A DNA stretch of 50,834 bases from Chloroflexota bacterium (GCA_024275195.1 JAJRZP010000067.1:1-50834); one strand, 5' to 3'. Shown: positions 1-50,834, counted from the stretch's first letter. The notes: a model not told the origin generated them from the letters alone. A program made the numbers and translations.

Positions 1-1738
1 ATGACTGCAGGTGGGCGATGTCGGTCCAACCTTTGACAGTCTCATCAGGATCCCAGTAAGCCAAGGCCATCTTCGCCACCGTTCCCGGCACGAAGATCGC
101 ATCGTCCGGGTCGCCTGTGTCCAGCGGCCGAGACATCTCGAAGATCCATGTGCCGTCGGCACCCGGACCAGAGCTGCGAGCCGTGTGCTCCCAGACACCC
201 GCCAACGAGTTCTCTGCCAGCAACGAACCATCGTCTTCACGTTCCGTCGGGGTAGTTGAATACTCGTCGTCGAAGTTGCAAGGTGGATCGTTTCCACCGG
301 TAACTCCATTAGCCTGGATGGCTATGCCGCCAGAGAGTGTCTCTGGGCCACAGTCAAGTTCCCAGTGCCAGATGTCTACCTTACCGAGGCTCGTATCCTG
401 ATCTTCGTCTGTTGTACCCATGTGGGGGGCAGCTTCAGGGTCGATCAAGAACATCACAGCACTCGCTGGCGACTTCTTGTTGTTGTCGGATACGTAGTCG
501 TAGTCGTCCGGAACCTCAAGAAGAACGTAGATGTTCTCGGTGTCGGTTGCGACACGGAGCGTCACGTCAACCGGAGGAAGCTCGGCCCATTCAAGACCGG
601 GGATCGGGTTGATCTGGCGCAGGCGAACCTGGGCACCAGATATGTCCTGCCAGTCCGACGTATCACCGTCAACGGCGATCGTCGCTGCACTGGCATTGAA
701 CGATACCTGTGAGGTCATCGCAGCAGCTGCCTCAGCAGCAGTGGGCACTGTGACTTCTATCCAACCGTGCTTTGAAGCCGATTGCAGGTGTCCTGCATCG
801 GTCCAACCCTTGTCGGTTTCGTCCGCTGCCCAGTAGGCAAGTGCGAGACTGTTGGTCTCTCCCAGAACGAATTGACCGTCTTGCGGGTCGTCGTTCAGCA
901 ATGGTCGGGACATCTCGAAGATCCATGTGCCGTCGGCACCCGGACCAGAGCTGCGAGCCGTGTGATCCCAGACACCGGTCAACGTGTTCTCAGCGGCTAA
1001 TGAATCATCATCTTCCCGCTCATCAACACTCACAGAGTACTCATCATCGAAGTTACACGCAGGGTCGTTCCCACCGGTAACGCCGTTGGCCTGGATACCG
1101 CCACCACCGGATATTGCACCTGGGGCACAATCAAGTTCCCAGTGCCAGATATCGACCAGCCCGAGAGAATTCTCGAGGTCGGTTTCATCCGATCCCATCG
1201 CGGGGCCCGCGGCCGCTTCGATCTTCGTCATCACAGCCAGGGCTGGTGAAAACCTGTGGTCGGCAGCGTTGTAGAGGAACTCGTCGGGGACCTCCATCAG
1301 CATGTAGACGTTGTCTGAGTCGACAGCCACGCGGAGCGAGACGTCGATAGGGGCGACTTCCCCCCACTCGTGACCTTCAATTGGCCCGGATTGTTCGAGG
1401 GTTACCGTTTGCGGGGTAACGCTGTCCCAATCGGCAGTGTCGCCATCGACAGCGATCGTCAGAGCTGCGGCATCAAATACCACCGGGGCAAACTGCGGTC
1501 GGCTCGGTGTGGTAGCCGTCGGGTCTGGCTTGGCTGTTGGTGCCGGAGCGTTTGTTGGCGGCACCGACGTTGTTGTCGGATCAGGCGCTGTCGTTGGTGC
1601 CGGTGCGCTGGTTGGCGCTGGAACCGCGGTCGACTGCACCGTAGGTGTCGCGGTTGTCTCGCTGGTACACGCCACCAGGGCGATCGCAGCAAGAACAATG
1701 AGCAAAGCCAACGCTCGGCGCCGGTACGTGCTCAACAT
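1..1738 (-). CDS. Lipoprotein with two tandem EB_dh-like (heme-binding) domains, 3' end cut by window edge
   Basis: The minus frame stays open from the ATG at 1738 to base 1 (579 codons, no stop), so the C-terminus is missing. An AAGGAG Shine-Dalgarno lies 8 bases before the ATG. Residues 9-24 form a lipoprotein signal ending LVAC, with Cys24 as the predicted lipidated residue. A Pro/Thr/Ala-rich linker follows to about residue 85. Then come two homologous domains of about 250 residues, each with DIWHWELDC, a GGNDP-CNFDDEYS segment and WIFEMSRPL. They match the C-terminal domain of the neighbouring cytochrome gene, which I place in the ethylbenzene-dehydrogenase gamma-subunit-like (EB_dh) family, a b-heme carrier in DMSO-reductase-type enzymes. 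Heme binding is inferred. This is the last visible gene of the 1-6073 operon and probably works outside the membrane in electron transfer. Confidence 0.8.
   Translation of the reverse strand, partial: MLSTYRRRALALLIVLAAIALVACTSETTATPTVQSTAVPAPTSAPAPTTAPDPTTTSVPPTNAPAPTAKPDPTATTPSRPQFAPVVFDAAALTIAVDGDTADWDSVTPQTVTLEQSGPIEGHEWGEVAPIDVSLRVAVDSDNVYMLMEVPDEFLYNAADHRFSPALAVMTKIEAAAGPAMGSDETDLENSLGLVDIWHWELDCAPGAISGGGGIQANGVTGGNDPACNFDDEYSVSVDEREDDDSLAAENTLTGVWDHTARSSGPGADGTWIFEMSRPLLNDDPQDGQFVLGETNSLALAYWAADETDKGWTDAGHLQSASKHGWIEVTVPTAAEAAAAMTSQVSFNASAATIAVDGDTSDWQDISGAQVRLRQINPIPGLEWAELPPVDVTLRVATDTENIYVLLEVPDDYDYVSDNNKKSPASAVMFLIDPEAAPHMGTTDEDQDTSLGKVDIWHWELDCGPETLSGGIAIQANGVTGGNDPPCNFDDEYSTTPTEREDDGSLLAENSLAGVWEHTARSSGPGADGTWIFEMSRPLDTGDPDDAIFVPGTVAKMALAYWDPDETVKGWTDIAHLQS
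132..187. repeat. 56-bp exact direct repeat, copy A (in EB_dh domain 2)
   Basis: Bases 132-187 are identical to 909-964, an offset of 777 bases (259 codons). In the minus frame both encode the same stretch, which includes SSGPGADGTWIFEMS. The flanking DNA of the two domains is similar but not identical, so this block is the most conserved part of an internal domain duplication. Confidence 0.9.
909..964. repeat. 56-bp exact direct repeat, copy B (in EB_dh domain 1)
   Basis: This is the partner of 132-187, in the same gene and the same codon phase. Identity of 56 bases at synonymous as well as coding positions suggests recent duplication or gene conversion between the two EB_dh-like domains. 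Confidence 0.9.
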
Positions 1739-1826
1739 GGCTGTTTCTCCTTTTCATTATTGTGGCCCAGGCACGGTGCAAGCCCGTGGGTAAGGGCAAA
1801 CTCATAAGCAATATCGGTATGGGTGG

Positions 1827-3221
1827 TCAAGGTAGTGTCACCTCGATCCATCCCATCCACGACGTCTGTAGGTGTCCGAGATCTGTCCAGCCCTTCTCAG
1901 ATTGGTCGGCATCCCAGTAGGCAAGTGCTACCTTGACTGTTTTGCCAGATTCCATCTGGGCGTCCTGAGGATCGCCTGTGATTAGAGGGCGGGACATCTC
2001 GAATGTCCAACGTCCATCAGTTCCGTTACCGCCATCGGAACCGGAGTGAAGCCAGACACCCTGCAGGCTGTTCTCGGCATCGGGCGACCCGTCGTCTTCC
2101 AGATCTTTGGGTGTCAGTGCGTATTCGTCGTCGAAGTTACATCCGGGGTCGTTCCCGCCTGATACACCACCGCCACCGGCCAGTTCGCCCGGTCCGCAGT
2201 CGAGTGTCCAGTGCCAGATATCAACCATCCCGAGGCTGTTGCGCTGGTCGTCCTCAGCAGCACCCATGGCGGTTTCTGCATCGGGTTCGATCAGGAACAT
2301 CACGGCGACTTTTGCCGAACGCTTCCGATCGCCGACCGTGAAATCGTAATCATCGTCGATCTGAAGCATCACGTAGATGTTCTGATCGTCAGTGGCGACG
2401 CTGATTTCCCCCTGCATCGGTGGTAGATCAGGGATCTTTTTACCAGGGATCGGTGCGATCGGTTCGAATATCACGCCCGCAGGCTCGATACCGGCCCAAT
2501 CGTCGATCAATCCATCGACAGTCATCGAGGCTGTCGTGGCAGTGAACGTCACTGGCAGATCAATCAGGGGAGGGGCGTCTGGCACTGCCGTTGGCGATGC
2601 CTCGACACTGACTGTCGGCGACGGATCAACACCGGTCTCCGGCGAAGATTCAGGGGCTACCGCAGTTGCGGTAGCGACATTCGGATCTGACGATTCTGGC
2701 GGATCTTGTGGTTTTGGCGTCGAATCCGGGTTGTGTACCGGAGGACTAACAACTGCAAGCGGCTTTTCAATTCCGAGGAACGCGGCGATAGTCGCCAATC
2801 GTTCGTCACTCAACACGCTAGACGTATAGGAAGGCATTCCCTCGTCGCCATCTCGCACGTGGTCGATGAAATCTTCCCACGTGACTTCACTCATGTCCGG
2901 GCCGACGATCCCGCCCGAACCATCGAGGCCGTGGCACGCGGCACAGCCGGAACCAACCCAGTTGGCGACGGGGTCTGCCGGGTCTGTCCCTTCGGCAGGT
3001 TGCCAGCCGTCAAGCGTTCCCGGCACTCCCACACGCGCTACTTTAGTTCGTGTGTAGTCTTCATTGACAGCGGAGTAGTTGAGGCGCGTATCATAGCCAT
3101 CGTCTGTGTTTGCCCACGGTCGCAACGTGACCTGAGCTACCAGAATGACCATGGTGGCGACAACTCCCAGAGTTATCGCGGCCGGAACTATTGATATCCC
3201 CAGTGGCAGCCCTTTACGCAT
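1827..3221 (-). CDS. Membrane-anchored cytochrome c fused to an EB_dh-like domain
   Basis: The 464-residue protein has an N-terminal membrane anchor (about residues 8-32), then one class I cytochrome c domain with heme motif CAACH at 93-97 and a likely distal ligand Met129 in GMPSY. A Pro/Ser/Thr-rich linker (about 155-235) leads to a C-terminal EB_dh-like domain (240-464) with DIWHW, CNFDDEYAL and FEMSRPL. EB_dh domains carry b-type heme in the gamma subunits of ethylbenzene dehydrogenase and relatives, so one polypeptide may hold a c heme and a b heme on the outer face of the membrane. It overlaps the upstream gene by 8 bases, which indicates one operon. The partner enzyme is not identified. 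Confidence 0.85.
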   Translation of the reverse strand: MRKGLPLGISIVPAAITLGVVATMVILVAQVTLRPWANTDDGYDTRLNYSAVNEDYTRTKVARVGVPGTLDGWQPAEGTDPADPVANWVGSGCAACHGLDGSGGIVGPDMSEVTWEDFIDHVRDGDEGMPSYTSSVLSDERLATIAAFLGIEKPLAVVSPPVHNPDSTPKPQDPPESSDPNVATATAVAPESSPETGVDPSPTVSVEASPTAVPDAPPLIDLPVTFTATTASMTVDGLIDDWAGIEPAGVIFEPIAPIPGKKIPDLPPMQGEISVATDDQNIYVMLQIDDDYDFTVGDRKRSAKVAVMFLIEPDAETAMGAAEDDQRNSLGMVDIWHWTLDCGPGELAGGGGVSGGNDPGCNFDDEYALTPKDLEDDGSPDAENSLQGVWLHSGSDGGNGTDGRWTFEMSRPLITGDPQDAQMESGKTVKVALAYWDADQSEKGWTDLGHLQTSWMGWIEVTLP

Positions 3222-3783
3222 CAGCCCTATCCCCCGTATTTTCGCCCAACCGTGCGATTTGCCATATTCGGAGAGCGATCAGGATGAACACCCCCCAGAC
3301 CACCAGTAGCACGATCGCAACCATCCATACGTTGGCACCGGGAATTCTGACCGGACTGGATTCCCTGTACAGCTGGCTGCCGGGTGTCACCTGGAGTGGA
3401 CTGCTATCCGAAGCGATGGTCTGATCGTTCTTCGATCTGGCGCGTGCTACAAGGGTGTGGTCCCCTTCCGCTCTCGGCATGTACTCGATTCGAGCTATGC
3501 CAGCATCGTCTGTGGTAGCACTTCCAATCAGGATGTCGTCAAAGTAACCCATGAACTCGACAGAGAGATTGAACTCAATGTCCTGTCCAGAGATAAGCTC
3601 GCCATCTGGCCCTGTGAGGATCGCTACCACCTCGATTATCGAGCCTGCCTGTGCGCTCTCGACTACCGATACATTCAGGGTAGGATCTGGTTCCTGCGCT
3701 CTCGCGACCTGAACCGTAACTAATGTGAAAAATAGTGCCAGAACCGGAAGTGCCTTCAGGAATCGCCGTGGAATCGTGTTCAT
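3214..3783 (-). CDS. Secreted Ig-like domain protein with C-terminal membrane anchor
   Basis: The start is the ATG at 3783, which overlaps the stop of the NrfD gene as ATGA; a longer in-frame start at 3936 would lie deep inside that gene. The 189-residue product has a signal peptide (about 1-29, ending VARAQ), a beta-rich domain of about 100 residues resembling bacterial Ig-like or transthyretin-like folds (segments TDDAGIARIEYMPRAEGDHTLVA), and a C-terminal transmembrane helix (about 152-175) followed by a short basic tail. No catalytic or cofactor motif is visible. Its place between the NrfD and cytochrome c genes suggests an accessory or assembly subunit of the same complex. I do not recognise a named family. 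Confidence 0.7.
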   Translation of the reverse strand: MNTIPRRFLKALPVLALFFTLVTVQVARAQEPDPTLNVSVVESAQAGSIIEVVAILTGPDGELISGQDIEFNLSVEFMGYFDDILIGSATTDDAGIARIEYMPRAEGDHTLVARARSKNDQTIASDSSPLQVTPGSQLYRESSPVRIPGANVWMVAIVLLVVWGVFILIALRIWQIARLGENTGDRADA

Positions 3784-5108
3784 GACGAAGCCTCCACAAC
3801 TGCATCGGTGCTCGGTTTGGGTGCCTCTTCTGCCTGCTCTTCCCGCAGTTCCCAGATAGCGACGATCGGGAGGATCTTCGTCAGGAACGTGATCAACAGG
3901 GCGAACACTGCAGTTCCTGCAAGCATCAACGACCACTCAACCCACGTCGGTGCGTAACTCGCAGCTTCGTACGGATTCAGAGGTACTCTCAACCCGCCAA
4001 CCACGATGAAGTACCGTTCTAAGAACATTCCTATGTTGGCAGAGATGCTGGCGATAAGAATGCCCTTCATGTTTCGGGTCCATGGCAGGCTGATTATCAG
4101 GAGCGGAAATATCAGACCGCCCCAGACGTAAGTCCAGAAAATCGGCGCCAGGCTCCCGCGGGTCATCTGGTCGATGAAGAACGATGAGTCGGCTGAGGTT
4201 TTGTACCCGAGAGTGACAAATTCGCTGACGTTGAAGAATGCCATGAGGACGGCGAACACAGCGAGCAGATAACCCAGCTTCAAGAAGTGTTGTTCAGTTA
4301 TCAGATCCTGCAACCGGTAAACACGCCTGATGATGTACATCAGGATCACGATCAGGCCTATGCCTGAGTAGATGGCCCCACCAACAAAGAAGATTCCGAA
4401 CATCGCCGAATCCCACGGCTCTCGGAGGGTCATGCTGAAAATCCAGGAGGTCACCGTGTGCATCATTACTGCCACCGGAACCATGATGATCGTCATGACG
4501 CTCATCGCAGAAAGAAGCACTCGATGCTGCTCAAAAGTACCTGTCCAGTTCACCGCGAACATGCGGTACAGGGCTTTTCGCACTCTGGCAGATCCCGGAA
4601 CCAGATCGCGAACAATTGCGATATCCGGTATCGCCGCCAGATACAGGTAGAGCAAACTGCCGATGAGGTAAGTCGTCAGGCCGTACACGTCCCATACAAG
4701 CGGTGACTCCCACCTGCCGAACAAGAGAATATTTGCGGCACGGTCGGGGCGACCCATGTCGAAGAAGATGAATATCGCAGCAACTATCAGCGCGGCAACG
4801 GTGACCATTTCGGCACTTCTGACAATCGGGCCACGCCATGAGGCGCCGGTTAGTCGCAGCACGGCAGAAACGAATGTCCCCGCCATGCTGGCACCAACAA
4901 ACATGACGAATAACGCCACGTAGAGACCCCACATAATGCGGTCACGCATACCAGTTACGATAAGCCCGTCTCGCGATTGGACGAAGTATGCCACCCCGCC
5001 CCAGGCGACTATGAGCAACAGCACCACTGTCCATATCCAGAACGATCGCGAACAATTGGTGATCGGTGCCAGTATCCGTGTTTCCAGTTCGTGGTTCGGG
5101 GTGCTCAT
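3780..5108 (-). CDS. NrfD/PsrC-family quinone-interacting membrane subunit
   Basis: This 442-residue, very hydrophobic protein has roughly nine to ten membrane spans. The first long helix is about 24-43, and the family-typical GLYVALFVMFVGASMAG segment lies near 61-77, with RPDRAANILLFGR about 125-137. NrfD/PsrC proteins anchor Fe-S partners and exchange electrons with menaquinol or ubiquinol. The gene overlaps the Fe-S gene upstream (ATGA, 5105-5108) and the Ig-like gene downstream (ATGA, 3780-3783), so the three are translationally coupled. Whether it oxidises or reduces quinone cannot be read from the sequence. Confidence 0.9.
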   Translation of the reverse strand: MSTPNHELETRILAPITNCSRSFWIWTVVLLLIVAWGGVAYFVQSRDGLIVTGMRDRIMWGLYVALFVMFVGASMAGTFVSAVLRLTGASWRGPIVRSAEMVTVAALIVAAIFIFFDMGRPDRAANILLFGRWESPLVWDVYGLTTYLIGSLLYLYLAAIPDIAIVRDLVPGSARVRKALYRMFAVNWTGTFEQHRVLLSAMSVMTIIMVPVAVMMHTVTSWIFSMTLREPWDSAMFGIFFVGGAIYSGIGLIVILMYIIRRVYRLQDLITEQHFLKLGYLLAVFAVLMAFFNVSEFVTLGYKTSADSSFFIDQMTRGSLAPIFWTYVWGGLIFPLLIISLPWTRNMKGILIASISANIGMFLERYFIVVGGLRVPLNPYEAASYAPTWVEWSLMLAGTAVFALLITFLTKILPIVAIWELREEQAEEAPKPSTDAVVEASS

Positions 5109-6073
5109 TTACCGTCCCTCCGCCATGTCTTGGTCGTGGGATCATCATCACCGATCCACGTCACAGGAAGCCGTCCATGTGTCAACGGGTCGCGTCCGGC
5201 AAGTTCGCCGTGCCCGGGTATGTAGTAGACCCGCGGCCGGGTACCAAGCTCTTCTTTCAGCCGTGTCGCTGAGTTATGAGCAAGAAACTCGCTGATCTTT
5301 ACGACATCGACACCGTTGGTAGCCAGATCTTCTTCGAAATCGCCGTAGTAAATTGCGTTCTGTGGGCATGCCTGTGCGCAGAACGGTAACCTTCCTGCAC
5401 GTGCCAACTCGGGGCAGAAGTCACACTTTGCGACCGTGCCTTTTTTCAGCGGCACTTGATGCTCTGCTGAACGCTCGACGAGATCGGCTTCGCTCGGGAT
5501 CGACGGGTCACCCCATGTGAAGAATCGTCGTTCGTATGGGCATGCGACCATGCATAGCCGACAGCCAATGCACCGATCCTGGTCGATCAGTGTGACGCCC
5601 TCGGGAGTGGTCCATGTCGCTCCGACCGGGCAGACTGCCACACATGGAGCATTCTGGCACTGCTGGCAGGGAGTAGGAAAGAAGTTCGATCCTTCAGTTG
5701 GCATCGATGCCCCGATACCAGTAAGTTCCCGTTCTTTACTCAGTTCGTGCTCGTAGACCTCGATCCATTCCATCGGTTCGGGTATGAAATGGCCATCGTT
5801 ACATGCCTGTGTGCACTGTGGGGGAGTTCCCTGTGACTGACAGCCATCGCAGTAGCGTTGATCTATGATCATCATCCACTGGCGCACACGCTGCGAATCC
5901 TGTGGGGTGCCATCTACGGATGACGTCGTATCCTCATTCGGGAATACATCGAGAATACTTCCCGGCAGGAGTGTAGAGAGACCAGCTATCGCACCGGTGC
6001 CTGCCGCCAATTCCATGAACTTGCGACGGCTTACCTGCCATTTTCGGTCATTCTCAGTGCGATCTAATTCCAT
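5105..6073 (-). CDS. Tat-exported four-cluster Fe-S protein (PsrB/NrfC/DmsB-like)
   Basis: The 322-residue protein starts with a twin-arginine signal (SRRKF at 15-19, then a hydrophobic stretch to about 38), so it should be exported folded with its clusters. Four cysteine sets are visible: CDGC with C87 and C91, CQQC-NAPC-VAVCP (136-149), CIGCRLCMVACP (168-179) and CDFC with CAQACP (217-236). This is the pattern of ferredoxin-like electron-transfer subunits of molybdopterin oxidoreductases and related complexes. It is the first gene of the minus-strand operon and is followed directly by NrfD. No catalytic molybdopterin subunit precedes it. Confidence 0.9.
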   Translation of the reverse strand: MELDRTENDRKWQVSRRKFMELAAGTGAIAGLSTLLPGSILDVFPNEDTTSSVDGTPQDSQRVRQWMMIIDQRYCDGCQSQGTPPQCTQACNDGHFIPEPMEWIEVYEHELSKERELTGIGASMPTEGSNFFPTPCQQCQNAPCVAVCPVGATWTTPEGVTLIDQDRCIGCRLCMVACPYERRFFTWGDPSIPSEADLVERSAEHQVPLKKGTVAKCDFCPELARAGRLPFCAQACPQNAIYYGDFEEDLATNGVDVVKISEFLAHNSATRLKEELGTRPRVYYIPGHGELAGRDPLTHGRLPVTWIGDDDPTTKTWRRDGK

Positions 6074-6656
6074 TGTTCACCAGCCCGGCAGTGTTGTGGT
6101 TGCCTGCCTGAATCTTTTGGCCAATTTCGTCACGCTTGCGTGGTCCGCCTGTTTGGTTTCGAACCACCTACGCTTTAAGTGATTATTTTCACAACACCCC
6201 CGTAATGCTGTGAGGTACTCACAAAAAATATGAATATAGTGTGAGAGTCGAAAAGGAACGGAACGCGGAAATTCACGGGCTGTCTATTGACAGTTTGTCG
6301 TGTCGATTTTTGTTCTATTGATGATTGGTACTGCGAGAGTCAGAGACAGCCGCCAAAACCGCCAGAACTTGATGAGAGCCCCACTCAGTACAGCGAATTC
6401 AGAGCTAACAGCGAACGCTTCCTCCTTAATAAGCCACCGATTACTGCTTTGTACCGCGATACAAAATCCCGATGACACTCGCACCCGGGCAGACGCCGAA
6501 GTTGTCGGAGTGGACGGGCAGTTTCTGACGTTGCCTCAATCACAGGGCATCAAAGCTGGCCAGAACACCCGGCGACACACACGGCCCATCACTGAGAATC
6601 AGGCGTAAACTGCCGCACGCACATCTTTATCCGGTACCAACACAGGAAACCAGTCA
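6074..6656. other. Divergent intergenic region, 583 bp
   Basis: This region separates the minus-strand Fe-S/NrfD operon from the plus-strand oxidoreductase and should hold both promoters. I see an inverted repeat at 6209-6223 with a third half-site at 6240-6245, and a small CTGTC/GACAG inverted repeat at 6280-6293. Short open frames at 6284-6608 on both strands lack ribosome sites and recognisable content. No convincing paired -35/-10 promoter was found. Confidence 0.5.
6209..6223. promoter_or_regulatory. Operator-like inverted repeat TGTGAG-GTA-CTCACA
   Basis: The two 6-base arms are perfect and separated by 3 bases. A third TGTGAG half-site lies at 6240-6245. It sits about 136 bases upstream of the Fe-S/NrfD operon start, in a locally AT-rich stretch. 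The TGTGA/TCACA half-sites recall CRP/FNR-family operators, but the centre is 5 bases instead of 6, so the regulator is unknown. Confidence 0.4.
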
Positions 6657-7865
6657 ATGTCGAATCAGTACAAAGCCGCAATCGTTGGTTGCGGGTCGAT
6701 CGGGCAGGCGCACATGCAGGGTTACGACCGCCTCGACAACGTCGACGTTGTTGCGGTAGCCGATCCGATCGACGCGGCGCGCAGTATGTACATGACCGAG
6801 TACGGAATACCGCAGGGCTACGCCACGGTTGCAGAAATGCTGGAGAAGGCCCAGCCCGATATCGTCAGTGTCTGCGTCTGGCACCTTCTGCACGACACAG
6901 TCACCGCTGAGGTCGCTACCGGATCCTCGGTGAAAGGCATCATCTGCGAAAAGCCGATGGCGATCGGAATGGGCAGGGCCGATGCGATGGTCGATGTCTG
7001 TGAGGCCAACGGGGTGAAACTGGCGATCTCACATCAGCGGCGGTTCACCCCCGGCTGGGAGAGGGCGAAAGAACTGGTCGAAGATGGCGCCATCGGCATT
7101 CCGCTGCGCGCCGACCTCCGGGTAAAAGAGGGACTGGCAAACTGGGGAACGCACTCTATTGATGGCGCAAGGTTCATTCTCGGCGACCCTGTTGCCGAGT
7201 GGGTTATGGGCGCGGTTGAACGTCGCACCAACAAGTTCGAACGGGACACCGCTATCGAAGATGCCTGCATGGGCCTTATCCATTTCGGCGGTAGTCTCCA
7301 GTTCTTCATTCAGTCTGACCTCTGGGATCGAAACTGCGACGCAGGCAAGTTCTTTATCCGCGGAACTGAAGTAATGCTCCATGTCACCGAAACCGTTCTG
7401 AAGCTGTTCAATGCTGAGTCTGGTGGATGGAAGAACATCGACCTCGGACTCAAAGAAGGCGATCAGGCGATCGGCGGAAATACCAACGCTGCACAGACGC
7501 GCGAACTAATCGAGTGGATTGAAACCGGCAAGGAAAGCCGTGGGTCGGGTCGAATCGCCCGCGACACGGTCGAAGTAATGATGGCGATGTACGAGTCGGC
7601 ACGTCACAACAGGGTCATCAGGCTCCCGATGGAGGAGAAGGAATACCCGCTCGACCAGATGATCGGCGAGGGCAAACTCCCGCTCGAAGACGAAGAGCGC
7701 TACGACATACGCGGCTTCCTTGATCGATCTCAGATCGACGAAACGCGTTACCAGCAGCTACGTGACGACGGAATCCCTCACCATCAGGCGATGAGCATAG
7801 TCCACTCAGAGATGGGCACGACCGGTATCCGCCCTGCCCCCGATCTGCCCTCTTTAAAGAAGTAA
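6657..7865 (+). CDS. Gfo/Idh/MocA-family NAD(P)-dependent oxidoreductase
   Basis: The 402-residue protein begins with a Rossmann dinucleotide-binding motif (IVGCGSIGQAH, about residues 9-19). It carries the family EKP signature (IICEKPMAIG, about 97-106) followed by a C-terminal alpha/beta domain. Members oxidise or reduce sugars, inositols, amino acids or related compounds; the substrate cannot be assigned here. The gene stands alone, and its stop is only 9 bases from the stop of the convergent PilM-PilN gene, with no evident terminator between them. A weak GGAAACC ribosome site precedes the ATG. Confidence 0.88.
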   Translation: MSNQYKAAIVGCGSIGQAHMQGYDRLDNVDVVAVADPIDAARSMYMTEYGIPQGYATVAEMLEKAQPDIVSVCVWHLLHDTVTAEVATGSSVKGIICEKPMAIGMGRADAMVDVCEANGVKLAISHQRRFTPGWERAKELVEDGAIGIPLRADLRVKEGLANWGTHSIDGARFILGDPVAEWVMGAVERRTNKFERDTAIEDACMGLIHFGGSLQFFIQSDLWDRNCDAGKFFIRGTEVMLHVTETVLKLFNAESGGWKNIDLGLKEGDQAIGGNTNAAQTRELIEWIETGKESRGSGRIARDTVEVMMAMYESARHNRVIRLPMEEKEYPLDQMIGEGKLPLEDEERYDIRGFLDRSQIDETRYQQLRDDGIPHHQAMSIVHSEMGTTGIRPAPDLPSLKK

Positions 7866-7874
7866 CGAGGCGGG

Positions 7875-9908
7875 CTATTCGAAATCACCTGCCGCGGCAA
7901 GTTCGTCACCGGGCAAAAGCTCGCTATCGTCGATTTCGATGCGTGTGATCACAAGCGACGCCTCGACGAGCTGCTCAATCGCATTAGTGCCGTCATCCGG
8001 TGTGCCCTCATCCGGTGTGCCCCCAAATAACGTACCTCCACCCAGCGGAGACGGTTCGAGATCATCGTCCGGCTCTGCCGTGGTTTCGCGACCCAGGCTC
8101 GATACTTGAACGCGCACGAACTGCGGCACATCTTCCAATAGCCGGATATACGCCAGCATCTCAGGATAGTCGGCAGATTCTGCACGGACAGCGACGATTC
8201 GCCCATCATCGTCAATAGAAGTTACCTGCACTTCCGAAGGTGCAACATCATTAATAACGATCACCGTATCGGCGAATCCTGCATCGCGGTCTTGCAGCAC
8301 CTCGTTGGCGGCAATCAGTCGTTCGGTTCGTTGCCGCGCGGAATCGAACAGCAGTCTGGCGCTCTGTGTTTCCGCAAGTTTCTGGGTTCGTATGTCAGAC
8401 CGTACCTCGAGAACCTCAACTGTCCTGCTCGCCTGATAGAGAGAGTCCGACTGAACTGTCATCACCTGGTAAGAAGTAAATATCCCGAATCCAAGAATGA
8501 GCGCAACCGCAATCTTTAGCACCGCGGCAACCGGAAGCGGTCGCGGTCGATACTGGTCTGGCCGGTAGTCAAACTTCGGAACCGGCAACAGAGGCACCGG
8601 TGCCCGCTGCCAGAACCGCTTACCCGAAACGATCACAAGGCCAACATTCGCAGCATATTTCTCAAATGGAAAATCTTCAGGTGCCCGGAGCGTGCGCGGC
8701 ATTTCGGCTCGAATATACGGAAGTTTCTCAAGAGCGTTCACAACCGCCTGTTCGGCACGATCTGTCTCACCGGTCAGGAACACCTCCACCGCATCTCCCA
8801 GCGGTTCGTCGGGGAAGATCGAATCGTAGAAGGCGACGGCGCGGGACACCTGTGTGGTGACAATATTCTCCCATTCGACAGCAGAAATATCTGAATCGAG
8901 TCCGACTTCTCTGATCACCTCGGGCAGACCATTGCTCACAACTGCCGTAATCAAAGTGTTCGACTCGATATCGAGAACAACCCCGGCCGGACTGTTCACG
9001 GCTGCTGCCAGCGCGAGAATTTTGGGCTGCACCCCGGCGAATCGTGTGCTGAACTCTGAAACCGTCCGAAGGTTCCTGCGTATCACGTGCTTATGTAAAG
9101 CCAGCGCGTATACGTCGTACGGATCACCGTCCGGCTCAAGGTCGCCCTCGATACTTAGATTCTCAAGCCCCAGGTCTTCGGGACCGCTGGGGCGGGAAGT
9201 GAGCTCGGCCGTGGGCTCGATACTATCGATATCTGCGTCCCTGTTCGCGCCATCGTCCAGTCCCAACTCCTCATCTTCTTCAATCAGGTCAAGCTGCTCC
9301 GCGTCCCACGCGATGTGCATCTCTTCTGTACGAATCGACATGGAATCTGAACTGGCGGTGATGATCGCTTCGGCCAGTTCGTCGTCATCTTCGACGAAGA
9401 CAGTCAATCTGCGCTGCACCATATTCCTGCCGGTAATTGCTACTGCAACCTTCTGGCCGTTCAACTTCCCGTTCCGTGTGACGTCCTTGATAACGTCGCT
9501 CAGCACGTCGAGGAAGGTCTGCTCATCGACGATTAGGCCGTGTTGAACTACTCCTGCTGGCAGTTCAGACTCCGCCCAGGCTCGAACCTTGTTGCCACGA
9601 GCTGTAATCACTCGAACGAACCCGTCGGCGATAGTGACCGTTATCAGCGCTCCGAACGGTGCTGATACGGTGCGCCCAACTGCACTTGCACCATGCTTGA
9701 GTGCTTGAGCTGTGTTCGGGCCTAACCTTCCGAATGGGCCGTTGTCGTGTCGCTCGTCAGGTAGCACTTGTGGCGACGGTTTCACCGACTGGAACAACAG
9801 TTCAGTGGTGACACGCCGCAGACGCGCGCCCAACCGTGAGACTTTGCCCGGTGCAGACGTTGTGTCGGCATATTTCGGGGCGCGCCGTTGCCACTTGGTT
9901 GAAATCAT
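7875..9908 (-). CDS. pilM: PilM-PilN fusion protein of the type IV pilus inner-membrane platform
   Basis: The 677-residue protein has an unusual basic N-terminal extension (1-80), a PilM/FtsA-like actin-fold domain (about 86-430) with a very acidic insertion at about 204-262, and a PilN-like part. The PilN-like part has a PLLPVP motif near 439-445 resembling the PilN INLLP peptide, one transmembrane helix at 460-480, a coiled region and a ferredoxin-like domain to about 600. A Gly/Thr/Asp-rich tail with a short GTPDEGTPDDGT repeat follows. PilM and PilN are normally separate proteins that bind each other; here they are one chain. The start overlaps the PilO-like gene stop by ATGA. It is the last gene of the pilus operon. 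Confidence 0.85.
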   Translation of the reverse strand: MISTKWQRRAPKYADTTSAPGKVSRLGARLRRVTTELLFQSVKPSPQVLPDERHDNGPFGRLGPNTAQALKHGASAVGRTVSAPFGALITVTIADGFVRVITARGNKVRAWAESELPAGVVQHGLIVDEQTFLDVLSDVIKDVTRNGKLNGQKVAVAITGRNMVQRRLTVFVEDDDELAEAIITASSDSMSIRTEEMHIAWDAEQLDLIEEDEELGLDDGANRDADIDSIEPTAELTSRPSGPEDLGLENLSIEGDLEPDGDPYDVYALALHKHVIRRNLRTVSEFSTRFAGVQPKILALAAAVNSPAGVVLDIESNTLITAVVSNGLPEVIREVGLDSDISAVEWENIVTTQVSRAVAFYDSIFPDEPLGDAVEVFLTGETDRAEQAVVNALEKLPYIRAEMPRTLRAPEDFPFEKYAANVGLVIVSGKRFWQRAPVPLLPVPKFDYRPDQYRPRPLPVAAVLKIAVALILGFGIFTSYQVMTVQSDSLYQASRTVEVLEVRSDIRTQKLAETQSARLLFDSARQRTERLIAANEVLQDRDAGFADTVIVINDVAPSEVQVTSIDDDGRIVAVRAESADYPEMLAYIRLLEDVPQFVRVQVSSLGRETTAEPDDDLEPSPLGGGTLFGGTPDEGTPDDGTNAIEQLVEASLVITRIEIDDSELLPGDELAAAGDFE

Positions 9909-10624
9909 TGGGCATCCATCCCTTCAACAGGAACAATGGGAGTGATCGCTAACTCGGCTTCGTCGGCTGGCTCTTCCTTGCCGAAATTTTCAGGCAACGA
10001 GTAGTAGAGGCCCCGCAGCGATAGCTGATACCCAACCAGGCCTTCTTCGATCGACAGCGCTTCGATACCGAATGCGGCGAACTCACCTGTCTCCAGCAAT
10101 GCGAGATAGCGTTCGATACCGCTGATCGTTCCGATTGCGGTGATCAGCACGGGCGTAGCGGTGTAATCCTCATTTTCGATCGTCACGACACCGTCGAGGG
10201 TCGTTCCAGTCTCCACTATCACCAGCCCAGAATCAGACGCAGCGTTGATTACCCGCTCGATCAGGTCGGAGTCCTCGGGTCGGGTGGTTCGTCCATCCAT
10301 CACCACCCGGTACGCGGTGTCCCAGCCACCCGCCTGTAGCAACAGTATCTCTGGTTGAGGAGCCGGTTGGTCAAGCAGTATCGTCAGTTGATCTGACCTC
10401 TGCTTCAGGCTCCTCTCTTCACGAACATCCTGCAACCATAAAACCCCGATAGCCAGAAACACGACCCCGAATATGGGTACGAATACGACTGTCCGGCGAA
10501 GATGCCAGGCAACTGTCTCTGCAACGGCAAGTAGTCGTTTGCCCGTCGTCAGATCGAGTTCTTCCCCGTCAGGCTCGTTGCCATCGAAATTCTGCTCGCG
10601 CCGGTGGTTCGCTCTACTCGTCAT
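9905..10624 (-). CDS. pilO: PilO-like inner-membrane pilus platform protein
   Basis: The 239-residue protein has a charged cytoplasmic N-terminus, one transmembrane helix at about 47-66, a short coiled segment (REERSLKQRSDQL) and a periplasmic alpha/beta domain. This is the topology and size of PilO, the partner of PilN that links the platform to the rest of the machine. Sequence identity to classical PilO is low, so the call rests on topology and position: it lies directly between the pilin-like genes and the PilM-PilN fusion, and its stop overlaps the fusion start (ATGA). Confidence 0.7.
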   Translation of the reverse strand: MTSRANHRREQNFDGNEPDGEELDLTTGKRLLAVAETVAWHLRRTVVFVPIFGVVFLAIGVLWLQDVREERSLKQRSDQLTILLDQPAPQPEILLLQAGGWDTAYRVVMDGRTTRPEDSDLIERVINAASDSGLVIVETGTTLDGVVTIENEDYTATPVLITAIGTISGIERYLALLETGEFAAFGIEALSIEEGLVGYQLSLRGLYYSLPENFGKEEPADEAELAITPIVPVEGMDAQ

Positions 10625-10627
10625 GGT

Positions 10628-11911
10628 CTAACTCTCAACCCATGAAATAATCTCTATTCCTGCGTTCGTCAGTGTGATTTGGACTGTCACGGTCTGCCCG
10701 TTCTGTGTCGCGGTGATCGTGTAGTGTCGAACTACCGAGATCGGAGCCGTATCACCGGTCGAAGATGTCGGTTCGAGCCAGTTGGCTTCTTCGTCTTCCA
10801 CTACCCGAACCGCACTCGATGCAAAAATCGTCCCCGGCAATGGTGATCCGGTGATATCGAACTGGAGAGTTACGAAGCCGGAAGCAGGAATTATCACCGA
10901 GCTCGGCGTCCACGTATAAACCCAACGACTGTTTATGAAGTCGAGCGTTCTGGCGGGGTCGGCGGTGGTCAAGCCCGTTGTAGATCCCGGAACATGATCC
11001 AGATAGTTCGGCACATAGTGCTTCAGCCAATCGATCGTGTAGTCGGTCAGTCCGTTGTTAGTGATCGTCACGGTGTACGTAAATGTTTGAGCGGAGCCTG
11101 CAGTCACCTTGTTCGGCGTGACCACGGTCGATACGTCGATATCGTTGATAACAACTGCTCGAACGTAGGCATCCAGCGGAGCATAGACGTTGCCTTCGCC
11201 ATTCACTCTGACAATCCCGGCTGTCCAGTACTGCCCCTCTGGCAGATCGAATGTCATGCGCCAGCTTATCGATGTCGTCCCGCCGAATCCCGGAACCGAA
11301 ACCGGAGTGAGCAGTTCCCACGTGTAAATTCCGAAAAACACCGTCGGGTTCTGCGTTGTCGCACCAGTCGTCGAACCCGAGATGTACGAGGGCGAGAAGA
11401 ACAACGGAATGGCACGGAAACGCGTCACATCCTGCGCCTCATCACCATCGTTTATCAACGTCAGGGTGAATGTGATCTCCGTTGCGGTATCCGGCTCGAT
11501 AGTAGTTGGTGAAACGTTGATCGATGCCCGCAAGCCCTGATTCGTTGGAGGGTCTGACGAAGCGACGATATTGATGTTGGCATCGCCGGTCGGGAACCCA
11601 AGAACGTAGTCTGTTGAAGGAGGAGAACCGGTCATCTCGTCATGCACTGCCGGGTCGTTTTCCAGTCGCCAGAGCGCATGTTCAGCAGCTGATCGAGCAT
11701 CGACCGACGCCGATGCTCCTGCCGTGGTAGTAAACGACCCGACAACTATCTGCATGGCAGGTGCCGCCAGCGATGTGCCGACCAGAAGGCCGATCAGTGC
11801 CAGTGCCAGGGTCGATGCGCCACGCTGGCCAGACCCGGTCTGAGCGCGTTCGGCGGGAAGTACCGCAGAACCGATTCTCGAAAGCAATGGGAATATCTCC
11901 GCTGCAATCAT
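10628..11911 (-). CDS. Pilus-locus secreted protein with PilX-like N-terminus and DUF11-like repeats
   Basis: I take the ATG at 11911, which overlaps the upstream TGA as TGATG; an in-frame GTG at 11914 is an alternative. The roughly 427-residue product has a hydrophobic segment (GASTLALALIGLLVGTSLAAP, about 30-50), after which SVDARSAAEHALWRLENDP resembles PilX/minor-pilin openings. The rest consists of about two beta-sandwich modules like DUF11 conserved repeats (ITFTLTLINDGDEAQDV; FTYTVTITNNGLTDYTI). It may be a large minor pilin or pilus-exported adhesin. It lies in the pil operon between a prepilin-like gene and pilO. Confidence 0.65.
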   Translation of the reverse strand: MIAAEIFPLLSRIGSAVLPAERAQTGSGQRGASTLALALIGLLVGTSLAAPAMQIVVGSFTTTAGASASVDARSAAEHALWRLENDPAVHDEMTGSPPSTDYVLGFPTGDANINIVASSDPPTNQGLRASINVSPTTIEPDTATEITFTLTLINDGDEAQDVTRFRAIPLFFSPSYISGSTTGATTQNPTVFFGIYTWELLTPVSVPGFGGTTSISWRMTFDLPEGQYWTAGIVRVNGEGNVYAPLDAYVRAVVINDIDVSTVVTPNKVTAGSAQTFTYTVTITNNGLTDYTIDWLKHYVPNYLDHVPGSTTGLTTADPARTLDFINSRWVYTWTPSSVIIPASGFVTLQFDITGSPLPGTIFASSAVRVVEDEEANWLEPTSSTGDTAPISVVRHYTITATQNGQTVTVQITLTNAGIEIISWVES

Positions 11912-12405
11912 CACCCTGCTCCCAGTGCGACATTGAGCGAAATCGAGTCGGAGATATCGGGGCGATCAACCGCAATGACGTCGTAGGAAATCGTGATCAG
12001 ATCTCCGGTGCGTTCGAACGTCAAATTCTCGATATTCCTTGCGATGCTCAGTGTCACAGAATCACACGTACGTGAGAACTCGCTCGAAACCAGTGCGTAG
12101 TCGCAAACACGTGCCCCACCACCGTCGGTCCAGGTGAACTGAGCAGTCGCCTGTGTTCCACCGCCATCGGGGATATCGGTCGCAGTGGCGAGATGAATGT
12201 CACGTACCAGCCACGTGGTCGATGTCGATGTATCGACAGCCACTCTCATGATCGCGGCATTGCGGGAGTTCAGTTCCCATCCCTGCCCGAGCATGCTGAT
12301 AACGAGGGAACCGAGAATACCCATGAATCCGACTGCAACCGCGAACTCAAGCAGAAAAAGACCACGCTCTCCGGAGCGGTTGCTTTTTCGAACGTTCGAC
12401 TTCAT
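11911..12405 (-). CDS. Type IV prepilin-like protein (minor pilin)
   Basis: The start is the ATG at 12405; the frame is open further upstream, but that part lies inside the neighbouring gene. The 164-residue product has a short basic leader and the cleavage-site-like sequence ERG-LFLLEF, with Glu at +5 of the mature form. A hydrophobic helix (about 17-40) follows, then a beta-rich domain with two cysteines (VCDYALV and RTCDSV). This fits a minor pilin of PilW/PilV type. It ends by overlapping the start of the next gene (TGATG). Confidence 0.75.
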   Translation of the reverse strand: MKSNVRKSNRSGERGLFLLEFAVAVGFMGILGSLVISMLGQGWELNSRNAAIMRVAVDTSTSTTWLVRDIHLATATDIPDGGGTQATAQFTWTDGGGARVCDYALVSSEFSRTCDSVTLSIARNIENLTFERTGDLITISYDVIAVDRPDISDSISLNVALGAG

Positions 12406-12413
12406 GTTCGGAG

Positions 12414-12818
12414 TCAACGGTTCACCTTCAACGTCGAGGTTTCGAAAACCGTCGTGCCGCTCTCGGTGACAGTCACGGTTACAAGCTGGATATTCGAGTC
12501 TCCTCCAGCAACCGCAGAGGTGGTATTTGAAACGACAAACCCGGCAGGGGCGGCGACAGATGTGTAGGTGCCGGGAGTTGTGACGTACGTCGCAACTCTC
12601 ACCAGTTCCATTTGTGAGGTCGCCACCCACTGTGCAGTTGCAGCGTCATCGATAAATTCGGCTTTCTTAGATGCTGTGGAAAACGCGAGAACAACCGCCA
12701 ACATTGCCGTACCGACGATGCCGACTGCCAGCATCATTTCGATCATCACGAACCCGCGCTCAGATGCACTTGATCCGGGCGAACTCTGTGGTCGAATTGT
12801 GAGATGTTGCAGTGACAT
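12414..12818 (-). CDS. Type IV prepilin-like protein (minor pilin)
   Basis: The ATG at 12818 is preceded by a GGAGG ribosome site; an upstream in-frame start would include the ribosome site itself. The 134-residue product has the prepilin signature ERG-FVMIEMMLAVGIVG, with Glu+5, then a hydrophobic helix and a short beta domain. It lacks the paired C-terminal cysteines of many major pilins. It is the first of three consecutive pilin-like or secreted genes, 8 bases before the next, and its ribosome site lies in a perfect palindrome (12827-12842). Confidence 0.8.
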   Translation of the reverse strand: MSLQHLTIRPQSSPGSSASERGFVMIEMMLAVGIVGTAMLAVVLAFSTASKKAEFIDDAATAQWVATSQMELVRVATYVTTPGTYTSVAAPAGFVVSNTTSAVAGGDSNIQLVTVTVTESGTTVFETSTLKVNR

Positions 12819-12826
12819 GAACCCAC

Positions 12827-12842
12827 CTCCACTTAAGTGGAG
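12827..12842 (-). promoter_or_regulatory. 16-bp perfect palindrome over a ribosome-binding site
   Basis: CTCCACTTAAGTGGAG reads the same on both strands. In the minus-strand transcript it can form a 6-bp stem with a UUAA loop. The 3' arm contains the GGAG of the Shine-Dalgarno for the pilin-like gene starting at 12818, so the hairpin would hide the ribosome site. As DNA it could equally be a dimeric repressor site. Confidence 0.5.
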
Positions 12843-12966
12843 AAAAACTACCAATCCCTTCCTGAGATATGGTCACTTCATACTGAGCACCCCTCGATTG
12901 CCGACTGAATGCCTTGAGTGGGTATTGGGTGTGTATGCGAAAGGCCGCGTACCTGTGCTTCCCGCG

Positions 12967-14127
12967 CTACTGATCAATGCTGCCGAGAATCGAGTACATC
13001 GGCATGATCACCGCCATTGCGACGAAACCGACGGCAAGGGCCACGGTGATCGTCGCCAGTGGCTCGATCATCCCTACCATGCCCTTCACACGCTCACTCG
13101 AATCCTGCTGGTAAAAGTCAGACATCCGCCGCAGGTTCTCCTCAAGCGTCCCGGTATCCTCCGCCACCCTGATCGACTGAATCAACGTCGTCGGGAACAT
13201 TCCACTCCTCGCGAGGGGGCGTGATAGCCCGTTACCCGCAACAAGACCCTCCCGAGCTTCACTCAGAGCCTCTCGGACGATCATGTTGCTGGCTGTTTCC
13301 TGGGCCACTTCCATAGCTTCCGGCAGCGGCAGCCCGACTTCTGACAATGAGGCAAGAGCGCCCATAGATCGCGCCACGTCTCCACCGATCACAATCTGCC
13401 CAAGCATGGGCATTTTCAGCATCATCGTGTGAATAAATCTTGTTCCACGCTTGGTCTTGCTCAGCTTGAGAACGCCGAATACGGTACCTACCAACCCTCC
13501 GAGAATGTGAAGCGGGTAGCTGGTTAAAAAACCCGAAAGTGCAATCAGCACCTTCGTTGGCATCGGCAATGACGCCCCCATAGTTTCGAACAGTCCGATC
13601 ATCTGCGGAAGCGAAACGGTGAGTAGCATCGTCACAACTCCGATGCCCACCAAAACGACCATCATCGGGTAGATCATCGCCCGCTTCGCCTGTGCCATAG
13701 CCGATTGTGCTGAATCGAGAAAGTCGGCGGCCTGGCTCAGGGTACGGCTCAATGGAGCGCCACGGTCGGCACTCGATACCGTACGTATGTATACCCGGGG
13801 AAACACGTCCGGCTGTGCCCCCATCGACTCTGCGATAGTCCGTCCCGCATTGAGGTCGTCTCGAAGCTGGTTGATGACAGGCTCGAATGCACTTCCGACT
13901 CTTTGTTCCATGAGCAGATTCAGAGCTGACTCTATCCCGATGCCGGCGTCGATCAACGTCGACAACTCTCTTGAGAACGCGATGAGCTCGGCGCGCTTTA
14001 TCTTCTTGCTGGTGATCTCTATTGAACTCAGACGTTGCAACAGCGATTTTTGCGGCTCTTTGCGAGCCGACTTGCGCCGCGTCTTTATCGATCGGTTGGG
14101 ACGGCGTTTTCTGGCAGTCGAGGTCAT
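12967..14127 (-). CDS. pilC: PilC/GspF-type inner-membrane platform protein
   Basis: The 386-residue protein has a basic N-terminus and two T2SSF domains. The first contains the family-typical LSTLIDAGIGIESALNLL (about 51-68), and the second repeats the pattern at MGALASLSEVGLPLPEAMEVA. Three membrane helices are present, and the C-terminal end has the usual SMIEPLATITVALAVGFVAMAVIMPMYS-type segment (VGMIEPLA about 352-359). PilC/GspF couples the assembly ATPase to pilin insertion. Its ATG overlaps the pilB stop (ATGA). The 148 bases after it, before the pilin-like gene, may hold an internal promoter. Confidence 0.93.
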   Translation of the reverse strand: MTSTARKRRPNRSIKTRRKSARKEPQKSLLQRLSSIEITSKKIKRAELIAFSRELSTLIDAGIGIESALNLLMEQRVGSAFEPVINQLRDDLNAGRTIAESMGAQPDVFPRVYIRTVSSADRGAPLSRTLSQAADFLDSAQSAMAQAKRAMIYPMMVVLVGIGVVTMLLTVSLPQMIGLFETMGASLPMPTKVLIALSGFLTSYPLHILGGLVGTVFGVLKLSKTKRGTRFIHTMMLKMPMLGQIVIGGDVARSMGALASLSEVGLPLPEAMEVAQETASNMIVREALSEAREGLVAGNGLSRPLARSGMFPTTLIQSIRVAEDTGTLEENLRRMSDFYQQDSSERVKGMVGMIEPLATITVALAVGFVAMAVIMPMYSILGSIDQ

Positions 14128-15758
14128 AGTGCGTACACACTCCGCAGGACTTCAAACGGCGTCGTAATACCCGCCTTGACCTTGTCGATGCCGTCCTCCC
14201 GAATAGACCTGAACCCGGATTTTCGAGCTTCAGCCATCAACTCCCGGTTCGTGGCTTTCTGAACGACCAGTTGGCGAAATTCCTCCGAGGCCGATAACAC
14301 CTCGTAAATCCCCGTACGCCCCCTGAACCCGGTGAATCCGCAAAAGTAGCAGCCCTCACCCATCGGAATAGCACTGGCAGGGCTGAAGTCCATCTGTTCG
14401 GCAGCCACGGCTTCGTCGCCCTCGGGGATCTTGTCGGTCACGCAGTGTTCACAGACCCTGCGAACCATGCGTTGCGACACAACACCCAGCAACGCCGAAG
14501 AAAGCAAGAACGGCTCAACCCCAAGATCGACCAACCTCGATACAGCGCGTACTGCATCATTCGCGTGAACAGACGACATCACGAGGTGGCCGGTAAGTGC
14601 TGCCTGAACTGCGATTCGTGCAGTCTCGGCATCTCGGATCTCACCAACCAGAATCACGTCCGGGTCGAGTCGAAGTACCGCTCGCAACGAGGTTGGAAAT
14701 GTAAGCCCCGCCTTGTCATTGATCTGGATCGAGTTTATCCCCGGGAACCGATATTCAACGGGATCTTCAATTGTGATGATATTGAGACGGCGGGAGTCGA
14801 TCTCGTTAAGGCCTGCGTAAAGGGTCGTCGTCTTACCCGCGCCCGTTGGACCTGAGACCAGGATTATTCCGTACGGCGCTTTGATCAGATCGCTCAAAGA
14901 CTTGCTCACACCCGGTGAGAGGCCCAGGTCTTTCAGTGAAAACAGCTTCAGGCTCTTATTGAGAATCCGCAGTACCGCCATCTCGCCGTGAACCGTGTCG
15001 GTTGTAGCCGCCCTAACCTCGATCTCATTCTCGGCAATCTGCGCGGCGAAGTGGCCGTCCTGCGGTCGCTTCCGCTCGGCGATATCCATGCCCGACATAA
15101 TCTTCAAGCGAGAGATAATTGCGTTGTGCGCCGCAAGCGGAAGGTATCCAACTTCCTGTAGGAATCCATCGACGCGGAAACGCACGCGCACGCGCGATTC
15201 CATTGGCTCGATGTGAATATCGGTAGCCCTCGCCTTGGCCGCCTGCGAGATAAGACTGTCGATCGCCTGAATCACCGGCGAATCGTCGACTCCTGCCGAA
15301 TCACCCGATCCCACGACAAGTGCAATCTGGCGAATGCCATCCCGGGCGTCGTACGGAGCCGAGAACTCATCGTCCATCGCAGTCGAAATCGAATCGGGCA
15401 TGGTTGCCGAATAGTGAATGTCGATTGCATTCATCACATCTGCAGGCGCGCCTTTGACCGGTGTAACTTCCATCCCGGCCCGCAGTTCGAGCGTTTGGAT
15501 AGCCCGATAGTCGTGTGGATCGGCCATCACAAGTAGTAACTTGTCTTGGATGACTCGCGCCGGGAACGAGAGATACTTTCGAGCCAGGTCCTCTGGGAGC
15601 AACTTCGTCGCAGCCTCGCCAGAGCCTAAACTCGACCAGTCGAACTCCTCAACCTCGGGTTGAGCCAGTAGTACAAGCTCGGGGGCGTTTTGACCCTCTT
15701 CATCGTCGTCTCGCCCGGCAGGACTGAATTCATCCGGTTTGCGAAGTGGTTGAACCAT
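14124..15758 (-). CDS. pilB: PilB/GspE-type pilus assembly ATPase
   Basis: The 544-residue protein has an MshEN-like N-terminal domain (about 45-115) and the secretion ATPase core. Walker A is GPTGAGKT at 303-310, the Asp box is about 331-337 (EDPVEYR), Walker B is VILVGEIRD at 368-376 and the His box is SSVHAND near 395-401. A C-terminal zinc-binding set (CEHC and CYFCGF) is typical of extension ATPases. It hydrolyses ATP to drive pilus extension from the cytoplasm. It starts 2 bases after the stop of the response-regulator gene and overlaps pilC. No PilT retraction ATPase or prepilin peptidase is in the window. Confidence 0.95.
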   Translation of the reverse strand: MVQPLRKPDEFSPAGRDDDEEGQNAPELVLLAQPEVEEFDWSSLGSGEAATKLLPEDLARKYLSFPARVIQDKLLLVMADPHDYRAIQTLELRAGMEVTPVKGAPADVMNAIDIHYSATMPDSISTAMDDEFSAPYDARDGIRQIALVVGSGDSAGVDDSPVIQAIDSLISQAAKARATDIHIEPMESRVRVRFRVDGFLQEVGYLPLAAHNAIISRLKIMSGMDIAERKRPQDGHFAAQIAENEIEVRAATTDTVHGEMAVLRILNKSLKLFSLKDLGLSPGVSKSLSDLIKAPYGIILVSGPTGAGKTTTLYAGLNEIDSRRLNIITIEDPVEYRFPGINSIQINDKAGLTFPTSLRAVLRLDPDVILVGEIRDAETARIAVQAALTGHLVMSSVHANDAVRAVSRLVDLGVEPFLLSSALLGVVSQRMVRRVCEHCVTDKIPEGDEAVAAEQMDFSPASAIPMGEGCYFCGFTGFRGRTGIYEVLSASEEFRQLVVQKATNRELMAEARKSGFRSIREDGIDKVKAGITTPFEVLRSVYAL

Positions 15759-15760
15759 CT

Positions 15761-16468
15761 TCAGGCAACCAATCTGAGTACAGGCTCAGCCTGCTCCAGA
15801 TCGATCCATGAATTCTGTATCCCGAATCGCACTGCGTGGGCTCTGTCTCTCGCATTGAGCTTTGCCAGGATATTGGTCATATGGTTTTTGACTGTTCGCT
15901 CCGATATAAACAACAGTTCGGCTATCTGTTTATTGGCGTTGCCATCGGCGACAAGGGAGAGAATCTTTAATTCGCGGGCCGTAAGCGGGCATGCTGCTAT
16001 CTCGACTTCAGCCGTGCCACGAGACTGTCGTTGAAACTCGTTGATCAGCCCCGTCAGCAGGTATGGGCGCTCAGCCACATCACGATGGATCGGCAGTTCA
16101 CCTGCCAGCGTTTCGATAACTGTGCCGCGAATCTGCCTGGGTGGTGAGGATTTCGAGATGCACGCTCGCGCACCCGTGCCTACTGCATAGCCGACACGTC
16201 CATCATCCAACGTATCGAACAATGCGATAACCGGAATAGAGTCGCTGCCACAGCAGAGCTTTCGTACCAGATCGGAAGTTGCAGCAGATGGAACACTCAT
16301 GTTCACAATGGCTACTCCGGCCTTCAGAGAACTCCATTCCGTCAGCGCTTCCTGCGCCGACTCGATTCGTGTGATCTGCTCGATACGAGGATCGACAGCA
16401 AGCTCGAACTGGGCGGTATCCCAGAAGCGCTGGTCTGAATCGACGATTAGAAGTCGTGTCGCTGTCAT
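15761..16468 (-). CDS. NarL/LuxR-type response regulator with a degenerate receiver
   Basis: I choose the ATG at 16468 (GGAG 8 bases upstream) over an in-frame TTG at 16471, giving 235 residues. The receiver-like domain (about 5-125) keeps the acidic pair (D10, D12) and the conserved Lys (K106). The phospho-acceptor Asp is Asn56 in VAIVNMSVPS, and the Thr/Ser switch position appears to be Phe (VIALFD). A LuxR-type helix-turn-helix fills the C-terminus (LTARELKILSLVADG to RTVKNHMTNILAKL, about 162-205). It is the first gene of the pil operon, so it probably regulates pilus genes without classical phosphorylation. No partner kinase is adjacent. Confidence 0.85.
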   Translation of the reverse strand: MTATRLLIVDSDQRFWDTAQFELAVDPRIEQITRIESAQEALTEWSSLKAGVAIVNMSVPSAATSDLVRKLCCGSDSIPVIALFDTLDDGRVGYAVGTGARACISKSSPPRQIRGTVIETLAGELPIHRDVAERPYLLTGLINEFQRQSRGTAEVEIAACPLTARELKILSLVADGNANKQIAELLFISERTVKNHMTNILAKLNARDRAHAVRFGIQNSWIDLEQAEPVLRLVA

Positions 16469-16880
16469 CAAGAATTCTCCGTAGTTGGTATTCCCGCAGC
16501 TCGTAGGTGTCGTTTTGGATCACCAGATCGCCTGCTGCATCAACTGAGTTTGCGGTACTCAGGGCTGTCGTGTAGGTGAGTTCGAGAGTGCTCCGGGGGT
16601 GGGCGAAGATTTCGTCCGGGGTTCCAATCGTGTGCCGCAGGTGTGCCCGTTTGGGTCACTCAACCGCCGTACTCGCGGCTCATTCATGGGGCAGCCTTGC
16701 AGCCGAAAGGCTCACGTATATGTGCCTCGCGTGCGTCCGTTAATCCGCAACTTTCTGGCGTTGCCCGATAGTCCTAGTGCTGCTGGGTCGGATGGACGAT
16801 GCAGCCCATTCAGCCGGTTTGTAGCGTGGAGTCATGGCTCACCGAGCCGGGTTGAGAAAATTATTTAGAGGATTTTTCAA
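16469..16880. other. Divergent intergenic region upstream of the major pilin, 412 bp
   Basis: This region separates the pil operon from the pilin gene. It is long for this window and has no credible gene. The part nearest the pilin contains a small GAAA-loop hairpin (AGCC-GAAA-GGCT, 16701-16712) and a possible longer pairing of CTGCTGGG with GCAGCCC around 16780-16816. It may be a structured 5' leader of the pilin transcript, but it matches no riboswitch consensus I know. An AGAGG ribosome site at 16867-16871 serves the pilin. Confidence 0.4.
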
Positions 16881-17216
16881 ATGACTACTAACACACGTAA
16901 AGACCGAGGTTTCACCCTCGTTGAGCTTCTGGTTGTTATCGGCATCATCGCCGCACTGGCGGCGGTCGTTATTCCAAACGTCAGTCAGTTTGCAAACAGC
17001 GGTGACGCGGCAGCACAACAGACCGAGGGTGCGACTGTCCAGTCTGCCGTCGATCTCTACATGGCTGTAAACGGTTCGATCACTGCACAGCTCGCAACGA
17101 CCGATATGACCGCATCAACACCGGCACTCTCGCCAACGTACATGCGACTGGGCACGACCGCGTGTTCATACGCCTGGACTACCGGCGGAGCGGTTACGCA
17201 GAGCGCCTGTCCATAA
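16881..17216 (+). CDS. pilA: Type IV pilin, probable major subunit
   Basis: The 111-residue prepilin has the classic leader and cleavage site KDRG-FTLVELLVVIGIIAALAA, with the mature N-terminal Phe and Glu+5, a hydrophobic helix to about residue 32, and a small globular domain. Two C-terminal cysteines (TACSYAW and QSACP) probably form the D-region disulfide. It stands alone, divergent from the assembly operon, has its own strong terminator, and fits the role of major pilin. It is shorter than most proteobacterial major pilins and resembles short pseudopilin-like pilins. Confidence 0.88.
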   Translation: MTTNTRKDRGFTLVELLVVIGIIAALAAVVIPNVSQFANSGDAAAQQTEGATVQSAVDLYMAVNGSITAQLATTDMTASTPALSPTYMRLGTTACSYAWTTGGAVTQSACP

Positions 17217-17250
17217 TCTGTTCCTCAACCCAATTGGCTCTTTCAGAGTC

Positions 17251-17294
17251 AACATCGCCGGGGGGTGTGCGTACCCCCCGGCGATGTTCTTTTT
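17251..17294 (+). terminator. Strong intrinsic terminator after the pilin gene
   Basis: Two perfect 16-base arms (17251-17266 and 17273-17288), very G+C-rich in the middle, flank a 6-base loop and are followed by CTTTTT (17289-17294). It lies 35 bases after the pilin stop. It is the clearest terminator in the window and isolates a probably abundant transcript. Confidence 0.93.
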
Positions 17295-17436
17295 AAACGC
17301 AGAGTTCCAGTTGCCTCCAACAATCACATGATCGGATTCGTGCGCCAAACGACGTATCGATCACGCTCTGATATCCGTCGTTCTCAACTTTCCAGACCGC
17401 ACCCGGAGGTCTCTCGGTCAAAAGTTTGTGCTGCGC

Positions 17437-17459
17437 TTCACGCCCCGATTCACGCCCCG
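17437..17459. repeat. Two tandem copies of TTCACGCCCCG, 12-bp period
   Basis: The copies are at 17437-17447 and 17449-17459, one base apart. OmpR-family regulators often bind short tandem direct repeats with a period near 10-11 bases. The 12-base period and the distance of about 220 bases to the gene make an operator possible but unproven. Confidence 0.5.
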
Positions 17460-17551
17460 TTCTCGAAGCGACTCACCGACGCAGGTGCAGCATCCTGAGT
17501 GGCCTACACGAAAACGACCCGAAAGTCCCATATCGAAGGTGACCGCCCACA

Positions 17552-17566
17552 CCTACCGTAGGTAGG
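17552..17566. promoter_or_regulatory. Inverted repeat CCTACC-GTA-GGTAGG
   Basis: Perfect 6-base arms are separated by 3 bases, ending 112 bases before the ATG of the OmpR-type regulator. There is no T tract, so it is not a terminator. It could be an operator for this gene. Confidence 0.4.
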
Positions 17567-17678
17567 AATCCACATTTGATTGGGGACTTCCACAGGGGTC
17601 AGAAACTCCTGCCCAAACTAGGATGAGCAGCAAGACCCAGATGAACTTCACTTCATGCTCAGTTGATTATGTTTGCAT

Positions 17679-18383
17679 ATGCCTCAAGAAAAGATCCTAA
17701 TAGTTGAAGACAGTCAGGAAATCCTCGACGGGCTCAAAGAGTTCTTCCAGGAAGAGGATTACGACGTCAACGGTGTTAGCACCGGTGATGCTGCGTTGAA
17801 GATCTTCTATCAGTACCAACCCGATCTGGTCTTTCTCGATGTGATGCTGCCCGGGCTCAGCGGCTTCGAAATCTGTGGGCGCATCCGGGAGTTATCAGAC
17901 GTGCCTGTCATCATGTACAGCGCGCTTGGCAGCGAAACCGAGAAGGTTGAGGCGTTCGAGAAGGGTGCCGACGATTACATCGTCAAGGGAACCGGAATGG
18001 GCGAGGTGATCGCACGGGTATCGGCAGTCATCCGCCGCTCAAATGCGGTCTCAGTCGAGCCGGTCGATTCGTACGTGGATGATGTTTTGAACATCAACTA
18101 CGCAAGTCAGACAATCGCCGTGCGTGGTGAGCAGATCGATCTAACCCCAACTGAGTACAAACTACTCACAACGCTGGTACACCAGAAAAACCGCCCGATC
18201 CCTGCCGACCAACTGTTACATGGGGTATGGGGTCGCGAGTACAGCACCGACGAGCTTGTGAAGTGGCACATCGGACACCTGCGACGCAAGATTGAGATCG
18301 ACCCATCGTCGCCAAAACTTATCGTTACGCGGCGTGGCTATGGCTATGTCTACCTGCCCGCGAACGAACAGGCGGCCGCGTAA
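17679..18383 (+). CDS. OmpR/PhoB-type response regulator (orphan)
   Basis: I choose the ATG at 17679 over an in-frame TTG at 17673, giving 234 residues. The receiver keeps all key residues: acidic pair E10/D11, phospho-acceptor D54 in VFLDVMLPG, Ser81 at the switch position and K103. A C-terminal winged helix (about 130-228) has the usual LTPTEYKLLTTLVHQ, VWGREYSTDELVKWHIGHLRRKI and TRRGYGYVY segments. It therefore looks fully phospho-competent, unlike the regulator at 15761-16468. No histidine kinase gene is adjacent, so its partner and targets are unknown. Confidence 0.92.
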   Translation: MPQEKILIVEDSQEILDGLKEFFQEEDYDVNGVSTGDAALKIFYQYQPDLVFLDVMLPGLSGFEICGRIRELSDVPVIMYSALGSETEKVEAFEKGADDYIVKGTGMGEVIARVSAVIRRSNAVSVEPVDSYVDDVLNINYASQTIAVRGEQIDLTPTEYKLLTTLVHQKNRPIPADQLLHGVWGREYSTDELVKWHIGHLRRKIEIDPSSPKLIVTRRGYGYVYLPANEQAAA

Positions 18384-18515
18384 CTCCCGCTTACCGCATT
18401 CTCCAGCCTGCATCCGGCATCGATCTGATTCGGAGTCGACCGGAGCGTCAAGTTGAGGGTCACCTTACGCGCCAAACGCGCCAACCACCGCGGTAGATTG
18501 GCTTCATCCGAATTC

Positions 18516-19526
18516 TCAGCCTGAGCCGGTGGTCAATCGAAACGCATAGTCAATTGCCGCCAGCATATTTGCGTGGTCGGCTTTGCCCTGCCAGGCGATA
18601 TCAAAAGCCGTACCGTGATCGACTGATGTACGAATGATCGGGAGACCGTGAGTTATATTAACTCCCGACGAAAATCCGATTAGCTTCATTGGAATATGTC
18701 CCTGGTCGTGATACATCGCAACGACGATGTCGTACCCGCCTTCATAGGCGATCCGGTAGGCAGAATCTGGCGACACGGGTCCATTGGCATCAATGCCTTC
18801 GCCACGAAGAATCTCGATTGCCGGGGCGATCTCCTCGGCTTCTTCGACTCCGAACAACCCACCGTCGCCCGAATGGGGATTCACCCCGCACACCGCTATT
18901 CGAGGATTGGCAAACCCGAGTTGCTTCGCATGGTCGTTGGCGGCACGTGTGCAGCTTACGATGCGATCTTTCTTGACCTGCTTTAGAGCATCAACCAGCG
19001 AGAGATGCGTCGTGAGATGTATTACCCGAAGTTTCGGTGATCCGAGGATCATGTACTGAGTATCGACTTTGCACAGATGTGCGAGCAGGCCGGTGTGCCC
19101 ATCGAACTTGTGCCCTGCCATCACCATCGCTTTCTTGTTCAGGGGAGCGGTGACGATTCCGTCGGCGTCGCCGACAAGACACAACTCAGCGGCTCGCACA
19201 ACGTATTCATACGCAGCGTTTCCCGTGTAGGCAGCAATCTCGCCAATTTCGTACCTTGCCGGATCGCAGTTGGGAATATCGAGTACATTGATCGCATCTG
19301 GCGATGAGTTCGCCTCACGCGGAGTTGCAATCTTCACGACTTCGGCTTCGGGCGCCCATCGCGCCGCAGCCGCCTTGACTACCCTCGCGTCCCCGACGAC
19401 TACGGGGACAACCCGCTGCTTTGGCAGTTCATCGATCACGCCTTTGACCGTCACCTCGGGACCAACTCCCGCTGGGTCGCCCAGAGTAACAAGGAGGACA
19501 GGAAGATCAGAGGTTGGAGATTTCAT
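18516..19526 (-). CDS. pdxA2: PdxA2-type D-threonate/D-erythronate 4-phosphate dehydrogenase
   Basis: The 336-residue protein belongs to the PdxA family. It has the N-terminal LGDPAGVGPEV motif (about 16-26) and metal-ligand histidines in KFDGHTGLL, NPHSGDGG and MYHDQGHIPMK. True PdxA makes vitamin B6 precursor; PdxA2 oxidises and decarboxylates D-threonate- or D-erythronate-4-phosphate to dihydroxyacetone phosphate. The neighbour 48 bases upstream is the matching DUF1537 sugar-acid kinase, which strongly favours the catabolic role. The genes are co-directional and likely one operon. Substrate stereochemistry cannot be decided from the sequence. Confidence 0.88.
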   Translation of the reverse strand: MKSPTSDLPVLLVTLGDPAGVGPEVTVKGVIDELPKQRVVPVVVGDARVVKAAAARWAPEAEVVKIATPREANSSPDAINVLDIPNCDPARYEIGEIAAYTGNAAYEYVVRAAELCLVGDADGIVTAPLNKKAMVMAGHKFDGHTGLLAHLCKVDTQYMILGSPKLRVIHLTTHLSLVDALKQVKKDRIVSCTRAANDHAKQLGFANPRIAVCGVNPHSGDGGLFGVEEAEEIAPAIEILRGEGIDANGPVSPDSAYRIAYEGGYDIVVAMYHDQGHIPMKLIGFSSGVNITHGLPIIRTSVDHGTAFDIAWQGKADHANMLAAIDYAFRLTTGSG

Positions 19527-19574
19527 TCTGGTTTCGACTCGAAAGTAGGACGCTTCTGAAGTGAACCCGAAAGA

Positions 19575-20861
19575 CTACACGGTATGACCAAACTCAAGCA
19601 GTGCAACGAGATCGAATAACCCGTTTTCATCGCCGAATCCACCAGCTCGGGTCACCAGCAAAACATCAGATATCGTTCCATCGACCGGTCGGGCTACCAC
19701 TGATCCCGGTTGGAGTTCCCCCGTCAACTCCAACGAAGTCACGCCACATGCATCAAGAACACCGTTGGTGGTATCCCCGCCCAGTACGATCAATGTGTCT
19801 GTAGCCGATCTGCAAACGATCTCTCGAACTACCCCACCGAGATTTCTGACAATCGTTGCTGCCATTTCTTGAAGCTCGGTTGCATCTGCCCCTTCCTCTG
19901 ACTCCAGTTTTCCGAGCCGGAGGACGACGATCCCGTTCAGTTCGGATATCTCGACCATGCGTTCGATCGATTCAGCAGTCACTCCGGCGATCGCTTCATC
20001 AGGAGAAAGTTCTGCCTGAACCAGATCGGTCAACTTACCCATAACGTCCAACTGATCGTCGATGATCGAGCGCTGAGAAGCCGTAACAATCATTATTTTT
20101 CGCCCGTACGCAGACGGATCAGACTGCAAACTACGCCTTACCGGACGATCGGTGTCCAGTGCATCTGCGAGTGCCACGGCAATACCAGCCGATCCGGCAA
20201 CCAGTGCCGGTGAATCCGAACTGACGAGTCGCTTGGCAAGGGCGTGCAGATCGTCTTCCGATCGGGCATCCGGAGTGATGATCACCGGCAAGAAGTCGTC
20301 AATCGCCATCCCGCCATCAGGGCCACGCACGTGCGCCCGGTCTTCCAGTCCGGCTCGCATTAGGGCTGCCATCACGATAGCGTCGACATGACTTGATGGC
20401 AGGGGCGACAGCCGATCCTGCCCGACATCTGTCATGGCAACCGGCACGCCAGCAACAAGTAGCTCACCATTCACGACAGTGCGATCGTTTTGCGGGTACG
20501 CCGAGCAGAGTACGGCATGGTCGCCTGAAATAGCCGAGAGTGCAGCGACAAGTTCGACGCCGGGATTTCCACGAAGGGTCGAATCAACTTTGTTGAGCAA
20601 CACTTTCACACCCAGACCAGCCAGCGCAGCGACCGCTTCAGAGGTGCGGTCGGCGATTGCATTCGCTGCCATGTGCCGTGTTGCGAGGTTCAACGAAACA
20701 ACTTCAACTTCGCGCACATTTAGCGGGAGTTCGCCCGAGGTCGAAACCACGGTTCGAAAGCCACGGGCAGCAAACGGGGCAGCAGCGTCGAGGGCTCCTG
20801 TCAGATCGTCAGCAAAAATCCCCACAAGTGGGGTCGAGGGGTCGTTCAACTTTCTGTCCAT
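19575..20861 (-). CDS. dtnK: Four-carbon acid sugar kinase (DUF1537, DtnK/OtnK-type)
   Basis: The 428-residue protein has the N-terminal GIFADDLTGALDAAAPFA signature (about 14-31), which binds the sugar acid. The C-terminal nucleotide-binding domain has VLGGDTTNGVLDACGV (about 363-378). These kinases phosphorylate D-threonate, D-erythronate or L-threonate at O4. With the adjacent pdxA2 it forms the two-step route to dihydroxyacetone phosphate. It follows cysN by 72 bases on the same strand without a clear terminator. DtnK versus OtnK naming is provisional. Confidence 0.88.
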   Translation of the reverse strand: MDRKLNDPSTPLVGIFADDLTGALDAAAPFAARGFRTVVSTSGELPLNVREVEVVSLNLATRHMAANAIADRTSEAVAALAGLGVKVLLNKVDSTLRGNPGVELVAALSAISGDHAVLCSAYPQNDRTVVNGELLVAGVPVAMTDVGQDRLSPLPSSHVDAIVMAALMRAGLEDRAHVRGPDGGMAIDDFLPVIITPDARSEDDLHALAKRLVSSDSPALVAGSAGIAVALADALDTDRPVRRSLQSDPSAYGRKIMIVTASQRSIIDDQLDVMGKLTDLVQAELSPDEAIAGVTAESIERMVEISELNGIVVLRLGKLESEEGADATELQEMAATIVRNLGGVVREIVCRSATDTLIVLGGDTTNGVLDACGVTSLELTGELQPGSVVARPVDGTISDVLLVTRAGGFGDENGLFDLVALLEFGHTV

Positions 20862-20933
20862 ACGCCTGAGTTAGACCGATTCGAATTCAAAGGGCACCGG
20901 TCTCCTCAAACTCTACATCAGGCCCACATCTGG

Positions 20934-22208
20934 CTACACGCTGGCAGCGCTCAGGTAAGGTGGACGACCTATCATTCCCGCGCCGACGGTCTCATTCGTC
21001 GTTTCATCGATCAAGATGAAGCTACCGGTCCCTCGGCTGTCACTGTACTCATCGAACAGGAGAGGCTCGCTTGTTCGCAGCGTGACCTGACCGATCTCGT
21101 TGAGGGTCAACTCGTCACAGGATCCTGTGGAAGCCAGATTGTTGATGTCGATCTTGCACTGCAACGCGTTGACCATTGCTCTCACGGTGTGGGTTGTGTG
21201 CTTGATTCGGAGCATCGCGCCAGGTTTCAGCGATGAACGCTCGCTCATCCAGCAGATCGTGGCATCGAGCGTACTATCTATCTTCGGGCGTTCAGTGGCA
21301 CTGGCGAACATTGCGCCACGCGATATGTCGAGATTCTCCGCAATGCGTATCGTTACCGCTTCCGATTCAGATGCCGACTCTACCTCTCCTGCAGGCGACT
21401 CTATCGCAGTCACCGTGACGGTCATGCCTGAAGGTATAACAGCGACCTGTTGACCAACCTCGACCGACCCGCTGGCGATGGTTCCGGCGTATCCACGATA
21501 GTCGTGATACTCGTTGCTCAGCGGACGAATCACATACTGAACTGGCAGTCTGAATGGTGCGTCTCTGGTGCGATCAGGTAGCTCCAGTTCCTCAAGATGA
21601 GGCAGTAGTGGCCCATCTTCATACCACGGCATCCGGTCGGATGAGTCGACAACGTTGTCGCCTTCGAGGGCAGAGATCGGGATGAAGTGGTGAGACTCGA
21701 CTCTTAGTTCTTCGAGCAAGGCATGCAGGTCGTCCTGAATCGGTCGAAACACATCCTCCCTGAAATCGACAAGGTCCATCTTGTTTATACAGACGACCAC
21801 ATGCTTTATACCAAGCAGCGCACCGATAACTGCGTGGCGACGCGACTGCTCGACAACACCGTGCCGGGCATCAACGATGATCAGCGCGACATCCGCAGTC
21901 GAAGCCCCCGTGACCATATTCCTGGTGTACTGGACGTGTCCCGGAGTATCGGCGAGGATGAACTTGCGCTTCGGGGTCGAAAAATACCGATACGCAACAT
22001 CGATCGTGATGCCCTGCTCTCGTTCAGCCTTGAGTCCGTCGGTGAGCAACGCGAGGTTGAAGTACTCGGCACTCTGTCGGCGGCTGTGCTGTTCGGCAGA
22101 GTCGAGCACATCGTCGTAGATCGCTTTCGAGTCGAACAACAGCCGCCCGATGAGAGTGCTTTTACCGTCATCTACCGACCCCGCGGTAGCGATTCGTAGG
22201 AGTTTCAT
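20934..22208 (-). CDS. cysN: Sulfate adenylyltransferase GTPase subunit CysN
   Basis: The 424-residue elongation-factor-like GTPase has P-loop GSVDDGKST (about 10-18), the switch motif GITIDVAYRYF, DTPGH (about 88-92) and NKMD (about 143-146), then two beta-barrel domains. With CysD it uses GTP hydrolysis to drive formation of adenosine 5'-phosphosulfate from ATP and sulfate. It has no C-terminal APS-kinase domain, so it is CysN and not the NodQ/CysNC fusion. The ATG follows the cysD stop with no gap. Confidence 0.95.
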   Translation of the reverse strand: MKLLRIATAGSVDDGKSTLIGRLLFDSKAIYDDVLDSAEQHSRRQSAEYFNLALLTDGLKAEREQGITIDVAYRYFSTPKRKFILADTPGHVQYTRNMVTGASTADVALIIVDARHGVVEQSRRHAVIGALLGIKHVVVCINKMDLVDFREDVFRPIQDDLHALLEELRVESHHFIPISALEGDNVVDSSDRMPWYEDGPLLPHLEELELPDRTRDAPFRLPVQYVIRPLSNEYHDYRGYAGTIASGSVEVGQQVAVIPSGMTVTVTAIESPAGEVESASESEAVTIRIAENLDISRGAMFASATERPKIDSTLDATICWMSERSSLKPGAMLRIKHTTHTVRAMVNALQCKIDINNLASTGSCDELTLNEIGQVTLRTSEPLLFDEYSDSRGTGSFILIDETTNETVGAGMIGRPPYLSAASV

Positions 22209-23147
22209 CTAGAAGTACCCCTCACGCTTTCGATCTTCCATCGCCGCCTCAGACGTACGATCGTCCGCCCTGCTCTCCCCACGCTCAGATACTCTGGAAA
22301 TTGCGATTTCGGCGATCACCTGCTCAAGGGTTTCTGCATCAGATTTAAGTCCGGCAGTTATCGTCATATCCCCAACGGTTCGAAATCGAACTCTCTCGGT
22401 GAAAATCTTCTCGCCCGCTTCGGGCTTCAGAAACTCGGAATACGCCATAAGCATTCCATCGCGCTCGAAAACTTCACGTTCGTGTGCGAAGTAGATAGAG
22501 GGCAGCTCGATGTCTTCTTCGAGGATGTACTGCCATACATCGAGCTCGGTCCAGTTTGAAAGCGGAAATACACGGATGTGTTGTCCGGTGTTCGTAAATC
22601 CGTTGTAGAGATTCCAGAGTTCAGGTCGCTGGTTTTTGGGGTCCCACTGTCCAAACTCGTCACGAAACGAGTAGACACGCTCTTTCGCCCGCGCTCGTTC
22701 TTCATCACGTCGTGCGCCGCCAAACACTGCATCGAATTTGTTGTCGCGGATGGTGTCGAGCAATACCGGTGTCTGGAGCCGGTTGCGGGAAGCACCCGGC
22801 AGCGTGCTTGCCTGCACACGTCCGCTCTCAAGCGCGTCAGCAACCGATCCTACAACGAGGTCTATGCCAAGTTTTTGAGCGGTCGTATCTCGATATTCGA
22901 TCGCCTCGGGAAAATTGTGCCCCGTATCGATATGGACTATCGGGAACGGTAGCTTTGCCGGCCGCAACGCCTTCACCGCAAGATGAAGCATCACGATAGA
23001 GTCTTTGCCTCCAGAGAACAGCAGCCCCGGCCGTTCAAATTCTGCAACCACTTCGCGGATGATATGTATCGATTCCGACTCGAGCGCATGGAGTTGACTC
23101 GATGTGAGTAGTTCGTTACTTGTGGCTGTGCCGACGATACTGTTCAT
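22209..23147 (-). CDS. cysD: Sulfate adenylyltransferase subunit CysD
   Basis: I choose the ATG at 23147 (312 residues, near the family length) over an in-frame TTG at 23204. The PAPS-reductase-like fold has the PP-loop LLFSGGKDSIVMLHLA (about 42-57). Conserved segments GHNFPEAIEYRD, GGARRDEERARAKER and the C-terminal DRTSEAAMEDRKREGYF (essential for CysD) are all present. It forms ATP sulfurylase with CysN. Downstream reductases or APS kinase are not in this window, so the APS may feed assimilation or sulfation. Confidence 0.95.
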   Translation of the reverse strand: MNSIVGTATSNELLTSSQLHALESESIHIIREVVAEFERPGLLFSGGKDSIVMLHLAVKALRPAKLPFPIVHIDTGHNFPEAIEYRDTTAQKLGIDLVVGSVADALESGRVQASTLPGASRNRLQTPVLLDTIRDNKFDAVFGGARRDEERARAKERVYSFRDEFGQWDPKNQRPELWNLYNGFTNTGQHIRVFPLSNWTELDVWQYILEEDIELPSIYFAHEREVFERDGMLMAYSEFLKPEAGEKIFTERVRFRTVGDMTITAGLKSDAETLEQVIAEIAISRVSERGESRADDRTSEAAMEDRKREGYF

Positions 23148-23582
23148 GGATTTCGTTTCGGAACCTTCTCGGATATCTGAGTTTTTTGCTGCGACGGGGT
23201 ACAAGTGTGGTCACCTGAACGCTTGGTACGTGTGACGACGTGATCGATGTCGGGATTGAAAGATGTGAGCGGTGTTGAGCGAACACGCTCCACCCTCAGG
23301 GGGCATCTCTAGCTGGAATGTCGAAACGTCGTGGTTAGTTTCGGGTCAACAAGCAGCTTCGGAGCTACTACAGCACGGGCAACACATGCAGTCGGTCCAG
23401 TCGCTATATGAAGTGCGCGCAGATCCCGCTGACGGGGGGCACATACATTCTCGACTACAGACCATCGGTATTCTGACCTTCGGCTCTCACAACGAGCCTG
23501 CTGATTCGCTCTACAGATCAATTCTGCACGTGGTTCGTACGATCAGCAACAGTACGAAGGCTCTAAAAAGTCGTGCCCCCGG
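23148..23582. other. Intergenic region upstream of cysD, 435 bp
   Basis: This region lies between the end of the epimerase gene and cysD, both on the minus strand, and should contain the cysDN promoter. A 5-bp hairpin (GAGCG-AACA-CGCTC, 23277-23290) is visible. Open frames here lack ribosome sites and overlap the next gene. I see no riboswitch consensus and no clear terminator for the epimerase. Confidence 0.4.
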
Positions 23583-24536
23583 TCAATCAGATTGCTGCTT
23601 GAACCAGTCAACGGTGGTCTTAAAGCCGTCTTCCAACGATATTTGCGGTACCCAACCGAGCTCACGTTCGGCTTTTGAGGAGTCGAGATAGATCTTGTCG
23701 ACATCGCCCGGACGGGGTGGGCCATACACGGCAGGATCAGAATATCCACACAGTTCGGCGATCAACTTGAATATTTGATTCGGACTCGTCCCAACACCGG
23801 ACGCAATGTTGAACGGTCCCGGACTCGAGCCATCTATCGTCTTGATTACAGCCTCGACTACATCGTCCACAAAAACATAGTCACGCTGGTCGTTGCCGTC
23901 ACCGAATATCTTGAACGGTGTGTTTGCGAGCATCGCCCTGGCAAATATCGCCACAACTCCAGCCTCGCCGTGCGGGTCTTGACGAGGCCCGTAGACGTTG
24001 CCAAGCCGAATTACCGCGTGTTCAAGTCCACACAGCCGTTCATAGATCGGCAAATACGTTTCGATAGCCAATTTCGAAGCTGCATAAGGTGAAAGCGGTT
24101 GCACTGCCGTCGATTCGTCCGCGGGCAATTTCGTCGGTTCGCCATGCACGGTGCCGCCAGACGAGAAGTGAACGAATTTAATAGTCTTGTCATCCACCGC
24201 CCTGATGCCTTCCAACAGGTTCAACGTGCCAACAACGTTAATCTCTGCATCCAACAGCGGTTCTCTGGCTGAAACAGCAACGCTCATTTGGGCGGCGAGG
24301 TGAAGTACTACATCTGGTCGAATTTCGGTAACGACATCTCTCACTTCTGGATCGCGGATATCCATTTCACGGAGATCAACATCCGCTGGGAGGTTGGTTC
24401 GTTTACCAGACGAAAGATCATCAATTCCGGTGACGCTGTAGCTGTCTATCAGAAGTCGCTCCACGAGATGAGAACCGATAAACCCCGCAGCGCCCGTTAC
24501 AAGTGCGTGTTTCGATCCGATATCTGGAGCCTCCAA
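23583..24536 (-). CDS. NAD-dependent sugar-nucleotide epimerase (GalE/UDP-glucose 4-epimerase-like)
   Basis: The 317-residue extended SDR has the Rossmann motif GAAGFIGSH (about 15-23). The catalytic set is SSGGTVHG followed by YAASK (about 124-155), and RLGNVYGPRQDP is in the substrate region. The closest named groups are UDP-glucose or UDP-GlcNAc 4-epimerases (GalE, WbpP type). It probably provides a UDP-hexose epimer for cell-surface glycan made by the large cluster to its right. The exact substrate is not determined. Confidence 0.85.
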   Translation of the reverse strand: MEAPDIGSKHALVTGAAGFIGSHLVERLLIDSYSVTGIDDLSSGKRTNLPADVDLREMDIRDPEVRDVVTEIRPDVVLHLAAQMSVAVSAREPLLDAEINVVGTLNLLEGIRAVDDKTIKFVHFSSGGTVHGEPTKLPADESTAVQPLSPYAASKLAIETYLPIYERLCGLEHAVIRLGNVYGPRQDPHGEAGVVAIFARAMLANTPFKIFGDGNDQRDYVFVDDVVEAVIKTIDGSSPGPFNIASGVGTSPNQIFKLIAELCGYSDPAVYGPPRPGDVDKIYLDSSKAERELGWVPQISLEDGFKTTVDWFKQQSD

Positions 24537-24880
24537 AAAACGAAAAGTGACCTAACTACACAATCGTACTTCAGACCACGGGCTAACGTGCTTCGTGAAC
24601 ATGGTGCGTTTTAGCCCTGACCGATGCTGGTGCATGGGAACAACCGACCACAGCTTTGCACCGATTCTTCTGGCACGGTTTTCATACATCCCACCGTGTG
24701 AGTCAGAATTTTGGGTCGCTCGGTTGAACAGTCCTGTCCAGTTAATCCGTGGGATCGTGCCCTTAATTGCCTGTTTACGGCAAAACAGTTTTTCGTCGAG
24801 TTCTGGTTCGATTATCAGGAAGATTTGCGGATACCTAGCGGTTCGCTATTGGTTAATCCCCGAAGCATCCCTCGACATTC
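24537..24880. other. Intergenic region, 344 bp, nothing recognised
   Basis: It lies between two minus-strand genes (HAD gene stop and epimerase start). It is AT-richer than the flanks. I found no tRNA, hairpin terminator or credible gene; the short plus-strand frames have no ribosome site. It presumably includes the epimerase promoter. Confidence 0.35.
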
Positions 24881-25264
24881 TCAACCATTCATCAATTCGA
24901 TGAATTCCTTCGGGAGCATCACTCGGGCATCGACCTCGTCGAGTCCAAGAGCCGTCGGTGAATCGTCAACCAGTACATCATTTCGATTCGGAAGGGTCAG
25001 GTTTTTTCCGCCCTTGGTGAAATACCACGTTGCGACGCCAGGAATAAAACGGTCGCCAGCCGACCGTGCATATGCCTCGCCTCCACCCGACCAGACAACC
25101 ACCTGACCGCCACGATTGTCGCGCTTCCATATCTGTATCGCGGCAATCAGATCTACGTTGACCCGAAATTCCAACCCCATCTCAAGTCCAAGTGGGTTGG
25201 GGCCCGGCTCACGCCCGGAATACAGTACTAAGGTGTCATCCACATCAATAAAAAGTTTTGGCAT
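24881..25264 (-). CDS. Small HAD-superfamily phosphatase-like protein
   Basis: I choose the ATG at 25264, which places the HAD motif at the N-terminus; the frame extends upstream to 25318 without conserved sequence. The 127-residue protein has motif I FIDVDDTL (about 4-11), motif II-like VVWSGGG (about 55-61) and motif IV-like VLVDDSP (about 97-103). This is a minimal HAD fold without a large cap. HAD enzymes of this size act on small phosphates or sugar phosphates. It is adjacent to a methyltransferase gene. It is not a convincing GmhB, which carries a different motif I (DRDG). Confidence 0.7.
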   Translation of the reverse strand: MPKLFIDVDDTLVLYSGREPGPNPLGLEMGLEFRVNVDLIAAIQIWKRDNRGGQVVVWSGGGEAYARSAGDRFIPGVATWYFTKGGKNLTLPNRNDVLVDDSPTALGLDEVDARVMLPKEFIELMNG

Positions 25265-25348
25265 AGCATCGTAAATCAGTGCTGCACTAATCGATTTGAA
25301 TCCTTCAGCAGCGCACACCCACTGTGTACGAATTCAGACATTCCAGAG

Positions 25349-26308
25349 TTACCCATCTGACGGGAGTTGAGCATAGAGCGCCAACTCCTCCCCGAGCCCT
25401 AATTGGTTCAGTGCCGCCCAAGCCGGTGCCAGAGCTAACGTACTGAGTCGCGTATCCCATCTCTTGGTGAGTGAGAATCTTTCGCCGTTTCGAAGTCGAA
25501 ACTGTCGAAGAGAGAGTGATGCCAGGTGTGGCTCAGCAATAGTCGCAACTCTGGCATCAAGTCCAGCCCGTTTTGCCAGCAACAGCAACCCCTTGCGGGT
25601 GAACAGCACAAGGTGGAACGGCACCCAGCACGCGATGCTGTAGCGACCTAAAAGCCGGGTCATAGCCCCTTCGCCACTGGGTGTAAAAAATATGAGACGC
25701 CCACCGGGCGAAAGAAGATCCCTTACCTTCGTAAGAAATACTACCGGGTCATATATGTGCTCGATGACAGCCGAACAGTGGATCACATCAAACTTGACGT
25801 CAAATATTGCTGATTCAAAGGGGCTATTCACGAAGCTACCGGCCACATGCGTCCTGCTCCAGGCGATGGCCTTTGGATCGGAGTCGACACCGAAGACCTC
25901 CCAGCCGTTGCGGGAGTATTTTTCGAGTTGTGCCGCGTAACCACAACCTATCGAGAGCAATTTCCTGCCATCTCCGCTCTCTCTGGGTTCACTTCTTCGA
26001 TTAACTCCAGGTGACCATATGCGCGCCCATGTATCGATGAAGCGGTCACCTTGATGCCCGAAGAATCCCCGAGTCGGTGCCATTGAGTGTTCGTCGCTGT
26101 ACATTTGTTGAACGGTGGCGGCATCTGGAAGCGGACTCAGGTATAGGCTGCTGCAGTTAACGTACTTCCAGAAATCACATTCAATTGGCAAACCTTCGCG
26201 ACGGTTTTTATCGCGCAACCAGAATTTCCGCTCAGCAGAACCACATGCCGGACATTCGTTCTGTTCTACCCACTCAGAATTTCCCGCGTAAATATCGTAT
26301 GGATCCAC
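25349..26308 (-). CDS. SAM-dependent class I methyltransferase with N-terminal Cys-rich module
   Basis: The 319-residue protein begins with an N-terminal segment holding CPACG (about 19-23) and a later single Cys-Ser pair where a second zinc knuckle would be. The methyltransferase core follows, with motif I LLSIGCGYAAQLE (about 117-129), acidic motif II FGVDSD and motif IV FDVIHCSAVIEHI. This architecture is common in glycan-cluster C- or O-methyltransferases that act on nucleotide sugars. It is divergent from the gmhA-led cluster, with 179 bases between the two starts. The substrate is unknown. Confidence 0.8.
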   Translation of the reverse strand: MDPYDIYAGNSEWVEQNECPACGSAERKFWLRDKNRREGLPIECDFWKYVNCSSLYLSPLPDAATVQQMYSDEHSMAPTRGFFGHQGDRFIDTWARIWSPGVNRRSEPRESGDGRKLLSIGCGYAAQLEKYSRNGWEVFGVDSDPKAIAWSRTHVAGSFVNSPFESAIFDVKFDVIHCSAVIEHIYDPVVFLTKVRDLLSPGGRLIFFTPSGEGAMTRLLGRYSIACWVPFHLVLFTRKGLLLLAKRAGLDARVATIAEPHLASLSLRQFRLRNGERFSLTKRWDTRLSTLALAPAWAALNQLGLGEELALYAQLPSDG

Positions 26309-26487
26309 TTTGAAGTTCTGCCTACTCGAACTCGCTGATCAAGCTCGAATCTGAAGAGTGTCTGTACCGATTCAGTTCGTAACGCCCTGAACTCAATCTA
26401 CATCAAGCTAACACCATTGATGTTACGTTGCAGAGAGATTATTCGTTAGACTTCTTCATCCGCCGTAGCTCTCGCATGAAGGACTCC

Positions 26488-27063
26488 ATGACCGATTTAA
26501 TCGAACTTGCCGCAAGTTATATCGCAGAAAGCACAAAAGCTCAGCAAACAGTCGATACAGATAAACTTGCCGAGGCAGTTCGTCTTCTGATCGCCACACG
26601 ACACAACAACAATACCGTCTATGTCGTAGGCAATGGCGGGAGTGCCGCGACTGCGAGTCATGCGGCAGTCGATTTCTTGAAATCGTCGTCCGTAGTACAC
26701 GGGAAACCCACTCTCACAATATCTATTCCCGACCAGACCCCGACTGTCACTGCAATCTCGAACGATTCGAATTTCGAATCTTCGTTCACTGAGCAGATCA
26801 ATTGGTTTGGGAAGCCGAACGATGTGCTGTTGGCCATTACTGCATCTGGGAACTCTCCGAACATTCTCTCTGCAATAGATGCTGCAATATCCAAAAATAT
26901 GAAAGTTATCTCGCTGAGCGGGTTCGGTGGTGGAAAAGTATCTGAGATAGCTGATATCGCAATAGTCGTCGACAGTTCAGAGTATGGTCCTGTTGAAGAT
27001 GCGCATATGATGATTATTCATTTGTTCACTCGACTGTTGAAGAACGTCGAGACAACGGTCTGA
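26488..27063 (+). CDS. gmhA: D-sedoheptulose 7-phosphate isomerase (GmhA-type)
   Basis: I choose the ATG at 26488, which has AAGGA 6 bases upstream, over starts at 26428 (TTG) and 26476. The 191-residue protein is a SIS-domain isomerase with VVGNGGSAATASHAAVDF (about 50-67), TAISNDSNFESSF and TASGNSPNILSAID, all typical of GmhA. It converts sedoheptulose 7-phosphate to D-glycero-D-manno-heptose 7-phosphate, the first step of activated-heptose synthesis. It leads the plus-strand glycan cluster, with the matching heptose kinase 68 bases downstream. Confidence 0.88.
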   Translation: MTDLIELAASYIAESTKAQQTVDTDKLAEAVRLLIATRHNNNTVYVVGNGGSAATASHAAVDFLKSSSVVHGKPTLTISIPDQTPTVTAISNDSNFESSFTEQINWFGKPNDVLLAITASGNSPNILSAIDAAISKNMKVISLSGFGGGKVSEIADIAIVVDSSEYGPVEDAHMMIIHLFTRLLKNVETTV

Positions 27064-27131
27064 ATAATCGGTTTTATCTCTCGGAATGTTGTTGATGAAT
27101 ACTCGATTATTGTGAACATCAGAGACACCAG

Positions 27132-28163
27132 ATGTTAATCGCACGCGCACCGTTACGAATGAGCTTTGGAGGTGGAGGGACCGATCTTCCCGCGTTTTAC
27201 GAACGTGAAGATGGGATGGTCGTTTCAGCCGCGCTCGCCAAATACGTCTACGTGATGATTAACTCGATACCTGGGCAGCCGATCGAGATAACTTCATCTG
27301 ATTTCCAAATCCATTTCTCCCAAATATCAGAAACCCCTCTTCCGGCTGAAGGCGATCTAAACCTCGTCTACCGAATCCTCGAAGAGTTTGGGTTTCGCTC
27401 AGGCGTCTCCGTCTTTATCGCATCTGAAGTGCCACCGGGTACTGGTCTCGGGTCTTCGGGGTCGGTCGCAGTAGCGCTGATCAAGGCGCTTTCTGTGGCT
27501 CGTGGGACGAGAATGACACCGGACGACGTAGCCAACCTCGCGTGTGAAATCGAAATCGATCGCGTCGGTTACAAAGTAGGCAAGCAAGATCAATATGCGT
27601 CCTCATTCGGAGGCGTCAATAAAGTTCGATTCACTCCTGAGAAAGTCGTCGTCGAATCGATGAATCTCGGCCATGAAAAGTTAATCCGACTTTCCAGCAA
27701 TCTCATGTTGTTCTTTACTGGAAGTTCTCATTCAGCAGGCACAATTCTCAAAGAACAGGTCAGCAGTGTTGAAGCTGGTGACGATCACGTCACTTCAAGC
27801 CTGCAGTTCATTCGATCGCAGGCAGATGAAGCCGCAAGAATAATCGCTTCAAGCAACTGCGATGCCCTTGGGGAGTTGTTGCATGAAGGGTGGATGGCGA
27901 AAAGGAAACTCTCGAAATCGGTAACAACCCCGTTTATTGATCAGTGCTACGCCGATGCACTCTCCGCTGGCGCAATCGGCGGGAAGATAACTGGCGCTGG
28001 TGGTGGCGGTTTCCTGCTGCTCTATACCAAACCTGATTCCCAACGACAGGTTGCCCAGGCAATGGCTGTACACGGCTTGACACCTATGCGATGCGATATC
28101 GATAGCACTGGGGCGATGGTTGTTATGAACTCCGGCCTACCTCTGACAGAGAGAGTCAGATAA
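27132..28163 (+). CDS. hddA: D-glycero-D-manno-heptose 7-phosphate kinase (HddA-like GHMP kinase)
   Basis: The 343-residue GHMP kinase has N-terminal RAPLRMSFGGGGTDLP (about 5-20), the ATP loop PPGTGLGSSGSVAVAL (about 101-116) and C-terminal GKITGAGGGGFLLL (about 284-297). These match HddA, which makes heptose 1,7-bisphosphate on the GDP-heptose route; L-fucose kinase-like relatives are the alternative. The neighbour gmhA supports the heptose assignment. HddC and GmhB partners are not visible. Its stop overlaps the next start (TAATG). Confidence 0.85.
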   Translation: MLIARAPLRMSFGGGGTDLPAFYEREDGMVVSAALAKYVYVMINSIPGQPIEITSSDFQIHFSQISETPLPAEGDLNLVYRILEEFGFRSGVSVFIASEVPPGTGLGSSGSVAVALIKALSVARGTRMTPDDVANLACEIEIDRVGYKVGKQDQYASSFGGVNKVRFTPEKVVVESMNLGHEKLIRLSSNLMLFFTGSSHSAGTILKEQVSSVEAGDDHVTSSLQFIRSQADEAARIIASSNCDALGELLHEGWMAKRKLSKSVTTPFIDQCYADALSAGAIGGKITGAGGGGFLLLYTKPDSQRQVAQAMAVHGLTPMRCDIDSTGAMVVMNSGLPLTERVR

Positions 28164-29548
28164 TGCCATCTCGTTCGCGTTTACTTGGCTCATCTCTGCT
28201 GATTCTGACCGACATAGTCGCTCTGAGCGCATCGTTTCTCATTGCGTTCTACCTGCGTTTTGAATCAGGCCTCCAAAGCCTGAGAGGTCTGTCTAACCCC
28301 GATATTTCTGGCTATTTTGAACTTGGCGCAATCATCACGTTATTGGCACCGTTTTTGTTCGCTGCTTCAGGAATGTACAAACCGACGAATCTTCACTTCG
28401 GACTCACCGAGTATGTCCTGACTCTAAGATCGATGGCTCTTCTGGTCCTGATACTTATATTTACAAGCTTCATTGTGGGCGGAGAACCGATCGTATCCCG
28501 TACATGGATAGCGATATGGGTTGTAGTCGGCGTCCTGCTGATAATCCTCGCTCGTTTTATGGCGCGCAGAGTTACAACACTTCTGCGGCGGCGCGGAGCC
28601 ATTCACGAATCCGTCCTCATCGTGGGAGCTGACGCACAGGGAGTTGCAATCGCTCAACAGTTAAATTCCGTACCCGGAGTCAAGGTGGTGGGATTCATAG
28701 ACGAATTCTTGCCTGTGGGAACGCGAATCAGAAACCAGTTCACGATTCTTGGCTCCACCAGGCAAACTGACACTGTCGCCGAGGAAACCCACGCTGACAC
28801 CGTGCTAATGATTCCAACAGCCATTTCATGGGAATCAAGGCAACTGTTTATGCTGAGTTCGTTACGTCCTAAAGAGTCCAGAAAATGGCAGCTTCATATC
28901 GCACCTGGCATCTATGAAATGGCCAGTCTCGGTGCAGAGTTAGGCAGGGTCGGAAACATCCCCGTACTGCGTCTTCATGGATCGAGCATCGTTGGGCTTG
29001 ACGCTCTCATGAAACGTCTGATCGACATCTCGGTGTCACTCGGAATTCTTGCAATCTTTGGTGTACCGATTTTACTGGTAGCGTCGTACATGAGCTTGCG
29101 AGGTCGGCGGATTCTGAATCGAACTACGGTTACCGGGCTCAATGGAAACACATTTCAGCTTCTCTCGATGAATATGAGCAGTAGCGCAGGAGCGTTTCCT
29201 GATGGGCTTGAGCGATTGCCGATGCTCGTACACGTGCTTACTGGCGACATGAGCATGATTGGTCCCAGGCCACGCTTAATTTCGGATGCCAGTCAGGGTG
29301 ATCACCCGGAACTGTTGGCAGTGCGCCCTGGAGTAGTTTCAGTCGTACCTCGATCGGTAATACTGAGTGCAACAGACGAGTGGACTCGAATCGAAGCAAC
29401 ATATACACGGAACTACTCAATCTGGTCAGATATCACTCTTCTTCTGCGGGCATTTCTAATGGGATTGCGCTACATCTCGCCCATAAGCAAATCTCCGAAG
29501 CGGCCCGCAGAAAAATCGAAAATATCGGATGACCGCATAGAGATTTAG
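28163..29548 (+). CDS. WbaP/WcaJ-family polyprenyl-phosphate sugar transferase homologue with degenerate active site
   Basis: The 461-residue protein has four N-terminal membrane helices (about 9-130), a nucleotide-binding-like middle domain (VLIVGADAQGVAIA, about 151-164), and a C-terminal bacterial sugar transferase domain beginning KRLIDISVSLGILAIFG (about 284-300). The family motif GDMSMIGPRPR is intact (361-371). The catalytic Asp-Glu of SLDELPQ is replaced by Glu350-Arg351 (GLERLPM), and the usual FRSM and RPGITGWAQV motifs are lost. The initiating phosphosugar transfer is therefore doubtful. It may be a pseudoenzyme, a regulator or a transferase with altered chemistry. Confidence 0.85.
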   Translation: MPSRSRLLGSSLLILTDIVALSASFLIAFYLRFESGLQSLRGLSNPDISGYFELGAIITLLAPFLFAASGMYKPTNLHFGLTEYVLTLRSMALLVLILIFTSFIVGGEPIVSRTWIAIWVVVGVLLIILARFMARRVTTLLRRRGAIHESVLIVGADAQGVAIAQQLNSVPGVKVVGFIDEFLPVGTRIRNQFTILGSTRQTDTVAEETHADTVLMIPTAISWESRQLFMLSSLRPKESRKWQLHIAPGIYEMASLGAELGRVGNIPVLRLHGSSIVGLDALMKRLIDISVSLGILAIFGVPILLVASYMSLRGRRILNRTTVTGLNGNTFQLLSMNMSSSAGAFPDGLERLPMLVHVLTGDMSMIGPRPRLISDASQGDHPELLAVRPGVVSVVPRSVILSATDEWTRIEATYTRNYSIWSDITLLLRAFLMGLRYISPISKSPKRPAEKSKISDDRIEI

Positions 29549-29854
29549 ATCCTTCGGTATGCCGGTATCTCGACAGCGGAAGACAGTCAATCCATCGGAT
29601 TGATCGCAACAATAAAATGGGTCATCCCTTACTATGAACTTGAGGACAGAGATCACAATATGCCGATAGATTAGTGGCTTGCCATTCGTCCCTGAATCTA
29701 ACCAGTTCGTATGGCATGGGAACGGAGGCAAGGTCACATCAAATGTATCTTTCAATGATCGAACTCGGCTCAAAAGCCTGTTTGTCTCAACACCCCTCTG
29801 TCCTACAAATATCGCGATTAACTAACCACTCGACCTCACGGAGCACGATTTTTA
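29549..29854. other. Intergenic region, 306 bp, nothing recognised
   Basis: This is an AT-rich gap between the sugar transferase homologue and gmd. I see no terminator and no credible gene. A GGAG about 12 bases before the gmd ATG may serve as a ribosome site. A promoter for gmd and downstream genes is possible. Confidence 0.35.
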
Positions 29855-30904
29855 ATGCGTAAAGCACTGGTGACGGGCGTCACAGGGCAGGATGGTTCAT
29901 ATCTAGTCGAACTGTTGCTCTCAAAGGGCTATGAGGTACACGGTCTTATTCGACGAGCGAGCACCTTCAACACCGCACGGATTGATCATCTTTTTCAGGA
30001 TCTGCATGAAAAAGACGTTGCCCTGTTCCTTCACCATGGTGATCTGGCCGACGCTTCAGGAATGGCAGAGCTGATCTCGTCTGTAAAACCAGACGAGATT
30101 TATAACCTCGCCGCCCAGAGTCATGTGAGAGTCAGCTATGAAACCCCTGTGTATACCAGCGATATCACAGGCCTCGGATTCACAAGACTGCTGGAGGCGG
30201 TTGCGAAATCAGGGTTACAGCCACGCGTGTATCAGGCATCGAGCAGCGAGATGTTTGGTGCCTCTCCCCCTCCGCAAAACGAGTCAACCCCTTTTATGCC
30301 ACAGAGCCCATACGCCGCCGCAAAGGTTTACGCGTATCACATGGCCCGACAGTATCGGGAAGGGCATGGTCTTTACGTATCAAACGGAATTCTGTTCAAT
30401 CATGAATCTCCACGTCGTGGTGAAACATTCGTCACGCGCAAAGTCACCATGGCAATCGCTCGGATAAAAGCAGGGCTCCAAAACGAGCTCTTTCTTGGAA
30501 ATCTCGATTCGCGTCGCGACTGGGGTTATGCGCCTGAGTATGTGACAGCAATGTGGAAAATCCTTCAGCAGGATCAGCCTGGAGACTACGTAATCGGTAC
30601 GGGAAGCTCTGTGTCTGTAAAAGATTTTATTGAAGAATCTTTTTCATACGCGGGTCTCGATCCTGCCGAATACATCCGTACCGATGAGCGGTATTTCCGC
30701 CCTCTTGAGGTGCCCAGCCTGCTCGCCGACGCATCGAAATCCATCAACCAGCTCGGCTGGACTGCCGAGACAGATCACGCTCACCTTGCACAGATTATGG
30801 TGGATGCAGATATGGATCTCCTCGGAGTCGAAAATCCGGGAGTAGGAAAAGAATGGGCATACAGAAATGGTGAGCCGTTCTACACATGGCCGGGCAAGGT
30901 TTAA
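29855..30904 (+). CDS. gmd: GDP-mannose 4,6-dehydratase (GMD), possibly acting on GDP-heptose
   Basis: The 349-residue protein closely follows GMD. Segments include [20 protein letters not shown] (about 6-25), [61 protein letters not shown] and [17 protein letters not shown]. It forms GDP-4-keto-6-deoxymannose. Homologues (WcbK, DmhA) act on GDP-D-glycero-manno-heptose instead, which matters because gmhA and hddA are just upstream. Its 4-keto product can feed the perosamine-synthase-like (32446), ColD-like (40325) and Fcl-like (35322, 48383) enzymes. Confidence 0.95.
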
Positions 30905-30954
30905 AACTAGAAGCTCAATCTATGTATAACAACGTCTTTCGCTGATTCAATCCT

Positions 30955-32433
30955 ATGCAAAGCCGGTTTTTACAAGACAAACTGAAAACAAATTTTCGTA
31001 TTTCCACTGCCAATCTACTAGCGGTTGGAACCCTCGTGATTTTCGCAGCTGGTCTCTATTACATCGGGGCTGGCATGATCGCTGGCGGATTAAACGCCGT
31101 CGAGTCCCGGGCCTTTTCCAGCACCAACATCCTGCTGGTGTTCGCACTCCCGATTATCGGAGCCGCATACGTCGTAGTGTTGGCGAAAGGGCAATACAAA
31201 TTCGCGTTCGCAGCAACGGTTGTTGCATTCGCACTTCTTGGCAGAACTTCCCGACTTGGTGGCATTGCTGCGTGGGACAACGGAGAGGGTTACACACAGG
31301 TCATTGCCCTGACTCACGCGATGATATTTTCGCTGGCGTTTGCGCTGGTTGTCAGTCGACACAGTATCCACAACGAATTCCAGCTAAAAGTTTTTATCGG
31401 AATGGTGGCTTTTGCGACGCTTGGAACAATCTCTCAACTGTTCACTCACGCGTTCCCTTCCTCAATTCTGTTGTCGGTGGGCAGTCTGTGGGTTTACGTG
31501 GCCGTTGCTTATATTGTGTTCGTATTGTTTGAAGGATTCAGCGGAATACAAGAACTTGCCACAATAGTCATGCTGTCGTTGCTGTTGGGCGTGGGGCTCA
31601 GAATTGCAACAACCGGGCAAGGATTTTTCGCGGTCACCCTAAGCGACGAACTCTATCGGATAAATGGATTCGCGTTTGGCCCCTCTGTCTCGTACGCGGG
31701 TTATCTGACAGTTGCGGCTGTATTTGCTATCGCACTGGCCATGTTCGAATCGTCGACATTTCGAAGGATAATCCTGGTCGTTGCTGCAACTTTGCTTGTC
31801 GCTGAAGTTGCCAGTACTGGAACTCGGGGTGCGATGTTGAGCGTGCTGCTAGTTCCAATAGGAATTGCGGCAACTCGTCGATACAAACTCTCGGCCGGAA
31901 TGTTCGGGTTGCTTGGTCTGGCCACGATCATCCTCTGGCCTAAGATTTCGATCGTCCTCGAGGCAAGACCAATCTACATCGATGGGCGCGTGAACACGAT
32001 TCCACAGTGGCTCGAACGTGTCGAACTCTGGAGACTCAATGCCCCGCATTTCTTCGATAATTTTGGATTCGGTTATGGGATTGGGCGACAACTGAATCAT
32101 GCACTGTCATCCAGCGGTGTATATACACCATCTCACAACACATTCCTCGATCTCTCACAGCAAGTTGGGGCTGCCGCAACGTTGGTGCTGTTGGGAGTAA
32201 TCATCGCAGTAGTTGTGCGAGGGGCGAAAGAGTCGCTCTTGCTTAAAGACGCACGAAGCAGAACTCTGGCGATGCTGTCTCTCACTGCTCTATTCAGTTG
32301 GCTATTTACCGCCAACACAACATCGACAAGCTTAGTTTGGTTTTATCCCATCGAGGGCACATCAATCTTCTATATAACGCTGTTTGCGGTCGCACTGATA
32401 AGCCGCTCAAATAAACTGCCGGTGAACAGGTAG
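30955..32433 (+). CDS. Wzy/WaaL-type O-antigen polymerase or ligase
   Basis: The 492-residue membrane protein has about 11-12 predicted spans. It shows the family-like TGTRGAMLSVLLVPIG segment (about 279-294) and a large outer loop ending in TPSHNTFLDLSQQVG (about 389-403), where the His-Asn pair resembles the essential His of O-antigen ligases. It could polymerise the repeat unit made by this cluster or attach it to a lipid or protein acceptor. Polymerase and ligase cannot be told apart by sequence reading alone. No strong ribosome site is seen before the ATG. Confidence 0.8.
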   Translation: MQSRFLQDKLKTNFRISTANLLAVGTLVIFAAGLYYIGAGMIAGGLNAVESRAFSSTNILLVFALPIIGAAYVVVLAKGQYKFAFAATVVAFALLGRTSRLGGIAAWDNGEGYTQVIALTHAMIFSLAFALVVSRHSIHNEFQLKVFIGMVAFATLGTISQLFTHAFPSSILLSVGSLWVYVAVAYIVFVLFEGFSGIQELATIVMLSLLLGVGLRIATTGQGFFAVTLSDELYRINGFAFGPSVSYAGYLTVAAVFAIALAMFESSTFRRIILVVAATLLVAEVASTGTRGAMLSVLLVPIGIAATRRYKLSAGMFGLLGLATIILWPKISIVLEARPIYIDGRVNTIPQWLERVELWRLNAPHFFDNFGFGYGIGRQLNHALSSSGVYTPSHNTFLDLSQQVGAAATLVLLGVIIAVVVRGAKESLLLKDARSRTLAMLSLTALFSWLFTANTTSTSLVWFYPIEGTSIFYITLFAVALISRSNKLPVNR

Positions 32434-32445
32434 AACTGGAGATCT

Positions 32446-33609
32446 ATGAAGGTACCGCAGGTACAACCCTGGCTCGGACTCGACGAATATGAGGCAATCA
32501 AGTCATGCTTTACCGACAACTGGGTGACAGAAGGTCCTAAGTCGTCTGAGTTCCGAGCGCGCTTGCTCGAACTTACCGGTGCCGAATTCGGAGAATTCGC
32601 GCCGAACGGCACGCTTGCAATTTACCTTGCCCTAATGGCAGCAGGAATCGGTCATGGGGACGAAGTTATTGTTCCAGATTTCACTTTCATAGCGACCGCT
32701 AACGCTGTAGCCATGGTTGGTGCGACACCGGTTTTCGCTGATGTAACCAGTACAAACTTCCAACTCGACATCGAAGCCTGTGAAAGTCGTATCACCCGGC
32801 GCACCAAAGCAATAATGCCAGCGCACATGTACGGAATGGTCTCGAACATGGACGCCATCATGAAATTGGCAAACCGCCATGGCATCATGGTCATTGAGGA
32901 CGCTGCTCAGGCTCTGGGAGTCAACTATTACGGCAAGCATGCCGGTACGTTTGGCAAAGCTGGGTGTTTTTCTTTCTTCGCAGACAAAGCAGTTACGACC
33001 GGCGAAGGGGGGTTTGTCATCACAGACGACCCAGAGGTGGCCCACAATCTCAAATTCCTGCGGAATCAAGGACGGGAGGATCGTGGATCGTTCATCCATC
33101 CCGAAATCGGATTTAACTTCCGAATGACAGATATCCACGCTGCGATTGGCCTAACTCAACTTGGGAAGCTGCCAGAAGCAAAACGACGAAAGCTTCAGGC
33201 CCTCCAATGGTTCAAGAATGGTTTAGCCGATGTTGAAGAAGTTCACTTCCTGACTCTTGAGCCAGGATCCGAGAGAATTCCGTTCAGGACTTGCATTATC
33301 GCAGAACAGGCTCATGAACTCATGAAATACATGGACGCTCGCGAAATCCAGGCCCGCACATTTTTCTACCCGTTGCACAAGCAACCAGCGTTCCTGAAAA
33401 TCGTAGAGGAATCTGGAGTTACTTCCGAAGAATTTCCGAACTCGACTTACGCTTATGATCATGGAATTTGTCTGCCCGCTTTCCCTGAAATGTCGGAAGG
33501 ACAAGTGAACTACACCATTGATGTGATCAAGGATTTCTATGCCCGGATTTCCGCCTGGGTATTACCGGGACTACGACTTCATACACCGAGAAAAATACTA
33601 CGATCATGA
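32446..33609 (+). CDS. DegT/DnrJ/EryC1 aminotransferase, perosamine-synthase-like
   Basis: The 387-residue PLP enzyme has PDFTFIATANAVAMVGATPVF (about 77-97), IEDAAQALG (about 150-158) and the PLP lysine K181 in SFFADKAVTTGEGG. FRNQG-type and HPEIGFNFRMTDIHAAIGLTQL segments match GDP-perosamine synthases. It would aminate GDP-4-keto-6-deoxymannose (the gmd product) at C4. Ribosome site TGGAG precedes the ATG. The C-terminus runs about 23 residues past the usual family end (after IKDFYAR) and overlaps the next gene by 71 bases. Confidence 0.85.
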   Translation: MKVPQVQPWLGLDEYEAIKSCFTDNWVTEGPKSSEFRARLLELTGAEFGEFAPNGTLAIYLALMAAGIGHGDEVIVPDFTFIATANAVAMVGATPVFADVTSTNFQLDIEACESRITRRTKAIMPAHMYGMVSNMDAIMKLANRHGIMVIEDAAQALGVNYYGKHAGTFGKAGCFSFFADKAVTTGEGGFVITDDPEVAHNLKFLRNQGREDRGSFIHPEIGFNFRMTDIHAAIGLTQLGKLPEAKRRKLQALQWFKNGLADVEEVHFLTLEPGSERIPFRTCIIAEQAHELMKYMDAREIQARTFFYPLHKQPAFLKIVEESGVTSEEFPNSTYAYDHGICLPAFPEMSEGQVNYTIDVIKDFYARISAWVLPGLRLHTPRKILRS

Positions 33610-34288
33610 GGTTGAAACCGTACTCCAGCTAGGAGAAAGAATCCTCGGTGAAACCCCAAAAACGGTTCTCGAAGTCGGATGCGGCACTGGTAATCACACT
33701 CAGCGATTCGCCAGTCGTTCGATCGATATCACGGCGGTCGATACTGACTCCGAAATCGCGTGTATCGCTAGGGCGAAGAACATCACTAATGCCGACATTA
33801 TCCACGGAACAGTTGGTGACGTTCAGAGCCGCGGATTCGACCTCGCGTGCGCAATGTTCAACGTCATCAACTACATCGATGAGGAATCCAACCTGATCGC
33901 ACTCTTTCGAGATGTGCTCGAACGGCTCAGTTCGAACGGTGTATTCATATTCGATTGTTGGAACGGTGATGTCGTGAAACGGGATCCGCCTGCTGACTTC
34001 GAAAGATTCATACGCAAATCTGACGATGACTGGTTGAGGGTGAACGCAAACGGCAAACTCGATAAAACTGGTGACTTTGCAATTATCAACTACGCCAACA
34101 CTGGTATTCGGTGCGGTTCATCTACGACCTACGAATACTCGATCCGATCCAAACTGTGGACACTCAGTACCATAGAGAGTCTTCTCAAATTGGCCGGATT
34201 TAGCCAAACTTCAGTTTTGGCTTGGATGGACCCAAATACTTCGGCCACTCAGAACTCTTGGAAATTAATACTTACTTCACACAGATAA
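33539..34288 (+). CDS. SAM-dependent class I methyltransferase
   Basis: The 249-residue protein has motif I VLEVGCGTGNHTQ (about 42-54), an acidic end of strand 2 (AVDTDSE), and FDLACAMFNVINYI in the motif IV region. An AAGGA ribosome site precedes its ATG, which lies 71 bases inside the preceding aminotransferase gene. The N-terminal YYRDYDFIHREKYYDHEVETVL is normal for the family, so the overlap is probably real. It may methylate an amino or hydroxyl group on a sugar of this cluster. Confidence 0.82.
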   Translation: MPGFPPGYYRDYDFIHREKYYDHEVETVLQLGERILGETPKTVLEVGCGTGNHTQRFASRSIDITAVDTDSEIACIARAKNITNADIIHGTVGDVQSRGFDLACAMFNVINYIDEESNLIALFRDVLERLSSNGVFIFDCWNGDVVKRDPPADFERFIRKSDDDWLRVNANGKLDKTGDFAIINYANTGIRCGSSTTYEYSIRSKLWTLSTIESLLKLAGFSQTSVLAWMDPNTSATQNSWKLILTSHR

Positions 34289-34356
34289 CCAAGACCCGCA
34301 GGTATATTTTTAAACCTTGATTTAGAGGAGTTGATAAGTACAGGGGAGTACATTCG

Positions 34357-35286
34357 ATGCATGTCTTGGTGACGGGTGGAGCAGGTTATGTCGGAACCCT
34401 TCTTGTAAATAGGCTTATCGACCGCGGTGACGAAGTTACGGTGCTGGATTCCCTTCTCCACAAATCCCCGAGTTTGCTACAGCACTTCATCAATCCGAAA
34501 TTTAGGTTTGTCGAAGGTGATGTCCGCGATGCAGACAATGTAAAAGATGCTCTGGAAGGAACCGATGCGGTGGTTCACCTGGCTGCGATTGTCGGTGCTC
34601 CCGGTTGTGAGGCAGAACCGCGACTGGCCGAAGAGGTAAATCATCACGCCGTTGAACTTCTAATATCCCTTGCCGGTTCTGACCGCGCACTGATATACGC
34701 ATCGACCGGCAGCAACTACGGAGCGGTCGATGGTCTCTGCACAGAAGAAACCCCACTGAACCCACTATCGCACTACGGCGTGACGAAGACTGCAGGCGAA
34801 CTGGCAATGATCGAGTCGGGGCAGGCAATTTGCTATCGCTTTGCCACCGCATTTGGGTTGTCCCCTCGCATGCGCCTCGACCTGCTAATCAACGACTTCA
34901 CATATCAAGCCGTCAAAAATCGTCAACTGGTCGTCTACGAAAACTGGGCTCGGCGAACATTCATACACGTGCGCGACATGGCTGAAAGTTTCATATTTGC
35001 ACTCGACAACTACGATCGAATGAAAGGTGAAGTGTTCAACGTTGGAAGCGACGACATGAACGCCACCAAGAAGGAAGTCGCTGAACTGATCAACGGAAAA
35101 GTCGGCGGATTCCTCTGGTTCGCTGATATCGGATCAGACCCCGACAAGCGAGACTATGAAGTCTCCTACGAGAAAATAAGTGGCTACGGCTTCTCGACCT
35201 CGGTTGGACTCGAAGCAGGTATTGATGAACTCATCGATGGCTACAAGATGATCCGTATATCCAACCCGTTCTCAAACATGGCCTAG
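34357..35286 (+). CDS. NAD-dependent epimerase/dehydratase (extended SDR)
   Basis: The 309-residue protein has VTGGAGYVGTLLVNRL (about 5-20), HLAAIVGAP, YASTGSNYG and YGVTKTAGE (the catalytic Tyr-x-x-x-Lys, about 145-149). FNVGSDDMNATKKEV is in the C-terminal part. It is a sugar-nucleotide epimerase or dehydratase of unassigned substrate. A GAGGAG sits upstream but about 30 bases from the ATG, so translation initiation is not fully explained. It sits among GDP-sugar genes. Confidence 0.82.
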   Translation: MHVLVTGGAGYVGTLLVNRLIDRGDEVTVLDSLLHKSPSLLQHFINPKFRFVEGDVRDADNVKDALEGTDAVVHLAAIVGAPGCEAEPRLAEEVNHHAVELLISLAGSDRALIYASTGSNYGAVDGLCTEETPLNPLSHYGVTKTAGELAMIESGQAICYRFATAFGLSPRMRLDLLINDFTYQAVKNRQLVVYENWARRTFIHVRDMAESFIFALDNYDRMKGEVFNVGSDDMNATKKEVAELINGKVGGFLWFADIGSDPDKRDYEVSYEKISGYGFSTSVGLEAGIDELIDGYKMIRISNPFSNMA

Positions 35287-35321
35287 ACCCTCGAAAATAA
35301 TCAGGATGCTCGGAGGCATAA

Positions 35322-36251
35322 ATGGCCAAAAAAGTAATGGTGACCGGTGGCAGTGGCTTCCTCGGCAGGCATATCGTCGAAAGCCTCAAACGCCGCGGAT
35401 ACGATGTCGGTATTCCAAGGTCTAAGGACTATGACTTAACTGATTTGAATTCAGCTCGAACGGCCATTGAAGAACTCGCCCCCTCGATTGTCGTTCACGC
35501 TGCCGCTGATGTTGGCGGTATCGGCTACAACCAACTGTTCCCAGCCGACATATTTACAAACAACCTGCGAATGGCTTGCAACGTCATGCAGGCTGCGGCT
35601 GAGGCATCGATAGAAAAATTGGTGAATGTCGGATCGGCCTGTGCATATCCGGGCGATGCAGATGGGCTGATGAACGAAGATGACTTCCTCAAAGGAGCGA
35701 TGCATCCATCAGTCGAGGTGTATGGACTCTCCAAGCGTGCTCTGTTCCTCGGTGCAGAAGCATTCCGACAACAGTTCGGACTTAACTCAATTTTCCTGGT
35801 GATTACAAATCTGTTTGGACCTCACGACAAGTACAACCCCAAGGACAGTCATGTAGTGGCCGCGATGATCCGAAGATTCGTCGAGGCTGCCGACAATGAC
35901 GTTCCTCACGTGACTTGCTGGGGTACCGGCTCTCCAACCCGTGAATTCATGTACGTAGCAGATTGTGCCGAAGCGATCGCTGAGGCAACTGAGAAGTATT
36001 CTGGGACTGCCCCACTCAACATAGGAACTGGAACTGGCACGACTATCAAAGAACTTGCCGAACTCACAGCTGTTGCCGCTGGATACACTGGAACCGTCGA
36101 TTGGGATACATCGAAACCCGATGGTGCTATGTACAAGGTTTTAGATATCGCTCGAATGGACGAAGCACTGGACGGGTTCAAAGCGTTGACTTCGATCGAA
36201 GCTGGCCTGAGGTCGACAGTCGAGTGGTTCCGGGAAGCCCGACCAAGTTAG
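35322..36251 (+). CDS. GDP-L-fucose/GDP-colitose synthase-like epimerase-reductase, paralogue 1
   Basis: The 309-residue SDR has VTGGSGFLGRHIVESLKRRG (about 7-26). It keeps the residue set of GDP-fucose synthase: Ser and Cys in VGSACAYPG (Ser107/Cys109 of Fcl), YGLSK for the Tyr-Lys pair, and TNLFGPHDKY and SHVVAAMIRRF around the substrate His. AADVGGIGYN matches the Fcl AAKVGGI motif. It could act on GDP-4-keto-6-deoxymannose or its 3-deoxy derivative, as ColC does. A second paralogue lies at 48383-49327. GGAGG 11 bases before the ATG supports the start. Confidence 0.83.
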   Translation: MAKKVMVTGGSGFLGRHIVESLKRRGYDVGIPRSKDYDLTDLNSARTAIEELAPSIVVHAAADVGGIGYNQLFPADIFTNNLRMACNVMQAAAEASIEKLVNVGSACAYPGDADGLMNEDDFLKGAMHPSVEVYGLSKRALFLGAEAFRQQFGLNSIFLVITNLFGPHDKYNPKDSHVVAAMIRRFVEAADNDVPHVTCWGTGSPTREFMYVADCAEAIAEATEKYSGTAPLNIGTGTGTTIKELAELTAVAAGYTGTVDWDTSKPDGAMYKVLDIARMDEALDGFKALTSIEAGLRSTVEWFREARPS

Positions 36252-36311
36252 CTCCTGCTCGCTTGTGTAATCGCCGACTGTCGATAGTCTTCAGTCGAGT
36301 CGCGTTTTGCA

Positions 36312-37859
36312 ATGAATAACAAACCTAACGATCAGTTTAACTTGCAAGCCGACCCGCCCTCGAACGGCGATTCAAATCCCGTCTCCAGTTCAACGCAAGC
36401 ATTGGCTGCAGGGATCAGTCCGACACTGAAGTTAACTGCAGCGGAGGTGTTGGTAACACTTGCGCTCGTCGGACAGAACCGAGTTTTAGCCTCGTTGATT
36501 GGTCCCGCCGGGTTCGGCGTCTACGGTCTATTACAGAGTCTGTTCAGATTCGTTTCGTCATTTGCCGCCTCGTGGATGAGCGCACCAGTCACCAAGTGGA
36601 TTGCCGAGTACGGCTCGACAGACAAACAAGAATCTCAAAGCCGTCTTTACTCCTTGAGTTTAACGACATCCCTTGCCATCTTGATCCCGATGATTCTCAT
36701 ATTCGCCGTGTTCTACCGTCCGATAATCGACGGAGTGCTGGGCGGCGAGGTGAAAATCCATCACTACTTCATTTTTATCGTATTTTCGTCTCTTACTGCC
36801 ATCAGAACCGTGCAGTCGGCCGTCCTTCAGGGCCTGCTGCTCATCGGTCGTATCGCACTAATCAGAACAGTGTCAGCAGGGATTCAAGTCGTCCTCGTTC
36901 TGGTACTGGTCTCGCAGTTCGGGCTTACAGGAATGTTCTACGGTCTCACGATCAGTTTAGGTATCGCCGCGTTGATGGCTTTTACAGTCATCCACAGAAC
37001 CGCAAAACTAGGCATAACTAAACCGGTGTTGCGATCGGATGAAGCAAAAAACCTCGCACAATTTGGTGGAGCGAATCTGATACTACTCGTTGTCGCTTTG
37101 ACAACGGAATACACCCAGCGGCTGATCGTTCTAAATGGCCTGGGTATCGAGTCGGTGGGGCTGATGGTCGCTGCCATGCAAATCATCGTTTACTTGGACA
37201 TTTTTAATCGATCCGCGGTGTTCTACTGGTTCGCCAAAATGTCCAAAAGTAGCACCCCACAAGGGTTGATGGATGACTACTCTGGATTCTCCCGCCTCGT
37301 GTTGATAGCGGGGATTCCGGTTGTCATCGGCGGCATTTTATTTGGAGGATTAGCAGTCGATCTGTTGCTTGGCCCCAAATTCGCAGCGCTGACATCAAGC
37401 CTTTATCTGTTCGTAATCTGGCAATTCCTCAATCTGGTACACAACCCACCTGCCATGGCGATCATGGCTCTCGCGAAAATCAAGGTTCATGCAGTTGCAT
37501 CGCTGGTATCGGGAATCACTGTGCCAGTAGTGATGTATCTCGGCCTGAATTACTGGTCGTGGGGCTTTGAATCGATCGGCATTGCACTCATCATCGGCGG
37601 TGTGCTGGCTTATATCCCACGCGTGTTATATATGGGTCTCGTACTCAATATCTGGGCAACGAGATACACATGGGCACTCACTGGCGTCGGAGTGCTGATG
37701 ATCGCTGGCGCAATCCTAATTCGTGAAGAGACCCTCATCACACGCGCCACAGCGCTTCTCACGACGACGGTAATCTTATTTGCAATCACACCCAAAGTTG
37801 AGCGCTCAGTAATGTTGAACAGCATTGCGCAACCGATCTCTAAATTATGGAGAACTTAG
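36312..37859 (+). CDS. wzx: Wzx-type oligosaccharide flippase
   Basis: The 515-residue protein has about 12-14 predicted membrane helices and the opening typical of polysaccharide transport proteins (GPAGFGVYGLLQSLFRFVSS, about 65-84). It would flip a lipid-linked repeat unit across the membrane before polymerisation or ligation by the product of 30955-32433. A soluble N-terminus of about 35 residues precedes the first helix. It is followed by a 142-base gap before the HPrK-like gene. Confidence 0.88.
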   Translation: MNNKPNDQFNLQADPPSNGDSNPVSSSTQALAAGISPTLKLTAAEVLVTLALVGQNRVLASLIGPAGFGVYGLLQSLFRFVSSFAASWMSAPVTKWIAEYGSTDKQESQSRLYSLSLTTSLAILIPMILIFAVFYRPIIDGVLGGEVKIHHYFIFIVFSSLTAIRTVQSAVLQGLLLIGRIALIRTVSAGIQVVLVLVLVSQFGLTGMFYGLTISLGIAALMAFTVIHRTAKLGITKPVLRSDEAKNLAQFGGANLILLVVALTTEYTQRLIVLNGLGIESVGLMVAAMQIIVYLDIFNRSAVFYWFAKMSKSSTPQGLMDDYSGFSRLVLIAGIPVVIGGILFGGLAVDLLLGPKFAALTSSLYLFVIWQFLNLVHNPPAMAIMALAKIKVHAVASLVSGITVPVVMYLGLNYWSWGFESIGIALIIGGVLAYIPRVLYMGLVLNIWATRYTWALTGVGVLMIAGAILIREETLITRATALLTTTVILFAITPKVERSVMLNSIAQPISKLWRT

Positions 37860-38001
37860 AACTCTTACATAGTCGTTGATGCCTGGTAATTGAACTTGCG
37901 TCGCAAACTGTCATTGGCGCAGCATTAAATTCGTCGAGCCGGAATCTACCTCGCACCAACACCATCAATATCATGCCACGTAGCAGGAAAGTGAATCGAA
38001 C

Positions 38002-39075
38002 TTGACAACGACATATGACCTTTCTGGACTCGTCCAGATCGTACTGTCAGATGATCTTCACAGAAATGTCAAAGAATCTGTTGCCAATCAAATAGTAGGG
38101 CTCAAACCGGTCGGTTCGACCGACTCTGATTACACTTTGGAACTCCGCCCTTACGATGCGCTGGATCGAGAGAATTCTCGCATGGTCGGTGGTCCTGCGA
38201 GATTAGTTGGAACAAACACAATTGAAGTACCAGATATTCATTTTGCCGTGCGAATTGAACAGAAGAGAATCACTCTATTCCTCGACGTCAGTGGCGTAGC
38301 AATCAATCCCTGGATCCAGTTATTGCTGGTACCTCAGGGTGTGACTATGGTTCATGCAGCCGGACTAGAAAAAGATGGTCGAGCACTTCTACTTCCTGCA
38401 TTCGGTGGGGCCGGGAAGACGCTCGCTGCAGGAGTGCTTGTCCGGGATTACGGATACAAATTTCTCGGAGATGACATCGTCTTAGTGAAATCTGATGGAA
38501 CTATCTTGCCGTTCCCGAGACCATTGTTTTTTTATCCACATCACATCGATGTGTTTGACCGATATTTCGGCAATCGCGCGGGGTCGGTCTCGCGGCAACG
38601 ATTATCGAAAGCTATCAAGCGAAATATCGTTCGAAGGATGCCACTGAAACAGTTGGTTAAATCGTTCGCCGAGTCATTCGGAATAGAAGGGGTCCTTAGA
38701 CGTGCCGCTTCCAGTCATGACCATCTGGACTCTGCAGCTCCGGCAGAAGTGTTCAAACCTGAAGCTATCGGCACCGGTAGCCCGGTCAGCAAAATAGTTT
38801 TCCTGCAAAGACACACTGGGCACGAACTCACAATTTCAGAAATTAAACCCGATTTGCTCGCCACTAGAATGTTTGCAATCCTCATGAACGAATGGAAATC
38901 TGAATGGCCGCAAATCATCTCGGCAGGCGGATATGGTGCGATTAACCTTGCCACTCATTACGAGCAGTTCGCACGAGTCATCAAGAGCGGGATCCGAAGC
39001 ATCTCCCCAAAAATCTTGATGATTCCAACTGAAACATCTCCTCTGGACTATGTGGCGAAACTTCTCGAAGAATAG
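38002..39075 (+). CDS. HPr-kinase-like P-loop protein in glycan cluster
   Basis: The start is a TTG at 38002 (AGGAAA upstream); no ATG occurs in frame until about residue 61. The 357-residue protein has a P-loop FGGAGKT (134-140) and FLGDDIVLV (154-162), the arrangement of the HPr kinase/phosphorylase C-terminal fold. A preceding VHAAGLEKDGRALLLPA strand also fits. No HPr or other PTS gene is nearby. Such proteins in glycan and peptide-modification loci are thought to phosphorylate small molecules or proteins. Here it may modify a sugar or a cluster enzyme; this is inference. Confidence 0.78.
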   Translation: MTTTYDLSGLVQIVLSDDLHRNVKESVANQIVGLKPVGSTDSDYTLELRPYDALDRENSRMVGGPARLVGTNTIEVPDIHFAVRIEQKRITLFLDVSGVAINPWIQLLLVPQGVTMVHAAGLEKDGRALLLPAFGGAGKTLAAGVLVRDYGYKFLGDDIVLVKSDGTILPFPRPLFFYPHHIDVFDRYFGNRAGSVSRQRLSKAIKRNIVRRMPLKQLVKSFAESFGIEGVLRRAASSHDHLDSAAPAEVFKPEAIGTGSPVSKIVFLQRHTGHELTISEIKPDLLATRMFAILMNEWKSEWPQIISAGGYGAINLATHYEQFARVIKSGIRSISPKILMIPTETSPLDYVAKLLEE

Positions 39076-39106
39076 CGAGTGTAAATGCTCGGCTGAGCGC
39101 AACAAT

Positions 39107-40069
39107 ATGACCACACCCAAGATAAGTGTATTGCTTCCGGTATTCAATGATGAGCGGTATTTAGAAGAAGCTCTGCTGAGTATTCTCAAACAGTCATTCA
39201 CGGATTTTGAGATAATCGCCATTGACGATGGCTCAACTGACTCATCTCTCGCGATGTTAAATAGCTATGCAGCAATTGACGATCGAATTAAAGTTGAGAC
39301 GCAGCCTAATATGGGAATTGGCAAAACCCTGAACAGGGCAATTCAATTGGCTACCGCAAATCTCCTTGCTCGTCATGACTCCGATGACCGGAGTCTTCCT
39401 GAACGTTTCGATCGTCAAGTTAACTATCTGAATGCACACCCCAATATTGCGCTCCTCGGAACTGCCGTTTCGATAATTGACGCAGAAGGTGAAATTAAAT
39501 ACAGCCCAAATATCGTGCAAGGAAATGACCAGTTAATAAATCTGTTAAAAACGACTTCCCCATTCATCCATGGGTCGGTGATGATGAGGCGAAGTGTAGC
39601 GATAAAGGCAGGGTGCTACGCTACGATTCGCTGGTACGAAGACCTGTTCTTATGGAGGTCTCTGGCTCGGATCGCGAAAGTAGAAAATATTGATGAACCT
39701 TTGTACCAGTACCGAATTCGACCATCAAATCTTCACATCCCCCGAAAAATTCAAGCGGCGGCAAGCAAAATCTTCAGAGACCACTGGCCAGAGGACAAGT
39801 TTTCTGAAGATGAACTTGAAGTCCTTGAAAATCTCAAAACTCAGATAACCCCAACAGCTCGAAAAGCTCAGTTCTGCTTGAATATGTCCAAAGGACTTAT
39901 GCTAAATAATGGGAACACATGGGAGGCAAGGAAGTTCTTGTTGAAGGGACTATTTGCCAAGCCAAATACCGTCGAATTGTGGTTTCACCTTGGGTTGAGT
40001 TTGCTTCCACGCAAATTAAGCGCAGCATGGAGACGATATCGCGTCGATACAGGCGAAAGACGAGTATAA
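39107..40069 (+). CDS. Family 2 glycosyltransferase
   Basis: I choose the ATG at 39107 over an upstream start at 39050 that overlaps the previous gene. The 320-residue protein has ISVLLPVFNDERYLEEALLSIL (about 6-27), IAIDDGSTDSSL (about 38-49) and LLARHDSDDRSLPERF (about 84-99), where DSDD is the metal-binding DxD-like motif of GT-A folds. It transfers a sugar from a nucleotide donor in the cytoplasm. Donor and acceptor are unknown. A 255-base gap follows before the ColD-like gene, with no visible feature. Confidence 0.88.
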   Translation: MTTPKISVLLPVFNDERYLEEALLSILKQSFTDFEIIAIDDGSTDSSLAMLNSYAAIDDRIKVETQPNMGIGKTLNRAIQLATANLLARHDSDDRSLPERFDRQVNYLNAHPNIALLGTAVSIIDAEGEIKYSPNIVQGNDQLINLLKTTSPFIHGSVMMRRSVAIKAGCYATIRWYEDLFLWRSLARIAKVENIDEPLYQYRIRPSNLHIPRKIQAAASKIFRDHWPEDKFSEDELEVLENLKTQITPTARKAQFCLNMSKGLMLNNGNTWEARKFLLKGLFAKPNTVELWFHLGLSLLPRKLSAAWRRYRVDTGERRV

Positions 40070-40324
40070 AAACAGCACAATTTTGCAAAGTGGAGAGCAC
40101 AGGTTGGAGTACGAAATTTCGTAGGGCTGTTGCGATTTTTACTGGTGTCGGTAGTTCTGAACAGAGTTACTTTCGAACTAATCTGCATAGCAATTCACTC
40201 TCAAGCGCGTGCTGCGATTTCAATTCTAGAGAGCAGCCCTACTGGTGATTGCCAATCAACCACTGGCCCACTTGCAACCTCACCAATCGACAATTGCTTA
40301 ATAAGTAGGATGAAAGAGATTTAG

Positions 40325-41602
40325 ATGGACCGCGATTCAGCCCTCAAACTGATAGATCCGATCATTAGGGATGTGTTCGAGAACACATCGCCAGATGACA
40401 AATGGACCATCCCTCTGGGTGTGGTCAACTACGGCCCTGACGAAGTAATCGAAGTGCTCGATACACTGCTTTCCGGCAATGTCACTATGGGTACCAAAGT
40501 GGCCAGATTTGAAGAAATGTGGGCAGAACATGTCGGCCGGAAGCACGCCATCATGGTGAATTCGGGATCGAGTGCGAATCTTGCTGCCATCGGTGCGTTA
40601 TCTTCCCCACATTACGAGAACGGAATTCGACCAGGTGATGAAGTGATCACGACGTCAATCCCGTGGTCGACAACCATCGCCCCCATTGTCCAGACCGGGG
40701 CCATTCCGGTGTTTGTTGATGTCGATCCTGAATCTTTCAATCTCGACCCACAACTGGTTCGAGATGCCATCTCACCAAGTACAAAAGCCATAATGCCCGT
40801 CTCGTTGCTCGGCAATCCGCATGGAATGGATTTGATAGCAAATATTGCGCGTGACAACAATCTGTTTCTAATTGAGGACGCCTGCGAAGCGACAGGGTCC
40901 AGCACAAACGGCACCCGCATCGGCACATTTGGTGAAATCGGAACATTTAGTTTCTACTTCTCACATCACATCAGCACTGTCGAAGGAGGAATGGTTGTGA
41001 CCGATGACGATCTAATTGCCGATTTAGTTAGATCGATTCGAGCACATGGTTGGACTCGGGACAGTGATTTCAAATCACGAGAGCTTCAACACAGTTCGGA
41101 AATCCAATCGAAATGGACGTTTGTTGAAACCGGGTACAACCTGCGCCCTACCGAAATCAGTGGTGCGTTCGGCATCCGACAGATATCCAAGCTCGATCCG
41201 ATAATCGAACACCGTCGAGAGACCGCACGTATATGGTCCGATGCACTACTCAAGTACAACCACTTGATCAGCGTCAGTACTGAACAACCCGGAGATCGAC
41301 ACTCTTGGTTTGGTTACCCCATGGTGGTACGGCCCAGAGCAGGATTCGATCGTGACGAACTCGCTACTTTCCTCAAATCCAAATCGATCGATGTCCGCCC
41401 GATTATTGCGGGCAACATCCTCGAACATCCCGTCATCAAACAATGGCCTCACCGCGTCAGTGGAGAGGTATCTGAAGCTTCATGGATACACCGAAATGGA
41501 CTCATGATCGGGAATCACGAGGGAATAACCGAAAGTGGTCGCACATACTTCATAGAATCGATCGAAGAATTCCTGAGTAAATGCGACCATCCGTCGAGTT
41601 AA
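40325..41602 (+). CDS. ColD/RfbH-like PLP-dependent sugar 3-dehydratase (His replaces PLP lysine)
   Basis: The 425-residue protein has the DegT/EryC1 aminotransferase fold with NSGSSANLAAIGAL (about 79-92) and IEDACEATGS (about 183-192). At the lysine position it has FYFSHHISTVEGG (210-222), so His214 aligns with the catalytic Lys of the aminotransferases. This substitution marks ColD and RfbH, which remove the C3 hydroxyl of 4-keto-6-deoxy nucleotide sugars. The YFSHH pattern and the presence of gmd and Fcl/ColC-like genes favour a GDP-linked, colitose-type route. ColD also uses glutamate as amino donor. Confidence 0.87.
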   Translation: MDRDSALKLIDPIIRDVFENTSPDDKWTIPLGVVNYGPDEVIEVLDTLLSGNVTMGTKVARFEEMWAEHVGRKHAIMVNSGSSANLAAIGALSSPHYENGIRPGDEVITTSIPWSTTIAPIVQTGAIPVFVDVDPESFNLDPQLVRDAISPSTKAIMPVSLLGNPHGMDLIANIARDNNLFLIEDACEATGSSTNGTRIGTFGEIGTFSFYFSHHISTVEGGMVVTDDDLIADLVRSIRAHGWTRDSDFKSRELQHSSEIQSKWTFVETGYNLRPTEISGAFGIRQISKLDPIIEHRRETARIWSDALLKYNHLISVSTEQPGDRHSWFGYPMVVRPRAGFDRDELATFLKSKSIDVRPIIAGNILEHPVIKQWPHRVSGEVSEASWIHRNGLMIGNHEGITESGRTYFIESIEEFLSKCDHPSS

Positions 41603-41611
41603 AGCACGAAT

Positions 41612-43183
41612 ATGAAAGAGCCCACGGCTTCTACAGGTGTGTTCGCGTGGTACGGGGAGCGCAGTTATTTTCGCCCTCACTGGCAGGGCTTGCTTCGAGA
41701 GCGTGGATTCTCTGATATCGATCTCGACCCCAGATTCAAAGCCAAAAACCTTGGCAAGCTTGTTCGGTCATCGCTCAATTGGAATGCCGATCTTTCGCCC
41801 ACGATACTCATGACGGTCGGAGAAATTCCACTATCTCTCGATGGATTCCGATCCCTGCCAGATGCGACGACGACAGTATTTATGACCGATGATGAATGGC
41901 GATTCCACAGCGTCGGCAGATACCTTGCACTCTATGTCGATCTAGTTGTAACGAACACAGTCGCTCGGGTCGAAGACTATAAGGCACTCGGATTACGAAA
42001 TGTGATTCACGAGCCCTATGCAGCGAATACTGCGGTGTTCCGACCTGAGGATGCCTTGAAGAAGCACGATGTCGTAATGATCGGTGCGGCACATCCAGAT
42101 CGAATCGAGATCGTAAGACGCTTGGTTTCAGAGAATCTGCCTATCCGTGTGTTCGGCTCCGGATGGAACAGGTATTCAGATCTCGCACATGTTTGGGGTG
42201 GCTTCCTCACGACCGACGAAATGCTCAAAGTATTGACCTCCTCAAAAATAGTCATCAACTCAGGACTGACCATTGGTGGATTACCTCAAATCAAAGGGCG
42301 CATATTCGAAACGGCCGCCTGCGGCACATTCCAGATCACTCAGGATATTCCTGGATTGGAAAACTACTATGCCCCGGGTACTGAAATCGAAACCTACGCT
42401 TCACTGGGTGAGATGATAAACAAAATCCGAACCTACCTCGATAACGACCAGTTGAGAGAGACGATCGCCAGTGCGGCAGTTGAACGTACGTTGCGGGAAC
42501 ACACATGGGAAAGTCGGCTCGACTCGATTCTCACCGCTGCAAAGGCTACTCAACCGTCAAATTTCCAGCCCGAAATTCCCTCTGTTATTGTGATCGATTC
42601 TGACACAGACGAACGATCGAACATCGAGAATGCTGTCAGATCAGACCCTGATGCCCTGATTACGTTCAGCCAGGGATCAGGTGCAGACGATCCAGATCGA
42701 ATCAAGTTACTTGCCTACGGACTAAAAGCGGATATGGAGGAAAATATCTGGATGAATCTAGCGTCGTTCGATGTCGTTGACAAAAAACGTCGAATCATCG
42801 CGAACGCCAGTATTAAAGCAATCGCTGAACAGTCACCCGACCTTCTCCCACCCCGTTCGATAATGTTGTCGGCGAGAAAGTGCCTTGCATTGCTTCCTGC
42901 CGGTGAAATATCTCGTGAAACCCTTGTTTCAAAAGTAGTTCCACGACTTATCCAGCAGTCGGAGTATCGGCATATAGATCTCAACACGGGACTTTTTGAG
43001 GAACAGGCAAAAGGGAAATATGCCCTGAGCGAAATCTATCGGAGAAGTGATCAAGGGATGTGGGACGTTCGCACGAAGCCCTACGCCGTGGCAACGCTCA
43101 CCAAACTCTCGCTGGTCGATTTCATCAATCTGGGGCTCGGTATACTCCGAAGACGCGCAGCCCGCAGAAGCATCGCCAACTAA
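41612..43183 (+). CDS. CgeB-like glycosyltransferase with extra C-terminal domain
   Basis: The 523-residue protein has a GT-B-type part with IFETAACGTFQITQDIPGL (about 230-248) and AYAANTAV-like substrate loops, resembling the CgeB/Glyco_trans_1_2 family. A second region of about 200 residues (320-523) begins PSVIVIDSDTDERSNIENAV and ends in a basic tail; I do not recognise it. It may be an acceptor-binding or protein-interaction domain. It starts 9 bases after the ColD-like gene, so the two are probably co-transcribed. Confidence 0.78.
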   Translation: MKEPTASTGVFAWYGERSYFRPHWQGLLRERGFSDIDLDPRFKAKNLGKLVRSSLNWNADLSPTILMTVGEIPLSLDGFRSLPDATTTVFMTDDEWRFHSVGRYLALYVDLVVTNTVARVEDYKALGLRNVIHEPYAANTAVFRPEDALKKHDVVMIGAAHPDRIEIVRRLVSENLPIRVFGSGWNRYSDLAHVWGGFLTTDEMLKVLTSSKIVINSGLTIGGLPQIKGRIFETAACGTFQITQDIPGLENYYAPGTEIETYASLGEMINKIRTYLDNDQLRETIASAAVERTLREHTWESRLDSILTAAKATQPSNFQPEIPSVIVIDSDTDERSNIENAVRSDPDALITFSQGSGADDPDRIKLLAYGLKADMEENIWMNLASFDVVDKKRRIIANASIKAIAEQSPDLLPPRSIMLSARKCLALLPAGEISRETLVSKVVPRLIQQSEYRHIDLNTGLFEEQAKGKYALSEIYRRSDQGMWDVRTKPYAVATLTKLSLVDFINLGLGILRRRAARRSIAN

Positions 43184-43253
43184 TAATAATCGCCTCGCTC
43201 GCTGGCTCGATTCAACGGTTCGACTCATCACTCTCAGCGCGCTCGGCTTACCA

Positions 43254-44390
43254 ATGAAGATCCTACTCATCCAACCAGCCGTTTCACCCGCGAAAGGTGG
43301 AGCACAATGGAATACCGTCCGCCTGGCAGTCGGGTTGACTGAACGCGGTCACCGAATAAGAATGGTCGGTGAATTCCACGCCGTTCCGGAGATGTCGCGC
43401 ATACTCGCCGACGCAGAAATTTCAGTTGCGAGTATTCGTATTCACGGGCGCGGCATCCGACCGATTCTGAGTCTCATCCTTGAAGCTAAAAAATTCAGCC
43501 CGGACGTAATTCACTCCTGCCTGAGATCAGGAGATGTTGCGGCCGGAATCGCTGCATTTCTACTGCGTAAACCGGTTGTCTCTACTGTCGGAGAAAAACT
43601 TCCCACAGACAACGATGTACGTAACGGAATCGGCTGGAAAGGTCGTATTCACAAAACCTTGCTTCGCCGGGTGTTCACTGCTATTGGCGCGACGAGCCAG
43701 TTCGCCAAACAGCACCTGATCAGTTATTCAGGGATTGAAACCTCAAAGGTTAAAGTCATTCCTAACGGCATCGATTTCGAAAGCTTCGATCGCTCGCCGA
43801 CACCTACTCAGCATCAACCTGAGTCTAGTTTGCGATCAAAAAGCGTCGTCGTTGGTGTGGTAGGACGGATTGCTCCTGAAAAACGAATCGAGCTTATGCC
43901 GCAACTCATCGATCGCCTGACTACGAAAGGGATCAATGCAACCGGGTTGATCGTCGGCGAAGGAATCAGCGAATCTCATGTCAAGGCGGTTGTACGTGCA
44001 TCAACCGCAAGCGAGCGGATCACGTTTCTGGGCAACAGAACTGATATGGCTAGTGTTTACCGAAAATTCGATGTGCTTGTGCATTTTGGATCGGTTGAGG
44101 GATTTGGCCTGGCAATCGCTGAAGCAATGGCATGCGGTGTTCCGGTGGTGGCTGCCAATGCAGGCGGTGCTGCCGAGCTAATTACCGATGGGCACGACGG
44201 CATGCTTGTTCCTACCGGATCAATCGATCACTATGCCGAAATAATTGCATCTCTCATGAACGACAGGGCTGTCTATCAACGGTTGTCGGCCAATGCACGA
44301 ACTAAAGTGAAGCAAGACTTCTCGATCAATCAATTTGTCGAACGATATGAATCCCTCTACTCGAATGCGGTTGGAGGGAACAGTGATTAG
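43254..44390 (+). CDS. Family 4 glycosyltransferase
   Basis: I choose the ATG at 43254, where the GT4 fold begins (MKILLIQPAVSPAKGGAQ); the frame is open to 43047 inside the previous gene. The 378-residue protein has VKVIPNGIDFESF (about 162-174), VGRIAPEKRIELM, and the donor-binding EGFGLAIAEAMACGVPVVAANAGG (about 281-304) with the EX7E motif. It is a retaining transferase, probably using a UDP- or GDP-sugar. Its end overlaps the next gene by 8 bases. Confidence 0.9.
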   Translation: MKILLIQPAVSPAKGGAQWNTVRLAVGLTERGHRIRMVGEFHAVPEMSRILADAEISVASIRIHGRGIRPILSLILEAKKFSPDVIHSCLRSGDVAAGIAAFLLRKPVVSTVGEKLPTDNDVRNGIGWKGRIHKTLLRRVFTAIGATSQFAKQHLISYSGIETSKVKVIPNGIDFESFDRSPTPTQHQPESSLRSKSVVVGVVGRIAPEKRIELMPQLIDRLTTKGINATGLIVGEGISESHVKAVVRASTASERITFLGNRTDMASVYRKFDVLVHFGSVEGFGLAIAEAMACGVPVVAANAGGAAELITDGHDGMLVPTGSIDHYAEIIASLMNDRAVYQRLSANARTKVKQDFSINQFVERYESLYSNAVGGNSD

Positions 44391-45711
44391 CGACTTTCTG
44401 CGCCCCCTGTTTCTCGAGCTAAACGGTGGCGATTTCCAGTATGCGGTGCTTCGGAATCACGAAGGATTACCCGATTCAGTCCACGGGACAGACATCGACA
44501 TCCTGATTCCACCTTCTGCGACATCAAAATTTGATGCTTTGATACGACGCTTGTGTCTGGACACGGGTTGGTTGACTTTACGAACCGCCAGCAAAGATTT
44601 CCGAATCAAAAACTATGTCCTTTCGAATATCGATGAAGATGGGCACGCTGAGTTCATCGTTCTCGACGTAATGTCCGCAATTGGCTGGAACGGATATTCC
44701 GCGTGGTCAGCCAGGCAAATTCTCGATCACTCTGATTTGAGTGGAGAAGTCCGGATCCTGTCGAAAATTGCCGAATCAGCGGTGACCACGGTCACTTCAC
44801 TCTCTTACGCCGGTAAATTCAAGAAAAAACAGTACGTAGAATCGGCAAGATCAGCGGCGATACAGTCGGACCCCGACTACCAGATTCTCATGGGTATCGC
44901 ACTCGGCAGTGCTACCGCTTCAAAACTTATCGATTTGATCGCATCTCATAATTCTGGGTCGACCGACAGATCATCATCACTCGTTCGTGAGGGTTTGAAG
45001 AAAACCGCACGTAAACACCTACTTCGCAATCTTCGTGACACCTGGTGGTCAATCAAATTCAGATTCGGAAGGCTGATTGCGCCGCCCGGGATGCTTGTCG
45101 CAGTAATTGGCACTGACGGTTCAGGAAAAAGCACCCTCATAGAACAACTGGAGAATAGGCTCCGGCCAGTTTTCGGTTCAACCGGATCAGCGCATCTTCG
45201 TCCAAGATTATTACCTGATCTTTCGAGATTATCTGGTGGCTCCGTCACGGCGAAGCCTGATCAATCGGCTACTCACACTCGTTCCCCCCGCCTAATCGGT
45301 TCGCTTCTCAGATGGGGCTATTACTGGATCGACTACCTCATCGGCTACCAGATTGTCTTTCGCCCAAGAACGGCAAAGAAATCTGTGATCTTTATCGATC
45401 GATACTTCTACGATTTTGAATTCGATCATGGTCAAAAAAACGTAAAACTGCCAGGGTGGATAATCCGAAGTATGCAAAAATTACTTCCAGATCCAGATGT
45501 TGTAATTCATGTGGATACCGACACTCAGACGGTTCTCGATCGACGCGGGGACGAGGTAACCAAAGCGGAGATCGATAGACAGCGAGTTGCACTTCGAACC
45601 ATCGTCTCTCGGCTGCAAGATGGAGGGACTATTGACGGATCCAGAAGTGTTGATGAAGTGACCGATCAGGCGGTCACGCTGATCGTCAAGATTTTGACGA
45701 GGGAGTCGTAG
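44383..45711 (+). CDS. Nucleotidyltransferase-like plus thymidylate-kinase-like fusion protein
   Basis: I choose the GTG at 44383, with GGAGG 5 bases upstream, over an in-frame TTG at 44335. The 442-residue protein has an N-terminal nucleotidyltransferase-like region with YAVLRNHEGLPD and GTDIDIL (35-41). The C-terminal P-loop domain is like thymidylate kinase, with VAVIGTDGSGKSTLIEQL (about 239-256), and FIDRYFYDFEFD resembles the TMPK DR(Y/F) motif. Such proteins occur in surface-glycan clusters, where their substrate is not established. It probably phosphorylates a sugar or lipid intermediate; this is inference. Confidence 0.78.
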   Translation: MISDFLRPLFLELNGGDFQYAVLRNHEGLPDSVHGTDIDILIPPSATSKFDALIRRLCLDTGWLTLRTASKDFRIKNYVLSNIDEDGHAEFIVLDVMSAIGWNGYSAWSARQILDHSDLSGEVRILSKIAESAVTTVTSLSYAGKFKKKQYVESARSAAIQSDPDYQILMGIALGSATASKLIDLIASHNSGSTDRSSSLVREGLKKTARKHLLRNLRDTWWSIKFRFGRLIAPPGMLVAVIGTDGSGKSTLIEQLENRLRPVFGSTGSAHLRPRLLPDLSRLSGGSVTAKPDQSATHTRSPRLIGSLLRWGYYWIDYLIGYQIVFRPRTAKKSVIFIDRYFYDFEFDHGQKNVKLPGWIIRSMQKLLPDPDVVIHVDTDTQTVLDRRGDEVTKAEIDRQRVALRTIVSRLQDGGTIDGSRSVDEVTDQAVTLIVKILTRES

Positions 45712-45713
45712 TC

Positions 45714-47156
45714 TTGCCGTCAAACACGCAGGATTTCACGGCCTGGATGCACCTTCTACCGCTGCCGGATGAGGGTCGAATCGGAATAGTCGGCGATTCC
45801 GTAGACGGCATCATTGCGTCACTAAGTAGCTTTGGTGTGCGAACCGAGCCATGGGATCGTCAAGACAGCGGCTCCTACGATGGTGTGGTTGTGGACACCC
45901 ATCGTCCTGAATTCAATGTTTCAGAAGTCGTCAGGTCGATTAGCAGTGAAGGATTTATCTGGATATGGGGCAGCAGTCGAAATCACGAGTCGATCCTGGC
46001 CAAACAGGGATTTGATGTCCAAACTCTGGCGGCACTTCCTTCGCTCAACCGACCTCGTTACATGATCGATCCAAGATCAGGCTATAAATCCGTTCGTGCT
46101 TCACTCGCGTTTCACCCGGCATCAGCACTCTGGTTAAAAATCGCAAAAGAGCTTTATGCACTTGTTGCAAAACCGTTGGCGAAAATTCGACTAGGTCCGC
46201 CGATAAACCTCATTGCCACCAAACCCGCTGATGGCACAGCTAGATATCAAGCAACGAGTTCTACCTGGAAACAGATGTGTGAGCTAGACCTCAGAATTGT
46301 TCACCCCACCGTAATTGGTGCGTCACCAGGCAACGGTCAAAAAGGCGTATTGGCAGGAGCCAGCGAGGACGGGAGTTTTCATCTTTTCTGTAAGGTGGCT
46401 GACAACGAACATCATGGCATCCATCTCACAAACGAGGCCTCGATTCTTTCAGATCACCTATCGGAGTTTGAAGCTGCCAACCTGACGATCCCTCCCGTGA
46501 TTGCTCAATCGACCGATCACGGGTTCACCAAGCTGTTCCTCAGTTCGGTACATGGGGACAAACTCAATTCCAGTCAATCCCTGCCTGATTCTCTGGCGCG
46601 GTCGATGGGAACGTTGTTTGCCAAATCCCATGGTGCCAATCCAGATGTTCAATCCACTGCATCTATGCCACAGTTCATTGAACAACTGATCGAGTGGAAC
46701 GATAGCGACCCGCTCATACAAAAAGCCTGTCTTAGCGCTATCGACGATCTGGATTATCGAGAAGTCCCTCTCGGTCTGGCCCATAGAGATTTCGTGTTTT
46801 GGAACATTCTAAAAAACAAGTCCGGATGGACCGTGATTGATTGGGAATGGGCGCGAGAACGTCACATTCCGTTCCAGGATATATTCCATTTCTACGTCCA
46901 TGGTGCAGTCAACGAGAAGGGTCTTGATCCGACCAGCGCGGCATGTATCATCAACTCAACTAAAGGTCGTCACAGCTTGGAGACTTACGCCCACTCGGCG
47001 ATGCTCGACCTGTCTCTCATCGCTCCGCTGTTCACCCTCTATCTGTGTGATTGGATTGGAATTCAAAACGGATTGGGACTAAGCGACACAGAACAAACAG
47101 TCGCCTATCGCCAATTACTTGAAGCAGTTGTTGATGGAAGAATGTCGATCCAATGA
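45714..47156 (+). CDS. Phosphotransferase (APH/choline-kinase-like) with N-terminal extension
   Basis: The start is a TTG at 45714, 2 bases after the previous stop. The 480-residue protein has a roughly 170-residue N-terminal part with a degenerate Rossmann look (GRIGIVGDSVDGIIASLSSFG, about 21-41). A kinase-like domain follows, with the catalytic loop GLAHRDFVFWNIL (about 354-366) and metal-binding IDWEWA (375-380). This HxDxxxxN / IDWE pattern is that of aminoglycoside phosphotransferases and choline kinases. In this setting it may phosphorylate a glycan precursor or a small-molecule decoration. Its stop overlaps the next start (ATGA). Confidence 0.78.
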   Translation: MPSNTQDFTAWMHLLPLPDEGRIGIVGDSVDGIIASLSSFGVRTEPWDRQDSGSYDGVVVDTHRPEFNVSEVVRSISSEGFIWIWGSSRNHESILAKQGFDVQTLAALPSLNRPRYMIDPRSGYKSVRASLAFHPASALWLKIAKELYALVAKPLAKIRLGPPINLIATKPADGTARYQATSSTWKQMCELDLRIVHPTVIGASPGNGQKGVLAGASEDGSFHLFCKVADNEHHGIHLTNEASILSDHLSEFEAANLTIPPVIAQSTDHGFTKLFLSSVHGDKLNSSQSLPDSLARSMGTLFAKSHGANPDVQSTASMPQFIEQLIEWNDSDPLIQKACLSAIDDLDYREVPLGLAHRDFVFWNILKNKSGWTVIDWEWARERHIPFQDIFHFYVHGAVNEKGLDPTSAACIINSTKGRHSLETYAHSAMLDLSLIAPLFTLYLCDWIGIQNGLGLSDTEQTVAYRQLLEAVVDGRMSIQ

Positions 47157-48289
47157 AATTCGCCATCGACGTTTCAACAGAGAATCCATTTAGGCCGTCA
47201 GGGGCAACCGGTTACTACGTAAATATCGCCAGAGAAATTTCTAAAATCGCTGGAGACGACGAAATCTATCTGATCCGAGGTCGAAGCCAACTCGAAACTT
47301 TCGAACACGTAGCCTCTTCTACGAATGCGATCGTATTGCCTTACTCGAACGAAAACCCTCTCCGACGGGTAGCAGGTCAACAATTTCTTCTGCCTGCACT
47401 GCTAAAACGTCACGGTATTGATCTCCTAAACACGGGTAACGTCGGCCCTGTGTTTCCACTGACTCCGGTAGTCGCAACCGTGAAAACGATGCATGCTTTC
47501 ACGGCCCCGGAATCGCTACCGCTTTCCAAACGAGCTTTCCGCAAGATAATTGGCGGACGCACTGCTCGGAATGCCAGACTGATCATCTCGAATTCCTACT
47601 CCAATAGCCAGGATCTTGTGCAATTCTTTGGTATCGACCCAAAACGGATAAGAATTGTCCACGAAGCATTGGATCATGAGCTGTTTAAACCCGAGAAACA
47701 TGGAGACGATACCGATGACATCATTTCGAAATTCAAGCTCGGAAATCATTACGTCTTGTTCGTCTCTTCACTATGGCGGTACAAAAACGCCGAGGTGCTA
47801 ATCAAGGCTGCGAAAGAATTTTCTCGGGCACTGCCTGACTTGCAAGTCGTCATTGTTGGCTATCAACCTGATATCGCCTACAGCGCGGAGCTAACCAGTC
47901 TGGTTTCCAATCTCAAACTGGGCGAGCGGGTGCAGTTTGTCGGTGGCCAAAAACAAAGGGACATTGCGGCTCTCTACCGACGTGCCACAGCACTCGTATA
48001 CCCTTCGAAAAACGAAACGTTCGGTCTGCCACTACTCGAGGCAATGGCATGTGGTTGCCCGGTGATCACCACCACTGCAGGCAGTTTGCCAGAAATCGCT
48101 GGCGACGCCGCTGAACTGTTCGATCCGAACGATCATGAACACCTCGCTACAATTATTCAAATGCTCAGTGCTGATAGCAGCAGAGTCGATGATATGCGGC
48201 GACGCGGCCTTGCTCGCGCAGGAGAGTTTACATGGGAGAGTACCGCCGCAAAAACTCTGGATGTATTCCGAGAAGCCATCGCCCAATAA
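47153..48289 (+). CDS. Family 4 glycosyltransferase
   Basis: The 378-residue protein opens FAIDVSTENPFRPSGATGYYVNIA, typical of WbdA/WbpY-like GT4 enzymes. It has the donor site ETFGLPLLEAMACGCPVITTTAGSLPE (EX7E, about 287-313). Segments KRIRIVHEALDHELF and FVSSLWRYKNAEVLIKA are family-typical. Mannosyl- and related transferases of GDP-sugar donors show this pattern, which fits the GDP-sugar genes around it. It is translationally coupled to the APH-like gene. Confidence 0.9.
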   Translation: MKFAIDVSTENPFRPSGATGYYVNIAREISKIAGDDEIYLIRGRSQLETFEHVASSTNAIVLPYSNENPLRRVAGQQFLLPALLKRHGIDLLNTGNVGPVFPLTPVVATVKTMHAFTAPESLPLSKRAFRKIIGGRTARNARLIISNSYSNSQDLVQFFGIDPKRIRIVHEALDHELFKPEKHGDDTDDIISKFKLGNHYVLFVSSLWRYKNAEVLIKAAKEFSRALPDLQVVIVGYQPDIAYSAELTSLVSNLKLGERVQFVGGQKQRDIAALYRRATALVYPSKNETFGLPLLEAMACGCPVITTTAGSLPEIAGDAAELFDPNDHEHLATIIQMLSADSSRVDDMRRRGLARAGEFTWESTAAKTLDVFREAIAQ

Positions 48290-48382
48290 CGGCGCGCACA
48301 GCATCCTTTAGCAAGATAGAACAGTGCTACATTTATTCCCTTCCAACTATCGGCAAACGAGATAATTCGGACTGTAGAAATA

Positions 48383-49327
48383 ATGAATCAAGAATTCTGG
48401 CGCTCGAAAAGAGTTGTCGTGACCGGAGGAGCCGGATTCCTCGGTGGTGCAGTGGTTCGCCAACTCGATCAGCTTGACCTCGAGGACATTATCATTCCGC
48501 GTTCCAGTGAACACGATCTGCGAGACAGAGACGCCATCCGAGACTTGCTCGCTATCGCAAAGCCAGACATAGTTCTGCATCTGGCCGCGAAAGTTGGTGG
48601 AATCGGTGCCAACCGCGAACATCCGGCGTTGTTCTTTTACGACAACCTCATGATGAGCGTTCAGCTTCTCCATGAATCGTGGCAAGCAGGCGTTGGAAAG
48701 TTCGTAGGAGTCGGGACTGTCTGCTCCTACCCTAAAATTGCGCCGATCCCTTTCAAGGAAGAATCCCTTTGGGAAGGCTACCCTGAAGAAACAAACGCCC
48801 CCTACGGACTGGCAAAGAAAAATCTCATCGTTCAGTCCAAGGCCTATCAGGATGAATACGATTTTGATTCGATAAATCTTATTCCGGTAAATCTGTACGG
48901 ACCCGGAGATAATTTCGACCTTGAATCTTCACACGTAATTCCTGCCTTGATTCGACGAATGCTAGAGGCGAAATCTCTTGGAGCTGAGAGCGTAGAAATC
49001 TGGGGCGATGGCTCCGCAACCCGAGAATTCCTATTCGTCGACGACGCGGCATCTGGGCTACTAATGGCAACTGAGAGTTACAAGAAGACTGATCCGATCA
49101 ACCTTGGCTCAGGCGAAGAAATCTCGATCAGAGATCTCACTACAAAAATTGCCAGAGCCACTGGATTTGAAGGCAGTATCGTCTGGGACACTACCAAACC
49201 CAACGGGCAACCAAGGCGCAAACTCGACACGTCGAAGGCGAAAACTGAATTTGGGTTCGAATCGACGACTGAGTTCGACCGTGGACTTGCACGTACGGTT
49301 GACTGGTATCAATCCACTCATAAATGA
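48383..49327 (+). CDS. fcl: GDP-L-fucose synthase (Fcl/WcaG-like), paralogue 2
   Basis: The 314-residue protein follows Fcl closely: VTGGAGFLGGAVVRQL (about 13-28), HLAAKVGGIGANREHPA, SYPKIAPIPFKEESLWEGYPEETNAPYGLAKK, and NLYGPGDNFDLESSHVIPALIRR with the catalytic His. The Ser position of SxC is Thr here (VGTVCSYP). It would convert GDP-4-keto-6-deoxymannose, or its heptose or 3-deoxy analogue, by 3,5- or 5-epimerisation and reduction at C4. It is closer to canonical Fcl than paralogue 1 at 35322-36251. Confidence 0.88.
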   Translation: MNQEFWRSKRVVVTGGAGFLGGAVVRQLDQLDLEDIIIPRSSEHDLRDRDAIRDLLAIAKPDIVLHLAAKVGGIGANREHPALFFYDNLMMSVQLLHESWQAGVGKFVGVGTVCSYPKIAPIPFKEESLWEGYPEETNAPYGLAKKNLIVQSKAYQDEYDFDSINLIPVNLYGPGDNFDLESSHVIPALIRRMLEAKSLGAESVEIWGDGSATREFLFVDDAASGLLMATESYKKTDPINLGSGEEISIRDLTTKIARATGFEGSIVWDTTKPNGQPRRKLDTSKAKTEFGFESTTEFDRGLARTVDWYQSTHK

Positions 49328-49375
49328 CGAACCAGGGATAGATCGACTCAGATCGCCTTGCATCCCGAACAGCGC

Positions 49376-50566
49376 ATGAACATCCTGCTCGTAACTCATC
49401 ACAAGTGGTCAAAATCCTTTGCTCGCCCTGCTCCCATCGGCGAGTATCTGGCCCGCGCCAATCACGATGTCACACTACTCTGTACCTCCGATAATTCAAG
49501 ATTTGCCTGGAAAGAAGAACAGATCGATGGGATGCGTGTAATCCATGCACCCGATCTCTTATGGGGACGACTGAGGAGTGGGTGGGATCTGTGGGGGAGC
49601 CTTCACAAGACGTTCTGGATGAAGCGGCATCTCAGGGAATTCGACATCGTCCACCTATTCGAAACCCGTCCATCAGTGATTCTCCCCTTCCGGTTGGCGA
49701 GGGGTTCTAGGCGCGGCCCAGTTGTGATCGACTGGAACGACTGGTGGGGTGGTGAAGGAGGCATAATCGAAAGCCTCCGACCCGGGTGGTACCGCAAGAC
49801 ATTCGGCATTGTCGAAGGGTGGTTCGAAAACTACTACCGAGACTCAGCCGATGGATCGACGATAATCTCATCTGCGCTCGAACGACGAATCAAGAATATG
49901 GGAGTCAGCAAATCGTCAATTCTGAGATTGACGGGTGGTACTCGTCCAGAATCATATCCCTACAAATCCATCGATGAATGCCGAACCGAACTTGGTCTCC
50001 CTCAGGACGATCCGATCGTCGGTTTTTCTTCGCTCGACAGTCACATCGATTTGGAACTTGTTCTGGACTCACTCAAACTACTGGCCAAGCAATTTCCGAC
50101 CATCAGTTTGCTTGTGACGGGTCGCCCTTCGGAAGTTCTGGCAAGAATGGCAAGCGAGCGAGGAATATCAAATCGGATAAATCAAACCGGGTTTGTACCG
50201 TTCGACATGCTCACTACCTACCTTGGTGCGGCAAATGTTTGCGTGCTCCCACTTCCTGATACCGCCTACAATCGTGGACGTTGGCCAAATAAAATAACCG
50301 ATTACGCCACAGCAGGTCGCCCAACGGTTACCAATCCAGTCGGTGACATGGGAGATTTAGTGTCGAAATATGACATGGGTCTGCTCACCGCCTGGGATGT
50401 AAACGATTTTGCCGGTGCCATCGAATCCTGCCTGCTAAATCCAGCCGAAGCTGATCGACTCGGCGCCAACGCTCGTGAAGCGGCTGAAACTGATCTCCGG
50501 TGGGAATCTCACATTCAGGAACTTGAAGGTTTCTATCGCCGTCTTTTCGATAAATTTCACAAGTAG
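49376..50566 (+). CDS. Family 4-like glycosyltransferase
   Basis: I choose the ATG at 49376 (MNILLVTHHKW) over a TTG at 49358; neither has a clear ribosome site. The 396-residue protein has an N-terminal domain with IGEYLARANHDVTLLC and IDWNDWWGG (about 120-128). The C-terminal domain has VGFSSLDSHIDLELVLDSLKLL, ADVCVLPLPD-like NVCVLPLPDTAYNRGRWPNKITDYATAGRPTV and late conserved Glu residues. The donor site is less canonical than in the other two GT4 proteins. It ends 21 bases before a further aminotransferase gene. Confidence 0.83.
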   Translation: MNILLVTHHKWSKSFARPAPIGEYLARANHDVTLLCTSDNSRFAWKEEQIDGMRVIHAPDLLWGRLRSGWDLWGSLHKTFWMKRHLREFDIVHLFETRPSVILPFRLARGSRRGPVVIDWNDWWGGEGGIIESLRPGWYRKTFGIVEGWFENYYRDSADGSTIISSALERRIKNMGVSKSSILRLTGGTRPESYPYKSIDECRTELGLPQDDPIVGFSSLDSHIDLELVLDSLKLLAKQFPTISLLVTGRPSEVLARMASERGISNRINQTGFVPFDMLTTYLGAANVCVLPLPDTAYNRGRWPNKITDYATAGRPTVTNPVGDMGDLVSKYDMGLLTAWDVNDFAGAIESCLLNPAEADRLGANAREAAETDLRWESHIQELEGFYRRLFDKFHK

Positions 50567-50587
50567 TTACAACGAGGATTCAAAAGC

Positions 50588-50834
50588 TTGAAAGTACCGT
50601 TTGTCGATCTGGGAGCAGCAACCGAGGAAATTCGCGGTGAGTTAAATCTTCGCTGGAACAAGATTCTCGATAACAGCAATTTTATCGGCGGTCCGATCGT
50701 CGAGATATTCGAGCGAGAGTTTGCACAATACTGCGGATCGCGGTTTGCGGTAGCAACTGGCTCGGGAACCGACGCTCTCCGTCTTGCCATGCAAGTACTC
50801 GGTATAGGGTCTGGCGACTCGATAGTCTCGGTGC
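50588..50834 (+). CDS. DegT/DnrJ/EryC1 aminotransferase, 5' part only
   Basis: The frame from a TTG at 50588 is open to the window end (82 complete codons). The encoded start MKVPFVDLGAATEEI, then FIGGPIVEIFEREFAQYCG and VATGSGTDALRLAMQVLGIG, matches the N-terminus of sugar aminotransferases of the WecE/FdtB/QdtB kind (PFVDL opening). GAGG lies about 10 bases upstream. The PLP lysine lies beyond the edge, so aminotransferase versus dehydratase cannot be settled. Confidence 0.85.
   Translation, partial: MKVPFVDLGAATEEIRGELNLRWNKILDNSNFIGGPIVEIFEREFAQYCGSRFAVATGSGTDALRLAMQVLGIGSGDSIVSV

Follow-up and report, generated by a model that had tools for sequence, protein, structure and literature searches.

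A five-gene Fe-S/NrfD operon of a marine Chloroflexota bacterium with a probable EB_dh b-haem output

The operon at the left end of the window (the whole 50,834-nucleotide stretch of DNA analysed here) is best read as a self-contained NrfD-type quinol:cytochrome oxidoreductase module with an EB_dh b-haem output, and we put the probability of this reading at about two in three. It draws on features that could be observed directly: the gene content and completeness of the operon, its conserved order in relatives, the exchange of its partners, the predicted fold of the EB_dh domains, and the conservation of quinone-site residues and of a Met at a known haem-ligand position. EB_dh domains are known mainly as accessories of molybdenum enzymes, and here they occur in an operon that has no such enzyme. 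The quinol-oxidising core of Fe-S, NrfD, Ig-like and cytochrome c proteins appears to take interchangeable terminal partners, and its combinations include a periplasmic nitrate reductase donor arrangement distinct from NapC and NapGH.

Gene content and boundaries of the operon

The host genome is that of a marine Chloroflexota bacterium (2.7 Mb, 92% complete), in which the window makes up contig C41 in full; its nearest relatives, judged from the contigs, are Chloroflexota MAGs, Dehalococcoidia among them. All five open reading frames of the operon described in the initial annotation were found again, on the - strand, as follows.

5105..6073, - strand: Tat-exported ferredoxin-like Fe-S protein, DsrO/NrfC-like, with four 4-Cys motifs (16 Cys)
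3780..5108, - strand: NrfD-type membrane subunit, DsrP/ActC-like (PF03916), with quinone-site residues
3214..3783, - strand: Ig-like membrane-anchored protein with a signal peptide and a C-terminal TM helix; core subunit
1827..3221, - strand: monohaem cytochrome c fused to one EB_dh domain, with an N-terminal anchor, CAACH at residue 93 and EB_dh at residues 225-464
1..1738, - strand: two-domain EB_dh lipoprotein with a lipobox and EB_dh at residues 87-332 and 346-590
1..129, strand ".": join to contig C157, an exact overlap with the C157 end

The tight overlap that had been described for the operon holds for its upstream part, where the Fe-S and NrfD genes share 4 bp, the ATG of the Ig-like gene lies at 3783, inside the end of the NrfD gene (3780), and the Ig-like and cytochrome c-EB_dh genes share 8 bp. 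It does not extend to the lipoprotein gene, which follows the cytochrome c-EB_dh gene after a gap of 88 bp. Pfam profiles identify the NrfD subunit (PF03916, E 1e-33), the EB_dh domains (E 1e-32 and 3e-14) and the cytochrome (cytochrome CBB3, E 2.5e-11), and the Fer4 domains of the Fe-S protein exceed the Pfam cut-offs. The Ig-like assignment is a weak one at the level of profiles, with a match to Big_1 (E 0.007) that falls under the cut-off; the protein itself is kept at the equivalent position in many relatives.

The Fe-S protein carries the Tat motif SRRKF, and its 16 Cys fall exactly into the four 4-Cys sets. Its best NCBIfam profile is DsrO, at 155 bits, which does not reach the equivalog cut-off of 200. 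The NrfD subunit exceeds the curated cut-off of PF03916 (117.5 against 25.8 bits) and scores 125 bits with the NCBIfam DsrP profile, below the equivalog cut-off of 350. Four residues, Tyr52, Asp106, Ser124 and Asp129, have been proposed to form the quinone site of DsrP1 (PMC8076601), and Y63, D117, S135 and D140 of the NrfD subunit reproduce their spacing exactly. The best match of this subunit among solved structures is ActC (6f0k_C, E 1e-49), and the Ser conserved across NrfD proteins aligns with ActC Ser164. The DsrP1-like spacing, the Tat-exported Fe-S protein, the anchored cytochrome c and the lipoprotein together bear out the earlier description of a quinone-linked, outward-facing module.

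The initial annotation had seen no molybdopterin subunit upstream, where the neighbour is a divergent Gfo/Idh/MocA oxidoreductase gene (6657-7865, + strand), and had placed any such gene beyond the left edge of the window. Since the operon is transcribed from right to left, the region left of base 1 is its downstream side. The terminal 129 bases of contig C157 are identical to positions 1-129 of the window, and this 129-mer is present in the host genome at these two contig ends and nowhere else, so that the C41-C157 join is unambiguous and an assembly repeat at the left edge is ruled out. On C157 the lipoprotein is completed by 11 further codons and a stop (L069, to 9658), for a total of 590 residues, and is followed by peptide ABC-transporter genes encoding an oligopeptide-binding protein and then two permeases. 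We found no molybdopterin gene on either flank, including C157 past the left edge, where a molybdopterin oxidoreductase gene directly downstream would have lain; a gene hidden there is ruled out by the join. From the join and the flanking genes, the operon consists of exactly five genes and has no molybdopterin subunit, its downstream context in the window depending on that one join. There is a small residual chance that a further, near-identical EB_dh domain was collapsed at the edge.

Beyond the upstream neighbour, positions 7875-12630 (- strand) hold overlapping genes that resemble a type IV pilus or secretion set, with one weak PilN match; the other genes tested there gave no clear Pfam match.

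A conserved core and its partners

Relatives of the NrfD subunit were gathered from named genomes and from the order of the host, represented by 250 genomes. Searched for as a neighbourhood across these genomes, the core of Fe-S, NrfD, Ig-like and cytochrome c genes, in this order and on one strand, was recovered from 31 non-redundant loci in Chloroflexota and some neighbouring phyla, and its EB_dh version from eight loci besides the window.

Four types of partner accompany the core. In the first, napAB lies upstream, directly so in four genomes (G013, G064, G054, G059) and at a distance of some 4 kb in G014. The second has a beta-propeller lipoprotein upstream (G017, G006, G021, G224, G164) and, where the contig extends, genes for a 212-residue protein (u212) and SCO1 downstream. 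The third is the EB_dh type, with nine loci: the window, G021, CSP1-4, GWC2_73_18, RBG_16_64_32, G149, two in G150 and one on an Actinomycetota contig. The order Fe-S, NrfD, Ig-like, cytochrome c, EB_dh is repeated in G021, CSP1-4, GWC2_73_18, G149 and G150, and also in RBG_16_64_32 (L050) and L137, both truncated upstream; on the Actinomycetota contig (L049) EB_dh lies upstream of the Fe-S gene. EB_dh-type lipoproteins contain up to four of the domains, and G021 has five in all, one fused and four in tandem. In the fourth type, MtrC/F-like decahaem cytochromes are encoded near the core (L038, L053, L058).

Eleven molybdoenzyme, beta-subunit and gamma-subunit queries were used to scan these neighbourhoods, their many matches at other loci serving as a control, and placed a molybdoenzyme near one of the nine EB_dh loci. 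The distribution of the EB_dh partner was also traced over 58 NrfD sequences. On their tree the EB_dh label requires 8 changes, against a mean of 8.5 for shuffled labels, and no fewer than 7 are imposed by branches with good support; the NrfD subunit of the window is sister to two propeller-type sequences (76-78% identity). Because the label is scattered like shuffled labels and the closest sequences are of another type, the tree indicates that partners have been swapped among cores that are close relatives, or lost on many occasions.

Several features of the related loci may be recorded here. In five napAB-linked clusters (L074:2503-10779, L076, L113, L123 and L075), napA and napB are followed by the Fe-S, NrfD, Ig-like and cytochrome c genes and by a second cytochrome, which is dihaem and collagen-like; this makes a nitrate reductase donor arrangement without NapC or NapGH in the cluster. 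The propeller lipoproteins, encoded directly upstream of the Fe-S/NrfD core (L034:7206-8888 +, L035:7272-8894 +, L117:15071-16804 -, L122:2522-4099 -, L118:7071-8636 +), share about a dozen invariant His across the five members. The L034 protein has no Pfam match, and a fold search placed YVTN, lactonase, WD40 and NosZ propellers in a single broad band (Z 25-31). A NosZ-type identity was rejected, the L-NosZ profile giving 21-23 bits where the cut-off is 700, and no homologue of the propeller was found in the host genome. Genes for a histidine kinase and a LuxR-type response regulator, typed by Pfam, lie near EB_dh operons at L037:6264-8839, L043:6709-8187 and L047:6234-8885, with homologous reading frames at L114:1-1305 and L135:1033-3236; none was seen beside the window operon.

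EB_dh domains, electron flow and acceptor

The three EB_dh domains named in the initial annotation, one fused to cytochrome c and two on the lipoprotein, are real: the two proteins score 114.5 and 54.1 bits with PF09459 (curated cut-off 33.3), and 53.5 and 38.7 bits with the haem-b subunit profile TIGR03477, whose cut-off of 169.85 is not reached. An AlphaFold model built on an alignment of 11 domains (pLDDT 76, pTM 0.82) matches EbdC best (Z 20.7, 2.5 angstrom over 196 residues), followed by NxrC (Z 17.8), CBM9 modules (13.6) and cellobiose dehydrogenase cytochromes (8.8). The b-haem of NxrC is held by Met155 and Lys305, and that of EbdC likewise (PMC8387239). The Met is invariant in all 15 EB_dh domains aligned; at the Lys position none of the 15 has Lys, T, S or E standing there instead, and an invariant His follows four residues past that place. 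A global hhalign comparison, in which the C-terminal part of the alignment is unreliable, likewise paired Met with Met. With the Lys ligand missing from every domain, haem binding needs another ligand or fails. In cellobiose dehydrogenase, a b-haem with Met/His ligation occurs in the same broad fold. We suggest that the EB_dh domains likely bind b-haem, that each probably holds one, and that Met and the nearby His are the candidate ligand pair. The initial annotation allowed for up to one c-haem and three b-haems; the number of b-haems is a putative one, since of the two known axial ligands the alignment retains Met alone in every domain, with a His near the place of the lost Lys.

A PF09459 search of the host genome returned one further EB_dh protein outside the operon, on contig C143 (L112:5175-6842 -; 147 bits, 555 residues, with a CxxCH motif), and no molybdopterin hit on that contig.

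In the scheme that we favour, haem binding and its Met/His ligation, the direction of flow, the formation of a complex and the acceptor are the predicted elements. The NrfD subunit would oxidise membrane quinol close to the outer face and feed the electrons into the exported Fe-S protein, whose four clusters would relay them to the anchored cytochrome c. Next in line would be the EB_dh domains, one on the cytochrome and two on the lipoprotein, which would release the electrons to an acceptor in solution or at the surface; the Ig-like protein would be a structural subunit of the core. EB_dh sits where relatives have NapAB, decahaem cytochromes or a copper-linked propeller set, which argues that it is the plug-in output of a common core. 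This suggests that EB_dh domains have a second role in which they carry electrons on their own, perhaps by means of a new pair of haem ligands. A bolder proposal, which we regard as speculative and rather doubtful, is that tandem EB_dh domains, freed from a molybdoenzyme and ligated by Met/His, carry quinol electrons to the cell surface in the manner of multihaem c cytochromes, which may themselves serve as surface conduits beside the same core in other lineages. If true, b-haem proteins could fill a role hitherto credited to multihaem c cytochromes, and care would be needed where genome annotation of such bacteria takes EB_dh as a marker for the oxidation of ethylbenzene or nitrite.

None of the five operon genes encodes a terminal acceptor. 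The host genome has a NapA on contig C162 (1134 bits, cut-off 930.6) with NapB beside it, on a different contig from the operon and with no adjoining donor gene, and a search of the genome for NapC (PF03264) and NapH gave no family match for the former and nothing above cut-off for the latter. Six of the 250 genomes of the order have NapA, and all six fall among the 24 that bear the core (hypergeometric 4e-7, kinship ignored). In five of them (G013, G064, G054, G059 and G014), where NapA exceeds the NCBIfam cut-off, the core is preceded by napAB on its own strand; in G059 the contig ends where the Fe-S gene starts, and the linkage is visible up to that point. Since related cores adjoin napAB, it is plausible that the catalytic partner is encoded elsewhere in the host genome, and the orphan napAB, the lack of NapC and NapH, and the six-of-six co-occurrence make NapAB of the same genome the leading candidate for the acceptor. 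A narrower form of the main reading, compatible with it, would make the operon a dedicated donor in trans that oxidises quinol and reduces NapB/NapA encoded on the other contig. We rate this version as less likely than not. The same four observations favour it, and against it stand the position of the window NrfD with propeller-type loci, outside the napAB-linked clade; the other EB_dh-type genomes of the order, G021, G149 and G150, which have the same gene order and no NapA above cut-off; and an ACIII-like complex on contig C144, which could also serve Nap.

The lost Lys ligand invites the reading that the EB_dh domains are haem-free, acting as CBM9- or DOMON-like binding or scaffold domains, with the c-haem as the sole haem; the shared CBM9 fold and weak matches to CBM9/DOMON profiles point the same way. 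We consider this unlikely, given that the Pfam EB_dh match exceeds its cut-off, that EbdC and NxrC lie 4-7 Z units above CBM9, that both the Met and the His near the Lys place are invariant, and that EB_dh is fused to or adjoins redox proteins in nine loci. Flow could also run in reverse, with electrons of an external donor entering through the surface b-haem proteins and quinone being reduced by the NrfD subunit. NrfD complexes are known to work both ways, Qrc and Nhc being listed as quinone-reducing (PMC8076601), and the EB_dh subunits of EbdABC and NXR accept electrons from their own enzymes. Most partners of the same core, however, are either reductases, such as NapAB, or terminal conduits, such as the MtrC-like cytochromes, and the high redox potential of the NXR b-haem (PMC8387239) would suit downhill quinol oxidation, so that we judge reversal distinctly improbable.

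Hardest to sustain is the reading of the operon as an accessory conduit for a type II DMSO-reductase-family enzyme encoded elsewhere. In RBG_16_64_32, type II DMSO-reductase-like alpha, beta and gamma genes (L050:5324-11108 -) do lie about 2 kb downstream of the EB_dh operon, on the opposite strand, and their gamma subunit retains both Met and Lys. The other eight EB_dh-type loci have no molybdoenzyme gene nearby, and type II alpha or beta subunits were found neither in the window operon nor on C157. The host genome has four molybdopterin hits, namely NapA (C162), the ACIII-like cluster, a gene with one TGA (C53) and a NuoG/Fdh-like gene (C169), and of these the C162 and C169 genes, profiled against NCBIfam, are not type II alpha subunits. 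We therefore retain the quinol:cytochrome oxidoreductase module with an EB_dh output and regard the type II connection as very unlikely.

Comparison with known systems

The initial annotation took the absence of a catalytic subunit to be the unusual point. That absence alone is not unusual, because NrfCD, SirCD, Cbc4, DsrJOP and the NrfD-type menaquinone:cytochrome c oxidoreductases are known modules without a molybdopterin subunit; the unusual part is the EB_dh output. In the openly searchable literature, subscription papers lying outside it, we did not find the order Fe-S, NrfD, Ig-like, cytochrome c, EB_dh described.

By the features tested, the operon is not a member of the Dsr, ACIII or type II DMSO reductase systems. 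It resembles the DsrJOP part of DsrMKJOP in that DsrO and DsrP are its closest NCBIfam profiles, in its quinone-site spacing and in its paired c-type cytochrome; it lacks DsrM, DsrK and the trihaem DsrJ, scores below the equivalog cut-offs and has the Ig-like and EB_dh proteins in addition. With alternative complex III (ActABCDEF) it shares the ActC match and, as predicted here, the passage of electrons from quinol to cytochrome c, but not the pentahaem ActA, the Mo-like domain of ActB or the second NrfD, and the host genome has the separate ACIII-like cluster. The likeness to the type II gamma subunits EbdC and NxrC lies in the predicted fold and the position of the Met ligand. In contrast to these, the EB_dh domains of the window have lost the Lys, have a His nearby, are fused to cytochrome c or arranged in tandem, and have no alpha or beta subunits beside them.

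Where the core of relatives stands directly behind napAB, it occupies the place expected of a quinol dehydrogenase such as NapC or NapGH, from both of which the Fe-S/NrfD/Ig-like/cytochrome c module differs in composition, NapC being a tetrahaem protein; in the window genome napAB does not adjoin the core. In Planctomycetota, one study noted unassigned NrfD gene clusters that follow Nap and Nxr genes on their downstream side (PMC10732223). In Methanoperedenaceae, NrfD-type menaquinone:cytochrome c oxidoreductases pair NrfD with a 4Fe-4S protein and cytochromes in an outward path (PMC7327174); their output consists of multihaem c cytochromes, whereas that of the window operon would be one c-haem and the EB_dh domains. 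In SirCD from Shewanella and Cbc4 (CbcSTU) from Geobacter, an Fe-S protein and an integral membrane subunit deliver electrons of the quinol pool to pathways in the periplasm, and neither system has its own catalytic subunit (PMC11434368). Compared by their described composition, both lack Ig-like and EB_dh parts, and Cbc4 includes a c-type cytochrome, CbcS. By analogy with these systems, the best reading is that the operon would work like SirCD, Cbc4 or DsrJOP, as an outward quinol dehydrogenase that needs no catalytic subunit of its own.
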